From Prevotella sp. (GTDB lineage: Bacteria; Bacteroidota; Bacteroidia; Bacteroidales; Bacteroidaceae), in contig JAFUTI010000024.1 in the NCBI GenBank assembly GCA_017471465.1, forward strand, positions 30,978 to 94,977: DNA of 64,000 nt. The letters are read 5' to 3'. Numbering within the stretch: position 1 is the stretch's first letter; every line of letters begins with the position of its first letter. Under the pieces are notes generated by a model. It saw only the letters and a list, made by a program, of their open reading frames with translations. It searched no databases and was not told where the DNA came from. The translations under genes and the position numbers were made by a program. Below are positions 1 through 64,000 of the stretch, in pieces.

Positions 1-589
1 TGAAGACGATGCAGTTGTAATAGTTGGACGTGGCGCGGAGACTGTCGGAGACGGTAAGGTCATTGTAGGAGAACATCTTGTCGATGACAAGTCCATTGCT
101 GCGCGTCTTACCGGCTTTTACCGGATCGTAGTTAGAATAGTACCTGACGTTCTCCTCCAAGGGCTCCGACAGTTCTGTCAGTCTTATTTTCAAGGCTGCC
201 AGCGTGTCGGTGATGCCCGTTGCCGTACTCATGTACAGTTCTATCTGGCACGAGTCAGCTCCGGCCATATCATCGTCGAACCGGCTAGTAATCTTGTCCT
301 CGGCAGTCAAGGTATAGGTGTTGAGAACATTGAACTGTGTCATCATCTCGCTGGTGACGTAAGCACCCGTCTCGGGGTCTTTCACACGACCCAAATAGCA
401 TTTGCTGCTCCTTAGCAGCACAGAGTCGGCCAATACAGAGCGTGTCGTTACCTGATAGACGGTGTCGCTGATATCCAGTTTGTCAGCCTGCGCAGTCAGT
501 GTGTTTCCAAAGTCGAAAGTATCGTCACTACATGCAGCAAATGATAGTGCTGTGAGTATCATTGCTGTCAGCAATTTCCTGTTTGTCAT
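1..589 (-). CDS. DUF4270-family lipoprotein, 3' end beyond the window
   Basis: The reverse strand reads from an ATG at 589 through the window edge, giving about 196 residues. The N-terminus is MTNRKLLTAMILTALSFAAC, a short signal peptide ending in a lipobox Cys at residue 20, so an outer-membrane or periplasmic lipoprotein is expected. The acidic DDTFDFG segment just after the Cys and the later phrases VKDPETGAYVTSEMM and SRFDDDMAGADSCQIELYM fit the Bacteroidetes DUF4270 family, whose function is unknown. It lies 16 bp downstream of the glycogen-synthase-like gene and is probably cotranscribed with it. The family call is from memory of sequence style, not from a search. Confidence 0.72.
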   Translation of the reverse strand, partial: MTNRKLLTAMILTALSFAACSDDTFDFGNTLTAQADKLDISDTVYQVTTRSVLADSVLLRSSKCYLGRVKDPETGAYVTSEMMTQFNVLNTYTLTAEDKITSRFDDDMAGADSCQIELYMSTATGITDTLAALKIRLTELSEPLEENVRYYSNYDPVKAGKTRSNGLVIDKMFSYNDLTVSDSLRATSNYYNCIVF

Positions 590-605
590 TGAATGTGTGT
601 ATTGT

Positions 606-1418
606 TTATTCCTCTTCTGGACAAATCTGATTGTAAAAAGCCTCATAGCCTTCAGCAAAATCCTCCTGATAACCAAGCAGAGGGATTCCCTTCGTTGCGG
701 CATAGTTCTCCAGTGTCTTGTTGACCTCAGGGCTAGACAGGATAACACCGTCGCTGTAGTCGATGGCAAGCTTTCCCATTTCAACGAAGTCGAAATTGTC
801 GTTATAGCCAGTGAGCAAGTCGGCTGTTGTCTCGCGGAATTCCAGACACTTCTTGAAGTTGGTTCCCAAGTTGTTGGTGAGGCTCTTGGCAAAGAGCGAC
901 GTGACAACCTTTGTGTCGGCAAATGAGGGCTCGTCCTGATATGCTGTCTTGATATAAAGAGGAACTACCGCACTCATCCAGCCTTGGCAATGGATGATGT
1001 CGGGCACCCAGCGCAACTTCTTAACCGTTTCCAGCACGCCACGTGCAAAGAAGATTGCACGTTCGCCGTTGTCAGGATAGTCGTTGCCCATCTCGTCCTT
1101 CTCCATCTGACGTCTGGAGAAGTAGTCGTCGTTGTCGATGAAATAGACCTGAACGCGTGCTTGCTGGATAGAAGCAACCTTAATTATCAGTGGATGGTCA
1201 GTATCATTGATGATAAGATTCATTCCCGATAGGCGAATGACCTCGTGCAACTGCCCACGGCGCTCATTGATAGTACCCCATTTGGGCATAAATGTACGAA
1301 TTTCGTGACCTTTCTCCTGCATGGCCTGCGGCAGAGCACGCCCCATCAGAGACAGTTCCGTATCAGGCACGTATGGAGAAATCTCCTGGTTGATGAATAA
1401 TATCTTCTTCTTTGCCAT
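606..1418 (-). CDS. Glycogen/starch synthase N-terminal-domain protein (truncated GT5-like)
   Basis: The 270-residue protein matches only the N-terminal Rossmann half of GT5 glycogen synthases; full enzymes have about 450-550 residues. It starts MAKKKILFINQEISPY, where synthases have an EVAPF motif, and later has HCQGWMSAVVPLYIK, where they have a HxHDW motif. The ADP-glucose-binding KxGGL loop is replaced by a PDTELS segment, and the C-terminal nucleotide-binding half is absent. The gene ends normally with no sign of a frameshift. I infer a non-catalytic or altered protein, as seen for short GlgA-like proteins in Bacteroidales next to DUF4270. It has a TAnnTTTG box 23 bases upstream. Confidence 0.72.
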   Translation of the reverse strand: MAKKKILFINQEISPYVPDTELSLMGRALPQAMQEKGHEIRTFMPKWGTINERRGQLHEVIRLSGMNLIINDTDHPLIIKVASIQQARVQVYFIDNDDYFSRRQMEKDEMGNDYPDNGERAIFFARGVLETVKKLRWVPDIIHCQGWMSAVVPLYIKTAYQDEPSFADTKVVTSLFAKSLTNNLGTNFKKCLEFRETTADLLTGYNDNFDFVEMGKLAIDYSDGVILSSPEVNKTLENYAATKGIPLLGYQEDFAEGYEAFYNQICPEEE

Positions 1419-1440
1419 CTTTTCATGATTTTTAGCAGCG

Positions 1441-1448
1441 CAAAGGTA
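1441..1448 (-). promoter_or_regulatory. TACCTTTG -7 box for the glycogen-synthase-like gene
   Basis: On the reverse strand this reads TACCTTTG, an exact match to the Bacteroidetes TAnnTTTG box, 22 nt before the ATG at 1418. I see no clear TTTG at -33. Confidence 0.6.
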
Positions 1449-1515
1449 CGAAAAAAAACTTTAATTCGGGAGCTTTACGCTTCGATTTTAGTTTTTTTTG
1501 TGAAAAGATAGCTGT

Positions 1516-2499
1516 TTAGTCACGATAAATCCATGATAAAATGGCGTTTATCCAGTGTATGGAGCATCGGAACCAACGATAGGTGCTGACGGGTTTTCCG
1601 CCAAAACGCAGAATGAATTCGCGGAAAGGGTTATGCGAGAATGGCAGGCCGACATCGAGAAAGAACACGTGCTGATAGCCACGATAGTGGGAGTCTTTAA
1701 GAACATGCCACAGGGTCAGTTCGTCGGGATGAACCAAGGCGAATGACTTACGTCTGGAGGCCATATACCACAGATAGGCATTCTGCTGGCTATAAGCAAC
1801 GGCAGAGCAACCAACAATGTGGTCGTGGTAGCGGGTGAGGTATAGCCGTCCATGACTTTCTTGCCGTATCTTGCGAAAGAACACCTCGTCAGGTATATAG
1901 CGCTTGGGCTTCAGCCAGTGATGCTGTCTCAGCAATTTGATGAATTGTCGAAAATCCTCTTCTGATTTCACCTCATTGGTAACCACTCCCTTTGCGTAGG
2001 CGCCCTTGATGTGCCTGGCAAGTCGCTTGCTGATACGTTCCTCAGGAGTGTGGCTATGCAGAGAGTTGTGAATACTCATCCATCGCACAGGGAAATACTG
2101 CTGTTGCTTCAGTTCACGGTAGGCAAACATCTTTTGTCTGAGGTTGCTGACCTCATAGAATAGAACGCGATAGCCAATATGGGAGCGCAAGGTCTCGAGC
2201 ATCTGGCTGAAGAGCTCATCGTTGCTGTAGCCTTCATGGTCGTAGCTGTAGACACCTTCACCAAGGATGCGGCAGTGCATATATAAATAAGGTGGCAACC
2301 ACAGCGTGCGATAGCGCACGATAGCCAAAACATGGGAAAGGACACGTCCGTCTGCCGCCGTTGCAACCAACATATAAGGCCGTTGACGCGGCGTCATCTT
2401 AATAATTTCAAACAGTTGGCGGCTATGGAAGAAGTTGCTATTGTCAAGTTCTGGCAAATCCTTCTGTTTGGTTATGACACGTACGACGAGCTTGTTCAT
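1516..2499 (-). CDS. GNAT/FemAB-like acyltransferase-fold protein
   Basis: The protein has 327 residues, no signal peptide and no membrane segment. The second half (about 165-300) has the feel of a GNAT or FemAB-type acyltransferase: KRLARHIKGAYAKGV, then HDHIVGCSAVAYSQQNAYLWYMASRRKS followed by DELTLWHVLKDSHYRGYQHVFFLDVG, which fits the motif-A and motif-B order of those folds. FemAB-like proteins add amino acids or acyl groups to envelope precursors, but no substrate can be read here. The gene stands alone between the glycogen-synthase-like gene and the divergent nitroreductase. Its promoter box lies only 4 nt before the start, so the mRNA may be leaderless. The fold-level call is moderate and the function is unknown. 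Confidence 0.6.
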   Translation of the reverse strand: MNKLVVRVITKQKDLPELDNSNFFHSRQLFEIIKMTPRQRPYMLVATAADGRVLSHVLAIVRYRTLWLPPYLYMHCRILGEGVYSYDHEGYSNDELFSQMLETLRSHIGYRVLFYEVSNLRQKMFAYRELKQQQYFPVRWMSIHNSLHSHTPEERISKRLARHIKGAYAKGVVTNEVKSEEDFRQFIKLLRQHHWLKPKRYIPDEVFFRKIRQESHGRLYLTRYHDHIVGCSAVAYSQQNAYLWYMASRRKSFALVHPDELTLWHVLKDSHYRGYQHVFFLDVGLPFSHNPFREFILRFGGKPVSTYRWFRCSIHWINAILSWIYRD

Positions 2500-2503
2500 G
2501 TGG

Positions 2504-2511
2504 CAAAGATA
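2504..2511 (-). promoter_or_regulatory. TATCTTTG -7 box, near-leaderless start
   Basis: The reverse-strand TATCTTTG box ends 4 nt before the ATG at 2499. Bacteroidetes transcripts usually start a few bases after this box, so the transcript would begin at or beside the start codon. Confidence 0.65.
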
Positions 2512-2554
2512 GAAAAATTATATGAATTGTGACAAATAAATTATGTTTTTTTTG

Positions 2555-2562
2555 TAACTTTG
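2555..2562 (+). promoter_or_regulatory. TAACTTTG -7 box for the nitroreductase-kdsC-maf operon
   Basis: TAACTTTG matches TAnnTTTG and lies 25 nt before the ATG at 2588. The -33 element is unclear. It lies back to back with the box at 2504-2511 on the other strand. Confidence 0.6.
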
Positions 2563-2587
2563 CAGCGAATAATTAACAAATAAGAAT

Positions 2588-3124
2588 ATGACTGATTTTA
2601 AAGACTTGGCGCAGATGCGCCGTTCGCATCGAAAATTTACCGGTCAGGAACTGGAGGCTGAACAGGTGCGTCTGATTCTTCGTGCCGCCCTTATGGCCCC
2701 TACGTCCAAGGGGCAGCGGGCGTGGCAGTTCGTTGTTGTTGATAACAGGCAGGATATAGAGAAAGTTGCTGATGCAAAGGAGCTGGGATCGCAGTTCCTG
2801 AAAGAAGCTCCATTAGCCATCGTTGTGCTGGGCGACCCCATACAGAATGACTGCTGGATTGAAGACGGATCGATAGCCGCCATCTCGATGCAATACCAGG
2901 CCGAAGACCTGGGACTTGGTAGCTGTTGGATTCAGATGCGAGGTCGCGGACTTTCGGACGGGACGACAGCCGACACTGTCATTCGCGGCATACTTGACAT
3001 ACCAGAGAACCTCAGCGTACTCTGTGTCGTTGCATTTGGCTATAAAGCAGATGAACGTAAACCTCAGAACGAAGACAAACTGAAATGGGAGAATGTACAT
3101 ATAGACAGATACCGCAATGATTAA
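2588..3124 (+). CDS. Nitroreductase family protein (FMN-dependent)
   Basis: The 178-residue length is typical of short nitroreductases. The N-terminal [10 protein letters not shown] (about 11-20) and [15 protein letters not shown] (about 37-51) are the FMN-phosphate and FMN-ring contact segments, and the later [13 protein letters not shown] is the usual C-terminal FMN-binding turn. These enzymes use NAD(P)H and FMN to reduce nitro compounds, quinones or flavins in the cytoplasm; the natural substrate cannot be told. The gene opens an operon and its last 8 bases overlap the start of kdsC. The ATG is preceded by an A-rich leader, normal for Bacteroidetes. Confidence 0.88.
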
Positions 3125-3635
3125 CTATGACCTTCGGCTTATCAAAGCTATTATTTTCGATGTCGACGGCGTGTTGTCGGCTGAGACCATCACATTGTCA
3201 GCTGACGGCGAACCCCTTCGGACGGTAAACATCAAGGACGGCTATGCTATTCAGCTGGCAATGAAGATGGGATTGCGTGTGGTTATCCTGACTGGAGGCC
3301 GGACAGAAGCCGTACGCCTACGCTACGAAAGGCTGGGGGTGAAGGACATATTTATGGGGTGTGCCGTAAAGGTCAAAACCTACGACGAACTCCTGCAGAA
3401 ATACCAGTTGGAAGACGCGGAGGTAATGTATATGGGCGACGATGTGCCTGACATTGAGATTATGCGTCGCGTGGGGTGTCCTGTCTGTCCTCAGGATGCC
3501 TGTCCCGACGTGAAGGATACCAGTATCTATGTCAGTCCTTACCGCGGTGGTTACGGTTGCGGACGTGATGTCATTGAACAGACACTGCGTGCCCAGAATA
3601 AATGGTTAAGTGACGCAAAAGCTTTCGGATGGTGA
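3117..3635 (+). CDS. kdsC: 3-deoxy-D-manno-octulosonate 8-phosphate phosphatase
   Basis: This is a 172-residue HAD-superfamily phosphatase of the KdsC type, with no cap domain. HAD motif I is FDVDGVLS with nucleophile Asp15 and acid/base Asp17, motif II lies in LTGGRTEAV (about 59-67), and motif IV is MGDDVPDIE (about 106-114). KdsC removes phosphate from Kdo-8-P in LPS inner-core synthesis. kdsB, two steps later in the same pathway, is at 50.6-51.4 kb. The gene overlaps the nitroreductase by 8 bp and maf by 7 bp, so the three genes are one transcript. Confidence 0.88.
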
Positions 3636-4234
3636 ACGAATATAAGATGATTCTGGCCAGCAACTCGCCGCGCAGACGTGAATTGCTAGCAGGTCTTGGA
3701 GTAGACTTTACGGTGCGCGTACTACCTGATATCGATGAGAGTTATCCTGCATCGCTGCCAGCTGCCGAGACAGCAGAATATATTGCCTGCAAAAAGGCGG
3801 CTGCATATCGTCGGCAGATGGCTGACGACGAACTTGTAATAACGGCCGACACTGTCGTCATCGTCGACGAGGAGGTGTTAGGGAAACCGGCAGATGCGGA
3901 AGAAGCGACACAGATGCTCAAAAAACTCAGCGGACGTACACACCAGGTGACGACCGGCGTATGCCTGACAACTGTTGAACAGACGGTGGCCTTTTCTGTG
4001 AAAACAGATGTCACCTTTAAACAGCTACTGGACACTGAGATTGAATTCTACATAAAAAAATACCAGCCTTATGACAAGGCTGGTGCGTATGGCATCCAAG
4101 AATGGATTGGCTATATTGGATGCACGGGGCTCAACGGCAGCTATTATAACGTCATGGGACTGCCGGTACAGCGCATATATACCGAATTGCAGCGTTTTAC
4201 TCATCGGCGTAGTCTTCAAGACTATCGGCAGTGA
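3629..4234 (+). CDS. maf: Maf-family nucleoside triphosphate pyrophosphatase
   Basis: The 201-residue protein begins with the Maf signature [17 protein letters not shown] (about 8-24), followed by [17 protein letters not shown] and [11 protein letters not shown]. Maf proteins hydrolyse dTTP, UTP or modified nucleotides to monophosphates and pyrophosphate and were first linked to septum formation. The start ATG overlaps the kdsC stop; an internal Met at residue 7 is a possible alternative start. The 3' end overlaps the end of the convergent acidic hypothetical by 38 bp, so no terminator separates them. Confidence 0.9.
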
Positions 4235-5015
4235 TGTCATCATCATCGCCGCTTAAGTCCATCATTGTCGAGTAGTTGTCTTCGTTGATTTCGTCATCGT
4301 CAGGCTCTCCTATTTCAACATCATCCTCGTCAGGCTTATTGTAGGTGTCCTCTATCTCAACATCAGCCTCTCCGTCTTCGTCTTCAGAATCCTCATTAAG
4401 AGAGAATTTCATACGAGGCTTCTCAGCTTCAGGTTTCAGTTTGGCAAAGATGGCCTCGACCCATGTGCCCTTTTCGACTTCGAGAACGTCGTAGCCATCG
4501 GCCAATTTCTTCTCATACATACCCCCCTTCTTGTGCAGGCGATCTTTGGGTAGCGTAGTGGTGGAAATGTCAAAGCCACTTTCAATAATATCCTTTATGG
4601 ATTGAGAAAGCGAGTCCCAGCCACCGCCAAAATTGCGATCCAAAACTTCTACTAACTTTGCGGCAGAGATATGGCGGATGTTCTCGTATGTAAGGTCGGT
4701 AACACGAACAATAGGTTTCTTTTTCAAAGCCCACGTCACTTTTGCGTTTTCACTGTACTTGACTTGAGCTACCTTATAGCCCTGTTGCTCGTATTTCTCC
4801 TTCAAGGCTTTTGAATCATCCTTGATCTCTTCAATTAAGAAGGCACTACGAATAATGTCCTGAAAATGACGGGGATTCTCCTGAACATCAGTGTCTTTTT
4901 CAGCACTTTCCCAAAGCCTGAACACATCATTTTCCTGTAAATCCCAAACACTGCTCTTGTTTAAGGCCTTGAGTGTCAGACTCTTACTATTTTCTTCCTT
5001 ATTATCCATGTTCAT
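4197..5015 (-). CDS. Hypothetical protein with a highly acidic C-terminus
   Basis: I place the start at the ATG at 5015 (MNMDNKEENSK, 272 residues) because the promoter box at 5035-5042 excludes the upstream in-frame codons; ATG 5009 is also possible. There is no signal peptide or membrane segment. The body contains SSVWDLQENDVFRLWESAE and HISAAKLVEVLDRNFGGGWDSL, and the last 65 or so residues are mostly Asp and Glu. I do not recognise the family. The acidic tail could act as a nucleic-acid mimic or a contact surface, but that is a guess. Its 3' end overlaps maf and its promoter region is shared with divergent rarA. Confidence 0.75.
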   Translation of the reverse strand: MNMDNKEENSKSLTLKALNKSSVWDLQENDVFRLWESAEKDTDVQENPRHFQDIIRSAFLIEEIKDDSKALKEKYEQQGYKVAQVKYSENAKVTWALKKKPIVRVTDLTYENIRHISAAKLVEVLDRNFGGGWDSLSQSIKDIIESGFDISTTTLPKDRLHKKGGMYEKKLADGYDVLEVEKGTWVEAIFAKLKPEAEKPRMKFSLNEDSEDEDGEADVEIEDTYNKPDEDDVEIGEPDDDEINEDNYSTMMDLSGDDDDITADSLEDYADE

Positions 5016-5034
5016 ATTTATTTGGTTTCTGCTG

Positions 5035-5042
5035 CAAAGATA
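5035..5042 (-). promoter_or_regulatory. TATCTTTG -7 box for the acidic hypothetical
   Basis: The reverse-strand TATCTTTG lies 19 nt before the ATG at 5015 and fixes the start choice for that gene. Confidence 0.65.
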
Positions 5043-5086
5043 GAAAATAATTTTGATATATGGATTATATTTCACGAAATATTTCG

Positions 5087-5094
5087 TACCTTTG
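5087..5094 (+). promoter_or_regulatory. TACCTTTG -7 box for rarA
   Basis: TACCTTTG lies 9 nt before the ATG at 5104, predicting a leader of only a few bases. It makes the upstream in-frame codons from 5053 unlikely as starts. It is divergent from the box at 5035-5042. Confidence 0.7.
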
Positions 5095-5103
5095 CCGTCG
5101 ATT

Positions 5104-6375
5104 ATGTCACAACCATTAGCTGAGAGGCTTCGACCACACTCGCTTGACGATTATATCGGGCAACGACATTTAGTTGGCGAAGGGGCTGTGCTGCGTCGGA
5201 TGATTGATGCGGGACGGGTCTCTTCCTTTATTCTATGGGGGCCTCCAGGTGTTGGCAAAACGACATTAGCACAGATTATTGCTAACCGTCTTGATACACC
5301 ATTCTATACACTGTCGGCTGTTACTAGTGGTGTAAAGGATGTGCGCGACGTCATAGAAAAGGCCCAGAAGGGACGTTTCTTCAATGCGGCTTCACCAATT
5401 CTCTTTATAGACGAAATACACCGCTTTTCCAAATCGCAACAGGACTCGTTGCTTGGAGCCGTTGAGCGCGGTATTGTCACGCTGATTGGCGCTACGACAG
5501 AAAACCCCTCATTTGAGGTCATACGACCATTGCTATCTCGCTGTCAGCTCTACGTTCTGAAGTCGCTGGAGAAAGAGGACCTGCTACAGTTGCTGCAACG
5601 GGCGATTACCACAGACGTGATACTCAAGGAACGACATATAGAGCTCCATGAAACAGATGCCCTATTGAGATACAGCGGCGGTGATGCACGTAAACTACTG
5701 AATATTCTAGAACTTGTAGTGGAGGCAGAATCTGGCGATGTGGTAATAACGGACGAACTGGTTGTCTCAAGGTTGCAGCAGAATCCACTGGCGTACGATA
5801 AGGATGGCGAGATGCATTACGACATTATCTCGGCTTTTATCAAGAGTATTCGCGGTAGCGATCCTGACGCAGCTCTTTATTGGCTGGCTAGGATGATAGA
5901 GGGTGGAGAGGACCCGAAGTTCATTGCGCGGCGTTTGGTCATCTCTGCAGCAGAGGATATCGGTCTGGCAAACCCTAATGCCTTGCTTTTGGCAAATACA
6001 GCTTTTGATGTCATTCAGAAGATAGGATGGCCTGAGGGACGTATTCCTTTGGCTGAAGCTACTGTCTATCTGGCTACGTCACCAAAGAGCAACTCTGCCT
6101 ATTTGGGCATTGACGCTGCCATCGATTTGGTGCGACGTACTGGTAATCAGCCAGTTCCACTCCCTATCCGAAACGCACCTACACAACTGATGAAAGAATT
6201 AGGATATCATGACGGCTATAAATACCCTCATGACTTTCCTGGCCATTTCACTCCACAGCAATATATGCCTGATGCTTTGCGCGATGAACGGCTGTGGCAC
6301 GCTCAGCATTCACCTTCAGAACAAAAACTATATGAACGTATGCTGGCCTATTGGGGTGACAGATTTAAAGAATAA
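5104..6375 (+). CDS. rarA: Replication-associated recombination protein A (MgsA/RarA, AAA+ ATPase)
   Basis: From ATG 5104 the product has 423 residues, the usual RarA length. It begins MSQPLAERLRPHSLDDYIGQ, the conserved RarA opening. Walker [10 protein letters not shown] is at about 46-54 and Walker B ILFIDEIHRF at about 98-107. The AEDIGLANPNAL stretch and the C-terminal YKYPHDFPGHF are RarA hallmarks. RarA acts at stalled replication forks and is related to clamp loaders and RuvB. The gene is 2 bp upstream of the TRIC-type channel gene, so the two are probably cotranscribed. Confidence 0.93.
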   Translation: MSQPLAERLRPHSLDDYIGQRHLVGEGAVLRRMIDAGRVSSFILWGPPGVGKTTLAQIIANRLDTPFYTLSAVTSGVKDVRDVIEKAQKGRFFNAASPILFIDEIHRFSKSQQDSLLGAVERGIVTLIGATTENPSFEVIRPLLSRCQLYVLKSLEKEDLLQLLQRAITTDVILKERHIELHETDALLRYSGGDARKLLNILELVVEAESGDVVITDELVVSRLQQNPLAYDKDGEMHYDIISAFIKSIRGSDPDAALYWLARMIEGGEDPKFIARRLVISAAEDIGLANPNALLLANTAFDVIQKIGWPEGRIPLAEATVYLATSPKSNSAYLGIDAAIDLVRRTGNQPVPLPIRNAPTQLMKELGYHDGYKYPHDFPGHFTPQQYMPDALRDERLWHAQHSPSEQKLYERMLAYWGDRFKE

Positions 6376-6377
6376 CG

Positions 6378-6995
6378 ATGGAACAGGATATTGTTATCAG
6401 AATCATTGAGCTGTTAGGGACGTTTGCTTTTGCCATATCCGGAATACGGCACGCAGCAGCCAAGCAGTTCGACTGGTTTGGAGGTTATGTATGCGGAATT
6501 GCCGTTGCTATCGGCGGCGGTACTATCCGCGACGTGATGTTAGGGACAACCCCATTCTGGATGACGACACCTATTTATATGATTTGTACGGCGATAGCAC
6601 TACTGACAGTCGCTTTCTTCGGCCGTTGGATGGAACCTTTGAAAAATGCCTGGTTTGTTTTCGACACACTAGGATTAGCACTTTTCACGATAGCGGGTAT
6701 TCAGAAGTCGCTGACTTTTGGTCAGCCTTTTTGGGTTGCTATCATCATGGGATGCATCACAGGATCGGCTGGAGGCGTGATTCGTGATGTACTGTTGAAT
6801 AACGAACCCGTCATCTTCCACAAGGAAATCTATGCAATGGCCTCTGTGCTTGGGGGAATCGTCTATTGGGCACTTGCTTATCTGACAATGCCGTTAGAAG
6901 CGACTGTCATTGCCTCATTCGTTACTACATGTTCTGTCCGTTTCCTGGCTGTTAGATACCATATCTCGCTGCCAACGCTGAATGAAGAATCATAG
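6378..6995 (+). CDS. Trimeric intracellular cation (TRIC/UPF0126) family membrane protein
   Basis: This is a 205-residue inner-membrane protein with about seven hydrophobic segments and an internal duplication. Each half carries a glycine-rich GGG/GGV-IRDV motif: AIGGGTIRDVMLG near 50-62 and SAGGVIRDVLLNNEPV near 135-150. This is the UPF0126 (YicG-like) signature. Prokaryotic TRIC proteins form trimeric K+/Na+-permeable channels; the physiological role is unclear. It follows rarA by 2 bp and ends 5 bp before the convergent DEAD helicase stop, with no visible terminator between. Confidence 0.88.
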   Translation: MEQDIVIRIIELLGTFAFAISGIRHAAAKQFDWFGGYVCGIAVAIGGGTIRDVMLGTTPFWMTTPIYMICTAIALLTVAFFGRWMEPLKNAWFVFDTLGLALFTIAGIQKSLTFGQPFWVAIIMGCITGSAGGVIRDVLLNNEPVIFHKEIYAMASVLGGIVYWALAYLTMPLEATVIASFVTTCSVRFLAVRYHISLPTLNEES

Positions 6996-7000
6996 AAAGC

Positions 7001-8263
7001 TTATTCCTGTCGCTTCTTCCTGTCGCCACGAGGACGGTTGTTGCGTTTTCCATTGCCATGACTGTGCCAACGTCCGTGTCGACGGGTGTTTGAGCGTTTC
7101 TTCTCGCGCTTAGTGTATGCAGGACCTTCACCCAATGCTTCTGGCAAGGCGTTCTTCAAAACCTCCTTACCCAAGAAATGCTCTATTTCGTGGAACTTAC
7201 CCATCTCCGCTTCGTTGACAAAAGTGATGGCGACTCCGTCGCGATCGGCACGAGCTGTACGTCCTATGCGATGCACATAATCTTCAGCATCATGTGGCAC
7301 GTCGTAGTTGATGACAATACGGATGTCGTCGATGTCAATACCTCGGCTTACGATGTCGGTAGCCACAAGAACATCAACCTGACCGGCCTTGAAACGATAC
7401 ATCACATCGTCGCGCTCGGCTTGTGAAAGGTCACTGTGCATTTCGGCACAATTAATTTTCATACGTTTCAACTGCCGGGTAATCTCCTTCACACGGTCTT
7501 TCTTGCCGCTAAATATTATCACACGTTTCAGGTCACCGGCTTTGAAGAGATGTTCGATGATGCCAAGTTTCTGCGGGTCGTAGCATAGATAAGCTGACTG
7601 ATGGATTTTCTCTGCGGGCTTCGAAACGGCCAGTTTCACCTCTACAGGATTATGAAGCAACGAGACGGCAAGTTCGCGTATCTTGGAGGGCATTGTTGCT
7701 GAGAACATCACCCGCTGACAGCTTTTTGGCAGCTCATTGACAATTTTCATGATATCCTCAGAAAAACCCATGTCAAGCATACGGTCGGCCTCGTCAAGCA
7801 CGAAGAACGAACAACGAGACAGGTCAAGGTTACCTACTTTCAAATGGCTGATAAGACGACCAGGTGTGGCTATCAGGACGTCGGCTCCGAGACGCATACC
7901 CCGCAACTCCTGATCATAGCGGTTGCCATCGTTACCGCCATAGACAGCTACTGAGGATACACCGTCAAGATAGTAACCAAAGCCCTGCATGGCTTGATCT
8001 ATTTGTTGAGCCAGCTCACGTGTAGGCGACATGACAACACAGTTGATGGCATCTTTCGGATAGTCACCATCATCAAGCATCGATAGAATAGGTAGCAGAT
8101 AGGCAGCAGTTTTGCCTGTACCCGTCTGTGCCACACCCAGCACGTCGTACCCGTCAAGAATCTCTGGGATACACTTCTCTTGAATAGGTGTCATATCGTC
8201 AAAGCGCATGTCGTAGAGCGCATCAAGAATATTATCGTTCAAATAAGTTTCTTCAAATTTCAT
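7001..8263 (-). CDS. DEAD-box ATP-dependent RNA helicase (RhlE-like)
   Basis: The 420-residue protein shows the full DEAD-box set: Q motif MTPIQEKCIPEIL, motif I AQTGTGKT (about 45-52), PTRELAQQ, TPGRLISH, motif II VLDEADRMLDMGF, SAT, motif V DIVSRGIDI and motif VI HRIGRTAR. The last 40 residues are rich in Arg, Lys and His (KREKKRSNTRRHGRW onward), a common RNA-binding tail. RhlE/CsdA-type helicases remodel rRNA and mRNA, often in the cold. The gene starts directly at the lptG stop, so it is the last gene of the operon lon-tgt-lptG-helicase. Confidence 0.92.
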   Translation of the reverse strand: MKFEETYLNDNILDALYDMRFDDMTPIQEKCIPEILDGYDVLGVAQTGTGKTAAYLLPILSMLDDGDYPKDAINCVVMSPTRELAQQIDQAMQGFGYYLDGVSSVAVYGGNDGNRYDQELRGMRLGADVLIATPGRLISHLKVGNLDLSRCSFFVLDEADRMLDMGFSEDIMKIVNELPKSCQRVMFSATMPSKIRELAVSLLHNPVEVKLAVSKPAEKIHQSAYLCYDPQKLGIIEHLFKAGDLKRVIIFSGKKDRVKEITRQLKRMKINCAEMHSDLSQAERDDVMYRFKAGQVDVLVATDIVSRGIDIDDIRIVINYDVPHDAEDYVHRIGRTARADRDGVAITFVNEAEMGKFHEIEHFLGKEVLKNALPEALGEGPAYTKREKKRSNTRRHGRWHSHGNGKRNNRPRGDRKKRQE

Positions 8264-9499
8264 TTAATTAGGAGCTTGTCGCCAGCAGAAATAGGCTATG
8301 AATACATATAATATATTGGGAATCCACTCTGCCAACATGGCGGGTGTGCCAGCATTGATGGCAAAGGTGGCGCTAATGGTTTGCAAGAGAATATAGGCAA
8401 ATGACAGGGCAAGACCAATACCTAAGTAGAGACCCATACCGCCCTTTCGCTTTCGCGATGACAGTGAGGCACCGATGACCGTCAGGATAAATGAGGCGAA
8501 AGACATCGCAATACGCTTGTGATACTCCACCTCGTACTGAACGACGTTCTGTGAACCGCGTTCCTGCTGCTTGGAGATGTATTGACGCAGTTCAGGACTT
8601 GTAAATGTCTCCTGCTGCCCTTTGGAAAAGACCAGATCCATTGGTTCCATCATGATTGTAGTGTCCAGTTCCACACCCGTCTTAATCTCCTCACGCAGGC
8701 CTTTTAGTGTACGGATTTTATAATTCTGTGCGCGCCAGTGGAAGCGTGACTCGCTGATGGTGTCGTAACGAATGACACTGGCCGTCATGTGGCTTACCAG
8801 CTTTTTCTTCTCAAACTTGTCGAGAGAGAATCCGTAGCCTGTTTTTATGTTGTCATCATACTGCTGGATATAGGCGATTACTCCTTTTCCAACCTGCAAT
8901 TGAACGTTTGTGGCCGATGTAATCTTCTTGTTGTTCTTGTATTGCGTCTCAAAATTCTGGCGAATGACCGTTCCTTGCGGAATGACAAACGAGCCGAGAT
9001 AGTAGTTGAGCACAGCAATGAGGGCCGCCGATATGAAGTAGGGCCGCATCAGTCGCTTAAAACTCAATCCTGATGCCAGCATGGCAATTATCTCACTGTT
9101 ACCAGCCAGCTTTGACGTGAAGAAGATAACGGCAATGAAGACGAACAGCGGTGAGAAGAGGTTGGCAAAGTAAGGTACGAAGTTTGCATAGTAGTCTAAT
9201 ACAATGGCTCTCAGAGGTGCGTGGTTCGTAGTGAACTTGGCCAAATTCTCGTTGACGTCAAATACTATCGAAATAGAAATAATTAGCAAGATAGAATAGA
9301 TATATGTGCCAATAAACTTCTTAATGATATAACGGTCAATGCGTGTCAGGTAGTGAAAGGGGTTAACGTGCTTCAGATAGCTCAGCCAGTGACCTATACG
9401 ACGCATAAAACGACCTGTTGAACGCAGCCGATGGTAGCGCTTATGATGCCGTCGTATCTTGGCAAACGTTTTCGACTTCCTCTTGAACAGTTTCTTCAT
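8264..9499 (-). CDS. LptF/LptG-family LPS export permease
   Basis: The 411-residue YjgP/YjgQ-family protein has a basic 60-residue N-terminal extension, then transmembrane segments near 65-90, 105-130 and 145-165, a soluble periplasmic domain, and three more transmembrane segments in the last 80 residues (VIGASLSSRKRKGGMGLYLG joins two of them). LptF/G form the inner-membrane permease that feeds LPS to the Lpt bridge. Only one copy is in the window, so I cannot tell F from G. The start overlaps the tgt stop by 4 bp. A later start at MRRIGHW would drop the basic extension. Confidence 0.87.
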   Translation of the reverse strand: MKKLFKRKSKTFAKIRRHHKRYHRLRSTGRFMRRIGHWLSYLKHVNPFHYLTRIDRYIIKKFIGTYIYSILLIISISIVFDVNENLAKFTTNHAPLRAIVLDYYANFVPYFANLFSPLFVFIAVIFFTSKLAGNSEIIAMLASGLSFKRLMRPYFISAALIAVLNYYLGSFVIPQGTVIRQNFETQYKNNKKITSATNVQLQVGKGVIAYIQQYDDNIKTGYGFSLDKFEKKKLVSHMTASVIRYDTISESRFHWRAQNYKIRTLKGLREEIKTGVELDTTIMMEPMDLVFSKGQQETFTSPELRQYISKQQERGSQNVVQYEVEYHKRIAMSFASFILTVIGASLSSRKRKGGMGLYLGIGLALSFAYILLQTISATFAINAGTPAMLAEWIPNILYVFIAYFCWRQAPN

Positions 9500-10623
9500 C
9501 TTCTTCTTCCAAGTTGTTCAATGACAGAACGTTTCCAACAGACGAAGTCGCCTTGCTCAATGTGCTGACGGGCATCAGTAACCAGCCGCAGGTAGAAAGC
9601 CAGATTGTGAATTGAAGCGATTTGCATAGCCAGCAATTCCTGAGCCTTAAACAAATGGTGCAGATAGGCTTTGGTGTGGATACGGTCAATATCGCATCCG
9701 TCAGGATCGATGGCCGTAAAGTCCTGTTCCCACTTTTTGTTGCGCATATTCATTGTTCCTTCGTAGCTGAAGAGAAGTGCATTGCGGCCATTGCGCGTAG
9801 GCATCACACAATCAAACATGTCGACGCCACGTTCAATGGCTTCAAGAATGTTTTGAGGGGTACCTACGCCCATCAGGTAACGGGGTTTGGCTTTAGGCAG
9901 TATTTCGTTCACTACCTCAATCATTTCATACATCACCTCAGTAGGTTCGCCAACAGCTAATCCTCCGATGGCATTGCCGTCGGCACCCTTGTCGGCCACA
10001 TATTTGGCAGCTTCGCGGCGCAGATCCTTGAATGTGCAGCCCTGAACAATAGGGAAAAGGCTTTGCTTGTAACCATAAAGTGGCTCTGTCTCATTGAAAC
10101 GCTTAATACAGCGGTCAAGCCATCGTTGGGTGAGTCCTAACGACTTTTTGGCATACTGATAGTCACTCTGTCCTGGTGGACATTCATCAAGTGCCATCAT
10201 GATATCAGCTCCGATAATGCGTTCCGTGTCCATTACATTTTCAGGCGTGAAGATGTGCTTAGAGCCGTCAATGTGACTTCTAAATTCACAACCCTCTTCG
10301 CGCAGTTTGCGGATACCCGTAAGCGAGAATACTTGAAAACCGCCGGAATCAGTCAGGATTGGACGATCCCAGGTGTTGAACTTGTGCAAACCGCCTGCCT
10401 TGCGTAGTGTGTCAAGTCCAGGTCGCAGATACAGGTGGTAGGTGTTGCCAAGGATGATTTGCGCTTTGACCTGTTCACGCAGCTCCGAGAAATGCACGCC
10501 CTTGACACTGCCAACGGTGCCGACAGGCATGAAGATGGGGGTCTTGATTTGGCCGTGATCGGTCGTTATCAAGCCTGTGCGAGCATTGCTGGAAACGTCG
10601 GTATGCTGTAGTTCAAAGGTCAT
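9496..10623 (-). CDS. tgt: tRNA-guanine transglycosylase (queuine/preQ1 insertion)
   Basis: The 375-residue length is typical of bacterial Tgt. Clear motifs are NTYHLYLRPGLDTL, the catalytic-loop DSGGFQVFSL (about 90-99), GGLAVGEP and the second Asp in GVDMFDCVMPTRNGRNAL. The enzyme exchanges G34 for preQ1 in GUN-anticodon tRNAs. The zinc site usually written CxCxxC before an AYLHHL helix is degraded here: the region near residue 305-320 reads DPDGCDIDRIHTKAYLHHL, with a single Cys. Operon position is between lon (4-bp overlap) and lptG (4-bp overlap). Confidence 0.93.
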   Translation of the reverse strand: MTFELQHTDVSSNARTGLITTDHGQIKTPIFMPVGTVGSVKGVHFSELREQVKAQIILGNTYHLYLRPGLDTLRKAGGLHKFNTWDRPILTDSGGFQVFSLTGIRKLREEGCEFRSHIDGSKHIFTPENVMDTERIIGADIMMALDECPPGQSDYQYAKKSLGLTQRWLDRCIKRFNETEPLYGYKQSLFPIVQGCTFKDLRREAAKYVADKGADGNAIGGLAVGEPTEVMYEMIEVVNEILPKAKPRYLMGVGTPQNILEAIERGVDMFDCVMPTRNGRNALLFSYEGTMNMRNKKWEQDFTAIDPDGCDIDRIHTKAYLHHLFKAQELLAMQIASIHNLAFYLRLVTDARQHIEQGDFVCWKRSVIEQLGRRR

Positions 10624-13088
10624 TTCTTATCCTCGTTCTTTTCTTCAGGTATCGTGAAGTCTGTCGGATTTTTCACCATTTCGCCTGTCAATGCGAAATC
10701 CCACACGTCCTGCACGTTTTCCACATAATGGAAAGTGACGCCTTTCAGATAAATGTCAGGAATCTCGTTGACATCCTTCTCGTTTTCGCGGCACATCATT
10801 ATATCGGTGATACCGGCACGCTTGGCAGCCAAGATCTTCTCTTTAATTCCGCCTACGGGAAGAACCTTCCCGCGCAGCGTTATCTCTCCCGTCATTGCCG
10901 TGTTTTTGCGTACCTTGCGCTGGGTTAGTGCTGATGCAATGGATGTGGCAATGGTGATGCCTGCAGACGGCCCATCCTTCGGCGTAGCACCTTCAGGCAC
11001 GTGGATATGGATGTTCCAGTTCTCAAAGATGCGATAGTCGACGCCAAGCTTGTCGACGTGAGCCTTGACATACTCTAAAGCGATGATGGCCGACTCCTTC
11101 ATCACGTCGCCGAGATTACCTGTCAGCGTCAACTTACCGGCCTTACCCTTTGAGAGCGAAGTTTCAATAAACAGAATCTCGCCGCCAACGCTTGTCCATG
11201 CCAATCCTGTCACCACACCAGCATAGTCATTGCCTTGATAGATGTCACGATAGAATGGCGGGTTGCCTAATAGCTCTTCCACTTCCGTGGGTGTGATTTT
11301 ATTGTAAGGCATCGCACCGTCGAGAGCCTGCTTGAAAGCCAGCTTGCGCATTGCCTTGTTGATTTGCTTCTCCAGCTGACGGACGCCACTCTCACGTGTG
11401 TATCGCTCAATGACCATCTCTATGGCAGTCTTGTTAAATGACGGTTTGGGAGTTATCAGGTTCAATCCTGTGTTCTCCATTTCGCGAGGAATAAGATGAC
11501 GCTTTGCTATCTCTATCTTCTCCTCTGTTATATAACCGCTGACCTCAATGATTTCCATACGGTCGCGTAATGGACCGGGAATGGTTGCCAGATTATTGGC
11601 TGTAGCGATAAAGAGGACCTTTGACAAGTCGTAGTCAACATCCAGATAGTTGTCGTGAAAGGCATTGTTCTGCTCAGGGTCTAGTACTTCCAGTAAAGCC
11701 GATGCCGGATCGCCGTTGTGCGTGTTCTGTGTCACCTTGTCTATCTCGTCGAGGATGAATACAGGATTGCTTGAGCCTGCCTTTTGTATCGACTTGATGA
11801 TACGTCCAGGCATTGCACCTATATAGGTGCGCCGATGACCGCGAATCTCAGCTTCGTCGTGGAGTCCGCCGAGCGACATGCGTACGTATTTGCGCTTCAT
11901 GGCAGCAGCTATCGACTTGCCCAGCGACGTTTTGCCTACGCCCGGAGGACCATAGAGGCAGATAATCGGTGATTTCAGATCGCCGCGCAGCGAGAGTACC
12001 GACATGTGCTCCAGGATGCGCTCCTTCACCTTCTCCATGCCATAATGGTCGCGGTCGAGAATCTTCTGTGCCCGTTTCAAGTTCAGGTCGTCATCGGTGA
12101 ACTCGCCCCAAGGGAGGTCAACCATCGTCTGGAGGTAAGTCAGCTGCACATTGAAATCAGGACTTTGCGGATTGAGGTTGTCTAGTTTGTCCACCTCTTT
12201 GAAAAAGAGTTTGGCCACATCGGTCGGCCATTTCTTGTTCTGTGCCTTCTTAATCAGCTCCGACTTCTCAGGCGACGATTCGCCGTTGCCCATCTCTGCC
12301 TGCAGGTTCTTGATCTGTTGTTGAAGGAAGTAGTTACGCTGCTGCTCGTCCAGGTCTTCACGGGTCTTATTGCGGATGTCTGCTTTCAGGTGCTGCAGGT
12401 TGATTTCGCGGTTGAGCACCTTCATTGTGGCAAAAAGCCGCTCTTTTACTGTTTCGCACTCCAGCAGCATCATCTTCTCTTTGATGCTGAACGGCATGTT
12501 CGAACAGGTAAAGTTCAGAGCCATCACGTCGTTGTTGATATTCTGAACGGCAAAGGTGGCTTCGTCGGGAATCTCTTCGCTCATGTTGATGTAGTCGTGA
12601 ACCTGCTGACGTAAGTCCTGCATGGCTGTTCTGAACTCCTTGTCACGTTTATCCGGCTGTATTTCAGGTGCCAGCTCTACGTGCCCCGTCAGATAAGGGT
12701 GGTCTCCCAGCAGTTCTACCAGCTTCAGCCTTCCTAGGGCCTGCACAATGGCCGTAATGTTGCCGTTGGGCAGCGTCAGTTGCTTAACCACCTTGGCAAA
12801 AACACCGTATTCGTAGAGGTCTTCCTTAGTGGGTTCGTCCACTTCGGGGTCGCGCTGACAGACGATGCCGATGACCATCGAGCGTTTCTCGGCACGTTTG
12901 ATGAGCACTGAGCTTGACTCGCGTCCTATCAGTATTGGCGAGACAACACCGGGAAAGAGCACAAGATTGCGCACGGGCAAGATAGGCACCTCGTCGGGTG
13001 TCGGCACATTATTAATAAGGTCTTTAAAATCTCCTTCGATGTCGGCAATCATTGAGAATGCCTTGTTATTCTGACTGTCTAAAAACAT
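10620..13088 (-). CDS. lon: Endopeptidase La (Lon protease)
   Basis: The 822-residue ATP-dependent serine protease has an N-terminal LON substrate domain ([18 protein letters not shown], about 37-54), Walker [14 protein letters not shown] (about 380-392), Walker [12 protein letters not shown], and the proteolytic domain with Ser in [14 protein letters not shown] and Lys in [17 protein letters not shown], the Ser-Lys dyad. Lon degrades misfolded and regulatory proteins in the cytoplasm. The start ATG at 13088 has a promoter box about 20 bp upstream. The family is unmistakable. Confidence 0.97.
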
Positions 13089-13108
13089 ATTTCTTTATAA
13101 TGAGCGTG

Positions 13109-13116
13109 CAAAGTTA
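13109..13116 (-). promoter_or_regulatory. TAACTTTG -7 box for lon operon
   Basis: The reverse-strand TAACTTTG lies 20 nt before the lon ATG. A stretch of ATTAAGA-like heptamer repeats lies just upstream, at about 13122-13160. Confidence 0.62.
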
Positions 13117-13121
13117 CACAT

Positions 13122-13160
13122 TTTAATTAAGAATTAAGAATATAAGGATTAAGAATTAAC
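13122..13160. repeat. Short AT-rich microrepeats (GAATTAA-like) between lon and trmN6
   Basis: The divergent spacer holds four loose copies of a 7-8 base ATTAAGA unit. Similar low-complexity microrepeats occur elsewhere in the window in other sequences. Confidence 0.6.
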
Positions 13161-13171
13161 AAAAAAATGTA

Positions 13172-13179
13172 TATCTTTG
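13172..13179 (+). promoter_or_regulatory. TATCTTTG -7 box for trmN6
   Basis: TATCTTTG lies 9 nt before the ATG at 13189, giving a leader of only a few bases and ruling out the TTG at 13177 as start. Confidence 0.68.
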
Positions 13180-13188
13180 CACTCGAAA

Positions 13189-13881
13189 ATGGCAAACGAC
13201 TATTTTAAATTCCAGAAATTCACCGTTTTTCAGAGCCGCTGTGCTATGAAAGTAGGTACCGACGGCACTTTACTTGGAGCATGGGGCAGAGGTGGTAGCA
13301 GTATACTTGACATTGGAACAGGAACCGGCCTTGTGGCTCTGATGATGGCTCAACGTTTTCCTGAAGCCCGTGTGGTTGGCATCGACATCGACCGTGAATC
13401 TGTCGTACAGGCACGCGAAAACATGTGGGCATCACCTTTTGCCGATCGCTTGACAGCTGCAGAAGCCGATGTAAAGTTGTTTGCAGCCGATCCGTTCGAT
13501 GCCGTTGTCTGCAATCCTCCATTTTTTCTCCGCTCACTCCAATGTCCCGACACTCAGCGCACGATAGCCCGTCATGCGTCATCTTTGACATACGCAGAGC
13601 TAATGGCTGCCGCGCATCGTTTGCTGGCTGACAATGGTGAGTTGTCGATGGTCATCCCTTTCGATTGCAAAGCTCGTCTCGAACAGGAAGCGGCACTTGC
13701 CGGCTTCTTCAAGGTGCGACAATGTGCCGTGAAGACAACGCCACAGAAACAACCGCGTCGATATCTGTTGGCTTTCCGTAAACACCCTTCAGAGCCGGAA
13801 CTGACCGAGGGCATCATTGAGACATCGCCAGGTGAGCGCTCGCGATGGTATGAAGAACTGACAAAAGACTTCTATCTATGA
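13189..13881 (+). CDS. tRNA1(Val) (adenine(37)-N6)-methyltransferase-like
   Basis: From ATG 13189 (MANDYFKFQKFTVFQSRCAMKVGTD) the product has 230 residues. The SAM-binding loop is LDIGTGTGLVALMMAQRFP (about 42-60) and the catalytic motif is VCNPPFF (about 105-111), the NPPF type that methylates an exocyclic adenine amine. The MKVGTDG(T)LLGAW phrase is typical of the YfiC/TrmN6 family, which modifies A37 of tRNA-Val1. The gene overlaps the downstream nitrilase gene by 4 bp. The exact RNA target is inferred from the family only. Confidence 0.85.
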   Translation: MANDYFKFQKFTVFQSRCAMKVGTDGTLLGAWGRGGSSILDIGTGTGLVALMMAQRFPEARVVGIDIDRESVVQARENMWASPFADRLTAAEADVKLFAADPFDAVVCNPPFFLRSLQCPDTQRTIARHASSLTYAELMAAAHRLLADNGELSMVIPFDCKARLEQEAALAGFFKVRQCAVKTTPQKQPRRYLLAFRKHPSEPELTEGIIETSPGERSRWYEELTKDFYL

Positions 13882-14633
13882 AAGTAACGATTTTTCAAAC
13901 CGATGTCCATTGGGCTAATCCCGATGAAAACGTCAGGAATGTAGAGCAACTGCTTGGCAAAAACACAGGGTCAGACTTATATGTTCTGCCTGAGATGTGG
14001 GCCACCGGTTTTGCTACGACACCTCAGGAAATAGCAGAAACCGATGATTCTATCGCATTAAAATGGATGAAGCAGACGGCTAGCGACTTCTCGTGTGCAG
14101 TCAGTGGGAGCTTGTTGATTCAGACGAACGATGGAAAATACAGAAATCGTCAATATTTTATCACGCCATCCGACGTGTATTACTACGATAAGCACCATCT
14201 GTTCACTTACGGACACGAAGACCGTTTTATCACACCAGGCAATGACCATGTTATAGTCAGCTGGAAAGGTGTGCGTTTCCTGCTGCTGACGTGTTATGAC
14301 TTGCGGTTTCCATTATGGGCGCGCTATGGAAGAGCAGGGGAGTATGATGCCATTATCGTTGTTGCCAACTGGCCGGAAAGCCGCCAGCAGGCTTGGCGGG
14401 TGCTGACGCGTGCCCGTGCTATTGAGAACCAATGCTACTTGATAGGAGCCAACCGCGTAGGCGATGACGAATTCTGTCACTACTGCGGAGAAAGTGTTGT
14501 CTGTGACACCAAGGGCGATACGCTTGCCGAAGGTGGCAGAAATCAACAGACAGCAATAACGGTCGACCTGGATTTTGAAGTGATAACGTACGTAAGAGAG
14601 CGTTTTAAAGTATTAAACAACAGAGATTTATAA
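13878..14633 (+). CDS. Carbon-nitrogen hydrolase (nitrilase superfamily, omega-amidase/YafV-like)
   Basis: The 251-residue protein carries the nitrilase catalytic triad: Glu in VLPEMWATGF (about 38), Lys in YDKHHLFTYG (about 102) and Cys in LLTCYDLRFP (about 139). The DLRFPLWAR phrase after the Cys and VANWPESRQ match the omega-amidase/YafV group, which hydrolyses alpha-ketoglutaramate and related amides, often as metabolite repair. It is translationally coupled to trmN6 by a 4-bp overlap. Its 3' end overlaps the convergent AMP ligase gene by 6 bp. Confidence 0.88.
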   Translation: MKVTIFQTDVHWANPDENVRNVEQLLGKNTGSDLYVLPEMWATGFATTPQEIAETDDSIALKWMKQTASDFSCAVSGSLLIQTNDGKYRNRQYFITPSDVYYYDKHHLFTYGHEDRFITPGNDHVIVSWKGVRFLLLTCYDLRFPLWARYGRAGEYDAIIVVANWPESRQQAWRVLTRARAIENQCYLIGANRVGDDEFCHYCGESVVCDTKGDTLAEGGRNQQTAITVDLDFEVITYVRERFKVLNNRDL

Positions 14634-15941
14634 TCCTCTGTAAAACTTACGATTTAACTTCCCGTTATACGTCCGTTCTATGTGGTCGACCTGCTCATAG
14701 AGCATAGGGACTTTGTAGATTTCGAGTCGCTGTTTCAGATGCAGTGCCACTTGTCGTTTGTTCAATTTTTCACCGCCAGCCGTCACAACGAGCAGCTTCA
14801 AGGCATTACCGGTAATCGGGTGGGGGGCCGAGATGCAGATGCAGTCTTTCACAAGGGGCAGCAACAGCGCAGCGTCTTCCACCTCTGTAGGGGCCACTTT
14901 GTAGCCGCCGACATTGATGACATCGTCCTGTCGTCCACCGATATGCAGGCGTCCCTGTTCATCGATGCGTCCCAAGTCTGACATGTAGACAGTATTGTCG
15001 TGCAACACACTGGCCGTCAGTTCTGGCTCGCCGATGTAACCACTCATCAAAGTTTCGCCCTGACAGGAGATGTGTCCGTCGGGGGTGATGATGATACGTG
15101 AGTGCTGCATGGTTTTCCCCAGACATCCTACCAGACACTCGCCGTCATTGTAGTTGTAGGTGCTGATAATGCCTGTCTCTGTCGAGGCGTAGGTGTTGTA
15201 AAGGCGAGTATGGGGCAACAGTCTACACAGGTCGAGCATGTCGGCGTGGGGTAGTGGTGCGCCACCACATTCGATGAAATCGAGTTTTTCAGCGTAGGAA
15301 GCCAGCCGTTCGGCACTCAGCTGTGTCAACATTCGCACGTTGGCCGGCACGAAGAACGTGGCCATCTTCTCAGCGGGATAGTCGAGAGCGTCGTAGAACT
15401 TGTTGATATCCCGCATTCCATCGATGATCAGCAGGGTTGCTCCTAGTACGACAACGGGGTAGATTTTCGATAAACTCCCGATGTGGTTTAGCGGCCCGTT
15501 GATAATGAAGACCAAATCGTGGCTAAATCCCTGTCCACCTATAAGATTTTCAGCATCGGCAATGATGGTGCGGTGACTGATCATCACGCCCTTCGAGCGT
15601 CCCGTCGTGCCTGTCGTGTATAGCACGTCGGCTATACCTTCGGGAACGGTGGCAGAACTGAGTTTTCCGTCCAATTCATCGATGATTTCCTGTGGTGTGT
15701 CTTTCTCCATAGGGGCGGCAACGGCTCCTGCTATGTGAATAGCGAAGTAGGTTACGAGGAAGTCGATGGTCTGTGAGGCTCTGAACAGCACCACACGTCC
15801 GCGCTGTCCGACGTAGTCGGCAGCACGTCGGCATGAGCGTTCGTAAAGATCACTATAAGAGCATGTCTCCGCCCCGCAGACAGCGGCTGTCTTTTGGGGG
15901 TAGAGACGTGCGTTTTGTGCGAGATAATCCTCGAGTGTCAT
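14628..15941 (-). CDS. AMP-forming acyl/aryl-activating enzyme (ANL superfamily)
   Basis: The 437 residues are shorter than most acyl-CoA synthetases (about 500-550). Motifs present are the P-loop YTTGTTGRSKGVM (about 108-120), YASTETGI, the hinge region SDLGRIDEQGRLHIGGRQDD and the C-terminal catalytic Lys in YNGKLNRK near the end. It therefore should adenylate a carboxylic acid. The ATG overlaps the stop of an acyl-carrier-protein gene by 4 bp, so the acyl group may be handed to that carrier instead of CoA. carB lies 13 bp upstream of the carrier gene. The substrate is unknown. Confidence 0.88.
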   Translation of the reverse strand: MTLEDYLAQNARLYPQKTAAVCGAETCSYSDLYERSCRRAADYVGQRGRVVLFRASQTIDFLVTYFAIHIAGAVAAPMEKDTPQEIIDELDGKLSSATVPEGIADVLYTTGTTGRSKGVMISHRTIIADAENLIGGQGFSHDLVFIINGPLNHIGSLSKIYPVVVLGATLLIIDGMRDINKFYDALDYPAEKMATFFVPANVRMLTQLSAERLASYAEKLDFIECGGAPLPHADMLDLCRLLPHTRLYNTYASTETGIISTYNYNDGECLVGCLGKTMQHSRIIITPDGHISCQGETLMSGYIGEPELTASVLHDNTVYMSDLGRIDEQGRLHIGGRQDDVINVGGYKVAPTEVEDAALLLPLVKDCICISAPHPITGNALKLLVVTAGGEKLNKRQVALHLKQRLEIYKVPMLYEQVDHIERTYNGKLNRKFYRGL

Positions 15942-16165
15942 TGCTTCTCAGCGAGTTTTCGTTCCACCATCGCCACGATGTTGTCCAGCGACTTCAAGTT
16001 CTTTGGCGTGGCGTCAGTCGCTTCCAGTTTGATACCATACTTGTCGGCCAGCGTCATCAGGATGGTAGTGACATCAAGTGAGTTCAACTCGGCAAAGAGG
16101 AAGTCGGAGTCGAAATCCACCAGCGGCAGCAAGTCTTCCAAGAGCGTTCTAATCTCGTCTTTCAT
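15938..16165 (-). CDS. Acyl carrier protein-like small protein
   Basis: The 75-residue acidic helical protein has ELNSLDVTTILMTLADKYGI around residues 26-45. The NSLD tetrad fits the D/N-S-L phosphopantetheine attachment site of carrier proteins, with Ser28 or so as the modified residue, followed by the usual helix II. It overlaps the start of the AMP-forming ligase gene by 4 bp, which suggests the two act as a ligase-carrier pair. It is unlikely to be the main fatty-acid ACP because it lacks the fab neighbours and the DSLD consensus. Confidence 0.8.
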   Translation of the reverse strand: MKDEIRTLLEDLLPLVDFDSDFLFAELNSLDVTTILMTLADKYGIKLEATDATPKNLKSLDNIVAMVERKLAEKQ

Positions 16166-16178
16166 TTTCTGTTTGTTT

Positions 16179-19100
16179 TTAAGCGTTGTACTCCTGCCAG
16201 GGCTTTATCTGGATATCCTCCTCATTCATGGCCGTGAAAGCCTCGATAAAGGCCTTTGCCAGACGAACGTTGGTCATCAGGGGGATATTGTGGTCGATAG
16301 CGCCGCGGCGAATGCGGTAACCATTGGTCAGCTCGCGCTTCGTGTGGTTCTTCGGAACGTTGACGATGAGGTCGAACTTGTGCTCGGCAATCATGTCCAT
16401 CACGTTGTTGGCACCCTCCTCGTCAGGCCAGCTCACGGGGGTGGCCTTCACACCGTTGTCATTGAAGAACTTGGCCGTTCCGCCGGTGGCGTACACCTCG
16501 AAGCCCTTCTTCACCAAGTCCTGAGCTGGCTCTAAGAGCGACACCTTGCCCTTAGCACCACCCGAAGAGATGAGTACCGACTTCTTTGGCAGACGATAAC
16601 CTGTTGCTATCAAGGCGTTTAATAGTGCTTCGTTCAAGCTGTCTCCCAAGCATCCTACCTCACCCGTAGAACTCATGTCGACACCCAGGACGGGGTCGGC
16701 ATTCTGCAGACGGGCAAAGGAGAACTGGCTAGCTTTGACGCCGATGCGGTCGATGTCGAACTCGCTCTTGTCGGGACGCGAGTAGGGGGCGTCGAGCATA
16801 ATCTTCGTGGCCGTCTCGATGAAGTTGCGCTTCAGTATCTTCGACACGAAGGGGAACGAACGTGAGGCACGCAGGTTACACTCTATAACCTTCACCTCGC
16901 GGTTCTTGGCCAGGAACTGGATGTTGAACGGTCCTGAGATGTTCAGCTCCCTGGCAATCTTGCGCGAGATGTTCTTAATCTGCCGGATGGTGGAGTAGTA
17001 GATGTGCTGGGCGGGGAACACCATCGTAGCGTCGCCGGAGTGAACACCGGCGTACTCCACGTGCTCGGAGATGGCATACTCTATGACCTCACCCTTGTCG
17101 GCAACGGCATCAAACTCTATCTCCTTGGTCTCGGTCATGAACTTCGAGATGACAACGGGAAACTCCTTTGACACCTCGGTGGCCATGTTGAGGAAGCGGT
17201 GCAGCTCCTCGTCGTCGTAGCAGACGTTCATGGCGGCACCCGAGAGAACATACGAGGGACGTACAAGGACGGGATAGCCTACCTTGTCGACAAACTCCTT
17301 GACGTCGTCAAACGAGGTCAGCGCGCGCCAGGCCGGCTGGTCGATGCCGAGTTTGTCGAGCATGGCCGAGAACTTGTCGCGGTTCTCAGCACGGTCGATG
17401 TTGACTGGACTCGTTCCCAGTACGGGCACACCCTGACGATGCAGCTTCATGGCGAGGTTGTTGGGAATCTGACCACCCACGGAGACGATGACGCCACGCG
17501 GCTGTTCGAGGTCCATCACGTCAAGCACACGCTCCAGCGACAGCTCGTCGAAATACAGGCGGTCGCACATGTCATAGTCGGTCGACACGGTCTCAGGGTT
17601 GTAGTTGATCATGATCGACTTATACCCCAGCTTGCGTGCGGTGTTGATGGCATTTACGCTACACCAGTCAAACTCTACGCTCGAACCGATGCGGTAGGCG
17701 CCGGAACCCAGCACGACGACCGACTTCTCGTTGTTGTAGTAATTGATGTCGTGCTTGGCTTTGTACTGCTCTCCCTGAGGATTGCCGAAGGCTGGCGTGT
17801 GCGTGTATGTGAAATAGAGGTAATTCGTCAGTTCGGGGTGCTCGGAAGCAACGGTGGGTATGCGCTTCACCGATGGCATGATGCCGCGCTCCTTGCGATA
17901 GTGGCGCACCAGCAGGTTCTCCTTCTCCATGTTCGTAGCGGTCGACTTCAGGACGAAGCGTGCTATCTGGAAGTCGGAGAAGCCGCAGCGCTTCACTTCG
18001 AGCAGCAGCTCGTCGGAAAGGTCCTCTAGCCGGTTGTACTGCTGCAGCTTGTGCTTCAGGTCGACAATGTGATTCAGGCGCTCCAGGAACCAGACGTCGA
18101 TCTTTGTCAGTTCCTCAATACGCTCCACAGTGTAGCCCTCTTCCAGAGCCTGTGCGATGGCGAAGATACGCAGGTCGGTGGGGTTGGCCAGCGCGTCGTC
18201 CAGGTCGTCGAACTTCGTGTGGTCGTTGCCGACGAAGCCGTGCATACCCTGACCGATCATTCGCAGGCCTTTCTGAATCATCTCCTCGAAGGAGCGGCCG
18301 ATAGACATAATCTCGCCGACGGACTTCATGCTGGAACCTATCTGACGGCTCACGCCAACGAATTTCGTGAGATCCCAGCGCGGAATCTTGCAAATCATGT
18401 AGTCGAGCTGCGGTGCGACGTATGCAGAGCTGGTGGTCCCCATCTCGCCAATCTGGTCGAGCGTGTAGCCAAGCGCAATCTTGGCGGCCACGAAGGCGAG
18501 GGGATAGCCGGTAGCTTTCGATGCGAGTGCCGACGAACGGCTCAGACGGGCGTTGATCTCGATGATGCGGTAGTCGTTGGTCTCGGCGTTGAAGGCAAAC
18601 TGAATGTTGCACTCGCCGACGATACCGAGGTGCTTTACGCACTTGATAGTAATGTCCTGCAGCATCTTCACCTGTTCCTCCTTCAGCGAGCAGGTGGGAG
18701 CTACGACAATCGACTCGCCCGTATGGATGCCCAGCGGGTCGAAGTTCTCCATCGAGGCCACAGTGAAGCAGCGGTCGTTGGCGTCGCGTATGCACTCGAA
18801 CTCTATCTCCTTCCAACCTTTCAGTGACTCCTCGACGAGAATCTGCGGAGCGAAGGTGAAGGCGCTTTCAGCCAACTCAACAAAGGTCTTCTCGTCGGGA
18901 CAGATGCCCGAGCCGAGACCTCCAAGCGCGTATGCACTACGAATCATAATGGGGAAGCCAATCTCGTGGGCGGCTTTCAGTGCATCGTCCATATTCTCCA
19001 CAGCGTGGCTCACGGGCACCTTCAGATCGACCTCGGCCAGCTTCTTGACAAAGAGGTCACGGTCTTCGGTATTCATGATGGCCTCAACGCTGGTGCCGAG

Positions 19101-19439
19101 CACCTCTACGCCGTACTCTTTCAGAACGCCGCTCTGGTAGAGCTCTGTTCCGCAGTTCAGCGCCGTCTGTCCGCCGAAAGCCAGAAGGATGCCGTCCGGA
19201 CGCTCCTTCTTGATGATTTCCGTCACGAAGTAGGGGGTCACGGGCTGGAAGTACACCTTGTCGGCAATGCCGTCCGACGTCTGGATGGTTGCGATGTTGG
19301 GGTTTACCAGCACGGAGGAGATGCCTTCTTCGCGCAATGCCTTCAGAGCCTGGGAGCCGGAGTAGTCGAACTCGCCAGCCTGTCCGATTTTCAGCGCGCC
19401 CGAACCGAGTACGAGCACTTTCTTGAGTTGTTTCTTCAT
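16179..19439 (-). CDS. carB: Carbamoyl-phosphate synthase large subunit, stand-alone copy
   Basis: The 1086-residue CarB has two ATP-grasp halves: GSGALKIGQAGEFDYSGSQA at the N-terminus and GSGAYRIGSSVEFDWCSVN in the second half, each followed by NPETVSTDYD-type and RPSYVLSGAAMNV-type motifs. The C-terminal MGS-like allosteric domain contains VYATGGTAKFF. It makes carbamoyl phosphate from bicarbonate, ATP and ammonia or glutamine (through CarA). No carA lies beside it; carA is at 30.2 kb next to a second carB. It is followed by the ACP and ligase genes. Specialisation for arginine or pyrimidine synthesis is plausible but cannot be read from the sequence. Confidence 0.95.
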   Translation of the reverse strand: MKKQLKKVLVLGSGALKIGQAGEFDYSGSQALKALREEGISSVLVNPNIATIQTSDGIADKVYFQPVTPYFVTEIIKKERPDGILLAFGGQTALNCGTELYQSGVLKEYGVEVLGTSVEAIMNTEDRDLFVKKLAEVDLKVPVSHAVENMDDALKAAHEIGFPIMIRSAYALGGLGSGICPDEKTFVELAESAFTFAPQILVEESLKGWKEIEFECIRDANDRCFTVASMENFDPLGIHTGESIVVAPTCSLKEEQVKMLQDITIKCVKHLGIVGECNIQFAFNAETNDYRIIEINARLSRSSALASKATGYPLAFVAAKIALGYTLDQIGEMGTTSSAYVAPQLDYMICKIPRWDLTKFVGVSRQIGSSMKSVGEIMSIGRSFEEMIQKGLRMIGQGMHGFVGNDHTKFDDLDDALANPTDLRIFAIAQALEEGYTVERIEELTKIDVWFLERLNHIVDLKHKLQQYNRLEDLSDELLLEVKRCGFSDFQIARFVLKSTATNMEKENLLVRHYRKERGIMPSVKRIPTVASEHPELTNYLYFTYTHTPAFGNPQGEQYKAKHDINYYNNEKSVVVLGSGAYRIGSSVEFDWCSVNAINTARKLGYKSIMINYNPETVSTDYDMCDRLYFDELSLERVLDVMDLEQPRGVIVSVGGQIPNNLAMKLHRQGVPVLGTSPVNIDRAENRDKFSAMLDKLGIDQPAWRALTSFDDVKEFVDKVGYPVLVRPSYVLSGAAMNVCYDDEELHRFLNMATEVSKEFPVVISKFMTETKEIEFDAVADKGEVIEYAISEHVEYAGVHSGDATMVFPAQHIYYSTIRQIKNISRKIARELNISGPFNIQFLAKNREVKVIECNLRASRSFPFVSKILKRNFIETATKIMLDAPYSRPDKSEFDIDRIGVKASQFSFARLQNADPVLGVDMSSTGEVGCLGDSLNEALLNALIATGYRLPKKSVLISSGGAKGKVSLLEPAQDLVKKGFEVYATGGTAKFFNDNGVKATPVSWPDEEGANNVMDMIAEHKFDLIVNVPKNHTKRELTNGYRIRRGAIDHNIPLMTNVRLAKAFIEAFTAMNEEDIQIKPWQEYNA

Positions 19440-19478
19440 TATAGTTGGTTAAATTTGTTGGTTCATGCAATTCGGGTG

Positions 19479-19486
19479 CAAAGTTA
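19479..19486 (-). promoter_or_regulatory. TAACTTTG -7 box for the stand-alone carB
   Basis: The reverse-strand TAACTTTG lies 39 nt before the ATG at 19439. A TTGCG-like -33 lies about 20 bp further upstream. Confidence 0.55.
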
Positions 19487-19562
19487 CAAAAAAAAAATAA
19501 AACGCGCAAGAGTTGCAAATAATTATTATGCATTATGCGTGACACCGCGCGGACGCACTGTT

Positions 19563-19590
19563 GCGGCGCGATAAAATAATTTCGCGCCGC
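19563..19590. repeat. GC-rich inverted repeat in the carB-ileS divergent spacer
   Basis: GCGGCGCGA (19563-19571) and TCGCGCCGC (19582-19590) form a perfect 9-bp stem with a 10-base AT-rich loop. It stands between two divergent promoters, so a terminator role is unlikely; an operator or a degenerate copy of the CGCGAA-type repeat at 28.2 and 63.8 kb is possible. The rest of the 298-bp spacer holds only the two promoters. Confidence 0.7.
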
Positions 19591-19666
19591 GAGAATTCAC
19601 TTTCACAGCCATTGGCCAGAAAGAGTTATCGCCCGGCCGGCATAAAACTTAAAATATATTTATATA

Positions 19667-19698
19667 TTTGGCAGTATCGGAAAAAATTCATACCTTTG
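19667..19698 (+). promoter_or_regulatory. ileS operon promoter (TTTG / TACCTTTG)
   Basis: TTTG at 19667-19670 and TACCTTTG at 19691-19698 are separated by 20 bp, an ideal Bacteroidetes promoter. The ATG at 19738 lies 39 nt downstream, so in-frame codons back to 19561 lie outside the transcript. Confidence 0.8.
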
Positions 19699-19737
19699 CA
19701 TGTCTTAAAAAGGAACATCATAAAAATCATAATAGAA

Positions 19738-22700
19738 ATGAGTAAGAGATTTGCCGAACATAACGGCTTGAACCTGACACAAGTCAACAACGACGTGCTG
19801 CAGATGTGGCGCGAGAAGAACGTGTTCTGGCGCTCCGTAACCGAGCGCGAGGGCTGTCCGCAGTTCATCTTCTTTGAGGGACCGCCCTCGGCTAACGGTC
19901 ATCCCGGCATCCACCACGTGCTGGCACGCACCATCAAGGACACCTTCAACCGCTACAAGACCATGAAGGGCTTCCAGGTGAAGCGCAAGGCCGGCTGGGA
20001 CACCCACGGACTGCCTGTGGAGCTGGGCGTCGAGAAGGAACTGGGCATCACCAAGGCCGACATCGACAACAAGGAGTCGGAAAAATACATCTCTACGGAG
20101 GACTACAACCGCAAATGCCGTGAGAACGTGATGATGTACACTCAGGAATGGCGCGACCTGACGGAGCGCATGGGCTACTTCGTCGACCTTGACAATCCCT
20201 ACATCACCTACGACAACAAATACATTGAGACGCTGTGGTGGCTGCTGCGACAGCTTTACGACAAGGGGCTACTCTACAAGGGCTATACCATCCAGCCTTA
20301 CTCGCCGGCAGCGGGTACAGGCTTGTCGAGCCACGAGCTGAACCAGCCAGGATGCTATCGCGATGTGAAGGACACGACGTGCACGGCGCTGTTTAAGATA
20401 AAGAATCCGAAGCCGGAGATGACAGGGTGGGGGACACCATACTTCATGGCTTGGACGACCACACCGTGGACACTGGCCGCCAACTCGGCTCTCTGCGTCG
20501 GTCCGAAGATTGACTACGTGGCCGTAGAGACCTACAACCCCTATAGCGCCGAGAAGATAACTGTCGTGCTGGCCGAGGCCCGTCTGAACGCTTACCTGCC
20601 TGCCGAGGGCAACATCACCGACGGCGGCGAGATGCCTGAATACAAGAAAGGCGAGAAATTCATTCCCTACCGCATCGTCGGCCGCTACAAGGGCACCGAC
20701 CTCGTCGGGATGGAATACGAGCAGCTGATGCCTGCCATACGGCCTATGGGCGATGCCTTCCGCGTGATTCCCGGCGACTACGTCACGACTGAAGACGGTG
20801 CCGGTATCGTGCATATCGCGCCAAACTTCGGTGCCGACGATGCTTTCGTGGCCAAGAAAGCCGGTATCTGTCCCATAGTGCTCATCGACAAGAAGGGCGC
20901 AGAGCGGCCTGTGGTCGACCTGCAGGGTAAGTACTTCAACGTCGAAGACCTCGATGCCGACTTCGTTGCGAAGTATGTCAATGTTGACGAGTGGAACAAG
21001 TTCGCCGGCCGCTACGTGAAGAACGCTTACGACGACACGCTGATCGATAAGGACGAGACGCTAGACATCAGCATCTGCATGGACCTGAAAGCGCAGGACA
21101 AGGTGTTTAAGATTGAGAAGCACGTACACAACTACCCCCACTGCTGGCGTACCGACAAGCCCGTGCTCTACTATCCACTCGACTCGTGGTTTATCCGCTC
21201 CACAGCCAAGAAGGAGCGCATGTTCGAACTGAACAAGACCATCAACTGGCAGCCTGAGTCGACAGGCACCGGTCGCTTTGGCAACTGGCTTGAGAACCTG
21301 AACGACTGGAACCTCAGCCGCAGCCGCTTCTGGGGCACCCCGCTGCCCATCTGGCGCGACGAGGATGGCAAGGCCGAGAAGTGCATCGGCAGTGTCGAGG
21401 AGCTGTACAACGAGATAGAGAAGGCCGTCGAGGCGGGCGTCATGCAGAGCAATCCGCTGAAGGAGAAGGACTTCGTTCCTGGCGACATGAGCAAGGAAAA
21501 CTACGACCGCATCGACCTGCACCGTCCGTATGTCGACAACATCGTTCTCGTCAGCGACGACGGTAAGCCTATGAAGCGCGAGACCGACCTCATCGACGTG
21601 TGGTTCGACTCCGGCTCTATGCCTTACGCACAGGTGCACTATCCGTTTGAGAACCGCGACTTGATTGACAAGCGCGAGGCTTTCCCCGCCGATTTTATCA
21701 ACGAAGGTGTCGACCAGACGCGCGGCTGGTTCTTTACGCTGCATGCCATAGCCACGATGGTGTTCGACTCCGTAGCCTTCAAAAACGTGATTTCATCGGG
21801 ATTGGTGCTCGACGCCAAGGGCAATAAGATGTCGAAGCATGTGGGCAACGTAGTCAATCCGTTCGAGATGATCGAGAAATACGGCTCGGATGCCGTGCGA
21901 CTCTACATGATGACCAACTCGGAGCCGTGGGACAACCTGAAGTTCGACCCCGAAGGCGTAGACGAGATACGCCGCAAGTTCTTTGGTACCTTATATAATA
22001 CATACTCGTTCTTCGCATTGTATGCCAATGTCGACAACTATGATCCGTCCGTTGGCGGAGCTGAGACGCTGTCGCAGCGTCCTGAAATCGACCGCTGGAT
22101 TCTCAGCTGCCTGAACACGCTGGTCAAGGGCGTGCAGAAGGAGCTCGACAATTACGACCCGACACGCGCCGGCCGACTCATCGACGCCTTCGTCAACGAT
22201 GACCTGTCGAACTGGTATGTCCGTCTGAACCGCAAGCGCTTCTGGGGCAAGGACATGAGCGACGACAAACGCTCGGCCTACGACACGCTCTACACCTGCC
22301 TGATGACCGTCGCACGGCTGCTGGCACCGTTCGCACCGTTCTATGCCGACCAGCTTTATAAGGATCTTGGCGGACGGCTCGACTCCGTCCATCTTGAAAC
22401 GTTCCCTGTGGCCGACGAATCGGTCATCAACAAGGAGCTGGAGGCCCGCATGGAGATGGCCCAGAAGATTACCTCGATGGTGCTGGCTCTGCGCCGCAAG
22501 GTGAATATCAAGGTGCGCCAGCCGCTGCAGGCCATCATGATTCCTGCTAATGAGGAGCAGAAAAAGCATATTGAGGCGGTGAAGCAACTCATTATGAACG
22601 AGGTGAACGTCAAGGAGTTGAAATTCGTTGAGGGACAGGGTATTCTTGTCAAGAAGGTAAAGTGCAACTTCAGGACGATGGGTAAGAAGTTCGGCAAGCT

Positions 22701-23163
22701 CATGAAGGCCGTAGCCGCCGCTGTCGACCATCTGTCGCAGGAGCAGATAGCCGAGTTGGAGCAGAATGGCACTATCGGTATCAGCGTTGACGGACAGACG
22801 CTCACAGTCGAAGCCGCAGACGTCGATATCATCAGTGAGGACATCCCCGGCTGGCTCGTGTCGAATGAAGGTAACCTGACCGTAGCCCTTGAGGTAGAAC
22901 TGAATGACGAACTTCGCAAGGAAGGTATGGCCCGTGAAATCATCAACCGTGTGCAGAACCTGCGCAAGGAAGCCGGTTTTGAAATCACCGACCGTATCAA
23001 CATTACCTTGACTCCTAATGCCGAGATAGAACAGTCGGTGGACGCTTTCGCTGAATATATCAAGACGCAGGTTCTGGCCGACGTTATTACTGTCGCGTCG
23101 AATGATGGCGCAGAAGTAGAGTTTGACGACTTTAAACTTAATATTCAAATAACTAAAAACTAA
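19738..23163 (+). CDS. ileS: Isoleucyl-tRNA synthetase, type 2-like, with a GIHH signature
   Basis: From ATG 19738 the product has 1141 residues, the length of the eukaryote-like IleRS2 group. The first class-I signature, normally HxGH, reads GIHH in ANGHPGIHHVLAR (57-60). The second is NKMSKHVGN (about 696-704). The CP1 editing region and the long C-terminal domain are intact. It charges tRNA-Ile in the cytoplasm. In IleRS2 enzymes the swapped GxHH signature has been linked to very high mupirocin resistance. It heads a seven-gene operon that ends at 27492. Confidence 0.95.
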   Translation: MSKRFAEHNGLNLTQVNNDVLQMWREKNVFWRSVTEREGCPQFIFFEGPPSANGHPGIHHVLARTIKDTFNRYKTMKGFQVKRKAGWDTHGLPVELGVEKELGITKADIDNKESEKYISTEDYNRKCRENVMMYTQEWRDLTERMGYFVDLDNPYITYDNKYIETLWWLLRQLYDKGLLYKGYTIQPYSPAAGTGLSSHELNQPGCYRDVKDTTCTALFKIKNPKPEMTGWGTPYFMAWTTTPWTLAANSALCVGPKIDYVAVETYNPYSAEKITVVLAEARLNAYLPAEGNITDGGEMPEYKKGEKFIPYRIVGRYKGTDLVGMEYEQLMPAIRPMGDAFRVIPGDYVTTEDGAGIVHIAPNFGADDAFVAKKAGICPIVLIDKKGAERPVVDLQGKYFNVEDLDADFVAKYVNVDEWNKFAGRYVKNAYDDTLIDKDETLDISICMDLKAQDKVFKIEKHVHNYPHCWRTDKPVLYYPLDSWFIRSTAKKERMFELNKTINWQPESTGTGRFGNWLENLNDWNLSRSRFWGTPLPIWRDEDGKAEKCIGSVEELYNEIEKAVEAGVMQSNPLKEKDFVPGDMSKENYDRIDLHRPYVDNIVLVSDDGKPMKRETDLIDVWFDSGSMPYAQVHYPFENRDLIDKREAFPADFINEGVDQTRGWFFTLHAIATMVFDSVAFKNVISSGLVLDAKGNKMSKHVGNVVNPFEMIEKYGSDAVRLYMMTNSEPWDNLKFDPEGVDEIRRKFFGTLYNTYSFFALYANVDNYDPSVGGAETLSQRPEIDRWILSCLNTLVKGVQKELDNYDPTRAGRLIDAFVNDDLSNWYVRLNRKRFWGKDMSDDKRSAYDTLYTCLMTVARLLAPFAPFYADQLYKDLGGRLDSVHLETFPVADESVINKELEARMEMAQKITSMVLALRRKVNIKVRQPLQAIMIPANEEQKKHIEAVKQLIMNEVNVKELKFVEGQGILVKKVKCNFRTMGKKFGKLMKAVAAAVDHLSQEQIAELEQNGTIGISVDGQTLTVEAADVDIISEDIPGWLVSNEGNLTVALEVELNDELRKEGMAREIINRVQNLRKEAGFEITDRINITLTPNAEIEQSVDAFAEYIKTQVLADVITVASNDGAEVEFDDFKLNIQITKN

Positions 23164-23168
23164 TAAAC

Positions 23169-23549
23169 ATGACAGAAAAAACACGCTACAGTGACGAAGA
23201 GCTCGAAGAGTTCCGCACTATCATCAATGAAAAATTGGCGTTGGCCAAGCGTGACTACGACCAAATGATGGCCGCCATCACCAATCAGGACTCTAATGAC
23301 GTCGATGACACGTCGCCTACATACAAGGCCCTGGAGGAGGGCTCGGCCACACAGTCGAAGGAGGAAATCATCACGATGGCTGCCCGCCAGCAGAAGTTCA
23401 TTCAGGGCCTGAAAGCAGCACTCGTCCGCATTGAGAATAAGACCTACGGCGTCGATCGTCTGACGGGGAAGCTCATACCTAAAGAGCGTCTGAAGGCCGT
23501 TCCACACGCAACGCTCTCTGTAGAGTCGAAAATGAATCAGAAGAAGTGA
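23169..23549 (+). CDS. TraR/DksA-family protein without zinc-finger cysteines
   Basis: The 126-residue protein has a coiled-coil N-terminal half and the DksA-type C-terminal segment YGVDRLTGKLIPKERLKAVP (about 93-112). The canonical family has YGxCxxCG followed by a second CxxC; here the protein contains no Cys at all, so no C4 zinc site can form. DksA/TraR proteins bind RNA polymerase through the secondary channel and tune transcription with ppGpp. Members with lost cysteines are known in other phyla and work without zinc. The gene lies 5 bp after ileS and overlaps lspA by 4 bp. Confidence 0.87.
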   Translation: MTEKTRYSDEELEEFRTIINEKLALAKRDYDQMMAAITNQDSNDVDDTSPTYKALEEGSATQSKEEIITMAARQQKFIQGLKAALVRIENKTYGVDRLTGKLIPKERLKAVPHATLSVESKMNQKK

Positions 23550-24178
23550 AGTTAACAAGACACATACTCTCTGACGGTTGGCTGGCAACGCTTTTCGTCG
23601 TTGCCAGCATCGTCGTCGACCAACTCATCAAAATCTGGGTAAAGACGTCGATGACGCTCCATGAGAGTATCCGCATGACCGACTGGTTCTACATCTCGTT
23701 CATCGAGAACAACGGTATGGCTTACGGCATGCAGATTGGCTCGAAGCTGGCCCTGTCGCTCTTCCGCATACTAGCTATAGCCCTGCTGGCCTACTATATA
23801 TGGACGCAAGTTAGGAAGCGGGCACGAACAGGATACATCCTCTGCCTGTCAATGGTATTGGCAGGGGCCATCGGAAACCTTATCGACTGCATGTTCTACG
23901 GCTTGATCTTCAACGCATCGTCACCCTATTACACATCCTACTTCGTACCCTTTGGCAGCGGTTATGCACCGTTCCTGATGGGCAAGGTTGTCGACATGTT
24001 CTACTTTCCGCTCATTGTCACCACATGGCCGGAGTGGGTTCCTTACTGGGGAGGCGACGAGTTCATCTTCTTCAGCCCTGTCTTCAACTTTGCCGATGCC
24101 AATATCTCTGTAGGCGTAGTTCTGTTGCTGCTGTTCTATCGGAAGGAAATCAGTCAAATAAGCCTGAAACGTGAATAG
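23546..24178 (+). CDS. lspA: Signal peptidase II (prolipoprotein signal peptidase)
   Basis: The 210-residue inner-membrane aspartyl protease has four hydrophobic segments. Catalytic Asp residues lie in GAIGNLIDCMFYG and FNFADANISVG, the two LspA signatures. It cleaves the signal peptide of lipoproteins before the lipid-modified Cys. It is longer than E. coli LspA (164) because of an insertion around residues 125-165, common in Bacteroidetes. It overlaps dksA-like by 4 bp and the DUF4296 lipoprotein gene by 8 bp, a well-conserved Bacteroidales order. Confidence 0.94.
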   Translation: MKLTRHILSDGWLATLFVVASIVVDQLIKIWVKTSMTLHESIRMTDWFYISFIENNGMAYGMQIGSKLALSLFRILAIALLAYYIWTQVRKRARTGYILCLSMVLAGAIGNLIDCMFYGLIFNASSPYYTSYFVPFGSGYAPFLMGKVVDMFYFPLIVTTWPEWVPYWGGDEFIFFSPVFNFADANISVGVVLLLLFYRKEISQISLKRE

Positions 24179-25016
24179 ACACCTATTATATATTATAATA
24201 GTCTCATTGGCAATAGCCGCCTGTAAGCCATCAGTCCCTTCGCGCTACATACAGCCAAGCGACATGGAAGACATCCTTTGCGACTTCCATGTGTCGCAGG
24301 CGATGGCCAATCAGCAAGGGAAGAGCGAACAGGAGCGCAACTACCTCAAGACGCTTTACTTCGCATCCGTACTTGAGAAATACGGTGTCACGAGAGCCGA
24401 CTTCGACTCCTCACTTGTCTACTACTATATACGCGCCGACCGTTTCAGCGAAGTCTATAAGCGTGTTGCAGGGAGGCTTGCCGATGAAGCTATGGAGCTG
24501 GGCACCGCCGAGGGCGAGATCAACCGCTTTGCCAACTTGAACTCAGGAGGCGATACGACCAACGTATGGACAGGTGATCTCTCGAAAATCCTCATCCCCT
24601 ACGCCCCTTACAACATCTACAGCTTCGAGCAGAAAAGCGACACATCGTTCCACAAGGGCGACTCGTTCATGCTGATATTTAATACAGACTTCATCTGCCA
24701 GAACGGCATGCGCAGTGCTGAGGCCTGTCTTTCACTACGCTACGACAACGACAGCATCGTCAGCCGTGCTACAGGTCTGTCGGCTTCCGGAGCCAACCAG
24801 ATACGCATACCGCCCAATGGCAATCATCTGGTAAAAGAAATACGTGGCTTTATATACATGACGCCTGAGAAGGAAAGTGAGACAACGACAAAGATCATGC
24901 TTGTTCGCGACATACAGCTCATTAAGTTCCGCAAGAAAGAATCAGCCGCGACAGTGCCTGAAGATTCTACAAGTCTGAAATTAGAAAAAGATAACTTTAA
25001 ACTGAAAGAAATATGA
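24171..25016 (+). CDS. DUF4296 lipoprotein
   Basis: The 281-residue protein begins MNRHLLYIIIVSLAIAACKP, with a lipobox Cys at about 18. The segment IQPSDMEDILCDFHVSQAMA to VYKRVAGRLADEA matches the Bacteroidetes DUF4296 domain, which usually follows lspA. The C-terminal half (about 130-250) is beta-rich. Function is unknown; it is expected to be anchored to the outer membrane, facing the periplasm. It overlaps lspA and the nucleoside permease gene (4 bp). Confidence 0.82.
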   Translation: MNRHLLYIIIVSLAIAACKPSVPSRYIQPSDMEDILCDFHVSQAMANQQGKSEQERNYLKTLYFASVLEKYGVTRADFDSSLVYYYIRADRFSEVYKRVAGRLADEAMELGTAEGEINRFANLNSGGDTTNVWTGDLSKILIPYAPYNIYSFEQKSDTSFHKGDSFMLIFNTDFICQNGMRSAEACLSLRYDNDSIVSRATGLSASGANQIRIPPNGNHLVKEIRGFIYMTPEKESETTTKIMLVRDIQLIKFRKKESAATVPEDSTSLKLEKDNFKLKEI

Positions 25017-26254
25017 ATCTGAAAATCCGATTAGCTGTGATGAACTTCCTGGAGTTTGCCGTCTGGGGAGCTTATCTGACATGTATGGGACTCTATCTGG
25101 GTCGTATCGGAATGGCCTCCGAAATTGGCTATTTCTTTGCCGTTCAGGGCATCGTCAGTATCTTTATGCCGGCTGTCATGGGCATCGTCGCCGACAAATG
25201 GATTCCCGCTCAACGACTGCTCGGCTATTGCCACCTGCTGGCAGGCCTCTTCATGTTTACCGCGGCCTACTATGGCTATCAGGCAGGAAGCAACGTACAG
25301 TTTAGCGTGCTCTTCATGCTCTACAGCCTGAGCGTCGCTTTCTTCATGCCTACCATCGCGCTGGTCAACTCTGTGGCCTACAATACGCTGACAAAGGCTG
25401 GTATGGATACCGTCAAGGACTTCCCGCCCATCCGCGTCTTCGGAACCATCGGATTCATCTGCTCCATGTGGCTGGTCGACCTTGCCGGCTTCAAGGACAA
25501 TGAGCTGCAGTTTGTCACCTCTGGCGTGCTTAGCATCCTCCTGTTCCTGTATACCTTCACGCTCCCTCCCTGCCCGCTGGCCCCAAAGGGACAGGCCAAG
25601 TCGCTGGTCGACGCCCTCGGCCTTCGCGCCTTTACGCTGTTCAAGCAGAAAGAGATGGCCATCTTCTTCATCTTCTCGTCGCTGCTTGGCGTAAGCCTGC
25701 AAATCACCAACGGCTTCGCTACGCCTTACATTGAGAGTTTCAAGGCCATTCCGGAATATGCTTCCACATTCGGCGTGCAGCATGCCAACATCCTTTATTC
25801 GCTCTCGCAGGTCAGCGAGACCTGCTGCATACTGCTTATCCCGTTCTTCATGAAACGCTACGGCATCAAGCAGGTCATGCTGATAGCGATGTTCGCCTGG
25901 GTGCTGCGATTCGGATTCCTTGGGATGGGGAATCCCGGCACACCAGGAGTCATTCTCTTCATCCTGTCGATGCTCATCTATGGTGTGGCTTTCGATTTCT
26001 TCAACATCTCCGGCTCCTTGTTCGTCGACAAGACCACCGATCCTGTCATCCGTTCGTCGGCACAGGGATTGTTCATGCTGATGACCAACGGACTTGGCGC
26101 CTCTATCGGCTCTATTGCCGCGCAGGCCGTTGTCAACGCCAACACATCGGCCGACGGTGTGGTGGCTTGGACGTCCGTATGGACAACGTTCTCTGTCTAC
26201 GCACTCATCGTCGGTGTCGTTTTTGCCGTGATATTCCGTCCTAAGAAGGTATAG
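25013..26254 (+). CDS. Nucleoside:H+ symporter (NupG-like MFS permease)
   Basis: The 413-residue inner-membrane protein has about 12 hydrophobic helices. The start NLKIRLAVMNFLEFAVWGAYLTCMG and the following GYFFAVQGIVSIFMPAVMGIVADKW are characteristic of the Nuc_H_symport family. These carriers import nucleosides using the proton gradient. It is translationally coupled to the DUF4296 gene by a 4-bp overlap and is followed by rsmE after 3 bp. A 544-codon open frame on the opposite strand is a codon-bias shadow of this gene. Confidence 0.87.
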   Translation: MNLKIRLAVMNFLEFAVWGAYLTCMGLYLGRIGMASEIGYFFAVQGIVSIFMPAVMGIVADKWIPAQRLLGYCHLLAGLFMFTAAYYGYQAGSNVQFSVLFMLYSLSVAFFMPTIALVNSVAYNTLTKAGMDTVKDFPPIRVFGTIGFICSMWLVDLAGFKDNELQFVTSGVLSILLFLYTFTLPPCPLAPKGQAKSLVDALGLRAFTLFKQKEMAIFFIFSSLLGVSLQITNGFATPYIESFKAIPEYASTFGVQHANILYSLSQVSETCCILLIPFFMKRYGIKQVMLIAMFAWVLRFGFLGMGNPGTPGVILFILSMLIYGVAFDFFNISGSLFVDKTTDPVIRSSAQGLFMLMTNGLGASIGSIAAQAVVNANTSADGVVAWTSVWTTFSVYALIVGVVFAVIFRPKKV

Positions 26255-26257
26255 GCC

Positions 26258-26983
26258 GTGAAGGAGATACGCTTCTTTTATGTGCCCGAGGCGGCCACAC
26301 GACAGGAGCTGCCTCCCGACGAAGCCAGTCACGCCCTGAGAGTCTTGAGACTTAAGGAAGGCGACGAACTGATGCTGACAGACGGTGCGGGAACATTCTA
26401 TCGGGCTGAAGTCACTATGGTTGCTAATCATCATTGCTGCTACCGCATTGTTGACAAGCAACCACAGCAGCGCCAATGGCCCGGACATATCCATCTTGCC
26501 ATTGCGCCTACAAAGATGAACGACCGCATAGAGTGGATGACAGAGAAAGCCGTCGAAGTGGGTGTCGACGAATTGTCGTTCCTCGATTGCCAGTTCTCTG
26601 AACGCCGCCAGTTGAAGACGGAACGCCTTGAGAAGATTGTGGTGGCAGCCGTCAAGCAGAGCCATAAAGCCTATAAGCCGACAATCAACGAGATGACACC
26701 TTTTAACCGTTTCATCGCTTCACATCCTGGCGGCCACCGCTACATCGCCCACTGCTATCAGGAAGTGCCGCGAGTCAATCTCTTCGACCAGTTATGCCGT
26801 CTGAAAAGCGCAGACGACGTTCTGGTGCTGGTAGGGCCAGAAGGCGATTTCAGCATCGACGAGGTTCGCATGGCTGTCGATGCCGGCTTCGTCAGCGTCG
26901 ACCTGGGCAAGAGCCGCCTGCGTACCGAGACGGCTGGACTCTCAGCAGTTATGGCCATACAACTGGCCAAACAATTAAGTTAA
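26258..26983 (+). CDS. rsmE: 16S rRNA (uracil-1498-N3)-methyltransferase
   Basis: The 241-residue SPOUT-family methyltransferase starts with GTG at 26258 (MKEIRFFYVPEAA); no ATG fits. Family features are the N-terminal PUA-like part with SHALRVLRLKEGDELMLTDG, then APTKMNDRIEWMTEKAVEVGV, and the knot motifs VLVLVGPEGDFS and LGKSRLRTETAGLSA. It methylates U1498 of 16S rRNA in the 30S subunit. It sits inside the ileS operon, 3 bp after the permease gene. Confidence 0.93.
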   Translation: MKEIRFFYVPEAATRQELPPDEASHALRVLRLKEGDELMLTDGAGTFYRAEVTMVANHHCCYRIVDKQPQQRQWPGHIHLAIAPTKMNDRIEWMTEKAVEVGVDELSFLDCQFSERRQLKTERLEKIVVAAVKQSHKAYKPTINEMTPFNRFIASHPGGHRYIAHCYQEVPRVNLFDQLCRLKSADDVLVLVGPEGDFSIDEVRMAVDAGFVSVDLGKSRLRTETAGLSAVMAIQLAKQLS

Positions 26984-26991
26984 AAACGAAC

Positions 26992-27492
26992 ATGAAAAGA
27001 CTTTTACTATTCTCACTCCTGGCTCTGACGATGCTCCCGTCAACGGCCGATACGCTGACCATACGTCAGGCATTTATCGAAATGCCCGACTCCCTGATAC
27101 CCTATCTGTCGCATAACAGCCGGCTCGACTTCATCGACTTCATGGATTCACAGATGAAAGCCGAAATAACCAACGATTTTGGCGGTAAAAGCCTCATGAC
27201 GGCATTGGGCGACGATTCGCTGACAATCCGGCTAAACGATGCCTGTACGCTGGATCTGCTCCTGCTGACGACAATAGAGCCAGTAGACAACAGCCGCCAT
27301 GTAATCGCAATGATAACGACGGTTGGTGTGGACGATGGCTATCAGGAGAGCTCGGTTGAATATTATTCCGTCAATTGGAATCGGTTGACAACCGTACCGA
27401 CGTTGACTGCCGACGACAGAAAACGGCTGGAATCACGCGAAAAGCCCTTAAAGATTCTTAAATTTATAGGCGACAAGCTTAACAAAAACTAA
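26992..27492 (+). CDS. DUF3256 secreted protein
   Basis: From ATG 26992 (MKRLLLFSLLALTMLPSTADT) the product has 166 residues with a signal peptide cleaved near residue 20 and no lipobox, so periplasmic. The body LTIRQAFIEMPDSLIPYLSHNSRLDFIDFMDS fits the Bacteroidetes DUF3256 family, which often follows rsmE. Function is unknown. An in-frame extension to 26794 lies inside rsmE and is not used. This is the last gene of the ileS operon. Confidence 0.83.
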   Translation: MKRLLLFSLLALTMLPSTADTLTIRQAFIEMPDSLIPYLSHNSRLDFIDFMDSQMKAEITNDFGGKSLMTALGDDSLTIRLNDACTLDLLLLTTIEPVDNSRHVIAMITTVGVDDGYQESSVEYYSVNWNRLTTVPTLTADDRKRLESREKPLKILKFIGDKLNKN

Positions 27493-27519
27493 TTTTTCGC
27501 AGGTATGACACCTAATATA

Positions 27520-27550
27520 TTGGAATCTTGAAAATCTTTTTTTATATTTG
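27520..27550 (+). promoter_or_regulatory. Promoter of the candidate small RNA (TTG / TATATTTG)
   Basis: TTGG at 27520-27523 and TATATTTG at 27543-27550 have the 19-20 bp spacing of Bacteroidetes promoters. No open reading frame follows before the hairpin-terminator at 27656-27685. Confidence 0.65.
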
Positions 27551-27554
27551 CAGA

Positions 27555-27690
27555 GTGTTTTTCATGGTATTAGATTATTAAGGTTAATCGGTTTTCATTT
27601 GTCGTGAGACAATTGATTATCCGCTTATTCGCATCATCTGCGAATGAGAATTCTAAAAAGGAGAGCCTGTGAAGGTTCTCCTTTTCTGTG
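27555..27690 (+). ncRNA. Candidate free-standing small RNA with three hairpins
   Basis: Between the promoter and a terminator-like hairpin lie about 135 bases without a reading frame. Hairpin 1 is TTGTC-GTGA-GACAA (27599-27612), with a GNRA-type tetraloop. Hairpin 2 is CTTATTCGCA-TCATC-TGCGAATGAG (27624-27648), 10 bp with one wobble. Hairpin 3 is the terminator. The 5' part, ATGGTATTAGATTATTAAGG (27564-27583), is unpaired and resembles leaders I associate with Bacteroides cold-shock or RNA-binding genes, from memory only. It could also be the leader of something lost, since the next gene is only a fragment. Confidence 0.55.
27656..27685 (+). terminator. Intrinsic terminator of the candidate small RNA
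   Basis: AAAAGGAGAGCC (27656-27667) pairs with GGTTCTCCTTTT (27674-27685) over 12 bp with one G-T wobble and a 6-base loop. The T-run that ends the stem is followed by CTGTGTGTTT. Confidence 0.75.
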
Positions 27691-27730
27691 TGTTTACTCT
27701 GCTCGGCAAGGAGTGGTAAAGGTACAGGTT

Positions 27731-27881
27731 GTGTGACAGTTACGGTTGTGACAGTAAAAAAATGATAAGGGTATAGTCTTTAAATGTTATATAACTAACT
27801 GATATATAGATAGTTAACCACATATTACGGAGGTAATACCCCCTTCAAAAAAACAACTGTCACAACTGTCATCTGTCACAC
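27731..27881. repeat. Inverted GTGACAG microrepeat arrays flanking an AT-rich core (copy A)
   Basis: The left arm (27731-27755) and the reverse complement of the right arm (27856-27881) match except for a short stretch and a 1-base indel. Each arm is built from repeated TGTGACAG units. The 100-bp core is AT-rich. The right arm ends 37 nt before the start of the truncated DUF3987-like gene. The same layout, from an unrelated sequence, precedes the intact gene at 61196. Confidence 0.85.
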
Positions 27882-27918
27882 CGTTCATTCAAAAAACAAT
27901 CTAAATAGCAGAAAATCA

Positions 27919-28170
27919 ATGAGATACGATATTTCAAAATCAACGGCACCAAAGATGCCGACACTTGGACGGGGCACAGAATGCATCAAATTGCTGCTCT
28001 CACAGGCCTCAAAAGACATGCACGAACCCCTCGTTCCGATGCTTTTCCCGCCTCTTGGCGCACACATCAGCGGCGCAGAATTTCAATATCCCGACCTCAG
28101 TTGGAAGGAGCCGACGGGCTTAATGGCCAATCTGGTGGCCAATTCTGGCGATAATAAGGGCCAGTTTAAG
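27919..28170 (+). pseudogene. Truncated DUF3987-like gene (first 82 codons)
   Basis: From ATG 27919 the first 82 residues (MRYDISKSTAPKMPTLGRG to SGDNKGQ) align without gaps to residues 1-82 of the intact 438-residue protein at 61196, with about 48 of 82 identical by eye. After GGGCCAG (28160s) homology stops and a non-coding repeat begins that, in the intact module, lies about 2.4 kb further downstream in the HU leader. The open frame drifts on to a stop at 28257, but those residues are not homologous and run through a palindrome. I read it as the remnant of an internally deleted module. Confidence 0.8.
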
Positions 28171-28220
28171 GATTTCAGCGCGCGAAAAAATCTTTTCAAG
28201 CCGCGAATAATATTTTTTCC
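28171..28220. repeat. CGCGAA/A-tract repeat, copy 1 (also at 63763-63812)
   Basis: The first 24 bases, beginning GATTTCAGCGCGCGAAAAAA, are identical to 63763 onward, and about 42 of the first 47 bases agree. It contains two CGCGAA units each followed by A/T tracts. It directly follows the truncated gene and ends inside the palindrome at 28214. Confidence 0.85.
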
Positions 28221-28252
28221 ACACAAAGGGTCAGACCCTTTGTGTGGAAAAA
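28214..28252. repeat. Perfect 39-nt palindrome upstream of glmS
   Basis: TTTTTCCACACAAAGGGTC (28214-28232) and its exact reverse complement (28234-28252) are separated by one A. The stem has 19 perfect pairs. The T-tract is on the 5' side and the A-tract on the 3' side, the reverse of a bidirectional terminator. It ends 27 bp before the glmS -33 element. Confidence 0.92.
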
Positions 28253-28279
28253 TTTAAATGCAATTTTTTTTGTCATTTT

Positions 28280-28310
28280 TTGGCAGAACGATTTTTTTGC
28301 CGTACCTTTG
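28280..28310 (+). promoter_or_regulatory. glmS promoter (TTG / TACCTTTG)
   Basis: TTGG at 28280-28283 and TACCTTTG at 28303-28310 are about 20 bp apart. The ATG follows at 28341, so the in-frame codons from 28242 are outside the transcript. Confidence 0.8.
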
Positions 28311-28340
28311 CAGCCAATAACACAAACAACATTTCAGAAA

Positions 28341-30185
28341 ATGTGCGGAATAGTCGGATATATTGGAAACAAGGAGGCATATCCCATTCTGATTAAAGGT
28401 CTTCGCAGGCTTGAGTATCGTGGTTACGATAGCGCAGGGGTAGCACTTGTCAATGACAATGGTGACTTAAGCGTTTTTAAGTCGAAAGGTAAGGTTGATA
28501 ATCTTTGTGAGTATTGCAGCGACAAGAATGTCAGCGGTACTGTAGGCATAGCTCACACGCGGTGGGCCACTCATGGTGAGCCGTCGAGCCGGAATGCCCA
28601 TCCGCATTATTCAGAATCTCGCAATCTGGCGATTATCCATAACGGCATCATTGAGAACTATGCAGACATCAAGGCAAAGCTGATCGAGAAAGGTGTCCAC
28701 TTCATGAGCGACACAGACACCGAGGTGCTCGTCCAGCTTATCGAGTATATCGCCAATCGCAAGCAGCTGTCGTTACTGGAGGCTGTACAGGTGGCGTTGT
28801 ATCAGGTTATCGGTGCCTATGCCATTGCCGTCCTCGACAAGAGCGACCCCGACCAGATTATCGCCGCCCGGAAACAGAGCCCGCTGGTGGTGGGCATCGG
28901 CGACGGTGAGTTCTTCCTGGGCTCTGACGCCAGCCCTATTGTGGAATATACTGACAAGGTGGTGTATCTGGAAGACGGCAACATTGCGGTTATCCGTCGT
29001 GGCGAAGAGCTGCACGTTACGAGCATCCTCGGCCAGGAACAGGAGTTGCACGTGAAAACCGTCGACATAGACCTCGGCCAGATTGAGAAAGGCGGCTACG
29101 ACCACTTCATGCTCAAAGAGATTTTCGAACAGCCAGAGTGCCTCACCAACTGTATGCGCGGGCGTGTCAACGTGGAGGCCGACCACGTGACGCTTTCGGC
29201 GCTTATCGACTATCGCCGTCAGCTGCTCAATGCCAAGCGTGTCGTCATCGTTGCCTGTGGCACCAGTTGGCACGCCGGACTTATCGGCAAGCAGATCATC
29301 GAGTCGCTCTGTCGTATTCCCGTCGAAGTGGAGTATGCCTCAGAGTTCCGCTACCGCAATCCCGTTGTAGGTCAGGGCGACGTTGTCATCGCCATCAGCC
29401 AGAGCGGTGAGACGGCCGATACGTTAGCCGCCGTACAGCTGGCCAAGGAACGTGGCGCGTTCATCTATGGCGTCTGCAATGCCATCGGCTCTTCCATTCC
29501 CCGTGCTACCGATACCGGTACGTATATTCACGTAGGTCCTGAGATTGGTGTCGCCTCAACGAAGGCTTTCACCGGTCAGGTGACGGTCCTGACGATGATA
29601 GCCCTTGCCTTGGGTGACGCAAAAGGGACTATCGGGCGTGAGGAATACCAGCAGGTTGTGAAGGGACTGAGCGAGATACCTGACAAGATCCGTGAGGTGC
29701 TGCAGCTGAACAGTCGCATCAAGGACTTGGCACGCACGTTCACATACGCGCATAATTTCCTCTATCTGGGTCGCGGATACTCCTATCCCGTAGCGCTTGA
29801 GGGGGCTTTGAAGCTGAAGGAGATATCCTACATCCACGCTGAAGGCTATCCGGCTGCCGAGATGAAGCATGGGCCGATAGCGCTGATCGACTCCGACATG
29901 CCTGTCGTCGTCATCGCAACCCATAATGCGATGTACGAAAAGGTGCTGTCGAATATTCAGGAGATCAAAGCCCGGCAGGGTAGGGTGATAGCCCTCGTCT
30001 CCAAAGGTGACAGCACGATAGCCAAGATTGCCGACGAAGTGATAGAGCTGCCCGACGTCATAGAATGTCTGGAACCGCTGGTGGCAACTATCCCCCTGCA
30101 GCTTCTGGCATACCACGTTGCCGTCTGCAAAGGCAAGAATGTCGACCAGCCGAGAAACTTGGCCAAGTCGGTAACTGTCGAATAA
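28341..30185 (+). CDS. glmS: Glutamine-fructose-6-phosphate aminotransferase (isomerising)
   Basis: The 614-residue enzyme makes glucosamine-6-phosphate for peptidoglycan and LPS. The start is fixed by the catalytic Cys as residue 2 after Met removal: MCGIVGYIG. The N-terminal Ntn glutaminase domain has HTRWATHGEPSSRNAHPH, and the two C-terminal SIS domains contain ACGTSWHAG, SQSGETADTLAA and the final AKSVTVE needed for the active site. No glmS ribozyme-like leader is visible: only about 25 nt separate the predicted transcript start from the ATG. Confidence 0.96.
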   Translation: MCGIVGYIGNKEAYPILIKGLRRLEYRGYDSAGVALVNDNGDLSVFKSKGKVDNLCEYCSDKNVSGTVGIAHTRWATHGEPSSRNAHPHYSESRNLAIIHNGIIENYADIKAKLIEKGVHFMSDTDTEVLVQLIEYIANRKQLSLLEAVQVALYQVIGAYAIAVLDKSDPDQIIAARKQSPLVVGIGDGEFFLGSDASPIVEYTDKVVYLEDGNIAVIRRGEELHVTSILGQEQELHVKTVDIDLGQIEKGGYDHFMLKEIFEQPECLTNCMRGRVNVEADHVTLSALIDYRRQLLNAKRVVIVACGTSWHAGLIGKQIIESLCRIPVEVEYASEFRYRNPVVGQGDVVIAISQSGETADTLAAVQLAKERGAFIYGVCNAIGSSIPRATDTGTYIHVGPEIGVASTKAFTGQVTVLTMIALALGDAKGTIGREEYQQVVKGLSEIPDKIREVLQLNSRIKDLARTFTYAHNFLYLGRGYSYPVALEGALKLKEISYIHAEGYPAAEMKHGPIALIDSDMPVVVIATHNAMYEKVLSNIQEIKARQGRVIALVSKGDSTIAKIADEVIELPDVIECLEPLVATIPLQLLAYHVAVCKGKNVDQPRNLAKSVTVE

Positions 30186-30190
30186 TTTCA

Positions 30191-30225
30191 AGGGCGATTC
30201 GTTTCATCAACGTTTCGCCTTTTTT
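30191..30225 (+). terminator. Hairpin-T6 terminator after glmS
   Basis: GGCGA-tt-CGTT (30193-30103 side, left arm 30193-30203) pairs with AACG-tt-TCGCC (30209-30219), followed by six T. It lies between the glmS stop and the carA start, with no TAnnTTTG box after it, so carA may depend on read-through or on an unrecognised promoter. Confidence 0.78.
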
Positions 30226-30245
30226 ATAGAGTAATAAGGAAGCTA

Positions 30246-31319
30246 ATGAAAAAAGTAACACTCGTCCTTCAGGACGGAACAGAATTTCGCGGAGAGAGTT
30301 TCGGCTATGAAAAGCCGGTGGCCGGTGAAGTGGTGTTCAACACGGCTATGATGGGCTATCCTGAGTCGCTCACCGACCCGTCGTATGCCGGTCAGTTGTT
30401 GACGCTCACCTACCCGTTGGTAGGAAACTACGGCGTGCCGCCGTTTACGGTTGAGAAGAATGGTATTCCTACGTTTATGGAGAGCGACCGCATTTACGCT
30501 CAGGCTCTCATCGTGAGCGACTATTCAGAACACTATTGTCACTGGAACGCCGTCGAGAGTCTTGCCGACTGGTTAAAACGCGAGCACGTGCCCGGTGTGA
30601 CAGGCATCGACACGCGACAGCTGACAAAGGCGCTCCGGGAGCACGGTGTCATGATGGGCCGACTGCTGTTTGACAGTTCTGACAACGATCTGGAAGAAGA
30701 GGACTACGGCGCTATCAACTGGGTGGAACGTGTATCGTGCCGCGACGTCGTGCGCTACAACGAAGGCGGCGGCCATAAGGTGGTACTTGTCGACTGCGGC
30801 GTGAAGGCCAATATCATCCGGTGTCTGGTGAGTCGCGGCTGTGAGGTCATTCGTGTGCCTTGGAACTACGACTATACCGGTATGACGTTCGACGGGCTGT
30901 TCCTGGCCAACGGTCCTGGCGACCCCGACAAGTGTGTTGCCGCCGTCGAGACACTCAGGAAACAGATGTCGCAGAGCCGTAAGCCCATCTGTGGCATCTG
31001 CATGGGCAATCAGTTGCTGGCCAAAGCAGGAGGCGCTTTCGTCTACAAGCTGAAGTACGGTCACCGCTCTCACAACCAACCGGTTCGTGAAGTGGGCACC
31101 AATCGCTGCTATGTGACATCTCAGAACCATGGATATGCCGTTGATGCCGCCACGCTGGGCAAGGACTGGAGGGAGCTGTTCGTCAACATGAACGACGGCT
31201 CCAACGAGGGTATCCGCCATCAGACAAATCCCTGGTTTTCATCACAGTTCCATCCGGAGGCCTGTTCCGGACCTGTTGATACAGAATTTATGTTTGACCG
31301 TTTTATTGAAGCATTATGA
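30246..31319 (+). CDS. carA: Carbamoyl-phosphate synthase small subunit
   Basis: The 357-residue class I glutamine amidotransferase has an N-terminal CPSase_sm domain (EFRGESFGYEKPVAGEVVFNT) and a C-terminal GATase with nucleophile Cys in GICMGNQLLA and His-Glu in SQFHPEACSGP. It releases ammonia from glutamine and channels it to CarB. Its stop overlaps the start of carB by 4 bp. The start is 60 bp downstream of glmS, behind a terminator-like hairpin. Confidence 0.95.
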   Translation: MKKVTLVLQDGTEFRGESFGYEKPVAGEVVFNTAMMGYPESLTDPSYAGQLLTLTYPLVGNYGVPPFTVEKNGIPTFMESDRIYAQALIVSDYSEHYCHWNAVESLADWLKREHVPGVTGIDTRQLTKALREHGVMMGRLLFDSSDNDLEEEDYGAINWVERVSCRDVVRYNEGGGHKVVLVDCGVKANIIRCLVSRGCEVIRVPWNYDYTGMTFDGLFLANGPGDPDKCVAAVETLRKQMSQSRKPICGICMGNQLLAKAGGAFVYKLKYGHRSHNQPVREVGTNRCYVTSQNHGYAVDAATLGKDWRELFVNMNDGSNEGIRHQTNPWFSSQFHPEACSGPVDTEFMFDRFIEAL

Positions 31320-34300
31320 GAGACCAGAATATCAAGAAAGTGCTGCTGCTCGGTAGCGGCGCATTGAAAATCGGTGAGGCCGGTGAGTTCGACTATAGCG
31401 GTTCGCAGGCGTTAAAAGCCTTGCGCGAAGAAGGCATCAAGACCGTCCTGATCAACCCCAACATCGCTACCGTACAGACCTCAGAGGGCGTCGCCGACGA
31501 GATTTATTTCCTGCCTGTTCAGCCCTATTTCGTCGAGAAGGTCATCGAGAAGGAGCGGCCCGACGGCATCCTGCTCGCCTTTGGCGGACAGACGGCTCTG
31601 AACTGTGGTGTCGAGCTCTATCAGAGCGGCGTTTTGGAAAAATACAATGTGAAGGTGCTGGGTACGCCCGTGCAGGCGATTATGGACACCGAAGACCGGG
31701 AGCTCTTCGTACGCAAGCTTGACGAGATTCAGGTCAAGACCATCAAGTCGCAGGCTTGCGACAACATTGCCGATGCCCGTAAGGCGGCAGCCGAACTTGG
31801 CTATCCTGTCATCCTCCGTGCCGCCTACGCTTTGGGCGGTCTGGGATCAGGCTTCTGTGACAACGAAGAGGAACTCGACAAACTGGCCGAGAAAGCATTC
31901 GCATTCTCGCCACAGGTGTTGGTAGAGAAATCGCTCAAGGGCTGGAAAGAAATAGAGTACGAGGTGGTACGCGACCGCTACGACAACTGTGTCACCGTCT
32001 GTAACATGGAGAATTTCGACCCGCTGGGCATCCACACCGGTGAGTCTATCGTTATCGCACCCTCGCAGACGTTAACCAATTCAGAATATCATAAGCTTCG
32101 TGCGCTGGCTATCAAGATTATCCGCCACATCGGCATCGTCGGCGAGTGTAATGTGCAATACGCCTTTGATCCGCAGTCGGAGGACTATCGTGTCATCGAG
32201 GTCAACGCCCGACTCTCGCGTTCGTCAGCATTAGCCTCAAAAGCGACAGGCTATCCGCTGGCTTTCGTGGCCGCCAAGCTCGGAATGGGATACGGTCTGT
32301 TTGAACTGAAGAACTCGGTCACAAAGACCACGAGTGCGTTCTTTGAACCGGCGCTCGATTATGTCGTCTGTAAGATTCCACGCTGGGATCTCTCCAAGTT
32401 CCACGGCGTCGACAAGGAACTGGGCTCGTCGATGAAGTCCGTAGGCGAAGTGATGGCCATCGGCCGCAATTTCGAGGAGGCTCTGCAAAAGGGACTTCGG
32501 ATGATCGGACAGGGAATGCACGGCTTCGTTGAGAACAAGGAGCTGAAGCTAGCCGACATCGATGCCGCTCTCAGGGAGCCTACCGACAAGCGCATTTTCG
32601 TCATATCGAAGGCCATGCACCTGCCTGAGTATGATATCGACAAGATACACGACCTGACAAAGATTGACAAGTGGTTCCTCTATAAGTTGCAGCATATTAT
32701 CGATATCGACGAACGTTTGAAGAGGCAGAATATCAACACGCTGGAAGAATCGTTGCTGCGTGAGGCCAAGGTCTATGGATTTACCGACTTCCAGATAGCA
32801 CGTGCCATCGGGTTGGAGGACGAAATCAACACGATGCACAACGCGATGCTGTTGGTTCGTAACCGCCGTAAACAGATGGGTATCCTGCCGGTCGTCAAAC
32901 AAATAGACACACTCGCGGCTGAATATCCTGCGCAGACAAATTATCTGTATGTGACTTATTCCGGCGTTGCCGCTGACATACAGTATGAGCACGACCACCG
33001 CAGTATTATTGTGCTCGGTTCAGGAGCTTACCGCATCGGCTCCAGCGTAGAGTTCGACTGGTGCGGCGTACAGGCTCTGAATACCATTCGTCGCGAAGGC
33101 TGGCGTTCGGTAATGATCAATTACAATCCGGAAACCGTCTCCACCGACTACGACATGTGCGACCGCCTTTACTTCGATGAGCTCACGTTTGAGCGCGTAC
33201 TCGACATCATCGATATGGAGCAGCCTCATGGCGTCATCGTGTCGACAGGCGGACAGATACCAAACAATCTGGCTGTCTATCTCGACGAACAGCACGTCCC
33301 CATCCTCGGCACTTCAGCTCAGGACATAGACGGCGCTGAAGACCGTGCCAAGTTCTCGAAGATGTTAGGCGAGATAGGCGTCAACCAGCCAGAGTGGTCG
33401 GCCTTGACATCAATGGACGACATCGACCGCTTCGTCGACAGGGTAGGATTCCCCGTGCTCGTTCGTCCCAGCTATGTGCTGAGCGGTGCGGCGATGAACG
33501 TGTGCTCCAATAAGGACGAGCTGGAACGCTTCTTGCAGTTGGCGGCCAACGTCAGCGAAGACCACCCTGTGGTCGTGTCTAAGTTCATCGAACACGCCAA
33601 AGAGATAGAGATGGATGCTGTGGCACGCGACGGTGAGATATTGGCTTACGCCATCAGCGAGCATATCGAGTTTGCCGGCGTTCACAGCGGCGACGCCACC
33701 ATCCAGTTCCCGCCGCAGAAGCTCTACGTAGAAACCGTCCGACGCATCAAGCGCATCTCGCGCCAGATAGCTAAGGCGCTCCACATCAACGGTCCGTTCA
33801 ACATCCAGTATATGGCACGCGACAACGACATCCTTGTCATCGAGTGCAACCTGCGCGCCTCACGTTCCTTCCCCTTCGTCAGTAAAGTCCTGAAGCTGAA
33901 TCTTATTGAGCTGGCAACGAAGGTGATGCTCGGCTTGCCGGTTGAGAGACCGTCGAAGAATCTCTTCGACCTCGATTATGTCGGTATCAAAGCCTCGCAG
34001 TTCTCATTCAACCGCCTCCAGAAAGCCGACCCCGTACTTGGGGTTGATATGGCATCAACGGGCGAGGTTGGCTGCATAGGCGACAACACAGATACTGCCC
34101 TGCTCAAGTCAATGCTCTCTGTCGGGCAGCGTATTCCCAAGAAGACCGTGCTGTTGTCAACCGGCGGTGCCAAGCAGAAGGCAGAAATGCTCGATGCTGC
34201 ACGGATGCTGGCCGAACACGGGTACGAGCTGTATGCTACGGGAGGCACGTCGAAGTATCTCACCGATAATGGCATTAGCAACACGCTGGTACATTGGCCG

Positions 34301-34543
34301 TCGGACAAGCATCAGCCACAGGCTCTCGACCTGTTGCATGAACACAAGATAGACATGGTGGTCAACATACCAAAGGACCTTACGACGCACGAGCTGACCA
34401 ACGGCTACAAGATACGCCGTGCAGCTATTGACCTCAATGTGCCGCTTATCACTAACGCCCGGCTTGCGGCGGCCTTCATCCATGCTTTCTGTACGGTAGG
34501 CATCGAGGGTATAGGCATTAAAGCCTGGTCTGAATACAAATAG
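31316..34543 (+). CDS. carB: Carbamoyl-phosphate synthase large subunit, carA-linked copy
   Basis: The 1075-residue CarB has both ATP-grasp halves (GSGALKIGEAGEFDYSGSQA and GSGAYRIGSSVEFDWCGVQ) and the C-terminal MGS-like regulatory domain (LYATGGTSKYL). It overlaps carA by 4 bp, so this pair is probably the glutamine-dependent enzyme. It is clearly paralogous to the copy at 16179-19439, sharing long motif blocks but differing widely in loops. An 11-bp direct duplication spans the stop codon (34539-34560). Confidence 0.96.
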   Translation: MRDQNIKKVLLLGSGALKIGEAGEFDYSGSQALKALREEGIKTVLINPNIATVQTSEGVADEIYFLPVQPYFVEKVIEKERPDGILLAFGGQTALNCGVELYQSGVLEKYNVKVLGTPVQAIMDTEDRELFVRKLDEIQVKTIKSQACDNIADARKAAAELGYPVILRAAYALGGLGSGFCDNEEELDKLAEKAFAFSPQVLVEKSLKGWKEIEYEVVRDRYDNCVTVCNMENFDPLGIHTGESIVIAPSQTLTNSEYHKLRALAIKIIRHIGIVGECNVQYAFDPQSEDYRVIEVNARLSRSSALASKATGYPLAFVAAKLGMGYGLFELKNSVTKTTSAFFEPALDYVVCKIPRWDLSKFHGVDKELGSSMKSVGEVMAIGRNFEEALQKGLRMIGQGMHGFVENKELKLADIDAALREPTDKRIFVISKAMHLPEYDIDKIHDLTKIDKWFLYKLQHIIDIDERLKRQNINTLEESLLREAKVYGFTDFQIARAIGLEDEINTMHNAMLLVRNRRKQMGILPVVKQIDTLAAEYPAQTNYLYVTYSGVAADIQYEHDHRSIIVLGSGAYRIGSSVEFDWCGVQALNTIRREGWRSVMINYNPETVSTDYDMCDRLYFDELTFERVLDIIDMEQPHGVIVSTGGQIPNNLAVYLDEQHVPILGTSAQDIDGAEDRAKFSKMLGEIGVNQPEWSALTSMDDIDRFVDRVGFPVLVRPSYVLSGAAMNVCSNKDELERFLQLAANVSEDHPVVVSKFIEHAKEIEMDAVARDGEILAYAISEHIEFAGVHSGDATIQFPPQKLYVETVRRIKRISRQIAKALHINGPFNIQYMARDNDILVIECNLRASRSFPFVSKVLKLNLIELATKVMLGLPVERPSKNLFDLDYVGIKASQFSFNRLQKADPVLGVDMASTGEVGCIGDNTDTALLKSMLSVGQRIPKKTVLLSTGGAKQKAEMLDAARMLAEHGYELYATGGTSKYLTDNGISNTLVHWPSDKHQPQALDLLHEHKIDMVVNIPKDLTTHELTNGYKIRRAAIDLNVPLITNARLAAAFIHAFCTVGIEGIGIKAWSEYK

Positions 34544-34560
34544 AATACCAATAGAATACC
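34539..34560. repeat. 11-bp tandem duplication at the carB stop
   Basis: AATAGAATACC occurs twice in a row (34539-34549 and 34550-34560), followed by a partial third AATA. The first copy contains the TAG stop. Confidence 0.8.
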
Positions 34561-34589
34561 AATAAAATGTGTAAATTTTGAAAAAATGG

Positions 34590-34620
34590 TGCAATAATTT
34601 GGTCATTCCAAATTATTGCA
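34590..34620. promoter_or_regulatory. 13-bp perfect inverted repeat overlapping the REC-kinase promoter
   Basis: TGCAATAATTTGG (34590-34602) and CCAAATTATTGCA (34608-34620) flank TCATT. The left arm contains the -33 TTTGG and the right arm ends 1 bp before the -7 box. It could be an operator or a carB terminator, since a T-rich TTATTTTT follows. Confidence 0.8.
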
Positions 34621-34629
34621 TTATTTTTG
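34598..34629 (+). promoter_or_regulatory. Promoter of the REC-histidine kinase gene (TTTGG / TATTTTTG)
   Basis: TTTGG at 34598-34602 and TATTTTTG at 34622-34629 are about 19-20 bp apart. The ATG at 34660 follows after 30 nt; the TTG at 34627 lies within the -7 box and is not a start. Confidence 0.72.
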
Positions 34630-34659
34630 CATACTGAATCAATAACAACTCCTAATTAC

Positions 34660-35799
34660 ATGGAAGCAGCTAATACTTTAGAATCACAAATCAACCGCAG
34701 TGATTACAAGATATTGATCGTCGACGATGTCGTCAGTAACGTGTTGTTGCTGAAAATCCTGCTTACGAACGAAAAGTTCCAGGTATGCACGGCCAACTGT
34801 GGTAATATGTGTATTGAACAGGCGAAAGCAGAGAAGCCAGACCTTATCCTGCTCGACGTCATGATGCCTGACATCAGTGGATTCGATACGGCTGTTATTC
34901 TGAAGAAAGACCCGGAGTTGAAGGATATTCCCATCATCTTCCTCACGGCATTGAACAGTCCTGCCGACTTAGTGAAAGGCTTCCAGGTCGGTGCTAACGA
35001 CTTCCTGTCGAAACCATTTAACAAAGAAGAGCTCGTCGTACGCGTGATGCACCAGATAGCACTCGTAGCTGCCAAACGGCTTATTGAGAAACAGAACCGC
35101 GAGTTGCTGGCTACTATCAACAACCGCGACAAGATGTACTCCGTTATCGCTCACGACTTGCGCTCGCCGATGGCCTCCATCCGTATGGTGCTCAACCTGG
35201 CTGTGGCGGCTATCTCGCCTGACGTTGTAGGACAGGAGATATTTGACCTTATCGACAAGGCCAACAAGGAGTCGGAGGACGTTCACGATTTGCTCGACAA
35301 CCTGCTGAAATGGACGAAGAGTCAGACGGGCCGCCTCAATGTGGTTATGCAGGATCTTGACCTGAATGACATCATACCCGGTGTCGTTGATATCTTCGAG
35401 ATGATTGCTGCCACCAAGAAAATCAAGCTTGCCTATACAGGCAGCTCAACTATTGTGCGTGCAGACAACGATATGCTGAAGACCATCGTCCGCAACTTCA
35501 TGTCGAACGCTGTCAAGTTCTCGCCGGAGAATTCGTCCATCGAGATTTCTGTTACCACGGAAGGCGACAGTGCCAAGATCAGTGTCAGGGATTATGGCGT
35601 AGGTATCGCTGCCGACCGCATCGGCTCCATCTTCCATAAGGGAGAGACCACTTACGGCACCGATGGTGAAGAGGGTTCAGGACTGGGTTTGCAGCTCTGT
35701 CAGGATTTTGCCCGTAAGATTGGCGGCGACGTGATGGTACAGTCGGTCGAGGGCGAAGGCTCTACCTTTAGCGTCTTGATACCATTGAAGAAAGACTAA
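34660..35799 (+). CDS. Response-regulator receiver fused to a histidine kinase
   Basis: From ATG 34660 the product has 379 residues. An N-terminal receiver domain (about 16-135) has the phospho-acceptor Asp66 in LLDVMMPD and Lys118 in LSKPF. A HisKA domain follows, with His165 in SVIAHDLRSP. The HATPase has an N box RNFMSNAVKFS and G boxes DYGVGIA and GSGLGLQLC near the end. There is no membrane segment or sensory domain, so it is a cytoplasmic kinase that probably takes its input through the receiver. No partner lies beside it. It stands alone between carB and ilvD. Confidence 0.9.
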   Translation: MEAANTLESQINRSDYKILIVDDVVSNVLLLKILLTNEKFQVCTANCGNMCIEQAKAEKPDLILLDVMMPDISGFDTAVILKKDPELKDIPIIFLTALNSPADLVKGFQVGANDFLSKPFNKEELVVRVMHQIALVAAKRLIEKQNRELLATINNRDKMYSVIAHDLRSPMASIRMVLNLAVAAISPDVVGQEIFDLIDKANKESEDVHDLLDNLLKWTKSQTGRLNVVMQDLDLNDIIPGVVDIFEMIAATKKIKLAYTGSSTIVRADNDMLKTIVRNFMSNAVKFSPENSSIEISVTTEGDSAKISVRDYGVGIAADRIGSIFHKGETTYGTDGEEGSGLGLQLCQDFARKIGGDVMVQSVEGEGSTFSVLIPLKKD

Positions 35800-35823
35800 A
35801 AACAAAGAAATTCACGCAATTTG

Positions 35824-35854
35824 TTGGCTATTAGACAGAAAAAGTGTACCTTTG
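35824..35854 (+). promoter_or_regulatory. ilvD operon promoter (TTG / TACCTTTG)
   Basis: TTGG from 35824 and TACCTTTG at 35847-35854 have about 20 bp spacing. The ATG follows 20 nt after the box. No leader peptide or attenuator fits in this short leader. Confidence 0.78.
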
Positions 35855-35874
35855 CGCCCACAAATCCGTGAATT

Positions 35875-37677
35875 ATGAAACATCCCTTACGTAGTGCTGT
35901 ATGCACAGAAGGCCGCCGTATGGCGGGAGCCCGTGCTCTTTGGGTAGCCAACGGCATGAAGAAAGAGCAGTTTGGCAAGCCCATTATTGCCGTCGTCAAT
36001 TCGTTTACCCAGTTCGTACCGGGTCACACCCACCTGCATGAGGCAGGGCAGATTGTGAAGCGCGAGATAGAGGCTCTCGGCTGTTACGCTGCCGAGTTCA
36101 ATACCATCGCCATCGACGACGGTATCGCTATGGGTCACGACGGTATGCTCTACTCATTGCCCAGCCGCGACATCATTGCCGACTCTGTCGAGTATATGGT
36201 CAATGCCCACAAGGCCGATGCAATGATCTGCATCTCAAATTGCGACAAGGTTACGCCGGGTATGCTGATGGCTGCCATGAGGCTTAACATACCAGCCGTG
36301 TTTGTCTCGGGTGGCCCGATGGAGGCACACAAGCTGAATGGAGAGAATGCCGACCTCATCACGGCAATGATCAAAGGTGGCGATCCAACGGTCAGCGACG
36401 CAGAACTGGCTCAGATTGAACAGATGGCCTGTCCTGGATGCGGTGCCTGTTCGGGAATGTTTACCGCCAACTCGATGAACTCTCTGACGGAGGCCATCGG
36501 GCTCTCGCTGCCAGGCAACGGCAGTATCTTGGCTACACACAAGAACCGCATCCAGCTTATGAAGGATGCAGCCAAGTTGATTGTCAAAAATGCACTCGCT
36601 TATTACGAAGACGGTGATTCTTCGGTATTACCGAGAAGCATCGCCACACGTCAGGCTTTCCTTAATGCGATGACGCTCGATATCGCAATGGGGGCCTCAA
36701 CGAATACGGTGCTCCACCTGCTGGCCGTTGCACAGGAAGCTGAGGTAGATTTCACAATGGCCGATATTGACGCCCTCTCGCGAAAAACGCCCTTCCTTTG
36801 CAAGCTTGCTCCAAACTGGCAGAAGTACAGTATTCAGGAAGAGAATCGCGCCGGCGGTATTCTCGGCATACTTGGCGAACTAGCCAAAGGCAATCTGCTG
36901 GACCTCTCGTGCAAGCGCGTCAACGGTGCCACACTTGGCGAAGACATTGAGAAATACAGCATACTCAAAGACGAGATCGACCCTGAAGCCGACCGCATCT
37001 ACCATAGCGCCCCAGGCGGCAGGTTCTGCAACGTACTGGGAGCACAGGACACTCGCTGGGAGAGTCTTGACACCGACCGCGAGAACGGCTGTATCCGTGA
37101 TATCGCTCATGCCTATACGAAAGATGGCGGTATGGCTGTCCTGTTTGGTAATATTGCCCAGGACGGCTGTGTCGTCAAGACGGCTGGTGTCGACGAGAGC
37201 CTGTGGCATTTCGAGGGTCCGGCTGTCGTGTTCGACAGTCAGGAAGACGCCTGTGAGGGAATTCTTGGCGGACGTGTGAAGAAAGGCGACTGCGTGGTCA
37301 TCACCCACGAAGGTCCGAAGGGAGGTCCTGGTATGCAGGAGATGCTCTATCCCACCTCTTATATTAAGAGTATGCATTTGGGCAAGGAATGTGCCCTGAT
37401 TACCGACGGCCGCTTCTCTGGCGGAACCAGCGGTCTCTCCATTGGCCATATCTCTCCGGAAGCTGCCAACGGCGGTAATATTGGAAAAATCAAGGACGGC
37501 GACATTATAGTCATCGACATTCCTTCGCGCTCCATTAATGTCAAGCTCAGCGATGAGGAACTGGCAGCCCGTGAGCAGCAGCCGCTGAAGCGTAACCGTC
37601 CTGTGTCGAAGGCGTTGCGTGCCTACGCACAGAGTGTCAGTTCGGCCGATAAAGGAGGAATCAGGATTATAGACTAA
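35875..37677 (+). CDS. ilvD: Dihydroxy-acid dehydratase
   Basis: The 600-residue Fe-S dehydratase of valine, leucine and isoleucine synthesis has the conserved cysteines in [10 protein letters not shown] and [19 protein letters not shown], and later [23 protein letters not shown]. It converts 2,3-dihydroxy-isovalerate and the methylvalerate homologue to 2-keto acids. Oddly for the usual pathway order, it precedes ilvB by only 5 bp, so it is cotranscribed with ilvBN. ilvC is not in the window. Confidence 0.96.
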
Positions 37678-37682
37678 GAAGT

Positions 37683-39392
37683 ATGTTAAGAGACAGAATA
37701 ACAGGATCAAAAGCTCTGATGAGGGCCTTGCAGGCAGAGGGCGTGAAGACAATCTTCGGCTATCCAGGCGGTAGCATCATGCCCGTCTACGATGCGCTGT
37801 TCGACTATACACGAGGTGAGAAGAAATGTTTCGACCATATTCTGGTGCGCCACGAACAGGCAGCCACCCATGCCGCCGAGGGCTATGCCCGCGTCAGCGG
37901 AGAGGTAGGCGTCGCCTTGGTTACCAGCGGTCCTGGCGTCACCAACACGCTGACGGGTATCGCCGATGCTATGCTCGACTCGACGCCGATAGTGGTTATT
38001 GCCGGACAGGTGCCTATTGCCGCCCTTGGTACTGACGCCTTTCAGGAAGTCGACCTTGTGGGTGTGGCGCAGCCTATCTCGAAGTGGTCGTATCAGATAC
38101 GTCGTGCTGAGGATGTAGCGTGGGCTGTCAGCCGTGCGTTTTATATTGCCCGCACAGGACGGCCTGGTCCTGTCGTGCTCGACTTTGCCAAGAACGCACA
38201 GACGGAGGAAATCGACTGGGAACCAAAGAAGGTTGACTTCGTGCGCTCCTACGTGCCTTATCCCAAACTCGACGAAGAGGCTGTCCGCGAGGCTGCCGAA
38301 CTGATCAATAATGCCAAGAAGCCTTTGGCATTAGTAGGACAGGGCGTTGAACTGGGTAATGCTCAGGATGAGCTGAAGTCATTCCTTGAAAAGGCCGACA
38401 TCCCCGCTGGACGTACGATGCTGGGCTTGAGTGCCCTGCCTTCTAACCATCCTCTGAACGCGGGAATGTTGGGTATGCACGGCAACTATGCCGTCAACCT
38501 GAAGGAGCAGGAGTGCGACGTGCTGATTGCCATCGGCATGCGCTTCAGCGATCGTGTGACGGGCAACCTCAAGACCTACGCCAAGCAGGCGAAGATCATC
38601 CATCTCGATATCGACCGCTCGGAGATTGACAAGAACGTGAAGACCAACGTGGCCGTCGTTGCCGACTGTAAGGAGTCGCTGCCTGCCTTGACGGCTTTGG
38701 TCAACAAGAACGACCATAGTCAATGGCGCGCTTCGTTCAAGACACTCGACGACAAGGAGCGTACGAAGGTGATTGAGCCAGCCATCCATCCCAAGGAAGG
38801 GCCACTGCTGATGGGCGAGGTGGTGAACGCCGTTGCCGAGAGAGCTCAGGATGACGCTATCCTCGTGACGGATGTCGGTCAGAATCAGCTCTTTGCCACT
38901 CGTTACTTCAAGTATCACCACAAGCGCAGTATCTGTACCAGTGGCGGTCTTGGAACGATGGGCTACGGTATGCCGGCTGCCATCGGTGCCACGTTTGGAG
39001 CCCCCGGCCGTCAAGTGTGCTGCTTCATGGGCGACGGCGGTTTCCAGATGTGTATCGAGGAACTCGGCACCATCATGGAGCAGAAGTCACCCGTAAAGAT
39101 GATCTTGATGAACAACAACTATCTGGGCAACGTCCGTCAGTGGCAGGATATGTTCTGGATGCGGCGCAAGTCGTTCACCAAGATGCTCAACCCCTGTTAC
39201 GAGCTGATAGCGCAGGGCTACGACATTCCCTATCAGGCCGTTACCGACCGCAGCGACCTTGATTCAGCCATAGAGAAGATGCTCGCCGCCGACGGTCCGT
39301 TTATCCTGGAGTGTGCCATCAAGGAGGATGACGACGTGCTGCCGATGACGCCTCCTGGCATGAATGTGAACGACATGATGTTAGAGATATAA
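37683..39392 (+). CDS. ilvB: Acetolactate synthase large subunit
   Basis: The 569-residue thiamine-diphosphate enzyme has GYPGGSIMPVYDAL near the N-terminus, the catalytic Glu in RHEQAATHAAEGYAR, a central FAD-binding-like domain, and the ThDP-Mg motif GDGGFQM followed by NNNYLGNVRQWQ. It condenses pyruvate with pyruvate or 2-ketobutyrate in branched-chain amino-acid synthesis. It lies 5 bp after ilvD and 41 bp before ilvN. A small hairpin CGCTA-GTGAA-TAGCG (39398-39412) lies between ilvB and ilvN. Confidence 0.96.
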   Translation: MLRDRITGSKALMRALQAEGVKTIFGYPGGSIMPVYDALFDYTRGEKKCFDHILVRHEQAATHAAEGYARVSGEVGVALVTSGPGVTNTLTGIADAMLDSTPIVVIAGQVPIAALGTDAFQEVDLVGVAQPISKWSYQIRRAEDVAWAVSRAFYIARTGRPGPVVLDFAKNAQTEEIDWEPKKVDFVRSYVPYPKLDEEAVREAAELINNAKKPLALVGQGVELGNAQDELKSFLEKADIPAGRTMLGLSALPSNHPLNAGMLGMHGNYAVNLKEQECDVLIAIGMRFSDRVTGNLKTYAKQAKIIHLDIDRSEIDKNVKTNVAVVADCKESLPALTALVNKNDHSQWRASFKTLDDKERTKVIEPAIHPKEGPLLMGEVVNAVAERAQDDAILVTDVGQNQLFATRYFKYHHKRSICTSGGLGTMGYGMPAAIGATFGAPGRQVCCFMGDGGFQMCIEELGTIMEQKSPVKMILMNNNYLGNVRQWQDMFWMRRKSFTKMLNPCYELIAQGYDIPYQAVTDRSDLDSAIEKMLAADGPFILECAIKEDDDVLPMTPPGMNVNDMMLEI

Positions 39393-39433
39393 CGCTTCGC
39401 TAGTGAATAGCGTAAAGTCAAAAGAGAATAGTT

Positions 39434-39982
39434 ATGGAAGATAAGAAACTGTTTACCCTGCTTGTCTATTCCGAGAACGTTGCCGGTATCTTGAACCAGA
39501 TAACGGCTGTCTTCACCCGTAGGCAAGTGAATATCGAGAGCTTGAATGTGTCAGCCTCCAGCATACCGGGCGTGCATAAGTACACGATAACAGCATGGAG
39601 CGATGAGGACCAGATTGTCAAGATCACCCGTCAGATAGAGAAGAAAATAGACGTCATCAAAGCCAATTACTTCACTGACGACCAGCTGTTCATCCGTGAG
39701 ACGGGCTTGTATAAGCTGTCTACGGAGAAGGTGATGTCCAACGCTGAGATATCACGTACCGTCCGTCGTTATGGTGCCAGCATTATCGAGGTAAATCCCA
39801 CTTATGTCATTGTGATGATGTACGGTCTGACGGAGCAGATAATCGACCTTTATCGGGCCCTTGATGCCTTCGGTTGTGTGTTCCAGTACACCCGAAGCGG
39901 TCGTATTGCCGTCACGCGTGGTATGCAGGAACAGGTGAGCAACTTTTTGGCCGAACGTGAAAACTGTCGGGAATGGCAGTAA
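39434..39982 (+). CDS. ilvN: Acetolactate synthase small (regulatory) subunit
   Basis: The 182-residue protein has an N-terminal ACT domain (TLLVYSENVAGILNQITAVFTRRQVNIESLNV) that binds valine for feedback inhibition, and the C-terminal ALS_ss_C domain (about 85-165). It activates IlvB. The ATG at 39434 follows a short spacer with a 5-bp hairpin. The 116-bp gap after the gene holds the promoter of the polysaccharide operon and no clear terminator. Confidence 0.94.
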   Translation: MEDKKLFTLLVYSENVAGILNQITAVFTRRQVNIESLNVSASSIPGVHKYTITAWSDEDQIVKITRQIEKKIDVIKANYFTDDQLFIRETGLYKLSTEKVMSNAEISRTVRRYGASIIEVNPTYVIVMMYGLTEQIIDLYRALDAFGCVFQYTRSGRIAVTRGMQEQVSNFLAERENCREWQ

Positions 39983-40032
39983 TGGCAGATTTTCTTGCCC
40001 TAAAGCTGGTTTTAATTATTTTTAACCTTCTC

Positions 40033-40067
40033 TTTGGTGTTTTACATCTGTATTTTGAGTAATTTTG
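40033..40067 (+). promoter_or_regulatory. Weak promoter match before the polysaccharide operon (TTTG / TAATTTTG)
   Basis: TAATTTTG at 40060-40067 is a good -7 box 31 nt before the ATG at 40099. The nearest TTTGG at 40033-40037 is about 22-23 bp away, slightly long, so this call is tentative. Confidence 0.5.
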
Positions 40068-40098
40068 TAGCGTTTTTTGAAAGACAAGAGAGAAAAGC

Positions 40099-42069
40099 AT
40101 GAAAAAAAGGATTCTTCAGCTGTTGCAATGGTATTTTAGTCGAGACGCCCTGCCTTATTGGTGTATTCTGATTGTCGATATGCTGACGCTCCTCTTCGGA
40201 GGCCTGTTCGCTTACTGGATTTTTGTCTCGGCCAGCGACATAGGCGTCGATTATCCCAAGCTTTTCCGGACCTTATGCATGTATGTCTTGCCTCTACTGG
40301 TAGGAGCCCGCATGTTTCATACCTATTCCGGCATCATCCGCTTTTCGTCGTTTGTCGACCTGTTGCATATCGGACTGGCGAGTATCGTTTCGCTGATGAT
40401 AGCTTTCGCCTGGCATTTCTACGTTTTGTCGTGCCCTACTTCTATTTTCTATCACCTGCATTTCTACCATATCGTTCTGATGTATATCATCGGAACGGCA
40501 TTGATGTGGTGCACCCGTCTGATTGTGAAGTCGCTGTATGACTTGCTGACATTGAATTCCCACACGATGCGTACCCTCATCTTTGGTGTGAAGGAGGGTG
40601 GTGTCGGCCTGGCAAAGAACATCCGCACCCTGCCCACCAGGCCATTTATCGTGAAAGGCTTCATCTCGCCCGAGGATATGTCAAAGCATGTGCGCCTCGT
40701 TGGTGAGCGTGTGTATAATATCGACGACAACTTAGAGGCTGAGATACGCAAGAACTGCATACAGGCCGTTCTGGTGCCGGGCTTGATGATCGACAAGTTC
40801 CGCAACAACACCTATCTGCAGGATATCCTGCTCGCCTCCGGTATCAAGATTTATGTGATGCAGAATGCGCATAAGATTGACGACTCCAATGCCGGTGAGG
40901 AAACAAACGAAGAGTACAGCTTCCGTGAGGTCAGCGTTGAGGACTTGCTGCCTCGCGATCAGATCCGTGTCGACATGAAGTCGGTGTGGAAGGCGCTCAC
41001 CGGCCGCCGGGTTCTTATTACCGGCAGCGCCGGTTCCATCGGTTCCGAGATGGTTCGGCAGATTGCCTCTTGCAAGCCGGCCAAGATGCTGTTGATAGAC
41101 CAGGCTGAGACCCCCGAGCACGACATCCGTCTGATGATGTCCAACGACTATCCTGAGGTAGATGCCGAGACGGTTGTCACCAGTATCTGCAAGGCCGACC
41201 GTATGGAGCAGCTGTTTAGCGAGTTCCGCCCTGAGTATGTGTTCCATGCTGCTGCCTATAAGCATGTGCCCATGATGGAAGACAACCCGTCGGAGGCTAT
41301 CCAGAACAACGTCTACGGCACGAAGGTCATTGCCGACCTGAGTGTGAAGTACGGTGTGAAGAAGTTCGTGATGGTCTCTACCGACAAGGCGGTGAACCCC
41401 ACCAACGTGATGGGCTGTTCGAAGCGTATCTGTGAGATCTATGTCCAGTCGCTCGACAGCGAACTGAAATGGCAGCAGACGACGAATCGTCGTGAGGGTA
41501 AGGACGCTACTGAGGAGCCGACACAGTTTGTGACCACTCGCTTTGGCAATGTGCTGGGCTCTAACGGCTCTGTCATTCCCCTGTTCCGTGAGCAGATACG
41601 TCACGGCAGACCGGTCACCGTCACCGACCCAGAGATTGTCCGCTATTTCATGCTCATCCCCGAGGCCGTCAAACTGGTTCTGGAGGCTGGCACGAAGGGC
41701 AATGGCGGCGAGATTTTCGTCTTCGACATGGGCAAGCCCGTGAAGATTGCTGACTTGGCGAAGCGCATGATACGTCTGTCGGGCGTTTCCGGCGTGGATA
41801 TTCAGTTTACGGGTCTCCGTCCTGGCGAGAAGCTCTACGAAGAGGTACTCAACGTCGAGGAGGGTACTAAGCCCTCGTTCCATGAGAAGATCCGTATTGC
41901 CGAGGTCCGTCCTTTCGACTACAACGTTGTGAACCGTCAGATTGCCGAGTTGCTCGAGATTGCATCTCACTACGACAACATGGCGACGGTGAAGAAGATG
42001 AAGGAGATTGTGCCTGAATACAAGTCGAACAACTCCGTCTATGAAGAACTTGATAAAATTAAAAGATAA
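40099..42069 (+). CDS. Membrane-bound NDP-sugar 4,6-dehydratase (CapD/PglF/FlaA1-like)
   Basis: The 656-residue protein has four transmembrane helices in the first 150 residues and a C-terminal extended SDR domain. The NAD-binding motif is GSAGSIGSEMVRQI (about 315-328) and the catalytic region is STDKAVNPTNVMGCSKRICE (about 432-451). The family makes UDP-sugar 4-keto-6-deoxy intermediates, usually from UDP-GlcNAc, for capsule, O-antigen or glycoprotein glycans. It is 3 bp upstream of the Wza-like gene. No glycosyltransferases follow within the window, so the export set may be split from the assembly genes. Confidence 0.9.
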   Translation: MKKRILQLLQWYFSRDALPYWCILIVDMLTLLFGGLFAYWIFVSASDIGVDYPKLFRTLCMYVLPLLVGARMFHTYSGIIRFSSFVDLLHIGLASIVSLMIAFAWHFYVLSCPTSIFYHLHFYHIVLMYIIGTALMWCTRLIVKSLYDLLTLNSHTMRTLIFGVKEGGVGLAKNIRTLPTRPFIVKGFISPEDMSKHVRLVGERVYNIDDNLEAEIRKNCIQAVLVPGLMIDKFRNNTYLQDILLASGIKIYVMQNAHKIDDSNAGEETNEEYSFREVSVEDLLPRDQIRVDMKSVWKALTGRRVLITGSAGSIGSEMVRQIASCKPAKMLLIDQAETPEHDIRLMMSNDYPEVDAETVVTSICKADRMEQLFSEFRPEYVFHAAAYKHVPMMEDNPSEAIQNNVYGTKVIADLSVKYGVKKFVMVSTDKAVNPTNVMGCSKRICEIYVQSLDSELKWQQTTNRREGKDATEEPTQFVTTRFGNVLGSNGSVIPLFREQIRHGRPVTVTDPEIVRYFMLIPEAVKLVLEAGTKGNGGEIFVFDMGKPVKIADLAKRMIRLSGVSGVDIQFTGLRPGEKLYEEVLNVEEGTKPSFHEKIRIAEVRPFDYNVVNRQIAELLEIASHYDNMATVKKMKEIVPEYKSNNSVYEELDKIKR

Positions 42070-42072
42070 CGA

Positions 42073-44544
42073 ATGAGAAAGAAACTATTGATGATGGCAG
42101 CAGCGTTGCTGCTGTCGGGTGCCGCCGCTCAAGCTCAGTCAATGAGTGACAGTCAGGTGGTTGACTTCATCAGGAAAGAGGTGAATGCGGGCACGTCGCA
42201 GTCGCAGATTGTGACGAAGCTTGTGCAGCGTGGCGTCAAGATCGACCAGATTCGCCGCGTACGTGCCCAGTACGAGAAAGAGCTTAACAACCGCGGATTG
42301 TCAGGAACGGCCGATGCCGCTGTCGAGAAAGTTGAGGCACGCATGCGTTCCAATAACAGCGATACCGAGCAAGATCTGACCTCAGGTCGCGGCGGCAGTC
42401 AGCTGACGCAGACGTCAGAGGCCGTTGCCCGTTATGAAGAGGCTCGCCAGGACGTTAAGGAAGAGCAATCCGAGCGTAACCGTGAATTATCGGGTATGAA
42501 AGTCTTCGGTCGCGATATCTTCAACAACCGTCTGCTCTCGTTCGAGCCCAATATGAACATCGCCACACCTCAGGACTATGTCCTTGGTCCTGGCGATCAG
42601 CTTATCATCGACATCTATGGCGCCTCACAGAAGTCGTACAGCCTGACGGTGTCACCCGAAGGCACCGTGACCGTTCCCGGCTATGGTCCTGTCCAGGTGA
42701 GCGGACTGACGGTTGCTGCCGCACAGAGTAAGGTGCGTAGCGGTCTGGGAAGCCGTTATAGCAGTTCCGACATACGGGTTACCGTCGGCCAGACGCGCAC
42801 CATCATGATCAGCGTGATGGGCGAGGTGAAAGTTCCCGGCAACTATCATCTGAGTGCCTTCGCATCGGTGTTCCACGCCCTGTATGTGGCCGGTGGCATC
42901 AACAATATCGGTACGCTCCGTAATATCAAGGTGTTTCGCGGTGGCCGTCTGGTTACCGTTGTCGACGTCTATGAGTATATTCTCCACGGTCGTCTTGCCG
43001 GTAACATCCGTCTGAAGGAGGGCGATGTCATCCAGGTGGGAGCCTACGACTGCATCGTCGGTGTGACGGGTAATGTGAAGCGTCCGATGTTCTACGAGAT
43101 GCGTCCTTCCGAGAGTGTAAAAACCCTTCTGGAGTATGCCGGCGGAATGACGGGCGACGCCTACCGTAAGAGCGTGCGCCTGACGCGTTTCAGCGGCGAC
43201 CGCTACGGTGTCTATAATATCGATGAGTTCGACCAGGCCACCTTCCGCCTGACCGACGGCGATGCTGTCGAGGTCGACGGTATTCTCAACCGCTACGACT
43301 CTGTTGTCGAGATTCGTGGTGCCGTCTTCCGTCCCGGCCAGTATCGCATTGGTGAGGAGGGTGTGACGACGGTACGCTCGCTGATCGAGGCTGCCGACGG
43401 TCTGACGGAGGATGCCTTCGCCGTCCACGCTGTGTTGCGTCGTTTACGTCCCGACCGTTCGTTTAAGGTGCTCAGCGTCGATGTGGCTGGTATCATGAAT
43501 GGCACCGTTGCTGATATTCCCCTTGAGAACGAAGACGAGCTCTTCATCCCCACACAGTCCGAGCTGATAGCCAGCCGACTGGTGACCATCAGCGGTGAGG
43601 TGCTGGCTCCCGGCGACTATCCTTGGGCTGAGAACCTGACCATCGAGGACCTGGTGATGCAGGCCGGTGGTCTTACCGATGCCGCTTCTGTCGTCAAGGT
43701 CGACGTCTCGCGCCGTATTAAGGATCCGAAGTCGATGGAGGCGACGACCCAGATAGCCCAGACCTTCACCTTCGCACTGAAGGACGGCTTTGTCGTCGAC
43801 GGCACGCCGGGCTTCCTGCTGGAGCCTTACGATGTGGTGCAGGTACGCCGCAGTCCCGGATTCCACACGCCCCGTCAGGTGAGCATCAGCGGCGAGGTCA
43901 CCTTTGCCGGTGGCTATACGATGGAGAAGAAGAACCAGCGTCTGAGCGACCTTGTGAAGATGGCCGGCGGTGTGACGAAGGATGCCTACGTCGAGGGTGC
44001 CCGTCTGGTGCGCCGGATGAACGATATGGAGCGCTCGCGTCGTGATATGGCCCTTCAGACGGCTCGTCAGTCTCAGAGTTCTACCGACTCCGTATCTATT
44101 TCGAAGCTGGCCCTGAGCGACACCTATACTGTCGGTATCCATCTTGAGGAAGCCCTGAAGAATCCCGGTGGCGATGCTGATATTGTGCTGCGTGCCGGCG
44201 ACCAGCTGATTGTGCCTGAGTATGAGAGTACGGTGAAGATCAGCGGCGACGTGATGTATTCCAATACCGTGACGTATGAAGAGGGCCGTAACTACAAGTG
44301 GTATGTGAAGCAGGCCGGCGGCTATGGTCAGCGCGCCAAGAAGTCGAAGGCTTACGTCCTCTATCCTAACGGCACGATGGCCCTTGCCAAGCGCAGTACC
44401 GAGATCACTCCCGGCTGTGAGATTATCGTACCGTCGAAGCCGAAGCGTGAGACGTTGACGAGTGCCCAGTGGGTAAGCATTGGCACAGGTGCTGCTAGTA
44501 TCATCTCGTCAATGGCTATGATTTACTATGTTCTAACCAAGTAA
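42073..44544 (+). CDS. Wza-like polysaccharide export protein with multiple SLBB domains
   Basis: The 823-residue protein has the signal peptide MRKKLLMMAAALLLSGAAAQAQ, without a lipobox Cys at its end. A coiled, charged stretch (about 25-150) is followed by the Poly_export domain (YVLGPGDQLIIDIYGASQKS) and about six SLBB-type beta-grasp repeats, each with a GEV or GAV-x-PGxY turn, for example VMGEVKVPGNY, ITGEVLAPGDY-like and ISGEVTFAGGY. A hydrophobic helix closes the C-terminus. It should form the outer-membrane or periplasmic channel for capsule or exopolysaccharide. It lies between the dehydratase and the Wzz-like gene. Confidence 0.9.
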   Translation: MRKKLLMMAAALLLSGAAAQAQSMSDSQVVDFIRKEVNAGTSQSQIVTKLVQRGVKIDQIRRVRAQYEKELNNRGLSGTADAAVEKVEARMRSNNSDTEQDLTSGRGGSQLTQTSEAVARYEEARQDVKEEQSERNRELSGMKVFGRDIFNNRLLSFEPNMNIATPQDYVLGPGDQLIIDIYGASQKSYSLTVSPEGTVTVPGYGPVQVSGLTVAAAQSKVRSGLGSRYSSSDIRVTVGQTRTIMISVMGEVKVPGNYHLSAFASVFHALYVAGGINNIGTLRNIKVFRGGRLVTVVDVYEYILHGRLAGNIRLKEGDVIQVGAYDCIVGVTGNVKRPMFYEMRPSESVKTLLEYAGGMTGDAYRKSVRLTRFSGDRYGVYNIDEFDQATFRLTDGDAVEVDGILNRYDSVVEIRGAVFRPGQYRIGEEGVTTVRSLIEAADGLTEDAFAVHAVLRRLRPDRSFKVLSVDVAGIMNGTVADIPLENEDELFIPTQSELIASRLVTISGEVLAPGDYPWAENLTIEDLVMQAGGLTDAASVVKVDVSRRIKDPKSMEATTQIAQTFTFALKDGFVVDGTPGFLLEPYDVVQVRRSPGFHTPRQVSISGEVTFAGGYTMEKKNQRLSDLVKMAGGVTKDAYVEGARLVRRMNDMERSRRDMALQTARQSQSSTDSVSISKLALSDTYTVGIHLEEALKNPGGDADIVLRAGDQLIVPEYESTVKISGDVMYSNTVTYEEGRNYKWYVKQAGGYGQRAKKSKAYVLYPNGTMALAKRSTEITPGCEIIVPSKPKRETLTSAQWVSIGTGAASIISSMAMIYYVLTK

Positions 44545-44557
44545 TCGACTGACCATC

Positions 44558-45661
44558 ATGGAAGAATTAGAGAATAAAAACAACAACGGCATGGAGCCCG
44601 AGGAGAGCGGCATCGACTTCGGTGCGATGTGGCAGTCGGTGAAGCGCCGTAAGAAACTTTATATGAAGGTGTTGGGCGTCACGTTTGTCCTGGCGTGCGT
44701 CTATGCCCTCAGTATTCCCCGCACCTATACCTGTCAGGTGATGCTGGCTCCTGAGTTGTCGACGAGTGCCAGCAGCCGGTCGTCGCTCAGTATGCTGGCT
44801 TCTACGTTCGGCATGAATATGGGTGCCGGCCGTAACTCCAGCGAGGCCCTGTTCCCGACGCTGTATCCCGACCTGATGAACTCCGTCGACTTCAAGACCA
44901 GCCTGTTCCCCGTCAAGGTGCGTCGCGACAAGGACGACCACGAGATGACCTACTACGACTACCTGTTGAACGAGCAGAAGCGTCCCTGGTGGAGTGCTGC
45001 TATCGGTGGTGTGATGAAAGGCATCGGCAGTCTGCTGGCCGGCAGCGACACGCTGTCGAAGTCCAAGAAGGACGTCAACCCCTTCCGTCTGACGAAGCGC
45101 CAGACGGCTATTGCTAAGGCAATCGACAAACTTGTGGTGTGCGATGTCGACAAGAAGACGCTGGTCATCACCATTCAGGTGACCGACCAGGATCCTGTCG
45201 TCTGTGCCACGATGGCCGACTCCGTACAGGAGCGTCTGCAGACCTTCATCACAGAATACCGCACGTCGAAGGCCCGCAACGATCTGGAGTACAGCCAGAA
45301 GCTCTATGTCGAGGCCAAGCGTGAGTACGACAAGGCCCGTCAGATGTATGCTACGTTTGCCGATGCCAACCAGGATCTGATTCTGCAGAGTGTGCGTATG
45401 CGTCAGGTGGACTTGGAGAACGAGATGCAGCTGAAGTACAATGCCTACAACGCCATTGCCTCTCAGTTGCAGAATGCTAAGGCGAAGGTTCAGGAGGAGA
45501 CGCCTGCCTTTACGACGCTTCAGAGTGCCACCGTGCCCATCCGTCCGGTTGGTCCCCGCAAGGTGCGCATCGTTCTGGTGTTCTTGTTCCTCGCATTTTT
45601 GGGAACAACAACATGGATATTGTATAAGGATGGATTGCTGAAGCCGCTGTTAGGTCTTTAG
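44558..45661 (+). CDS. Wzz-family polysaccharide chain-length determinant
   Basis: The 367-residue inner-membrane protein has an N-terminal transmembrane helix near 36-54 (LGVTFVLACVYALSIPRTY), a long periplasmic domain with a coiled-coil stretch (about 235-310) and a second transmembrane helix near 337-357 with a short cytoplasmic tail. A Pro-rich PIRPVGPRK lies just before the second helix, as in Wzz proteins. No tyrosine-kinase domain is fused. It partners the Wza-like protein to set chain length during export. Confidence 0.88.
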   Translation: MEELENKNNNGMEPEESGIDFGAMWQSVKRRKKLYMKVLGVTFVLACVYALSIPRTYTCQVMLAPELSTSASSRSSLSMLASTFGMNMGAGRNSSEALFPTLYPDLMNSVDFKTSLFPVKVRRDKDDHEMTYYDYLLNEQKRPWWSAAIGGVMKGIGSLLAGSDTLSKSKKDVNPFRLTKRQTAIAKAIDKLVVCDVDKKTLVITIQVTDQDPVVCATMADSVQERLQTFITEYRTSKARNDLEYSQKLYVEAKREYDKARQMYATFADANQDLILQSVRMRQVDLENEMQLKYNAYNAIASQLQNAKAKVQEETPAFTTLQSATVPIRPVGPRKVRIVLVFLFLAFLGTTTWILYKDGLLKPLLGL

Positions 45662-45676
45662 GCTTTTAGCAGGATA

Positions 45677-46195
45677 CTAGGCCGTACGCAGGATAATGCT
45701 TGTAGCACCAATGGTAAAAAGGGTGCCGTCGTCGATGACGCGGCGCTCTTTTCCTTTTATCTCCACGTTGTCGACGAAGGTGCCGGTGTTGCTGTTGTTG
45801 TCTGAGAGGGTGTAGCGCAGCAGTCCCCGCTTGTCGCGGCTGACGCTGATGGTGCAGTGGTTCAGGTCGACGCTGGGGTCGACGGTCTCAAACGCAGTGT
45901 TGATGGGGTTTCCCTTCTGGTAGCGGCCAATGACGTTGTCGCCCATCTGGAGGGGTATGACCTGCTTGAAGTGGAACACGTTCTCGATGACAACGATAGA
46001 GCCGCATCCGCCCTCGTTGGCCTTTTCGTCGGGCTTGTCCTCTTTCTGTGTTGCCTTCAGTTTGGCAACGCCGATACGTATGCCAAACTGCTTGCCACAC
46101 TCTTCACATTGGAAGACGAGTGACTGGCCTTCGGTGTATTTCGTCTCATCAAAGATGATGTAGTGGTCGCACTTCGGACAACGTACGCGTTTCAT
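45677..46195 (-). CDS. FHA-domain protein with an N-terminal zinc ribbon
   Basis: The 172-residue cytoplasmic protein has two CxxC pairs in the first 35 residues (RCPKCDHYI and FQCEECGKQFG), a MJ0042-like zinc ribbon. The FHA fold (about 85-170) includes NVIGRYQKG and CTISVSRDKRGLLRYTLSDNNSNTGTFVDN, where the GR, S/H and N residues bind phosphothreonine peptides. It lies 3 bp downstream of the HU/SPOR gene on the same strand, so the pair may work together. No Ser/Thr kinase is visible nearby. Confidence 0.86.
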   Translation of the reverse strand: MKRVRCPKCDHYIIFDETKYTEGQSLVFQCEECGKQFGIRIGVAKLKATQKEDKPDEKANEGGCGSIVVIENVFHFKQVIPLQMGDNVIGRYQKGNPINTAFETVDPSVDLNHCTISVSRDKRGLLRYTLSDNNSNTGTFVDNVEIKGKERRVIDDGTLFTIGATSIILRTA

Positions 46196-46198
46196 GGC

Positions 46199-47227
46199 TT
46201 AGTTTCTCAATTTGTAGACCCAAGCCTCGGTGAGTCCGCTCTGGCGGTTGACGTCGTTCAGCGCCTTGTAAGCCTCGGCCTCGGTGATGTAATTGCCACA
46301 GACGACGCGGCGGACGTTGTTGTGCATATAGATACGGGCATCGACGCCCTTTGTCTGCAGCTGTCCGATAAACTCCTTGGCATTGCGCTCCGACACCTGA
46401 CTGGCCAGCACGATGCAGTAAGCCGGTGCCGGCTTAGCCTTCTCAGCCGTTGCAGCCGTCTCTTCCGTCTGCTCCTTGGGAGCGGCAGCGGTAGTGGCTA
46501 TTGTCGTGTCTTTCCGGGCAACGGTCTTGCGGATGGTCTTTCTGTCGAGCTTTGTGTCGACCTTGGCGTTGCTGTCCTTTGTCATCAGCGGCAGGTTGAC
46601 CTGACTCATGCTGACGCCCGAGTAGCTGGTGTTGTCGACGGGTGTGGCGATGAGGAAGAAGGCCAGGATGGCGGCTGCTATGGCGATGGCGTTGCGTACC
46701 CATGCGAGAGGTATGGTGAGTGCCTCACTGCGTCCCGTTGTTTCTTCGGTTTCCGTCTCGTCGTGTGTCGATGTGGTGTCGGCAGTTTTTGTGACGGTGT
46801 TCTTGCCGGCCAGCGGTATGGCCTCGAAGGTGCTCAGTCCGTAGAGCTCCGGCGTGAGTATTCCCGCCTCGCAGGGCTCAAACAGCAGGTGTCCCTCGTC
46901 GTTGATGGTCAGTCGGCCGATGTCGTTCAGCTCGTAGCTGCCTTCGTTGTGCAGGTGTTGCCACAGCTCGCCGACCTCGCCTTCGATGCGTCTGACGGCC
47001 TCAGGGTAGCTGATGTCGTAGGCTTCTACGTATGACTGTGCCAGTAGTGAGTCGTTGATCTTGAGTTGCGGATTGAATCCCAGCGTGCGCTGCGGCGGCA
47101 GGAAGATCTGGTCGCTGTCGTCGTAGCGTGCCTCACAGTAATGCGCCATAAATCCGCCCAGGTCGGGCACTATGACGCAGTCGTTCTCCAGCAGTAGGAT
47201 TTCAATATGTCTGTCGAGTTCAATCAC
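46199..47227 (-). CDS. HU-CCDC81-type N-terminus, membrane helix and C-terminal SPOR domain
   Basis: The 342-residue protein starts with GTG at 47227. The cytoplasmic N-terminus (about 1-130: HIEILLLENDCVIVPDLGGFMAHY and NDIGRLTINDEGHLLFEP) resembles the bacterial HU-CCDC81 domain. A single transmembrane helix lies near 172-190 (NAIAIAAAILAFFLIATPV), then a periplasmic linker, and a SPOR domain (about 260-340: YCIVLASQVSERNAKEFIGQLQTKG) that should bind denuded septal peptidoglycan. The layout links a DNA-binding-like domain to the division site. The promoter box is 5 nt before the GTG. Confidence 0.83.
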   Translation of the reverse strand: MIELDRHIEILLLENDCVIVPDLGGFMAHYCEARYDDSDQIFLPPQRTLGFNPQLKINDSLLAQSYVEAYDISYPEAVRRIEGEVGELWQHLHNEGSYELNDIGRLTINDEGHLLFEPCEAGILTPELYGLSTFEAIPLAGKNTVTKTADTTSTHDETETEETTGRSEALTIPLAWVRNAIAIAAAILAFFLIATPVDNTSYSGVSMSQVNLPLMTKDSNAKVDTKLDRKTIRKTVARKDTTIATTAAAPKEQTEETAATAEKAKPAPAYCIVLASQVSERNAKEFIGQLQTKGVDARIYMHNNVRRVVCGNYITEAEAYKALNDVNRQSGLTEAWVYKLRN

Positions 47228-47232
47228 GTGTG

Positions 47233-47240
47233 CAAAATTA
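47233..47240 (-). promoter_or_regulatory. TAATTTTG -7 box, near-leaderless GTG start
   Basis: The reverse-strand TAATTTTG ends 5 nt before the GTG at 47227. The transcript probably begins at or within a few bases of the start codon. Confidence 0.58.
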
Positions 47241-47270
47241 CTGCTTTTTTATGAGATTGCCAAGAAAAAG

Positions 47271-48074
47271 CTACGAAAAATTTTCCAGCCAGTCGTCGAT
47301 GAGCATCCTGGCGATTGACAGTTTCTCAGGTATGGTGGGCAGGTTGTCGCGGCGGAACCATCCTGCCCGTGCTATCTCGCTCTGCTGCAGATGCAGTTCG
47401 CCGCCGGCGTAGTCGGCGTGGAATCCCACCATGAGTCCGCAGGGATAGGGCCAGGGTTGTGAGCCGTAGTATCTGATGTTGGTGATGCTGACGCCGGTCT
47501 CCTCCAGCGCCTCACGTGCGACGGCCTCTTCGAGCGTCTCGCCAGTCTCGACGAATCCTGCCACGAGTCCGTAGAAGTCGGTACGGAAGTTCTTGGCGCG
47601 CACCAGCAGCACCTCGTCGCCGCGGTGTATGAGCACGATGACGGCGGTTGCCAGCTGTGGCCATATCTCCTTGCCGCACTCTGTGCATTTCTTTGAGATG
47701 ATAGTGTCCATGCGCATGGGTGCGCCGCATACGCCGCAGTACTTTGTATTCTGGTCCCAGTAGAGCAGTTCCTGGCACTTGCCGGCCTTGAGATACAGTT
47801 CTCGCGGCAGTTTGTAGTAGCTTTGGCGCAGGGGGAGAGTTTGGAATTGGGAGTTTAGGAGTTTAGGAGTTTGGGGGTTTAGGAGGTCTGGCGGTGTGTC
47901 GAGTCGGTAGGCAGTGACCTCTGTGCCGTCGTCCATAGGGCTGACGGTCATGAGGTGTGTCCAGGGTTTGACGTCGGTTGGCGGTTCTTCGCTCAGGGGT
48001 ATGGTGAACGAGCCGTCGGGGCGCTCCTCCAGCAGCAGCTCGTCCTTACAGAATACGAAATAATATTTCTTCAT
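47271..48074 (-). CDS. nudC: NudC-like NAD+/NADH pyrophosphatase (Nudix) with zinc ribbon
   Basis: I choose ATG 48074 (MKKYYFVFCKDELLL, 267 residues), whose ATGA overlaps the stop of the 5'-nucleotidase gene. The zinc ribbon has CGVCGAPMRMD and KCTECGKEIWPQ. The Nudix box is GFVETGETLEEAVAREALEETG, and SQPWPYPCGLM just after it is the SQPWPFPxS motif of NudC. NudC hydrolyses NAD(H) and decaps NAD-RNA. The linker before the ribbon is coded by an octamer microrepeat (47841-47886), giving LLNPQTPKLLNSQFQTL. Confidence 0.9.
   Translation of the reverse strand: MKKYYFVFCKDELLLEERPDGSFTIPLSEEPPTDVKPWTHLMTVSPMDDGTEVTAYRLDTPPDLLNPQTPKLLNSQFQTLPLRQSYYKLPRELYLKAGKCQELLYWDQNTKYCGVCGAPMRMDTIISKKCTECGKEIWPQLATAVIVLIHRGDEVLLVRAKNFRTDFYGLVAGFVETGETLEEAVAREALEETGVSITNIRYYGSQPWPYPCGLMVGFHADYAGGELHLQQSEIARAGWFRRDNLPTIPEKLSIARMLIDDWLENFS
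47841..47886. repeat. Octamer microrepeats inside the nudC linker
   Basis: The + strand reads GAGTTTAG in tandem with variants (GAGTTTGG, GGGTTTAG). It is translated in frame on the reverse strand as a Leu/Asn/Pro-rich linker. Confidence 0.8.
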
Positions 48075-49843
48075 CGTCCGAAGAGTTGCAGGCTGTCGCG
48101 CTTCAGGGCGGGTTTCACCCATGCCTCGGGCACGAATCGCCAGTTGTTGTTGGGTTTCGGCGTGATGGTTCCCTGCCGCTCTATCTCCTCGGTCAGGTAG
48201 TGTCGCTGGTCGAGTTCGGTGTGGAACAGGACGCGGCTCTCAAGCGAGTCCTTGGGTATGCCGGCTCCGCGTATCAGCAGTTCGCCGCCGCCGTTGGCGC
48301 GGTAGCTGTTCATCACCACCTTGTACCACTTCTTCTCGTCGAAGGGTCGTCCGTCGGACATCTTCAGGATGCGCACCTTCTGGCCGTCGGGCTTCGTCAG
48401 GTCTACCTCGTAGTCGATGCCGCAGGCTGAGTCGAAGTTGAATGTATAGTATTGGAATCCAGTACGTTGCTGGTCGTCTTTCGAGCTGTCGTTCAGTCGC
48501 AGTGCGTGGTCGTCGGGACTGGTCATCGTGTTGCCCCACATGTCGTACGAGAACTCCAGGTGCTTGCGTATCTCCTCGCCCGTCATGCGGAGGACGTAGA
48601 GCAGGTTCTCGAAGCGGTAGAGTTTGAACATGTCGGCCTGTGTGACGTCGCCGGCCTCGATGACCGAGTTGAACGACAGTGGTGCGTTGAACGACACGTC
48701 GGCCTTCGAGATCTGCATCTGCAGGTTGTGTATCAGGTCGGTGAAGGCGGAGTTGCCGAAGAAGCTCTCGCGGGTGTAGACGGGCTTCTCGAAGCGGCCT
48801 ATTCGGCGGTCGACGTAGGCCTTTATCCGGTCGATGGTGGGCTGGAAGTGGTCTACCATCTGCTGGTCTATCTCCTCGTCTCTGACGCTGACGATGTGGC
48901 CTTTGAAGTCCTTCTTCGTCAGGTGGCCGTTCTCGTAGGTCAGTGTGATGTCGGCCTCGGCCACGTTCTGTGCGTAGCACGACGGGTCGACGATGAGCGT
49001 GCGTCCGCCGGCCACGTTGTCGATCCACTCGTTGTGCACCTGGTGGTCGTGTCCGAAGAAGATGATGTCGAACTCGGGCACCTCGCGCGCTACCGAGCCC
49101 GTAGCGTCCTCTTCGTAGTCGGGTGTGACGATGCCGCCGTCCTTGCCGCTGTGGAAGAGTCCGAAGATCAGGTCGGGGCGCTCCTGCTCCTTGACGTAGC
49201 TGACCCACTTCTTGGCGCAGCTCACCATCTCCTCAAACTCTATGCCCTTCCATACGCTCTCGTTGAGCCAGTTGGGGATGGCGGGTGTGAGCATGCCGAT
49301 GATGCAGATCTTCACGCCGTCGACGTAGTGTACGGAGTAGGGCTGCAGCTGTCCATAGACGGCTCGCGGGCGGCCGTTCAGCCGCCGGGCGTCGGGCTGG
49401 TCTTTCCCGACGATGTTGGCACCGAGCACGGGGCAGTGCACCTCGCGTATCCATTTGTCGTAGACCTTGTGGCCGGGCTCTATGTCGTGGTTGCCTACGG
49501 TCTCGGCGTCGTATTTCATGTAGTTGACGACGCTGGCCGCCAGGTTCTCGTCCTGGGGCATGACGTAGTTCGACCAGTAGACGCAGGGCTGTCCCTGCAG
49601 GATGTCGCCGTTGTCGATGAGCAGCAGGCGGTCGCCATACTGCTGTCGCTGTCTTTTGACGTAGGTGTTTACGCGTGCCAGCGTGCCCTTCAGCGGTTTC
49701 TTCTCCATAAAATCGTAGGGGAAGAAGTGTCCGTGCACGTCGCTGGTCTCTATGACCTTCAGCTTGATGGTCTTGGTTGTTGCGGTCGTAGTCATGACGG
49801 CTGTCAGCAGCAGTGCTGCCAGGCAAGTAAGTTTACAGTTCAT
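48071..49843 (-). CDS. Secreted 5'-nucleotidase / 2',3'-cyclic phosphodiesterase family protein
   Basis: The 590-residue protein has a signal peptide (MNCKLTCLAALLLTAVMTTTATT) and a calcineurin-like metallophosphatase domain: ETSDVHGHFFPYDF, DNGDILQG, VGNHDIE, FGLFHSG and FGHDHQVHNEW carry the metal-binding Asp, His and Asn residues. The C-terminal 5'_nucleotid_C domain (about 350-540) completes the UshA/CpdB layout. It should release phosphate and nucleosides in the periplasm. It overlaps nudC by 4 bp. Long open frames on both strands here (for example 48452-49951 +) are codon-bias shadows. Confidence 0.92.
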   Translation of the reverse strand: MNCKLTCLAALLLTAVMTTTATTKTIKLKVIETSDVHGHFFPYDFMEKKPLKGTLARVNTYVKRQRQQYGDRLLLIDNGDILQGQPCVYWSNYVMPQDENLAASVVNYMKYDAETVGNHDIEPGHKVYDKWIREVHCPVLGANIVGKDQPDARRLNGRPRAVYGQLQPYSVHYVDGVKICIIGMLTPAIPNWLNESVWKGIEFEEMVSCAKKWVSYVKEQERPDLIFGLFHSGKDGGIVTPDYEEDATGSVAREVPEFDIIFFGHDHQVHNEWIDNVAGGRTLIVDPSCYAQNVAEADITLTYENGHLTKKDFKGHIVSVRDEEIDQQMVDHFQPTIDRIKAYVDRRIGRFEKPVYTRESFFGNSAFTDLIHNLQMQISKADVSFNAPLSFNSVIEAGDVTQADMFKLYRFENLLYVLRMTGEEIRKHLEFSYDMWGNTMTSPDDHALRLNDSSKDDQQRTGFQYYTFNFDSACGIDYEVDLTKPDGQKVRILKMSDGRPFDEKKWYKVVMNSYRANGGGELLIRGAGIPKDSLESRVLFHTELDQRHYLTEEIERQGTITPKPNNNWRFVPEAWVKPALKRDSLQLFGR

Positions 49844-49868
49844 GCGGTTTTTAGTTTTTTTTCTGGTG

Positions 49869-49876
49869 CAAATTTA
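49869..49876 (-). promoter_or_regulatory. TAAATTTG -7 box for the 5'-nucleotidase gene
   Basis: The reverse-strand TAAATTTG lies 25 nt before the ATG at 49843. Confidence 0.6.
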
Positions 49877-49932
49877 CTAATTTTTCTCCGTACGGCCATC
49901 GAAAAGTCCGTTTTTTTTCTTCCGCTGCCTGC

Positions 49933-49949
49933 TTGGCACACTTTTTGCT
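49933..49949 (+). promoter_or_regulatory. Sigma-54-type -24/-12 promoter upstream of the DnaJ-like gene
   Basis: TTGGCACACTTTTTGCT matches the consensus YTGGCACRNNNNTTGCW at every fixed position. GG and GC are correctly spaced for a start near 49960, 24 nt before the ATG at 49984. No TAnnTTTG box is present on this strand in the spacer. An AAGGAGG Shine-Dalgarno at 49969-49975 adds to the unusual look. Confidence 0.75.
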
Positions 49950-49968
49950 GACTCTTTTTTAACATAAT

Positions 49969-49975
49969 AAGGAGG
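49969..49975 (+). promoter_or_regulatory. Strong Shine-Dalgarno AAGGAGG
   Basis: A near-full anti-16S match lies 8 nt before the ATG at 49984. Other genes in the window mostly have A-rich leaders without this motif. Confidence 0.75.
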
Positions 49976-49983
49976 ACAAACGT

Positions 49984-50637
49984 ATGGCATTTATTGATTA
50001 CTACAAGATTTTAGGCGTCGACAAGACGATACCTCAGAAGGATGTGAAGCGGGCTTACCTGAAGCGTGCCAAGCAGTTTCATCCCGACCTGCATCCCGAC
50101 GACCCGAAGGCAAAAGCAAAATTCCAGGCCCTGAACGAGGCCTACGACGTCATCGGCGACCCCGAGAAGCGCCGTAAGTACGACCAGTACGGCGAGCAAT
50201 GGCGAGAGGCCGACCAGATGGGCGGCGGCTTTGGCGGCTTCGGCGGTCAGGGGGGCGGCAATCCCTTCGAGGGGTTCGACTTCTCAGGCTTCACCAAGGG
50301 CAGCGGCGGTGGCGGTTTCTCATCGTTCTTCGAGAGTCTCTTCGGCGGCGGCGGCTCCGGCTTCAGCGGCTTCAGTCGTCAGCAGGGTCCGCGCGAGTCG
50401 CAGGCCTCTGTCCAGATTGACATGTACACCGCCCTGCTCGGCGGCGAGGTCATCGTGCAGGCAGGCGCCACGAAGCTCAAGCTGAAGATCAAGGCCGGCA
50501 CACAGCCCGGCACGAAGGTCCGTCTGCGCGGCAAGGGGCAGGGTGGGGGCGACCTCATCATCACCTACCAGGTGACGCTGCCCACGACGCTCAGCAACCG
50601 TCAGCGCGAGCTGCTACAGCAGATGCGCGTCGGCTAG
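49984..50637 (+). CDS. DnaJ-domain co-chaperone (CbpA-like, short)
   Basis: The 217-residue protein has an N-terminal J domain (about 1-68) with the HPD motif in FHPDLHPDD and DYYKILGV at the start, then a long Gly/Phe/Ser-rich linker (about 75-140), then one C-terminal substrate-binding-like domain (DMYTALLGGEVIVQA to QQMRVG). It lacks the zinc-finger repeats and has one C-terminal domain instead of two, so it is shorter than CbpA (306). It should stimulate DnaK. It sits alone behind a sigma-54-type promoter. Its end overlaps kdsB by 24 bp, tail to tail. Confidence 0.9.
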   Translation: MAFIDYYKILGVDKTIPQKDVKRAYLKRAKQFHPDLHPDDPKAKAKFQALNEAYDVIGDPEKRRKYDQYGEQWREADQMGGGFGGFGGQGGGNPFEGFDFSGFTKGSGGGGFSSFFESLFGGGGSGFSGFSRQQGPRESQASVQIDMYTALLGGEVIVQAGATKLKLKIKAGTQPGTKVRLRGKGQGGGDLIITYQVTLPTTLSNRQRELLQQMRVG

Positions 50638-51363
50638 GAACGCCTCGGCGCGCACCAGGTCTTCGGGCGTGTCGATGCCCACCGTCTCGACATCCGTTTC
50701 GCCTACCCGTATTCGGTAGCCGTTCTGCAGCCATCGTAGCTGCTCCAGACTCTCCGCCCGTTCGAGCGGACTCCGGGGCAGCTGCGTTATTTCACGGAGC
50801 ACCTCGCGGCGGTAGGCGTAGACGCCCAGATGCTTCAGGAAGGGGAACTCCGCGAGCCACGTCGCCTGCTCCTTGCCCCGTACGTAGGGTATCACGCTGC
50901 GGCTGAAGTACAGTGCAAAGCCGTTCACGTCGGTCACAATCTTCGGCGAGTTGGGGTTCATCACCGCCTCCATCGTCTCAAACCGCTTGCCCAGCGTGCC
51001 TATCTGCGTCTTCGGGTCGTCAAACAGGCGGCAGAGCGTCTCTATCTGCGACCGCTGGATGAAGGGCTCGTCGCCCTGAACGTTGATGACGACGTCGGCC
51101 GTCGTCCCTATCTTCGCGGCCGCCTCCTCTATGCGGTCCGTGCCGCTCTGGTGGTCGCTGCGTGTCATCACGGCCTGTCCGCCAAAGGCCTTCACCTTAT
51201 TTAATATACGTTCGTCGTCGGTGGCCACGTATGCCTCGCCCACCACGCCGACGGCCTGTTCGTAGACGCGCTCTATGACCGTCTTCCCGCCCAGCATCGC
51301 CAGCGGCTTGCCCGGAAATCGCGTCGAGGCGTAGCGCGCCGGGATGATTGCAATGAATTTCAT
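50614..51363 (-). CDS. kdsB: 3-deoxy-manno-octulosonate cytidylyltransferase
   Basis: I choose ATG 51363 (MKFIAIIPARYASTRFPGKPL, 249 residues), downstream of the promoter box at 51402. IPARYASTRFPGKPL binds CTP, and NVQGDEPFIQ and YFSRSVIPYVR are KdsB signatures. It activates Kdo as CMP-Kdo for lipid A core synthesis, following KdsC in the pathway. The 3' end overlaps the DnaJ-like gene by 24 bp. Confidence 0.95.
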   Translation of the reverse strand: MKFIAIIPARYASTRFPGKPLAMLGGKTVIERVYEQAVGVVGEAYVATDDERILNKVKAFGGQAVMTRSDHQSGTDRIEEAAAKIGTTADVVINVQGDEPFIQRSQIETLCRLFDDPKTQIGTLGKRFETMEAVMNPNSPKIVTDVNGFALYFSRSVIPYVRGKEQATWLAEFPFLKHLGVYAYRREVLREITQLPRSPLERAESLEQLRWLQNGYRIRVGETDVETVGIDTPEDLVRAEAFLADAHLL

Positions 51364-51401
51364 CTGTCGTCTCCTTTTGTCTGTTTTCGTTATTTCTGCT
51401 G

Positions 51402-51409
51402 CAAAGATA
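51402..51409 (-). promoter_or_regulatory. TATCTTTG -7 box for kdsB
   Basis: The reverse-strand TATCTTTG lies 38 nt before the ATG at 51363. Confidence 0.65.
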
Positions 51410-51474
51410 GCCATTTCCGCCGAGAAAAAGTGAAAAAACTACGTTATATTTTTTGCTTTTCGCCAAATTTCCTT

Positions 51475-51482
51475 TATCTTTG
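51475..51482 (+). promoter_or_regulatory. TATCTTTG -7 box for the small lipoprotein gene
   Basis: TATCTTTG lies 30 nt before the ATG at 51513. It supports expression of this otherwise unremarkable short frame. Confidence 0.6.
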
Positions 51483-51512
51483 CAATCGAATTAACAAAAC
51501 CGATAGAGCAAC

Positions 51513-51800
51513 ATGACACACCACCGCTCAACCTACGTCACCGCACAGCTGCCTCAGTCAGCCCTGAGCGTCCTTTATCGGACGGTCTGGGGGGGGGTAA
51601 AATTTAGCATCGCCGTTCTGGTCCTCACATTCCTCCCGTTTCTATCCGCCTGCACCGAGGACGATCCCGCAGGCCCCAATCCCGCTAACACACTCGACAC
51701 ACGAGCCCTTGCCGACAGCACCGCTGCCGACCATGGCGGCCTGACGCTCGACATTACCGTCGACACCGCGTGGGCTGGCGTCATCGACGTCAGCTATTAG
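51513..51800 (+). CDS. Small hypothetical lipoprotein-like protein with a G9 tract
   Basis: The 95-residue protein has a 30-residue polar N-terminus, a hydrophobic stretch (about 31-45) and LSAC with Cys47 as a possible lipobox, then a Thr/Asp/Ala-rich tail. The run of nine G at 51589-51597 falls at codons 26-29, before the hydrophobic segment, so slippage would shift the frame ahead of the export signal. I do not recognise a family. A promoter box upstream favours a real gene. The signal would be unusually far from the N-terminus unless a later start is used. Confidence 0.5.
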   Translation: MTHHRSTYVTAQLPQSALSVLYRTVWGGVKFSIAVLVLTFLPFLSACTEDDPAGPNPANTLDTRALADSTAADHGGLTLDITVDTAWAGVIDVSY

Positions 51801-51871
51801 GCCGTCGCATGTCTTTTTTTTGTTAAACTTTGCCAGGTAAGACCGGCAGAGATTTTGTAAAATTGTTTCTT

Positions 51872-51901
51872 TCCCGCACCATCTGTGAAGCTCGTGCGGG
51901 A
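51872..51901 (+). terminator. Hairpin before hsdM (terminator or attenuator)
   Basis: TCCCGCAC (51872-51879) pairs with GTGCGGGA (51894-51901) around a 14-base loop, followed by TTTT. It lies between the small lipoprotein gene and hsdM (start 51934). Confidence 0.62.
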
Positions 51902-51933
51902 TTTTAAAGCGAAATAAAGTAAAGACAAAATAT

Positions 51934-53493
51934 ATGGCAACAAAAGAAGAGCGTGCGGAATTGCACAAGACGATATGGAAGATAGCCAACGATCTGCGTG
52001 GCAGCGTGGATGGCTGGGAGTTCAAGGCCTACGTGCTGGGCAGCATCTTCTACAGGTTTATCTCAGAGAACATGTGCGACTACATCCATCAGATTATGGA
52101 GGAAGTAGGACAGCCTGACTTTGACTACGCTCAACTGGACGATGCAACAGCAGAGAATATCCGTCAGAAGATGGTGGAAGAGAAGGGCTACTTTATCCTC
52201 CCTTCGCAACTGTTCCAAAATGTGGTGCAAAAGGCTGATAAGGATGAGAACCTGAATGAACACCTGACGAACATCTTCCGCTCTATAGAGGCATCGGCAC
52301 AGGGGACGGCATCGGAGGATGACCTGCGAGGTCTGTTCAGCGACTTCTCTGTGGACAATCAGGCACTGGGCGGCACCGTCATCAAGCGAAACCAGTTGCT
52401 TGCAAAGGTGCTGTGGGTAGTAGCCAACATGGAGCTTGGTTCGAAATTCAACGATACCAACAACGATACGTTTGGCGACACCTATGAGTTCCTGATGCAG
52501 ATGTACGCATCGTCGGCTGGCAAGAGCGGAGGAGAGTTCTTTACCCCACAAGAAGTTTCTGAGTTGCTGGCACGACTGGCTTCATGGAACAATCCCAATA
52601 TTCAGAAAGTCTATGACCCTGCCTGTGGCAGCGGTTCGCTGTTGCTGAAGTTTGCCAAGACTATAGGCAAGGAAAACCCACACCTGAAATACTATGGTCA
52701 GGAGATTAACCCAACGACCTACAACCTGTGTCGCATCAACATGTTCCTGCACAACGTGAACTACGACAACTTTGACATCCGTCTGGAAGACACGTTGCTG
52801 AAACCCCAGCACATGCAGGACGCACCGTTTGATGCCATTGTCAGCAATCCACCTTATTCGCTGAAGTGGGAAGGCAAGGAAAATCCTATCTTGATAAACG
52901 ATGAGCGCTATGCCCCTGCTGGCGTGTTGGCCCCTAAGAGTGCTGCTGACCTTGCTTTTACTATGCACATGCTGTGGCACCTATCTGAGCAGGGCACAGC
53001 TGCTATCGTAGAGTTCCCTGGTGTGCTCTATCGTGGCGGCGATGAGAAGAAGATTCGCGAGTACCTGATAAAAGAAAACCGCATTGACACAGTTATCCAG
53101 TTGCCTGCCAACCTCTTCTTTGGTGTAGGCATAGCCACCTGTATCATCGTGCTGAAAAAGAGTGCTAAGACGGATGCCTCAGTGCTCTTTATTGATGCCA
53201 GTAAGTTGTTCCAGAAGAACGGCAACAAAAACGTGCTGTTGCCAGAGTATCAGGACAAAATCGTTGAATTGTTCCAGAATCGTAAGGACGAACAGTATTT
53301 GGCTCGTTTGGTGAAGAACGACGACATACTTGCCAACGAGAGTATTCTTTCAGTCAGCAGCTATGTAGAGCAGGAAGATACACGTGAGGTCATCAAGATT
53401 AATGAGGTAAACTCAGAATTGAGAAGCCTTGTTGCAAAAGGGGGTGAATTAAATGAGCAGATAGAGGCAATCATTAAAGAATTGGGAGAGTAG
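51934..53493 (+). CDS. hsdM: Type I restriction-modification DNA methyltransferase subunit (HsdM)
   Basis: The 519-residue protein has the HsdM_N helical domain (about 8-140) and the N6-adenine methyltransferase domain with SAM motif I DPACGSGSLLL (about 227-237) and catalytic motif IV NPPY (about 305-308). With HsdS it methylates an adenine in each half of a bipartite target. The gene is 3 bp upstream of hsdS. Its base composition is close to the genome average, unlike hsdS. Confidence 0.96.
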   Translation: MATKEERAELHKTIWKIANDLRGSVDGWEFKAYVLGSIFYRFISENMCDYIHQIMEEVGQPDFDYAQLDDATAENIRQKMVEEKGYFILPSQLFQNVVQKADKDENLNEHLTNIFRSIEASAQGTASEDDLRGLFSDFSVDNQALGGTVIKRNQLLAKVLWVVANMELGSKFNDTNNDTFGDTYEFLMQMYASSAGKSGGEFFTPQEVSELLARLASWNNPNIQKVYDPACGSGSLLLKFAKTIGKENPHLKYYGQEINPTTYNLCRINMFLHNVNYDNFDIRLEDTLLKPQHMQDAPFDAIVSNPPYSLKWEGKENPILINDERYAPAGVLAPKSAADLAFTMHMLWHLSEQGTAAIVEFPGVLYRGGDEKKIREYLIKENRIDTVIQLPANLFFGVGIATCIIVLKKSAKTDASVLFIDASKLFQKNGNKNVLLPEYQDKIVELFQNRKDEQYLARLVKNDDILANESILSVSSYVEQEDTREVIKINEVNSELRSLVAKGGELNEQIEAIIKELGE

Positions 53494-53496
53494 CGT

Positions 53497-54654
53497 ATGG
53501 TGGAGTGGAAGAAATTAGGGGAGTTTACAACCCATCAAAAAGCGAAAAACAAGAAGCATGTAACTGAGAATGCTTATAGTATTACTCAAGCAGGCCTTAT
53601 TCCAACTAAAAGTTTTTTTAAAGAAAAAACTAATGTAACAAGCAGTGATACCTCTGGATACTATATAGTAGAAAAAGAGTGGTTTGTTTATTCACCCTCT
53701 AGGATTGATGTGGGTTCTATTAGCTATTTAAAAGATGAAGGGCCGGTGATTGTTAGTCCTATTGATGTGGTTTTTAGTGTTGATAAAAACATTTGTTTAC
53801 CTTCTTTTTTGCTTGGTTATTTCTTTACCTATAAAGGGAAGAAAGATTTGTTAAAAAACAGAGAGGGGGTGGAAGGAATGGGTAGAAGAAATTTACCATA
53901 TGAATCTATAAAGGATATTGAAATTCCAATTCCTCCTCTCGCTGAGCAGACTCGGATAGTGGGTATTCTTGATACTTTTACCGCTGCCATAGAAAACCTA
54001 AAGGAGCAAATTGCCTTGCGTCGTAAGCAGTTTGAGTATTATCGAGATCAACTTCTTGACCTTGAAGGGAAAGAAGGGGTTGAGATGAAACAGATAAGGG
54101 AAATATTTGATACACGTAATGGCTATACTCCTTCTACAAATAATGATGCATTTTGGGATAATGGAACTCTTCCATGGTTCAAAATGGAAGATATTCGTAT
54201 TAATGGTAGAATATTAAAGGATTCTATCTTGCACATTACTCCCAAGGCCGTTAAAGGGAAGGGGTTGTTTAAAGCTAATTCAATAATTTTGGCAACTTCC
54301 GCTACAATTGGCGAGCACGCTTTAATTACGGTAGAGCATTTATGTAATCAGCGTTTTACGAACTTCTATCCTAAGAAGATATTCGAAGATAAAATAAACA
54401 TGAAATACGTCTATTACTACATGTTTAAAGTTGATGAATGGTGCAAACAACATATAAATCAAGGTGGATTTGCCTCAGTAGATATGGGCGGACTGTATAG
54501 TTTGTTTTTCCCCGTTCCCTCTCTTCAGGATCAGCAGCGCATCGTCTCCATCCTCGACACCTTCGAGGCAAGCATCTCGAACTTGGAAGCACAGTTGGAA
54601 CAGCGCGAAAAGCAGTATGAATACTACAGGAATAAACTCTTGACGTTTGAATGA
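53497..54654 (+). CDS. hsdS: Type I restriction-modification specificity subunit (HsdS)
   Basis: The 385-residue protein has two target-recognition domains (about 1-150 and 195-345), each followed by a conserved helical spacer: EQTRIVGILDTFTAAIENL to YYRDQLL, and DQQRIVSILDTFEASISNL to YYRNKLLTFE. The two spacers set the gap of the bipartite DNA target. The recognition domains are AT-rich and the second spacer is GC-rich, a mosaic consistent with domain exchange. No second hsdS or flanking inversion repeat is visible. It ends 11 bp before the convergent VapC-like gene. Confidence 0.93.
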   Translation: MVEWKKLGEFTTHQKAKNKKHVTENAYSITQAGLIPTKSFFKEKTNVTSSDTSGYYIVEKEWFVYSPSRIDVGSISYLKDEGPVIVSPIDVVFSVDKNICLPSFLLGYFFTYKGKKDLLKNREGVEGMGRRNLPYESIKDIEIPIPPLAEQTRIVGILDTFTAAIENLKEQIALRRKQFEYYRDQLLDLEGKEGVEMKQIREIFDTRNGYTPSTNNDAFWDNGTLPWFKMEDIRINGRILKDSILHITPKAVKGKGLFKANSIILATSATIGEHALITVEHLCNQRFTNFYPKKIFEDKINMKYVYYYMFKVDEWCKQHINQGGFASVDMGGLYSLFFPVPSLQDQQRIVSILDTFEASISNLEAQLEQREKQYEYYRNKLLTFE

Positions 54655-54665
54655 AGATGAAGCAG

Positions 54666-55061
54666 TTACACCCAGTCCTCGATACTGATGCCCTTGATAT
54701 GCTCAAAGTGCTTGCGGTTGTGAGTCACCATCACAAGATCCTTAGCCTTTGCTGCGCTTCCGATGAGCAGGTCGAAGTCGTCGATCTTCTTTCCTGCCTT
54801 CCAGAGCGTGGTTCTCTCTTGGGCAAAGGTGTGAACGGTTTCGTGGAAGGGGATAACCTTCATTTCGGCAACAAACTCTTCTACCTGTTTGAGATTATCC
54901 TCAACCCGATCACTGTAGTATGCTCCAAACAAGAGTTCTGCAACGACAGCATCCGTGATGTAGCATTCGTCTTCTTCTATCTCGTTAAGCCTTTGCTCAA
55001 CAATGCGGTTCCCTCTGAGCAGAAACACGCAGATACTGGTGTCGAGCAGGTATCCATTCAT
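54666..55061 (-). CDS. vapC: PIN-domain toxin (VapC-type)
   Basis: The 131-residue protein has the PIN ribonuclease acidic residues: Asp7 in YLLDTSICVFLL, Glu near 41 in AVVAELLFGAY, and Asp residues in DDFDLLIGSAAKA (about 93-105), with a following T/N (MVTHNRKHF). VapC toxins cut tRNA or rRNA when free of the antitoxin. The start overlaps the upstream antitoxin gene by 4 bp. The pair is on the opposite strand to the hsd genes, between hsdS and hsdR. Confidence 0.93.
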   Translation of the reverse strand: MNGYLLDTSICVFLLRGNRIVEQRLNEIEEDECYITDAVVAELLFGAYYSDRVEDNLKQVEEFVAEMKVIPFHETVHTFAQERTTLWKAGKKIDDFDLLIGSAAKAKDLVMVTHNRKHFEHIKGISIEDWV

Positions 55062-55327
55062 AGTTCAACATCGAAAGTGTTAGTGGTTCTTGCAGAACGA
55101 ATATCATGTACGATTTCCTCAGCAGAACGAGAGTCCTTCCATGTTCCTGCAAAACGGCTGGCCCAGCCTTTCTTGTGGGAGGCTGGTTGTTCATTGGCTG
55201 TCGTCATAGAACTGCTAAGCAGGGCTATCAACTCTATTTTCTCCGTATCACTTAGGTCTTTCAGTTCCGACCAATATCGAGCGCTGACAGGCGATGTTAC
55301 ATTCAAACCATTTATGCTCATATACAT
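55058..55327 (-). CDS. Antitoxin partner of the PIN toxin (VapB-like)
   Basis: The 89-residue protein (start ATG 55327, or 55321 for MSINGLNV) overlaps the toxin gene by 4 bp, the standard antitoxin-toxin order. Residues 20-45 are helical (ELKDLSDTEKIELIALLSSSM), and the C-terminal GWASRFAGTWKDSRSAEEIVHDIR resembles the toxin-binding tails of Bacteroidetes antitoxins. It should bind DNA upstream and neutralise the PIN domain. The family is assigned by position more than by motif. Confidence 0.8.
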   Translation of the reverse strand: MYMSINGLNVTSPVSARYWSELKDLSDTEKIELIALLSSSMTTANEQPASHKKGWASRFAGTWKDSRSAEEIVHDIRSARTTNTFDVEL

Positions 55328-55347
55328 TCATGTTTGTTTCTCTGCTG

Positions 55348-55355
55348 CAAAGATA
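55348..55355 (-). promoter_or_regulatory. TATCTTTG -7 box for the toxin-antitoxin pair
   Basis: The reverse-strand TATCTTTG lies 20 nt before the ATG at 55327. It gives the module its own promoter, in the spacer before hsdR. Confidence 0.65.
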
Positions 55356-55399
55356 AGCAATAATTTCGAAACGACAAATTAAAAATCAAATAAATCATA

Positions 55400-58300
55400 A
55401 TGGACGACTATAAAATCATCATAGAGCAAGACAACTCGACGGTGGTAGGCCGTTATGAGGTTCCAAAGCGGGACGGAGGTTGTTACCAGAGTGAGGCACG
55501 GCTGGAGGCTGACTTCATCAGGCAGCTGGAGGGGCAGGGATACGAGTATGCCAAGCAGGTGAAAGACGAGGCAAGCCTGCTTGTGAACCTGCGCCGCCAG
55601 TTGGAACTGCTGAATGATGTGACCTTAAGCGACAGCGAGTGGAAACGCCTGATGCCTATGATTAGCAATGAGCAGATGGGTATCCTCGACAAGACAGAGA
55701 TGCTACAGGGCAAAGGCTATGTGCTGAACCTGACGATGGATAATGGCCTGACAAAGAACATCAAGCTCATTGACAAGACAAACGTATATAACAACCGCTT
55801 GCAGGTGATCAACCAGTTTGAGGAAGAACGTGGTGCCCACAAGAACCGCTACGACGTGACGATACTGGTGAACGGACTGCCGATGGTGCATGTGGAGCTG
55901 AAGAAGCGAGGTGTAAGCATCAAGGAAGCCTTCAATCAGATAAACCGCTACCTGAGAGATTCGTTCTGGGCTGGACGGGCCATGTTCGACTTTGTGCAGA
56001 TTTTTGTCATCTCAAACGGTACAGAGACGAAATACTACAGCAACACCACACGCTATTCAAAGGAGCAGGAAACAGCAGGCGGACAGCGCAAAGGCAAGAC
56101 AGACGGCAACACATTTGAGTTTACCTCTTACTGGAGCGACCAAGAGAACAATCTGCTGCTGGATCTGCGCGACTTCACCACCACCTTCTTTGCCAAGCAC
56201 ACCATTCTGAATATACTGGCAAAATACTGTGTGTTCAATGTGGATAAGCGATTATTGGTAATGCGCCCCTACCAGATAGCAGCAACGGAGAAGATTTTGC
56301 AACGCATCCGTACAGCCATCAACAACCGATGGCAAGGCAGCATCCGTGCTGGTGGCTACATCTGGCACACCACCGGTTCAGGCAAGACGCTGACCTCATT
56401 CAAGACGGCACAACTGGCCTCGAAGATGGAGGGTGTGAAGAAAGTGCTGTTCGTGGTAGATAGAAAGGACTTGGACTACCAGACGATGAAGGAGTATGAC
56501 AACTTCGAACCTAACTGTGCCAACTCCAACAGTTCTGCCCAGATTCTGCGCAAGCAGATGAAGGACGACCAGGCGCACATCATCATCACTACAATACAGA
56601 AGCTGTCGAACCTGATGAAGCCCAGCATCTATGACAGCGATGAGAAACTGAAAGAGATTCTGACAAAAGAGAATATCGTACTGATTTTTGACGAGTGCCA
56701 CAGAAGTCAGTTTGGCGATATGCACAAACTCATCACGAAGAAGGTGAAGAAGTACATGATGTTCGGCTTTACAGGCACACCTATTGTGTCGGCCAATGCC
56801 AGCGCAGGCAGCAGATACCAGACGACAGCCCAGCTGTTTGGTGGTGAACCTGACGATAAAGGCAGACCAACAAAGGCTCTCCATACCTACACCATCATCC
56901 ACGCCATCAGGGACAAGAACGTGCTGAAGTTCCACGTTGACTACAATCGCACCATGCGGATGAAGAACGACGTGGAGCGTAAGCAGGTGTGGGGCATCGA
57001 CACAGAAGAGGCGCTGCACGACAAGAGAAGAATAGAAATCGTGACGCGCTATATCATTGAGCATTTCGCAGAGAAGACGAACCATAAATTCAACAGCATC
57101 TTTGCCGTTGACAGTGTGAAGGCTGCTATTCTCTATTATAATGAATTCAAACGTCAGTTGTCTGAGCCAGGTGCTCCCAATCTCAAGGTTGCTACCATCT
57201 ACACCTTCGCTGCCAACGAGGAAGAGGTGGATGAGTGGGGCTTCGAGGGTGACGAGAATCCTGAGGACGTAGGCTCCGCCCCTGACCTGCAAAGCCGCGA
57301 TGCGCTGGAGGCAGCCATCAAGGACTATAACCAGATGTGGGAGCCAAACACCAGCTATTCAACGGATGTCGATTCGTTCCAGTCGTACTATAAGGACATA
57401 TCGCTGCGCATGAAGAACAAGCAGATAGACCTGCTGATAGTGGTGGGTATGTTCCTGACAGGTTTCGATGCCAAGACGCTGAACACGCTTTGGGTAGATA
57501 AGAACCTGAAGTTGCATGGACTGCTGCAAGCCTACAGTCGCACCAACCGCATACTGAATGCCGTAAAAGACTGTGGAAACATTGTCTGCTTCCGCGACTT
57601 GGAGAAGGCCACCAACAAGAGCCTTGCTATTTTCGGCGATGAGAATAATGCCTCTGGCATAGTGTTCATGAAGCCGTTTGAGGATTACTACAGCAAGGGC
57701 TATGAAGACGATAGAGGCAAGTGGCACGAACCCTACACAGAACTTGTACGTCAGCTGCTGGAAGGCTTCCCTGTGGAGCAGATGGCAGAAATCATTGACG
57801 AAGAGGAGAAGAAAAACTTTATCCGACTGATGGGCGAAATGCTGAGAGTGCGCAATGTGCTCAGCGTGTTCGATGAGTTTGACGAAGCCAACAAACTGAT
57901 AGACGACATGCGCTATCAGGACTATCTGGGCTGGTACAACAACTACTACGAAGAGTTCTGCTCACCCTCGCATAAAGGCGAAGAGGAAAGCATTGCAGAC
58001 GATATTGAATTTGAGATGGAGCTGGTGAAGCAGGTGCAGATCAACATCCGCTACATCCTCCAGCTGGTTCAGCAATATCACGACTCGAACTGTCAGGACG
58101 TGGAAATCATCGTCAGGTTGCGCAAAGAGATGGATGCCAGTCCTGACATGCGCGACAAGCGAGACCTGATAGAGAAGTTCATTGCCCAGATGACCCCTGA
58201 AGGGGATGGCGATGTGGATGCCAAGTGGGAGGCATACATCGAGCAGGAGAAGAAAGAGCAGCTGGATGCCATCATCAGCGAAGAACGTCTGAAGCCTGCT

Positions 58301-58480
58301 GAGACGAAAGCCTTCATGCAGCGAGCCTTCCAAGACGGCTATGTCACAGAAACAGGTACTGGCATTGCCAAGATACTGCCGCCTGTGAACCCCTTCCTGC
58401 CAGAAAGTGGCGAGAAGAAGCAGACGGTGATCGAGAGGCTGAAAGCATATCTGACGAAATTCTTAAATACGAACGAATAA
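55400..58480 (+). CDS. hsdR: Type I restriction endonuclease subunit (HsdR)
   Basis: The 1026-residue protein has the N-terminal PD-(D/E)XK nuclease with VHVELKKRG (about 160-168), then a superfamily-2 translocase: Walker A TTGSGKTLTSF (about 322-332), DECH box FDECHRSQFGD (about 429-439), FTGTPI, and a motif VI-like LQAYSRTNRIL. The C-terminal part (about 830-1020) is helical and binds the methylase core. It cuts unmethylated DNA after ATP-driven translocation. It is separated from hsdS by the opposing toxin-antitoxin pair, so it needs its own promoter; none is obvious. Confidence 0.96.
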   Translation: MDDYKIIIEQDNSTVVGRYEVPKRDGGCYQSEARLEADFIRQLEGQGYEYAKQVKDEASLLVNLRRQLELLNDVTLSDSEWKRLMPMISNEQMGILDKTEMLQGKGYVLNLTMDNGLTKNIKLIDKTNVYNNRLQVINQFEEERGAHKNRYDVTILVNGLPMVHVELKKRGVSIKEAFNQINRYLRDSFWAGRAMFDFVQIFVISNGTETKYYSNTTRYSKEQETAGGQRKGKTDGNTFEFTSYWSDQENNLLLDLRDFTTTFFAKHTILNILAKYCVFNVDKRLLVMRPYQIAATEKILQRIRTAINNRWQGSIRAGGYIWHTTGSGKTLTSFKTAQLASKMEGVKKVLFVVDRKDLDYQTMKEYDNFEPNCANSNSSAQILRKQMKDDQAHIIITTIQKLSNLMKPSIYDSDEKLKEILTKENIVLIFDECHRSQFGDMHKLITKKVKKYMMFGFTGTPIVSANASAGSRYQTTAQLFGGEPDDKGRPTKALHTYTIIHAIRDKNVLKFHVDYNRTMRMKNDVERKQVWGIDTEEALHDKRRIEIVTRYIIEHFAEKTNHKFNSIFAVDSVKAAILYYNEFKRQLSEPGAPNLKVATIYTFAANEEEVDEWGFEGDENPEDVGSAPDLQSRDALEAAIKDYNQMWEPNTSYSTDVDSFQSYYKDISLRMKNKQIDLLIVVGMFLTGFDAKTLNTLWVDKNLKLHGLLQAYSRTNRILNAVKDCGNIVCFRDLEKATNKSLAIFGDENNASGIVFMKPFEDYYSKGYEDDRGKWHEPYTELVRQLLEGFPVEQMAEIIDEEEKKNFIRLMGEMLRVRNVLSVFDEFDEANKLIDDMRYQDYLGWYNNYYEEFCSPSHKGEEESIADDIEFEMELVKQVQINIRYILQLVQQYHDSNCQDVEIIVRLRKEMDASPDMRDKRDLIEKFIAQMTPEGDGDVDAKWEAYIEQEKKEQLDAIISEERLKPAETKAFMQRAFQDGYVTETGTGIAKILPPVNPFLPESGEKKQTVIERLKAYLTKFLNTNE

Positions 58481-58503
58481 GCAGAGAGAAGTAAAGAAAA
58501 GGA

Positions 58504-58523
58504 GCCTATCCCTATAGGTAGGC
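58504..58523. repeat. Short inverted repeat after hsdR
   Basis: GCCTA (58504-58508) and TAGGC (58519-58523) enclose a nearly self-complementary core. No T-run follows, so a terminator role is doubtful. Confidence 0.55.
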
Positions 58524-58566
58524 AAACGGAAGCGAGTCGCCAAGAAGGTAGCAGCGTTAAGTTCTG

Positions 58567-58715
58567 ATCACTCCAAATTTGCCAAACACGAGATAAGACA
58601 GACGCAGACCGCACGATGCGACAAGTGGCGCCCACAGCGTAGAAGTAAAAACCTACAGCGTGAGCATCATTTGTGCAGTGTGAGAGTCTGTCAAGGTCGG
58701 CAAGCCTGGAGTGAT
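58567..58715 (+). ncRNA. Candidate structured RNA with nested stems after hsdR
   Basis: The 285-bp gap between hsdR and the next gene has nested complementarity. ATCACTCCA (58567-58575) pairs with TGGAGTGAT (58707-58715), TTGCC (58579-58583) with GGCAA (58699-58703), GACAGAC (58597-58603) with GTCTGTC (58686-58692), and GCAC-GATG (58611-58618) with CATC and GTGC (58665-58668, 58673-58676). Inside are hairpins GTGG/CCAC (58625-58635) and GTAG/CTAC (58639-58656). The strand is uncertain; + is chosen because neighbours are on +. No promoter box is visible. The only open frame here is antisense and runs into hsdR. Confidence 0.5.
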
Positions 58716-58765
58716 TTTGCATTGCCATCTGATGACTCACGCTTTCTAAGATATAAAGTTAAAAA

Positions 58766-60169
58766 GTGTATATAAATAAGTTGATAGAGGATTTACGTTC
58801 GCTCATAGAGCGATACCATAACGATGAGTTCTGGCTGATACCATCCAGCGAGCGCATGCTGTGTGTGGCTATACTATGCCAACTCCATGATATCAATATA
58901 CGCTTGGAAGAGTTGGATGAGGAACTAAATCATAATATCGTAAGCGAAGCAGTAGGTTTAAATTTCTCAGAAATACTGAAAGAAAACTATTGGCCTGACA
59001 CAATCCTTTTTAAAGAAGATCACGAAGAAAACAAAAGAGATTATTTTTCTTTTATCAATTTAATTCCTGATTATTTTACGGCTAATGATAAGGATAAGCG
59101 GTTCAAAGACACGCAGGTAGAATCACTTAAATCTGCATTCCATCAATTCCTGGACGAAGAGAAATTGAGTTTTGGGGTTATGGCTCATGCTTTGAACGAA
59201 GCGATATCGAAAATGAAATCTTTATTGGCCGATATAAAGAGAAAGATTGATAACCCACATTCATACGTCTACAGGAAAGTATGGGATGAATTGTATGATG
59301 CCTATAAGGACGAGGGCATCGATTATGAGTTCAACCGTTGGCTGAATGACAGGTCTAAGGTTGATGTGACCATTCTGCAGAAGAAACAACTTTGCGAGAT
59401 ATATGAGATGATGAAGAGCAAATTCTTCAGATACTGTGACCGACCCAGTATTGGCGAAGTGAAGAACTGCTTGCTTCTGAGAAATGAAGACTCCCTTCCT
59501 GCAGGTACGGAACTATCCGATGAAATTAAAGAAGAGTGTGCCAGATTCGAAAAGTTTTTCAGCCTTAAGAAGGATTTGATATTCACTCTCGATTATGAAA
59601 TGCTTGGCAGATATATCACTTTGAATGGAGCCAAGTTTAAAGATGAGGAATATGTTGGCCTTGTAGACTTTGACGTAATGATGGATTGCATCAACGAGGA
59701 AATGGCGAGTGTCAGACCAAGCCTCAAAGTTTATCTGAAAAACTATGAGGGCAACAAGGTCAGCGAAATACTTGCTTATGGTACTCCCATACTAAACAGT
59801 TGTCAGAAATATCTAAGAGATGATTTGAGGAATACAATATTAAGAGAATTCTTGACTAAAGCCTTACATGATGGCGAAATCAAGAACTACTTAGTAGAAA
59901 GGTTGGGTAATGGCAGGTTAAGAAAAAAATGTTTGTGTTTAATCATCGCCGCTTTGGACCTCCATCGAATTTTCAGGGTAGATGCGGTATCTGAAGACTT
60001 GGCTAAAACACTCAGCGAGGCTTTCGATGGTAAGCCTTCGGCGTCATCAATTACTGATTATATCAATGATTATCGGTCTGATCATACTAAAGATAAAATC
60101 TATCTGTGGACAAAAAGGAATATTGAAGACTTAAAGGCTCATCCTTATAATGTTTTCTACGGAATTTAG
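58766..60169 (+). CDS. Unrecognised 467-residue protein in the defence region
   Basis: The frame opens at GTG 58766 (TTG 58781 is an alternative) and no ATG fits. The product is soluble, mostly helical and highly charged, with no signal peptide, membrane segment, Walker motif, reverse-transcriptase YxDD or nuclease motif that I can see. The N-terminus is IEDLRSLIERYHNDEFWLIP, and the C-terminus has SASSITDYINDYRSDHTKD. Its DNA is clearly more AT-rich than the flanks, suggesting transfer. It follows the hsd system and the candidate structured RNA, so a defence role is possible, but this is inference from position. Confidence 0.72.
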   Translation: MYINKLIEDLRSLIERYHNDEFWLIPSSERMLCVAILCQLHDINIRLEELDEELNHNIVSEAVGLNFSEILKENYWPDTILFKEDHEENKRDYFSFINLIPDYFTANDKDKRFKDTQVESLKSAFHQFLDEEKLSFGVMAHALNEAISKMKSLLADIKRKIDNPHSYVYRKVWDELYDAYKDEGIDYEFNRWLNDRSKVDVTILQKKQLCEIYEMMKSKFFRYCDRPSIGEVKNCLLLRNEDSLPAGTELSDEIKEECARFEKFFSLKKDLIFTLDYEMLGRYITLNGAKFKDEEYVGLVDFDVMMDCINEEMASVRPSLKVYLKNYEGNKVSEILAYGTPILNSCQKYLRDDLRNTILREFLTKALHDGEIKNYLVERLGNGRLRKKCLCLIIAALDLHRIFRVDAVSEDLAKTLSEAFDGKPSASSITDYINDYRSDHTKDKIYLWTKRNIEDLKAHPYNVFYGI

Positions 60170-60228
60170 TTAGGATTTTAAGAGAATATGATATAATCCT
60201 CAAAATCGTATAATCTCAAGACTCTCTT

Positions 60229-60261
60229 ATCCCCTTGAAAACCAGTGGTTTTTGAGGGGAT
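60229..60261. terminator. 15-bp hairpin after the unrecognised gene
   Basis: ATCCCCTTGAAAACC (60229-60243) pairs with GGTTTTTGAGGGGAT (60247-60261) over 15 bp with two wobbles and a 3-base loop, followed by TTTATATTTG. It probably ends transcription of the defence region. Confidence 0.72.
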
Positions 60262-60280
60262 TTATATTTGCGGTTATAGG

Positions 60281-60313
60281 TTTTGGACTTGTTTATAATC
60301 TCCCTTACCTTTG
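60281..60313 (+). promoter_or_regulatory. Promoter of the mobile-module genes (TTTTGG / TACCTTTG)
   Basis: TTTTGG at 60281-60286 and TACCTTTG at 60306-60313 are about 20 bp apart, one of the best matches in the window. The first plausible ATG is at 60539, so the leader is about 220 nt. That leader has no convincing reading frame; AAGTCT (60330s) and AGACTT (60351-60356) could pair. Confidence 0.7.
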
Positions 60314-60538
60314 TCGGCGAAATCAGAAGTCTGAGGCGCAATAATCCCAAAGACTTGATGTGATAGGTAACAGAATTTCTTTATGGTACACACGTACACG
60401 CAGGTACAATAATTTCTGAGTTCTTTGTAGGCTTAGAGAGTGAGGGAAGAGTACCGGTTTAAATGAGCTCAACTAACTACTTTGCTCCTCCCCCGAAAAA
60501 AGAGACTCAGGCTTAACAACAAAAAACAATCAGAAAGT

Positions 60539-60946
60539 ATGAAAAAGATTCAAATTTCTACCGAGAATCAGGTAACGCTGGATGGTATGATGACCATCGG
60601 CAAGTTGGAAACAGGCGAGCGCACGATTGACTTCGCGTGCTGCGATGATGTGGTGATGGAGCCTCTCAAGGGAATCTTCCGCGTGCAGCTGATGCGCGAT
60701 GGCAACCTCTACATGCAGGAGCGTAAGAAGCGCATCAAGAACAAAGGGCCGCTGTTCCGCGACGACAACTGTACGCTGTCGCACGGACGCGACGGTCGCT
60801 GGTACTTCTGCTTCTCAGTCGACGAAGACCAGCTGCGGCTGTTGCCTCAGAAACTGCAGAAGCAGGCGGGCGCCATCGCCCGGAAAGTGCTGCGGGAGCT
60901 GCTCCATGTAGAGGATAGCTGGAAACCGTTCGGCACGGAGTGGTAA
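60539..60946 (+). CDS. Unrecognised 135-residue protein at the start of the module
   Basis: I choose ATG 60539 (MKKIQISTENQVTLDGMMTIG) because the upstream in-frame codons lack any start context. The protein has beta-rich segments in the first 80 residues, two adjacent Cys in DFACCDDVVME, a basic stretch ERKKRIKNKG and a helical C-terminus LPQKLQKQAGAIARKVLREL. No signal or membrane segment is present. I do not recognise the family. It shares the module promoter, and 249 bp with the inverted arrays separate it from the DUF3987-like gene. Confidence 0.68.
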   Translation: MKKIQISTENQVTLDGMMTIGKLETGERTIDFACCDDVVMEPLKGIFRVQLMRDGNLYMQERKKRIKNKGPLFRDDNCTLSHGRDGRWYFCFSVDEDQLRLLPQKLQKQAGAIARKVLRELLHVEDSWKPFGTEW

Positions 60947-60967
60947 ACACGGGATGAAGCGGTTTTA

Positions 60968-61142
60968 CTTCAGTTACTTCAGTTCTTCAGTTAGAAACAG
61001 GGGGGTGGTGGTTCTGCGAATCCACATCTTAGTATTTATAACTAATTAATAATTAATAAGTTATATATTATATATTATATATAGGAAGAATCCGGGAGAT
61101 GCATGCCCCTCAAAACCTAACTGAAGAACTGAAGAACTGAAG
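60968..61142. repeat. Inverted CTTCAGTT microrepeat arrays flanking an AT-rich core (copy B)
   Basis: The left arm (60968-60994) and the reverse complement of the right arm (61117-61142) agree except for one extra base. Each arm is three CTTCAGTT-like units. The 122-bp core contains a run of TATATTA repeats (about 61056-61082). The right arm ends 53 nt before the DUF3987-like gene. Layout, arm length and indel type match copy A at 27731-27881 although the sequence is unrelated. Confidence 0.88.
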
Positions 61143-61195
61143 AAACAGGAGAAAACATGTATTACATTTTTTTACTAAAAAGCACGTAACTCATT

Positions 61196-62512
61196 ATGAT
61201 ATACGACATTACACGACCAACGCCCCCCGAGATGCCCAACCTCGGCAAGGGCTTGGAGACGCAACGACTGTTGCTCTCACAGATGAGCAAGGACATGTTT
61301 CAGCCCGAACACCCCATGCTTTACGCACCGTTGGGGGCGAAAATGGCGGGTGCAGAGTTTCAGTACCCGAGCGGTCAATGGCTCGAACCATGCGGTCAGA
61401 TACGCCTTTTGTGCGCCGACAGCGGCAATAACAAGGGTCAGCACCCGCTTTTGGTAGAGGCTATCATGCGCGATGAACTACGTTCTGACCAAGAGGCCAT
61501 CGATAAGTATGTGGAATGGCAGAAAGCCTACAAGGTAGCCAACAAGAAAGACAAGCCGATGGAACAGGACCTGTGCATCCATGTGATGCCGAGCGACACG
61601 ACGCGCCCGGGATACCTGAAGGCTCAGATGGCTGCCGAGAAGCACGGCGGCTACACCACGTTCATCGACCTGCCTGAGGCTGTCATGCTGGACAACCTCT
61701 GCGGCGGCCACAAGCAGATGACGCAGATACTGCGCCTGATTCACGACCGTTCGCGATACAAGGCTCTGAGAGCTACGGTGGACGGCATTACGGGGTCGGC
61801 CATCCTGAGGACAAACATCTCGATGGCGTCGAACCCGACGGACATCAGGAAGTTTCTGAAATACAACCTGCTGGACGGAACGTTGGGCAGAATTGCCTTC
61901 TCCTACAAGCCCCGCGGCCCGAAGCGCGACCCGAACATACCGGTCATCGGACAGTTCGACGAGGGCTTCTACCAGGAGCTGAACAACCGCATGGCACCGC
62001 TCGTTCTCTGCAAGGGTCGCTACGTCATCCCTCAGCTCAACAAGGTGTGCAAACGACTCGCGGCTGAAATCTGTGAGTATGCCGACCTGACCGACAACGA
62101 CGTCATGTGGGATATGGCCAAGCGTAGCATCGTGGCCAGCTTCAAGGCAGGCTGCGTGATGTGGGCACTCAACAAGATGCAGTGGACGCGCGGCATGGGC
62201 GACATGGTGGAATGGCTCTGCTGGCACGGCATCTGGAGTGTGTGGGCCGTCATGGGCGACATGCTGAAGGAGGGTGGTGACACCAGCGTTGCCGAGGGTA
62301 GCAAGACAGGACCGGCCAACATGCTGGACAGCATAGAGGGTAACACCTTCAGCGAGCAGCAGCTGGACGCCCTGCGTCAGCAGATGGGGAAACCCACGGG
62401 TGCCGCCTCGAAGAAACAGCTGTCGGTATGGTCTGCAAGAGGCTTTATAGTGTACTCCAACCAGACCGGCCTGTACACCAAGACTGACGTTTACCTTAAA
62501 AAGAAGTCTTAG
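61196..62512 (+). CDS. DUF3987-like protein of a mobile module
   Basis: The 438-residue protein has PMLYAPLGAKMAGAEFQYP (about 40-58) and ADSGNNKGQHPLLVEAIM, where DUF3987 proteins have a SGSGKG/S P-loop-like turn; here it reads SGNNKGQ. The middle has HVMPSDTTRPGYLKAQM and LDGTLGRIAFSYKPRGPKR, again in DUF3987 order. The family occurs in Bacteroidetes mobile elements and prophage-like islands, often beside primase-like genes. The role is probably in element replication. The assignment is by eye and moderate. A truncated relative lies at 27919. Confidence 0.65.
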   Translation: MIYDITRPTPPEMPNLGKGLETQRLLLSQMSKDMFQPEHPMLYAPLGAKMAGAEFQYPSGQWLEPCGQIRLLCADSGNNKGQHPLLVEAIMRDELRSDQEAIDKYVEWQKAYKVANKKDKPMEQDLCIHVMPSDTTRPGYLKAQMAAEKHGGYTTFIDLPEAVMLDNLCGGHKQMTQILRLIHDRSRYKALRATVDGITGSAILRTNISMASNPTDIRKFLKYNLLDGTLGRIAFSYKPRGPKRDPNIPVIGQFDEGFYQELNNRMAPLVLCKGRYVIPQLNKVCKRLAAEICEYADLTDNDVMWDMAKRSIVASFKAGCVMWALNKMQWTRGMGDMVEWLCWHGIWSVWAVMGDMLKEGGDTSVAEGSKTGPANMLDSIEGNTFSEQQLDALRQQMGKPTGAASKKQLSVWSARGFIVYSNQTGLYTKTDVYLKKKS

Positions 62513-62538
62513 TTTCAAGTTTCAAGTTTCAAGATTCA
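62511..62538. repeat. AGTTTCA heptamer tandem repeat before the primase gene
   Basis: AGTTTCA occurs three times in tandem, followed by AGATTCA, starting inside the TAG stop of the DUF3987-like gene and ending 7 bp before the next ATG. Confidence 0.85.
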
Positions 62539-62544
62539 TGTATT

Positions 62545-63507
62545 ATGGATAAGTATGAACTTCAAAAGCTCCGCGACCTGCCCATTGAGGCGGTCGCAGA
62601 GCGACTTGGGCTACGGGTGGTGAGGCACAAGTGCCTCTGCCCGTTCCACGACGATCACCATGCGTCGATGTCGTTCAGCGTCAGGCGCAACACCTATCGC
62701 TGCTTCGTCTGCGGCGCCTCGGGCGGCAGGATCGACCTGGTGATGAAGCATCTGGGGAAGCCGTTCCGCGAGGCCTGCCGCTGGCTGGCCGACGAGCACA
62801 ACGTGATCATCACAAGTTTCCAGACTCAGGATTCAATTAACCATGAACCCTTAACCATGAACCGTAGACCGTTTGACGCCAGCCGCTACGAGCGCTTCTT
62901 CGAGCATCCCTGGCTGAACGACGCGGCGCGGCGCTTTCTCTACGACGAGCGCAGGATTGACCCGAGGGTGGTGCGCTGGTGCCGCCTGACGTCGTGGACC
63001 GACAAGCAGGGCGTCAGCTGGTTGCAAACCCCGTATTATGACCGCGAGGGCAGACTGACAGGTCTCCAGAACCGCAACCTGGTTTCAAGTTCCAAGGTTC
63101 AAGGTTCAGGTTCGGGGCCGCGCTTCCGATTTCCGCAAGGCTCACGCTGCGGCATCTACAACCTGCCCGTGCTCAACCTGCTGCGACAGGGCGAGCCCCT
63201 CTACATCACCGAAGGGTGCAGCGACTCCTGGGCCATGCTCTCAGCCGGACGCAAGGCCATCGCCATACCCTCGGCCACGCTGCTGAGCCTGCAGGACAGA
63301 GAGCTGCTTGAAACCTGGAGCAGGAAACATGACACCCGGTTTCATATCTTTCCCGACAACGACGTGCCGGGCGAACGGCTCTACCTGCAGCTCCGCGAGG
63401 TGCTGCCACGACTGGTGCGCCATCAGCTGCCGCCGGGCTGCAAGGACTTCGCCGACTACTACGTCAGGTATCGCGATTCAGGACTAAACTTTCACGACAA
63501 TGGATAA
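62545..63507 (+). CDS. CHC2 zinc-finger/TOPRIM primase-like protein
   Basis: The 320-residue protein has a DnaG-type zinc ribbon with Cys32, His35, Cys53 and Cys56 (CPFHDDHHASMSF and YRCFVCGASGGRIDLVM), and a C-terminal TOPRIM-like part with ITEGCSDSWAML (about 219-230; Glu) and FPDNDVPGERL (about 268-278; DxD). It lacks the full DnaG RNA polymerase core, so it is a mini-primase or helicase-loader type typical of mobile elements. Two linkers (about 90-106 and 179-190) are coded by microrepeats (62837-62863 and 63081-63115). It overlaps the DUF4248-like gene by 8 bp. Confidence 0.85.
   Translation: MDKYELQKLRDLPIEAVAERLGLRVVRHKCLCPFHDDHHASMSFSVRRNTYRCFVCGASGGRIDLVMKHLGKPFREACRWLADEHNVIITSFQTQDSINHEPLTMNRRPFDASRYERFFEHPWLNDAARRFLYDERRIDPRVVRWCRLTSWTDKQGVSWLQTPYYDREGRLTGLQNRNLVSSSKVQGSGSGPRFRFPQGSRCGIYNLPVLNLLRQGEPLYITEGCSDSWAMLSAGRKAIAIPSATLLSLQDRELLETWSRKHDTRFHIFPDNDVPGERLYLQLREVLPRLVRHQLPPGCKDFADYYVRYRDSGLNFHDNG
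62837..62863. repeat. 13-bp direct repeat inside the primase linker
   Basis: TTAACCATGAACC occurs at 62837-62849 and 62851-62863. The 14-bp period is not a multiple of three, so the two copies are read in different frames (NHEPLTMN). Confidence 0.88.
63081..63115. repeat. GTTCAAG heptamer repeat inside the primase gene
   Basis: Five degenerate GGTTCAA units in a row code for the Ser/Gly-rich linker VSSSKVQGSGSG ahead of the TOPRIM part. Confidence 0.85.
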
Positions 63508-63697
63508 GGAGCCTGCAATCCGCGCTTACAGCAAAACGGAGCTGGCCCGGCGCGCCGGCGTCAGCGTGAAGACGCTCAAGAACTGGTGCAGACCGTTCCG
63601 CAAAGAGCTCTCACGCATGGGTCTCAATCCACGTGCCAAGAAGCTGCCGCCCCACGTCGTGGCGTTTCTCTCCGAAAAACTGTGCATCGACCTCTGA
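63500..63697 (+). CDS. DUF4248-like small DNA-binding-type protein
   Basis: The 65-residue protein MDKEPAIRAYSKTELARRAGVSVKTLKNWC has a helix-turn-helix-like stretch (ELARRAGVSVKTLKNW, about 14-29) and a short C-terminal helix. The IRAYSKTELA opening and position upstream of a HU-like gene recall the Bacteroidetes DUF4248 family. It overlaps the primase-like gene by 8 bp. It could regulate the module or help at its origin, but no direct evidence exists. Confidence 0.68.
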   Translation: MDKEPAIRAYSKTELARRAGVSVKTLKNWCRPFRKELSRMGLNPRAKKLPPHVVAFLSEKLCIDL

Positions 63698-63737
63698 GGA
63701 AACGGAAGGAAAAGGAAAACGGCTGCGGCGAATGTCG

Positions 63738-63745
63738 TACCTTTG
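63738..63745 (+). promoter_or_regulatory. TACCTTTG -7 box for the HU-like gene
   Basis: TACCTTTG lies 117 nt before the ATG at 63863, so the HU-like mRNA has a leader of roughly 110 nt that contains the CGCGAA repeat. Confidence 0.65.
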
Positions 63746-63762
63746 TAACGTCGAAAGGAGAT

Positions 63763-63812
63763 GATTTCAGCGCGCGAAAAAATCTTCTGGAGCCGCGAAA
63801 AAAATTTTTCAA
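63763..63812. repeat. CGCGAA/A-tract repeat, copy 2, in the HU leader
   Basis: This is the partner of 28171-28220: the first 24 bases are identical and about 42 of the first 47 agree. It contains two CGCGAA units with A/T tracts about 20 bp apart and a weaker GCACGAG at 63815. Confidence 0.85.
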
Positions 63813-63862
63813 GGCACGAGACAAGAACTCTATTAATTAACATTTTTTAAAACACACACACT

Positions 63863-64000
63863 ATGCTTAAACTGAATCTGTATCGCAACACGATGACCAC
63901 GTCGAAGGGCTACGGCATGATCTACGGCCGCGTCGAGAAGCAGGAGACCTACGACCTGAAGAAGCTCGCCGAGCACATGCACAACCACAACTCGCCCTAC
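63863..64000 (+). CDS. HU-like DNA-binding protein, cut by the window end
   Basis: The frame from ATG 63863 is open to the window edge: 46 residues, MLKLNLYRNTMTTSKGYGMI to LAEHMHNHNSPY. The pattern of a short beta lead, YGRVEKQETYDLKKLAEHM and a following helix fits the HU-related family found next to DUF4248 in Bacteroidetes modules. HU-like proteins bend DNA and often assist replication or recombination of elements. With so little sequence the call is moderate. Confidence 0.62.
   Translation, partial: MLKLNLYRNTMTTSKGYGMIYGRVEKQETYDLKKLAEHMHNHNSPY

What the first reader, a model, noticed from the sequence alone, without database searches (positions are those of the whole stretch)
60968..61196. 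Origin-like inverted microrepeat arrays upstream of the DUF3987-like gene, with covarying sequence in two loci
At 60968-61142 two arms of about 26 bp, each three CTTCAGTT-like units, are inverted around a 122-bp AT-rich core 53 nt before the gene. At 27731-27881 the same layout recurs before the truncated relative of the gene, but with TGTGACAG units and a 100-bp core. Arm length, unit size, single-base indel and position are alike, while the sequences are unrelated. Structure kept while sequence changes suggests selection on the inverted pairing. With a primase-like and a HU-like gene downstream, a replication or conversion origin of a mobile module is a reasonable reading.
Basis: partly seen in the sequence, partly recalled or inferred. 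Interest (0 to 1): 0.74.

Follow-up and report, generated by a model that had tools for sequence, protein, structure and literature searches.

The report
Origin repeats read by their initiator
In Prevotella-type bacteria a small chromosomal DNA-copying module carries short mirrored repeat arrays whose spelling differs from copy to copy, and two amino acids of the neighbouring protein change in step with that spelling, which suggests that the protein reads its own private start-of-replication address.

Summary
Mirrored arrays of about three short units around an AT-rich dyad stand before 84 of 87 full-length homologues of the 438-aa protein ("B") by an automatic detector (one of the 84 hits is to another repeat), and before 23 of 23 of its 5' fragments (shuffles 1 of 2540). 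Units differ between loci (18-19 labels in 107 arrays) but the two arms of a locus match (0 of 10000 permutations). Two adjacent residues near the C-terminus of B covary with the unit: residue 410 with base 1 (R:G, Y:C, S/N:A), residue 411 with base 4 (K:C, Q:A, V:T). The neighbouring primase shows no such signal. In 41 held-out loci, 38 of them from other genera, the rule written down beforehand was right for base 4 in 34 of 35 and for base 1 in 31 of 37. So the arrays are very probably iterons read by B. With a DUF3987-like body and a CHC2/Toprim primase beside it, the best reading is a replication origin with its own initiator, working like SaPI/SCC modules. Replication is not shown; an autoregulatory operator is the main rival.

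The parts
60539..60946 (+). upstream gene of the module (135 aa), not the same family in all loci; left array begins about 20 nt after its stop
   Evidence: reading frame; no Pfam or NCBIfam hit; upstream genes of other modules differ
60967..60992 (.). left iteron array, three CTTCAGTT-like units
61040..61065 (.). AT-rich core dyad AACTAATTAATAATTAATAAGTTATA, conserved between loci
   Evidence: pattern hit G000:C2:92017-92042; consensus over 107 cores
61119..61144 (.). right iteron array, three AACTGAAG units, inverted relative to the left
61196..62512 (+). gene B (P0001, 438 aa): proposed initiator, DUF3987-like body with winged-helix-like C-terminus
   Evidence: covariation with the unit
61415..61441 (+). 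P-loop-like stretch ADSGNNKGQ of B (GPSGVGKAQ in some relatives)
   Evidence: alignment A1; lacks the usual Ser/Thr after Lys
62423..62428 (+). codons of S410 and V411, the two residues that covary with bases 1 and 4 of the unit
62545..63507 (+). CHC2 zinc-finger/Toprim primase-like gene
   Evidence: Pfam PF01807 3.4e-14, Toprim models only below their cut-offs; NCBIfam dnaG domain 2.3e-19 below its cut-off
63503..63697 (+). small HTH gene (weak DUF4248/HTH matches)
   Evidence: all hits below the curated cut-offs
63863..64000 (+). start of the HU-like gene, cut by the end of the contig
   Evidence: reading frame only; contig C2 ends here; HU assignment not tested
27732..27755 (.). left array of the relic (GTGACAG units, middle one TTACGG)
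27793..27818 (.). core dyad of the relic
   Evidence: pattern hit with 2 mismatches, G000:C2:58770-58795
27856..27881 (.). right array of the relic
27919..28167 (+). 5' fragment of gene B (aa 1-83), 58% identical
28168..28230 (+). stretch after the fragment that resembles 63755-63820 (before the HU-like gene), as in an internally deleted module
   Evidence: read by eye

Best explanation
The arrays are iterons, the binding sites of protein B, read by its C-terminal winged-helix-like end: residue 410 goes with base 1 of the unit and residue 411 with base 4, so each module has its own address (shown by covariation and a held-out test, not by binding). Three units in each arm would place B on both sides of the AT-rich dyad; B, a DUF3987-like P-loop protein, would open or unwind the core, and the adjacent CHC2/Toprim primase would start DNA synthesis (inferred). 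The whole would be a compact chromosomal replicon of origin, initiator and primase that works like SaPI or SCC replication modules. 5' fragments and solo arrays would be deleted copies of such modules.
For: Arrays before 84 of 87 full B by detector and 23 of 23 fragments, shuffles 1 of 2540. Own-arm match 0 of 10000 permutations. Columns 406 and 407 of B covary with the unit, r 0.48 and 0.38, null maximum 0.28; primase maximum 0.20, null 95% 0.24. K:C 20 of 20, Q:A 17 of 17, R:G 33 of 35, Y:C 7 of 7; residue 1 changed in 10 of 10 close pairs whose base 1 differs and 1 of 23 others, p=1.2e-7. Held-out 34 of 35 and 31 of 37. B aligns with DUF3987-class proteins, E 4e-75. A primase follows B in 83 of 89 by motif and in L035 and L211 by eye. 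Passages of PMC5862659 predict DUF3987 as helicases and the winged helix as possible origin reader; PMC7581432 describes C-terminal iteron binding by SaPI Rep and SCCmec Cch2.
Against: No binding, replication, excision or copy-number data. The P-loop of B lacks the usual Ser/Thr. Five other columns (69, 412, 303, 410, 61) also exceed the null maximum; 410 and 412 lie in the same helix, the other three do not. Leave-relatives-out base 1 is only 50 of 77 against 42 for always guessing the commonest class. N with AGTC(T/A)CA breaks the base-1 rule. No phage or plasmid record carries B, and no integrase was seen in the reading frames listed (not searched by profile).
Confidence: 0.7

Rival explanations
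1. Operator only: B binds the arrays to control its own operon, perhaps by looping between the arms, and no replication starts there.
For: Arrays lie just before B (median 42 nt before the start codon); the covariation shows recognition, not its purpose.
Against: Primase next door and DUF3987-like body; arrays persist without B (17 of 20 fetched core sites by detector); AT-rich dyad core between the arrays.
Confidence: 0.19
2. Ends or recombination sites of a transposable or site-specific element; solo and tandem arrays are its footprints.
For: Solo, tandem and duplicated arrays; L070/L071 share a deletion junction and L133/L134 an identical 219-nt array inside diverged flanks.
Against: No second array of the same kind at the far end of the full modules scanned (other detector hits there viewed are a different kind of repeat); no transposase noticed; does not explain the link to residues of B.
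Confidence: 0.05
3. The arms are kept for base pairing itself, as a DNA cruciform or an RNA hairpin.
For: Strong fold in the window; a median 83% of left-arm bases pair with the right arm in 107 arrays; same spacing in both arms more often than expected, 24 of 54 against 10.
Against: Pairing predicts neither like units within an arm nor covariation with B; spacing differs in 30 of 54; hybrid arms occur; no Rfam match in 60400-61400.
Confidence: 0.04
4. No present function: arrays are remnants kept alike by recombination between copies.
For: Copies in one genome can be identical in the array and diverged outside (L133/L134).
Against: Arrays before nearly all full B, across genera, with unit and residues changing together.
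Confidence: 0.02

Closest known systems
SaPI Rep-ori and SCCmec Cch2 (self-loading initiator helicase, C-terminal DNA-binding domain, iterons, primase)
   Same: Short repeated sites beside the initiator gene, proposed recognition by the C-terminal domain, primase in the same operon (SaPI and Cch2 facts from passages of PMC7581432).
   Different: Iterons lie upstream of the gene here and downstream in SaPI and SCC; DUF3987-like body instead of DUF927 or D5/Primase_Cterm; CHC2/Toprim primase instead of AEP-type; no excision or integration genes seen.
DUF3987 ATPases of mobile-element primase-helicases, and BT4734-like (VirE_N) proteins of Bacteroidetes
   Same: B aligns over 425 columns with the C-terminal part of such proteins; helicase and winged-helix origin-reader roles were predicted for the DUF3987 group (PMC5862659, passages).
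   Different: B lacks the N-terminal AEP-type part and pairs with a separate DnaG-type primase; the site and the reading residues are new here by the searches made.
Geminivirus, nanovirus and circovirus iterons with the matching Rep stretch
   Same: About 5-nt iterons differ between genomes and a short stretch of Rep is responsible for matching them (PMC3187698, passages).
   Different: Unrelated rolling-circle proteins with an N-terminal determinant; here a bacterial chromosomal module with a C-terminal one.
PLE RepA and iteron plasmids
   Same: Initiator bound to repeats in a satellite or plasmid origin (PMC7145576, passages).
   Different: RepA_N-type initiator without predicted helicase or primase activity; B shows no Pfam match to a Rep family.

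Membership tests
SaPI/SCC-type initiator with iteron origin | short repeats beside the initiator gene | tested here: met
   84 of 87 full-length loci by detector; but upstream, not downstream, of the gene
SaPI/SCC-type initiator with iteron origin | C-terminal domain of the initiator reads the repeats | tested here: met
   covariation and held-out prediction only; no binding test
SaPI/SCC-type initiator with iteron origin | helicase body (DUF927, D5/Primase_Cterm or AAA+) | tested here: inconclusive
   no such Pfam hit; DUF3987-like through paralogues; P-loop atypical
SaPI/SCC-type initiator with iteron origin | primase in the module | tested here: met
   DnaG-type, not AEP
SaPI/SCC-type initiator with iteron origin | autonomous replication from the site | not testable with these tools
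   needs an experiment or reads
DUF3987 (PF13148) | match above the curated cut-off | tested here: not met
   P0001 none; 1 of 27 B members weakly, 0.019; related by profile to a class in which 4 of 15 hit it at E<=0.01
BT4734-like AEP primase-helicase | N-terminal AEP-type domain | tested here: not met
   B corresponds only to the C-terminal part of the long class
Iteron plasmid Rep families | Pfam Rep domain in the initiator | tested here: not met
Phage or plasmid replication module | B present in phage or plasmid records | tested here: not met
   no match in phages or plasmids; 1 locus in IMG/VR
Known structured RNA | Rfam match | tested here: not met
   0 matches in 60400-61400

The most novel reading that the evidence does not exclude
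A family-wide recognition code in which two residues of a DUF3987-like initiator spell the iteron of its own origin, diversified so that several chromosomal replicons coexist in one genome without cross-talk, while solo and tandem arrays are non-autonomous passengers copied in trans by whichever initiator matches their barcode.
Probability: 0.3. Interest if true: 0.87.

Novelty: new variant of a known kind. Interest (0 to 1): 0.74.

Why it matters
DUF3987 proteins were predicted to be helicases of mobile elements, and the winged helix at the end of such proteins a possible origin reader (PMC5862659, passages). Here the likely origin, the reading residues and a rule that predicts the site from the protein come together, in modules found at high score in 10 of 30 sampled genera of the family. 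That makes origin recognition, incompatibility between coexisting copies and the meaning of solo arrays testable with two-residue swaps, and gives a large natural series for protein-DNA recognition.

Tried and rejected
Phage or plasmid origin: P0001 has no tblastn match in 50,697 phage or 72,556 plasmid records; in IMG/VR one locus was confirmed (L097), with a CTTCC-type array. Rfam: none. Sigma-70-type promoter scan: 1 site against 0.8 expected, of little use in this phylum. PDB sequence search with A1: one weak hit, E 0.0068, to a kinase regulatory subunit, not used.

Do solo arrays match a resident intact module? 6 of 21 against 2.4 by shuffling, P=0.015. I compiled that list by hand from the first 100 genomes, not all core hits were fetched, and G022 gives 0 of 4 unit types in the list. 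Suggestive only.

Does the code hold in the long DUF3987-like class? Of 20 loci fetched, arrays of this kind are seen in five (L080, L088, L089, L092; L086), mostly before another gene. L080 and L086 both have residues A-Q and ATGACA units, in line with Q:A, but five loci are too few for a test. Other detector hits there (L085, L087, L096 and those viewed) look like other repeats.

HTH and HU-like genes were recognised by motif in only 16 and 17 of 89 modules, so they were not tested.

Rows dropped: of 89 full B, two shorter than 380 aa, those without a unit, and L180 were left out of the code analysis, and clustering at 97% left 77. L180: the detector took another mirrored repeat; its own right array lies further upstream with GTTCC units, which fits its residues R-K. 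L180 is still inside the counts (84 of 87; 107 arrays; 19 labels, 18 without it). L181, L204 and L206 failed the detector; L181 and L206 show arrays by eye, L204 has a run of N there. Some contigs occur twice, fetched from two collections (L032/L231, L033/L232, L035/L211, L036/L037), so the 87 are not all independent. Of the 23 fragments, L130, L138 and L147 were fetched because of their core dyad, so they do not test the link; several fragments listed were not fetched. L066, whose match begins at aa 28, was not counted. In the held-out set 48 loci gave 46 B starts; 2 near-copies of training, 1 without a unit and 2 with an unparsed motif were excluded before counting; several of the 41 are related to each other, for example L270-L275. 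For comparison, the nearest training protein gives base 1 right in 26 of 39 and base 4 in 31 of 41. L282 (another family) has A-V and TTTCA units, in line with V:T; L283 has a degenerate motif and array; neither is counted.

Weak points of the code: N with AGTCTCA or AGTCACA makes 7 of 9 base-1 misses in training and 4 of 6 held-out. In the disjoint-pair test for base 4, column 99 scores as low a p (6e-4) as column 407 (8e-4), so that test alone would not single out 407.

That this is not in print rests on searches of the held library only: DUF3987+Bacteroides (1 paper, listing only), VirE N-terminal+Bacteroidetes+primase (1), DUF4248 (3), BT4734 (2), Prevotella+iterons+primase+helicase (0), iteron/recognition helix/covariation (0 with 5 of 6 terms). 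Of the papers cited I read passages only, and one outline (PMC5862659). The SaPI origin paper itself was not held and is cited through PMC7581432. Base contacts R:G and Q:A, P4 and SV40 parallels are recalled.

Full report
WHAT WAS CHECKED. The arrays at 60967-60992 and 61119-61144, and those at about 27732-27755 and 27856-27881, are as described. A detector asking for at least five exact 5-mers in two inverted clusters 50-200 nt apart finds both in the window, and one weaker hit; ten dinucleotide shuffles of the window give none. The window ends where contig C2 of its unnamed, 63% complete genome ends. Four of five close relatives in named genome records are titled Prevotellaceae and one Bacteroidales.

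HOW GENERAL IT IS. Of 100 genomes of the genus, 44 have a match to B of any class: full copies, many 5'-only fragments, and a 20-28% class inside longer frames. A core-dyad pattern (up to 2 mismatches) occurs in 41 of 100 genomes; read backwards it occurs twice in all. Some of those sites are not arrays, for example L139. From the lists I fetched part of the loci and located 130 B starts. Of 89 full-length ones, 87 have at least 240 nt upstream and the detector finds inverted arrays in 84; of the partial ones 23 have arrays, and the 17 without are interiors of the long class, where none is expected. Shuffles: 1 of 2540. Without L180 the gap between arms is 93-133 nt and the right array lies 30-77 nt before the start codon (medians 108 and 42). 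The core has a median 25% G+C and the consensus TATAACTaATTaATAattAgaTAGTTATATA.

STRUCTURE KEPT, SEQUENCE CHANGED. The 107 arrays carry 19 unit labels NNNNCA (18 without L180). Left arms match their own right arms (mean score 20.9) far better than right arms of loci with another unit (10.0); with one locus per label, 20.0 against 8.4, and 0 of 10000 permutations reach the sum. In 54 loci with three exact units in each arm, the spacing is equal in both arms in 24 (10 expected) and different in 30; first to third unit is 15-16 nt in 44 left and 48 right arms. A few arms are hybrids (L189, L195, L199, L203). So the unit is what both arms share, with pairing a possible second constraint.

WHO READS THE UNIT. 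In 77 non-redundant B proteins I asked which columns change with the unit after removing overall distance. Columns 406 and 407, adjacent residues in the motif QLxxW near the C-terminus, rank first (r 0.48 and 0.38; maximum of 300 permutations 0.28); columns 69, 412, 303, 410 and 61 also pass that maximum (0.32-0.28). The primase gives nothing (0.20 against a null 95% of 0.24). Residue 1 goes with base 1: R 33 of 35 G, Y 7 of 7 C, S with A (10) or the CTTCA class (6), N with A (7) or G (7). Residue 2 goes with base 4: K 20 of 20 C, Q 17 of 17 A, V 27 T, 7 A, 1 C. Each column has the highest mutual information of all columns with its base. In 33 disjoint pairs of close relatives residue 1 changed in 10 of 10 pairs whose base 1 differs and in 1 of 23 others (p=1.2e-7, next column 0.01); for residue 2 and base 4, 7 of 9 and 3 of 24 (p=8e-4). 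With relatives left out, base 1 is predicted in 50, base 4 in 64 and both in 46 of 77; the nearest relative gives 30, 44 and 20, the commonest class 42 and 29.

HELD-OUT TEST. The rule was written down after the hit list but before reading those sequences. Of 41 usable loci, 38 from other genera and 3 of the genus, base 4 was right in 34 of 35 with a residue in the table (6 outside it) and base 1 in 31 of 37. Where the nearest training protein has a different base, the rule is right in 8 of 11 (base 1) and 5 of 5 (base 4).

WHAT B IS. P0001 hits nothing in Pfam or NCBIfam. Its profile aligns over 425 columns with the C-terminal part of paralogues of about 750-860 aa (E 4e-75), of which 4 of 15 hit DUF3987 and 2 of 15 the BT4734-like N-terminal domain. 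Its P-loop-like stretch is SGNNKGQ, GPSGVGKAQ in some relatives. Passages of PMC5862659 predict DUF3987 ATPases to be helicases and the C-terminal winged helix to recognise origins; PMC8211822 calls VirE_N domains AEP catalytic domains; PMC7581432 reports C-terminal binding of repeats by SaPI Rep and Cch2. A primase follows B in 83 of 89 modules by motif, in L035 and L211 by eye, and as a remnant in L182; in the last three the fetched sequence ends within about 130 nt.

HOW IT MOST LIKELY WORKS. Shown: arrays belong to B, and their spelling follows two residues of B. Inferred: B assembles on three units in each arm, opens the AT core, and the primase starts synthesis. Not shown: any replication. 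That the array is only B's operator cannot be excluded; both may hold.

FRAGMENTS AND SOLO ARRAYS. Of 20 further core regions fetched, 17 carry array pairs by detector, two are cut by a contig end and one (L139) has none; most lack B or keep only a few codons of it. L146 has three arrays with three units (GTCTC, CTTCC, GTTCC) about 250-265 nt apart, each with an outer TGGAACGC remnant. L133/L134 in one genome are identical over 219 nt across the array while the rest of the 450-nt match is about 86% alike; L070/L071 share a deletion junction and are 96% alike over 520 nt. This suggests copying or homogenisation of arrays after loss of B. Matches to a resident intact module, 6 of 21 (2.4 by shuffling), are weak support.

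DISTRIBUTION. At E<=1e-110 B is found in 46 of 399 genomes of the family, in 10 of 30 genera, and in 3 of 393 genomes drawn from the order, own genome included.

VERDICT. A real, widespread and, by the searches made, unnamed iteron-initiator pair with a simple rule that predicts new cases. As a kind it is known (iteron origin with its own initiator); the variant is new. Binding by B I hold at about 0.9, the origin reading at 0.7.

Noticed in passing
L146:1726-2434 (G045:C1): Three tandem array pairs with three different units, each with the same outer remnant; two of the units match intact modules elsewhere in that genome.
   Followed up: partly
L080, L086, L088, L089, L092: Arrays of the same kind near the longer DUF3987-like class; in L080 and L089 they stand before a gene beginning MNSKLLKLN, so other genes may share such sites.
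   Followed up: partly
L043:9025-9154, L056:3156-3286, L096:6689-6818, L180 upstream of B: A second kind of mirrored array (AGTTAA- or AGTACA-type units around a GACTATTGTC / CGACCGTAGGGAGCG-like centre), again with units that differ between loci.
   Followed up: no
L134, L144, L140: Solo arrays beside EcoRI-type and N4/N6 DNA methylase genes and a helicase-nuclease with defence-model hits; others lie beside housekeeping genes such as an SRP54-type GTPase (L136).
   Followed up: partly
L189, L195, L199, L203 upstream of B: Hybrid arms: an outer GTGACA unit with inner GTTCCA units, or a GTGACA left arm facing a GTTACA right arm; possible intermediates of a change of unit.
   Followed up: no
62511-62535: Short direct repeats AGTTTCA between gene B and the primase gene; similar short tandem repeats stand between genes in other modules.
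   Followed up: no
L133:1532-1981 and L134:1710-2158: Two array copies in one genome, 219 nt identical inside flanks about 86% alike: gene conversion or strong constraint.
   Followed up: partly
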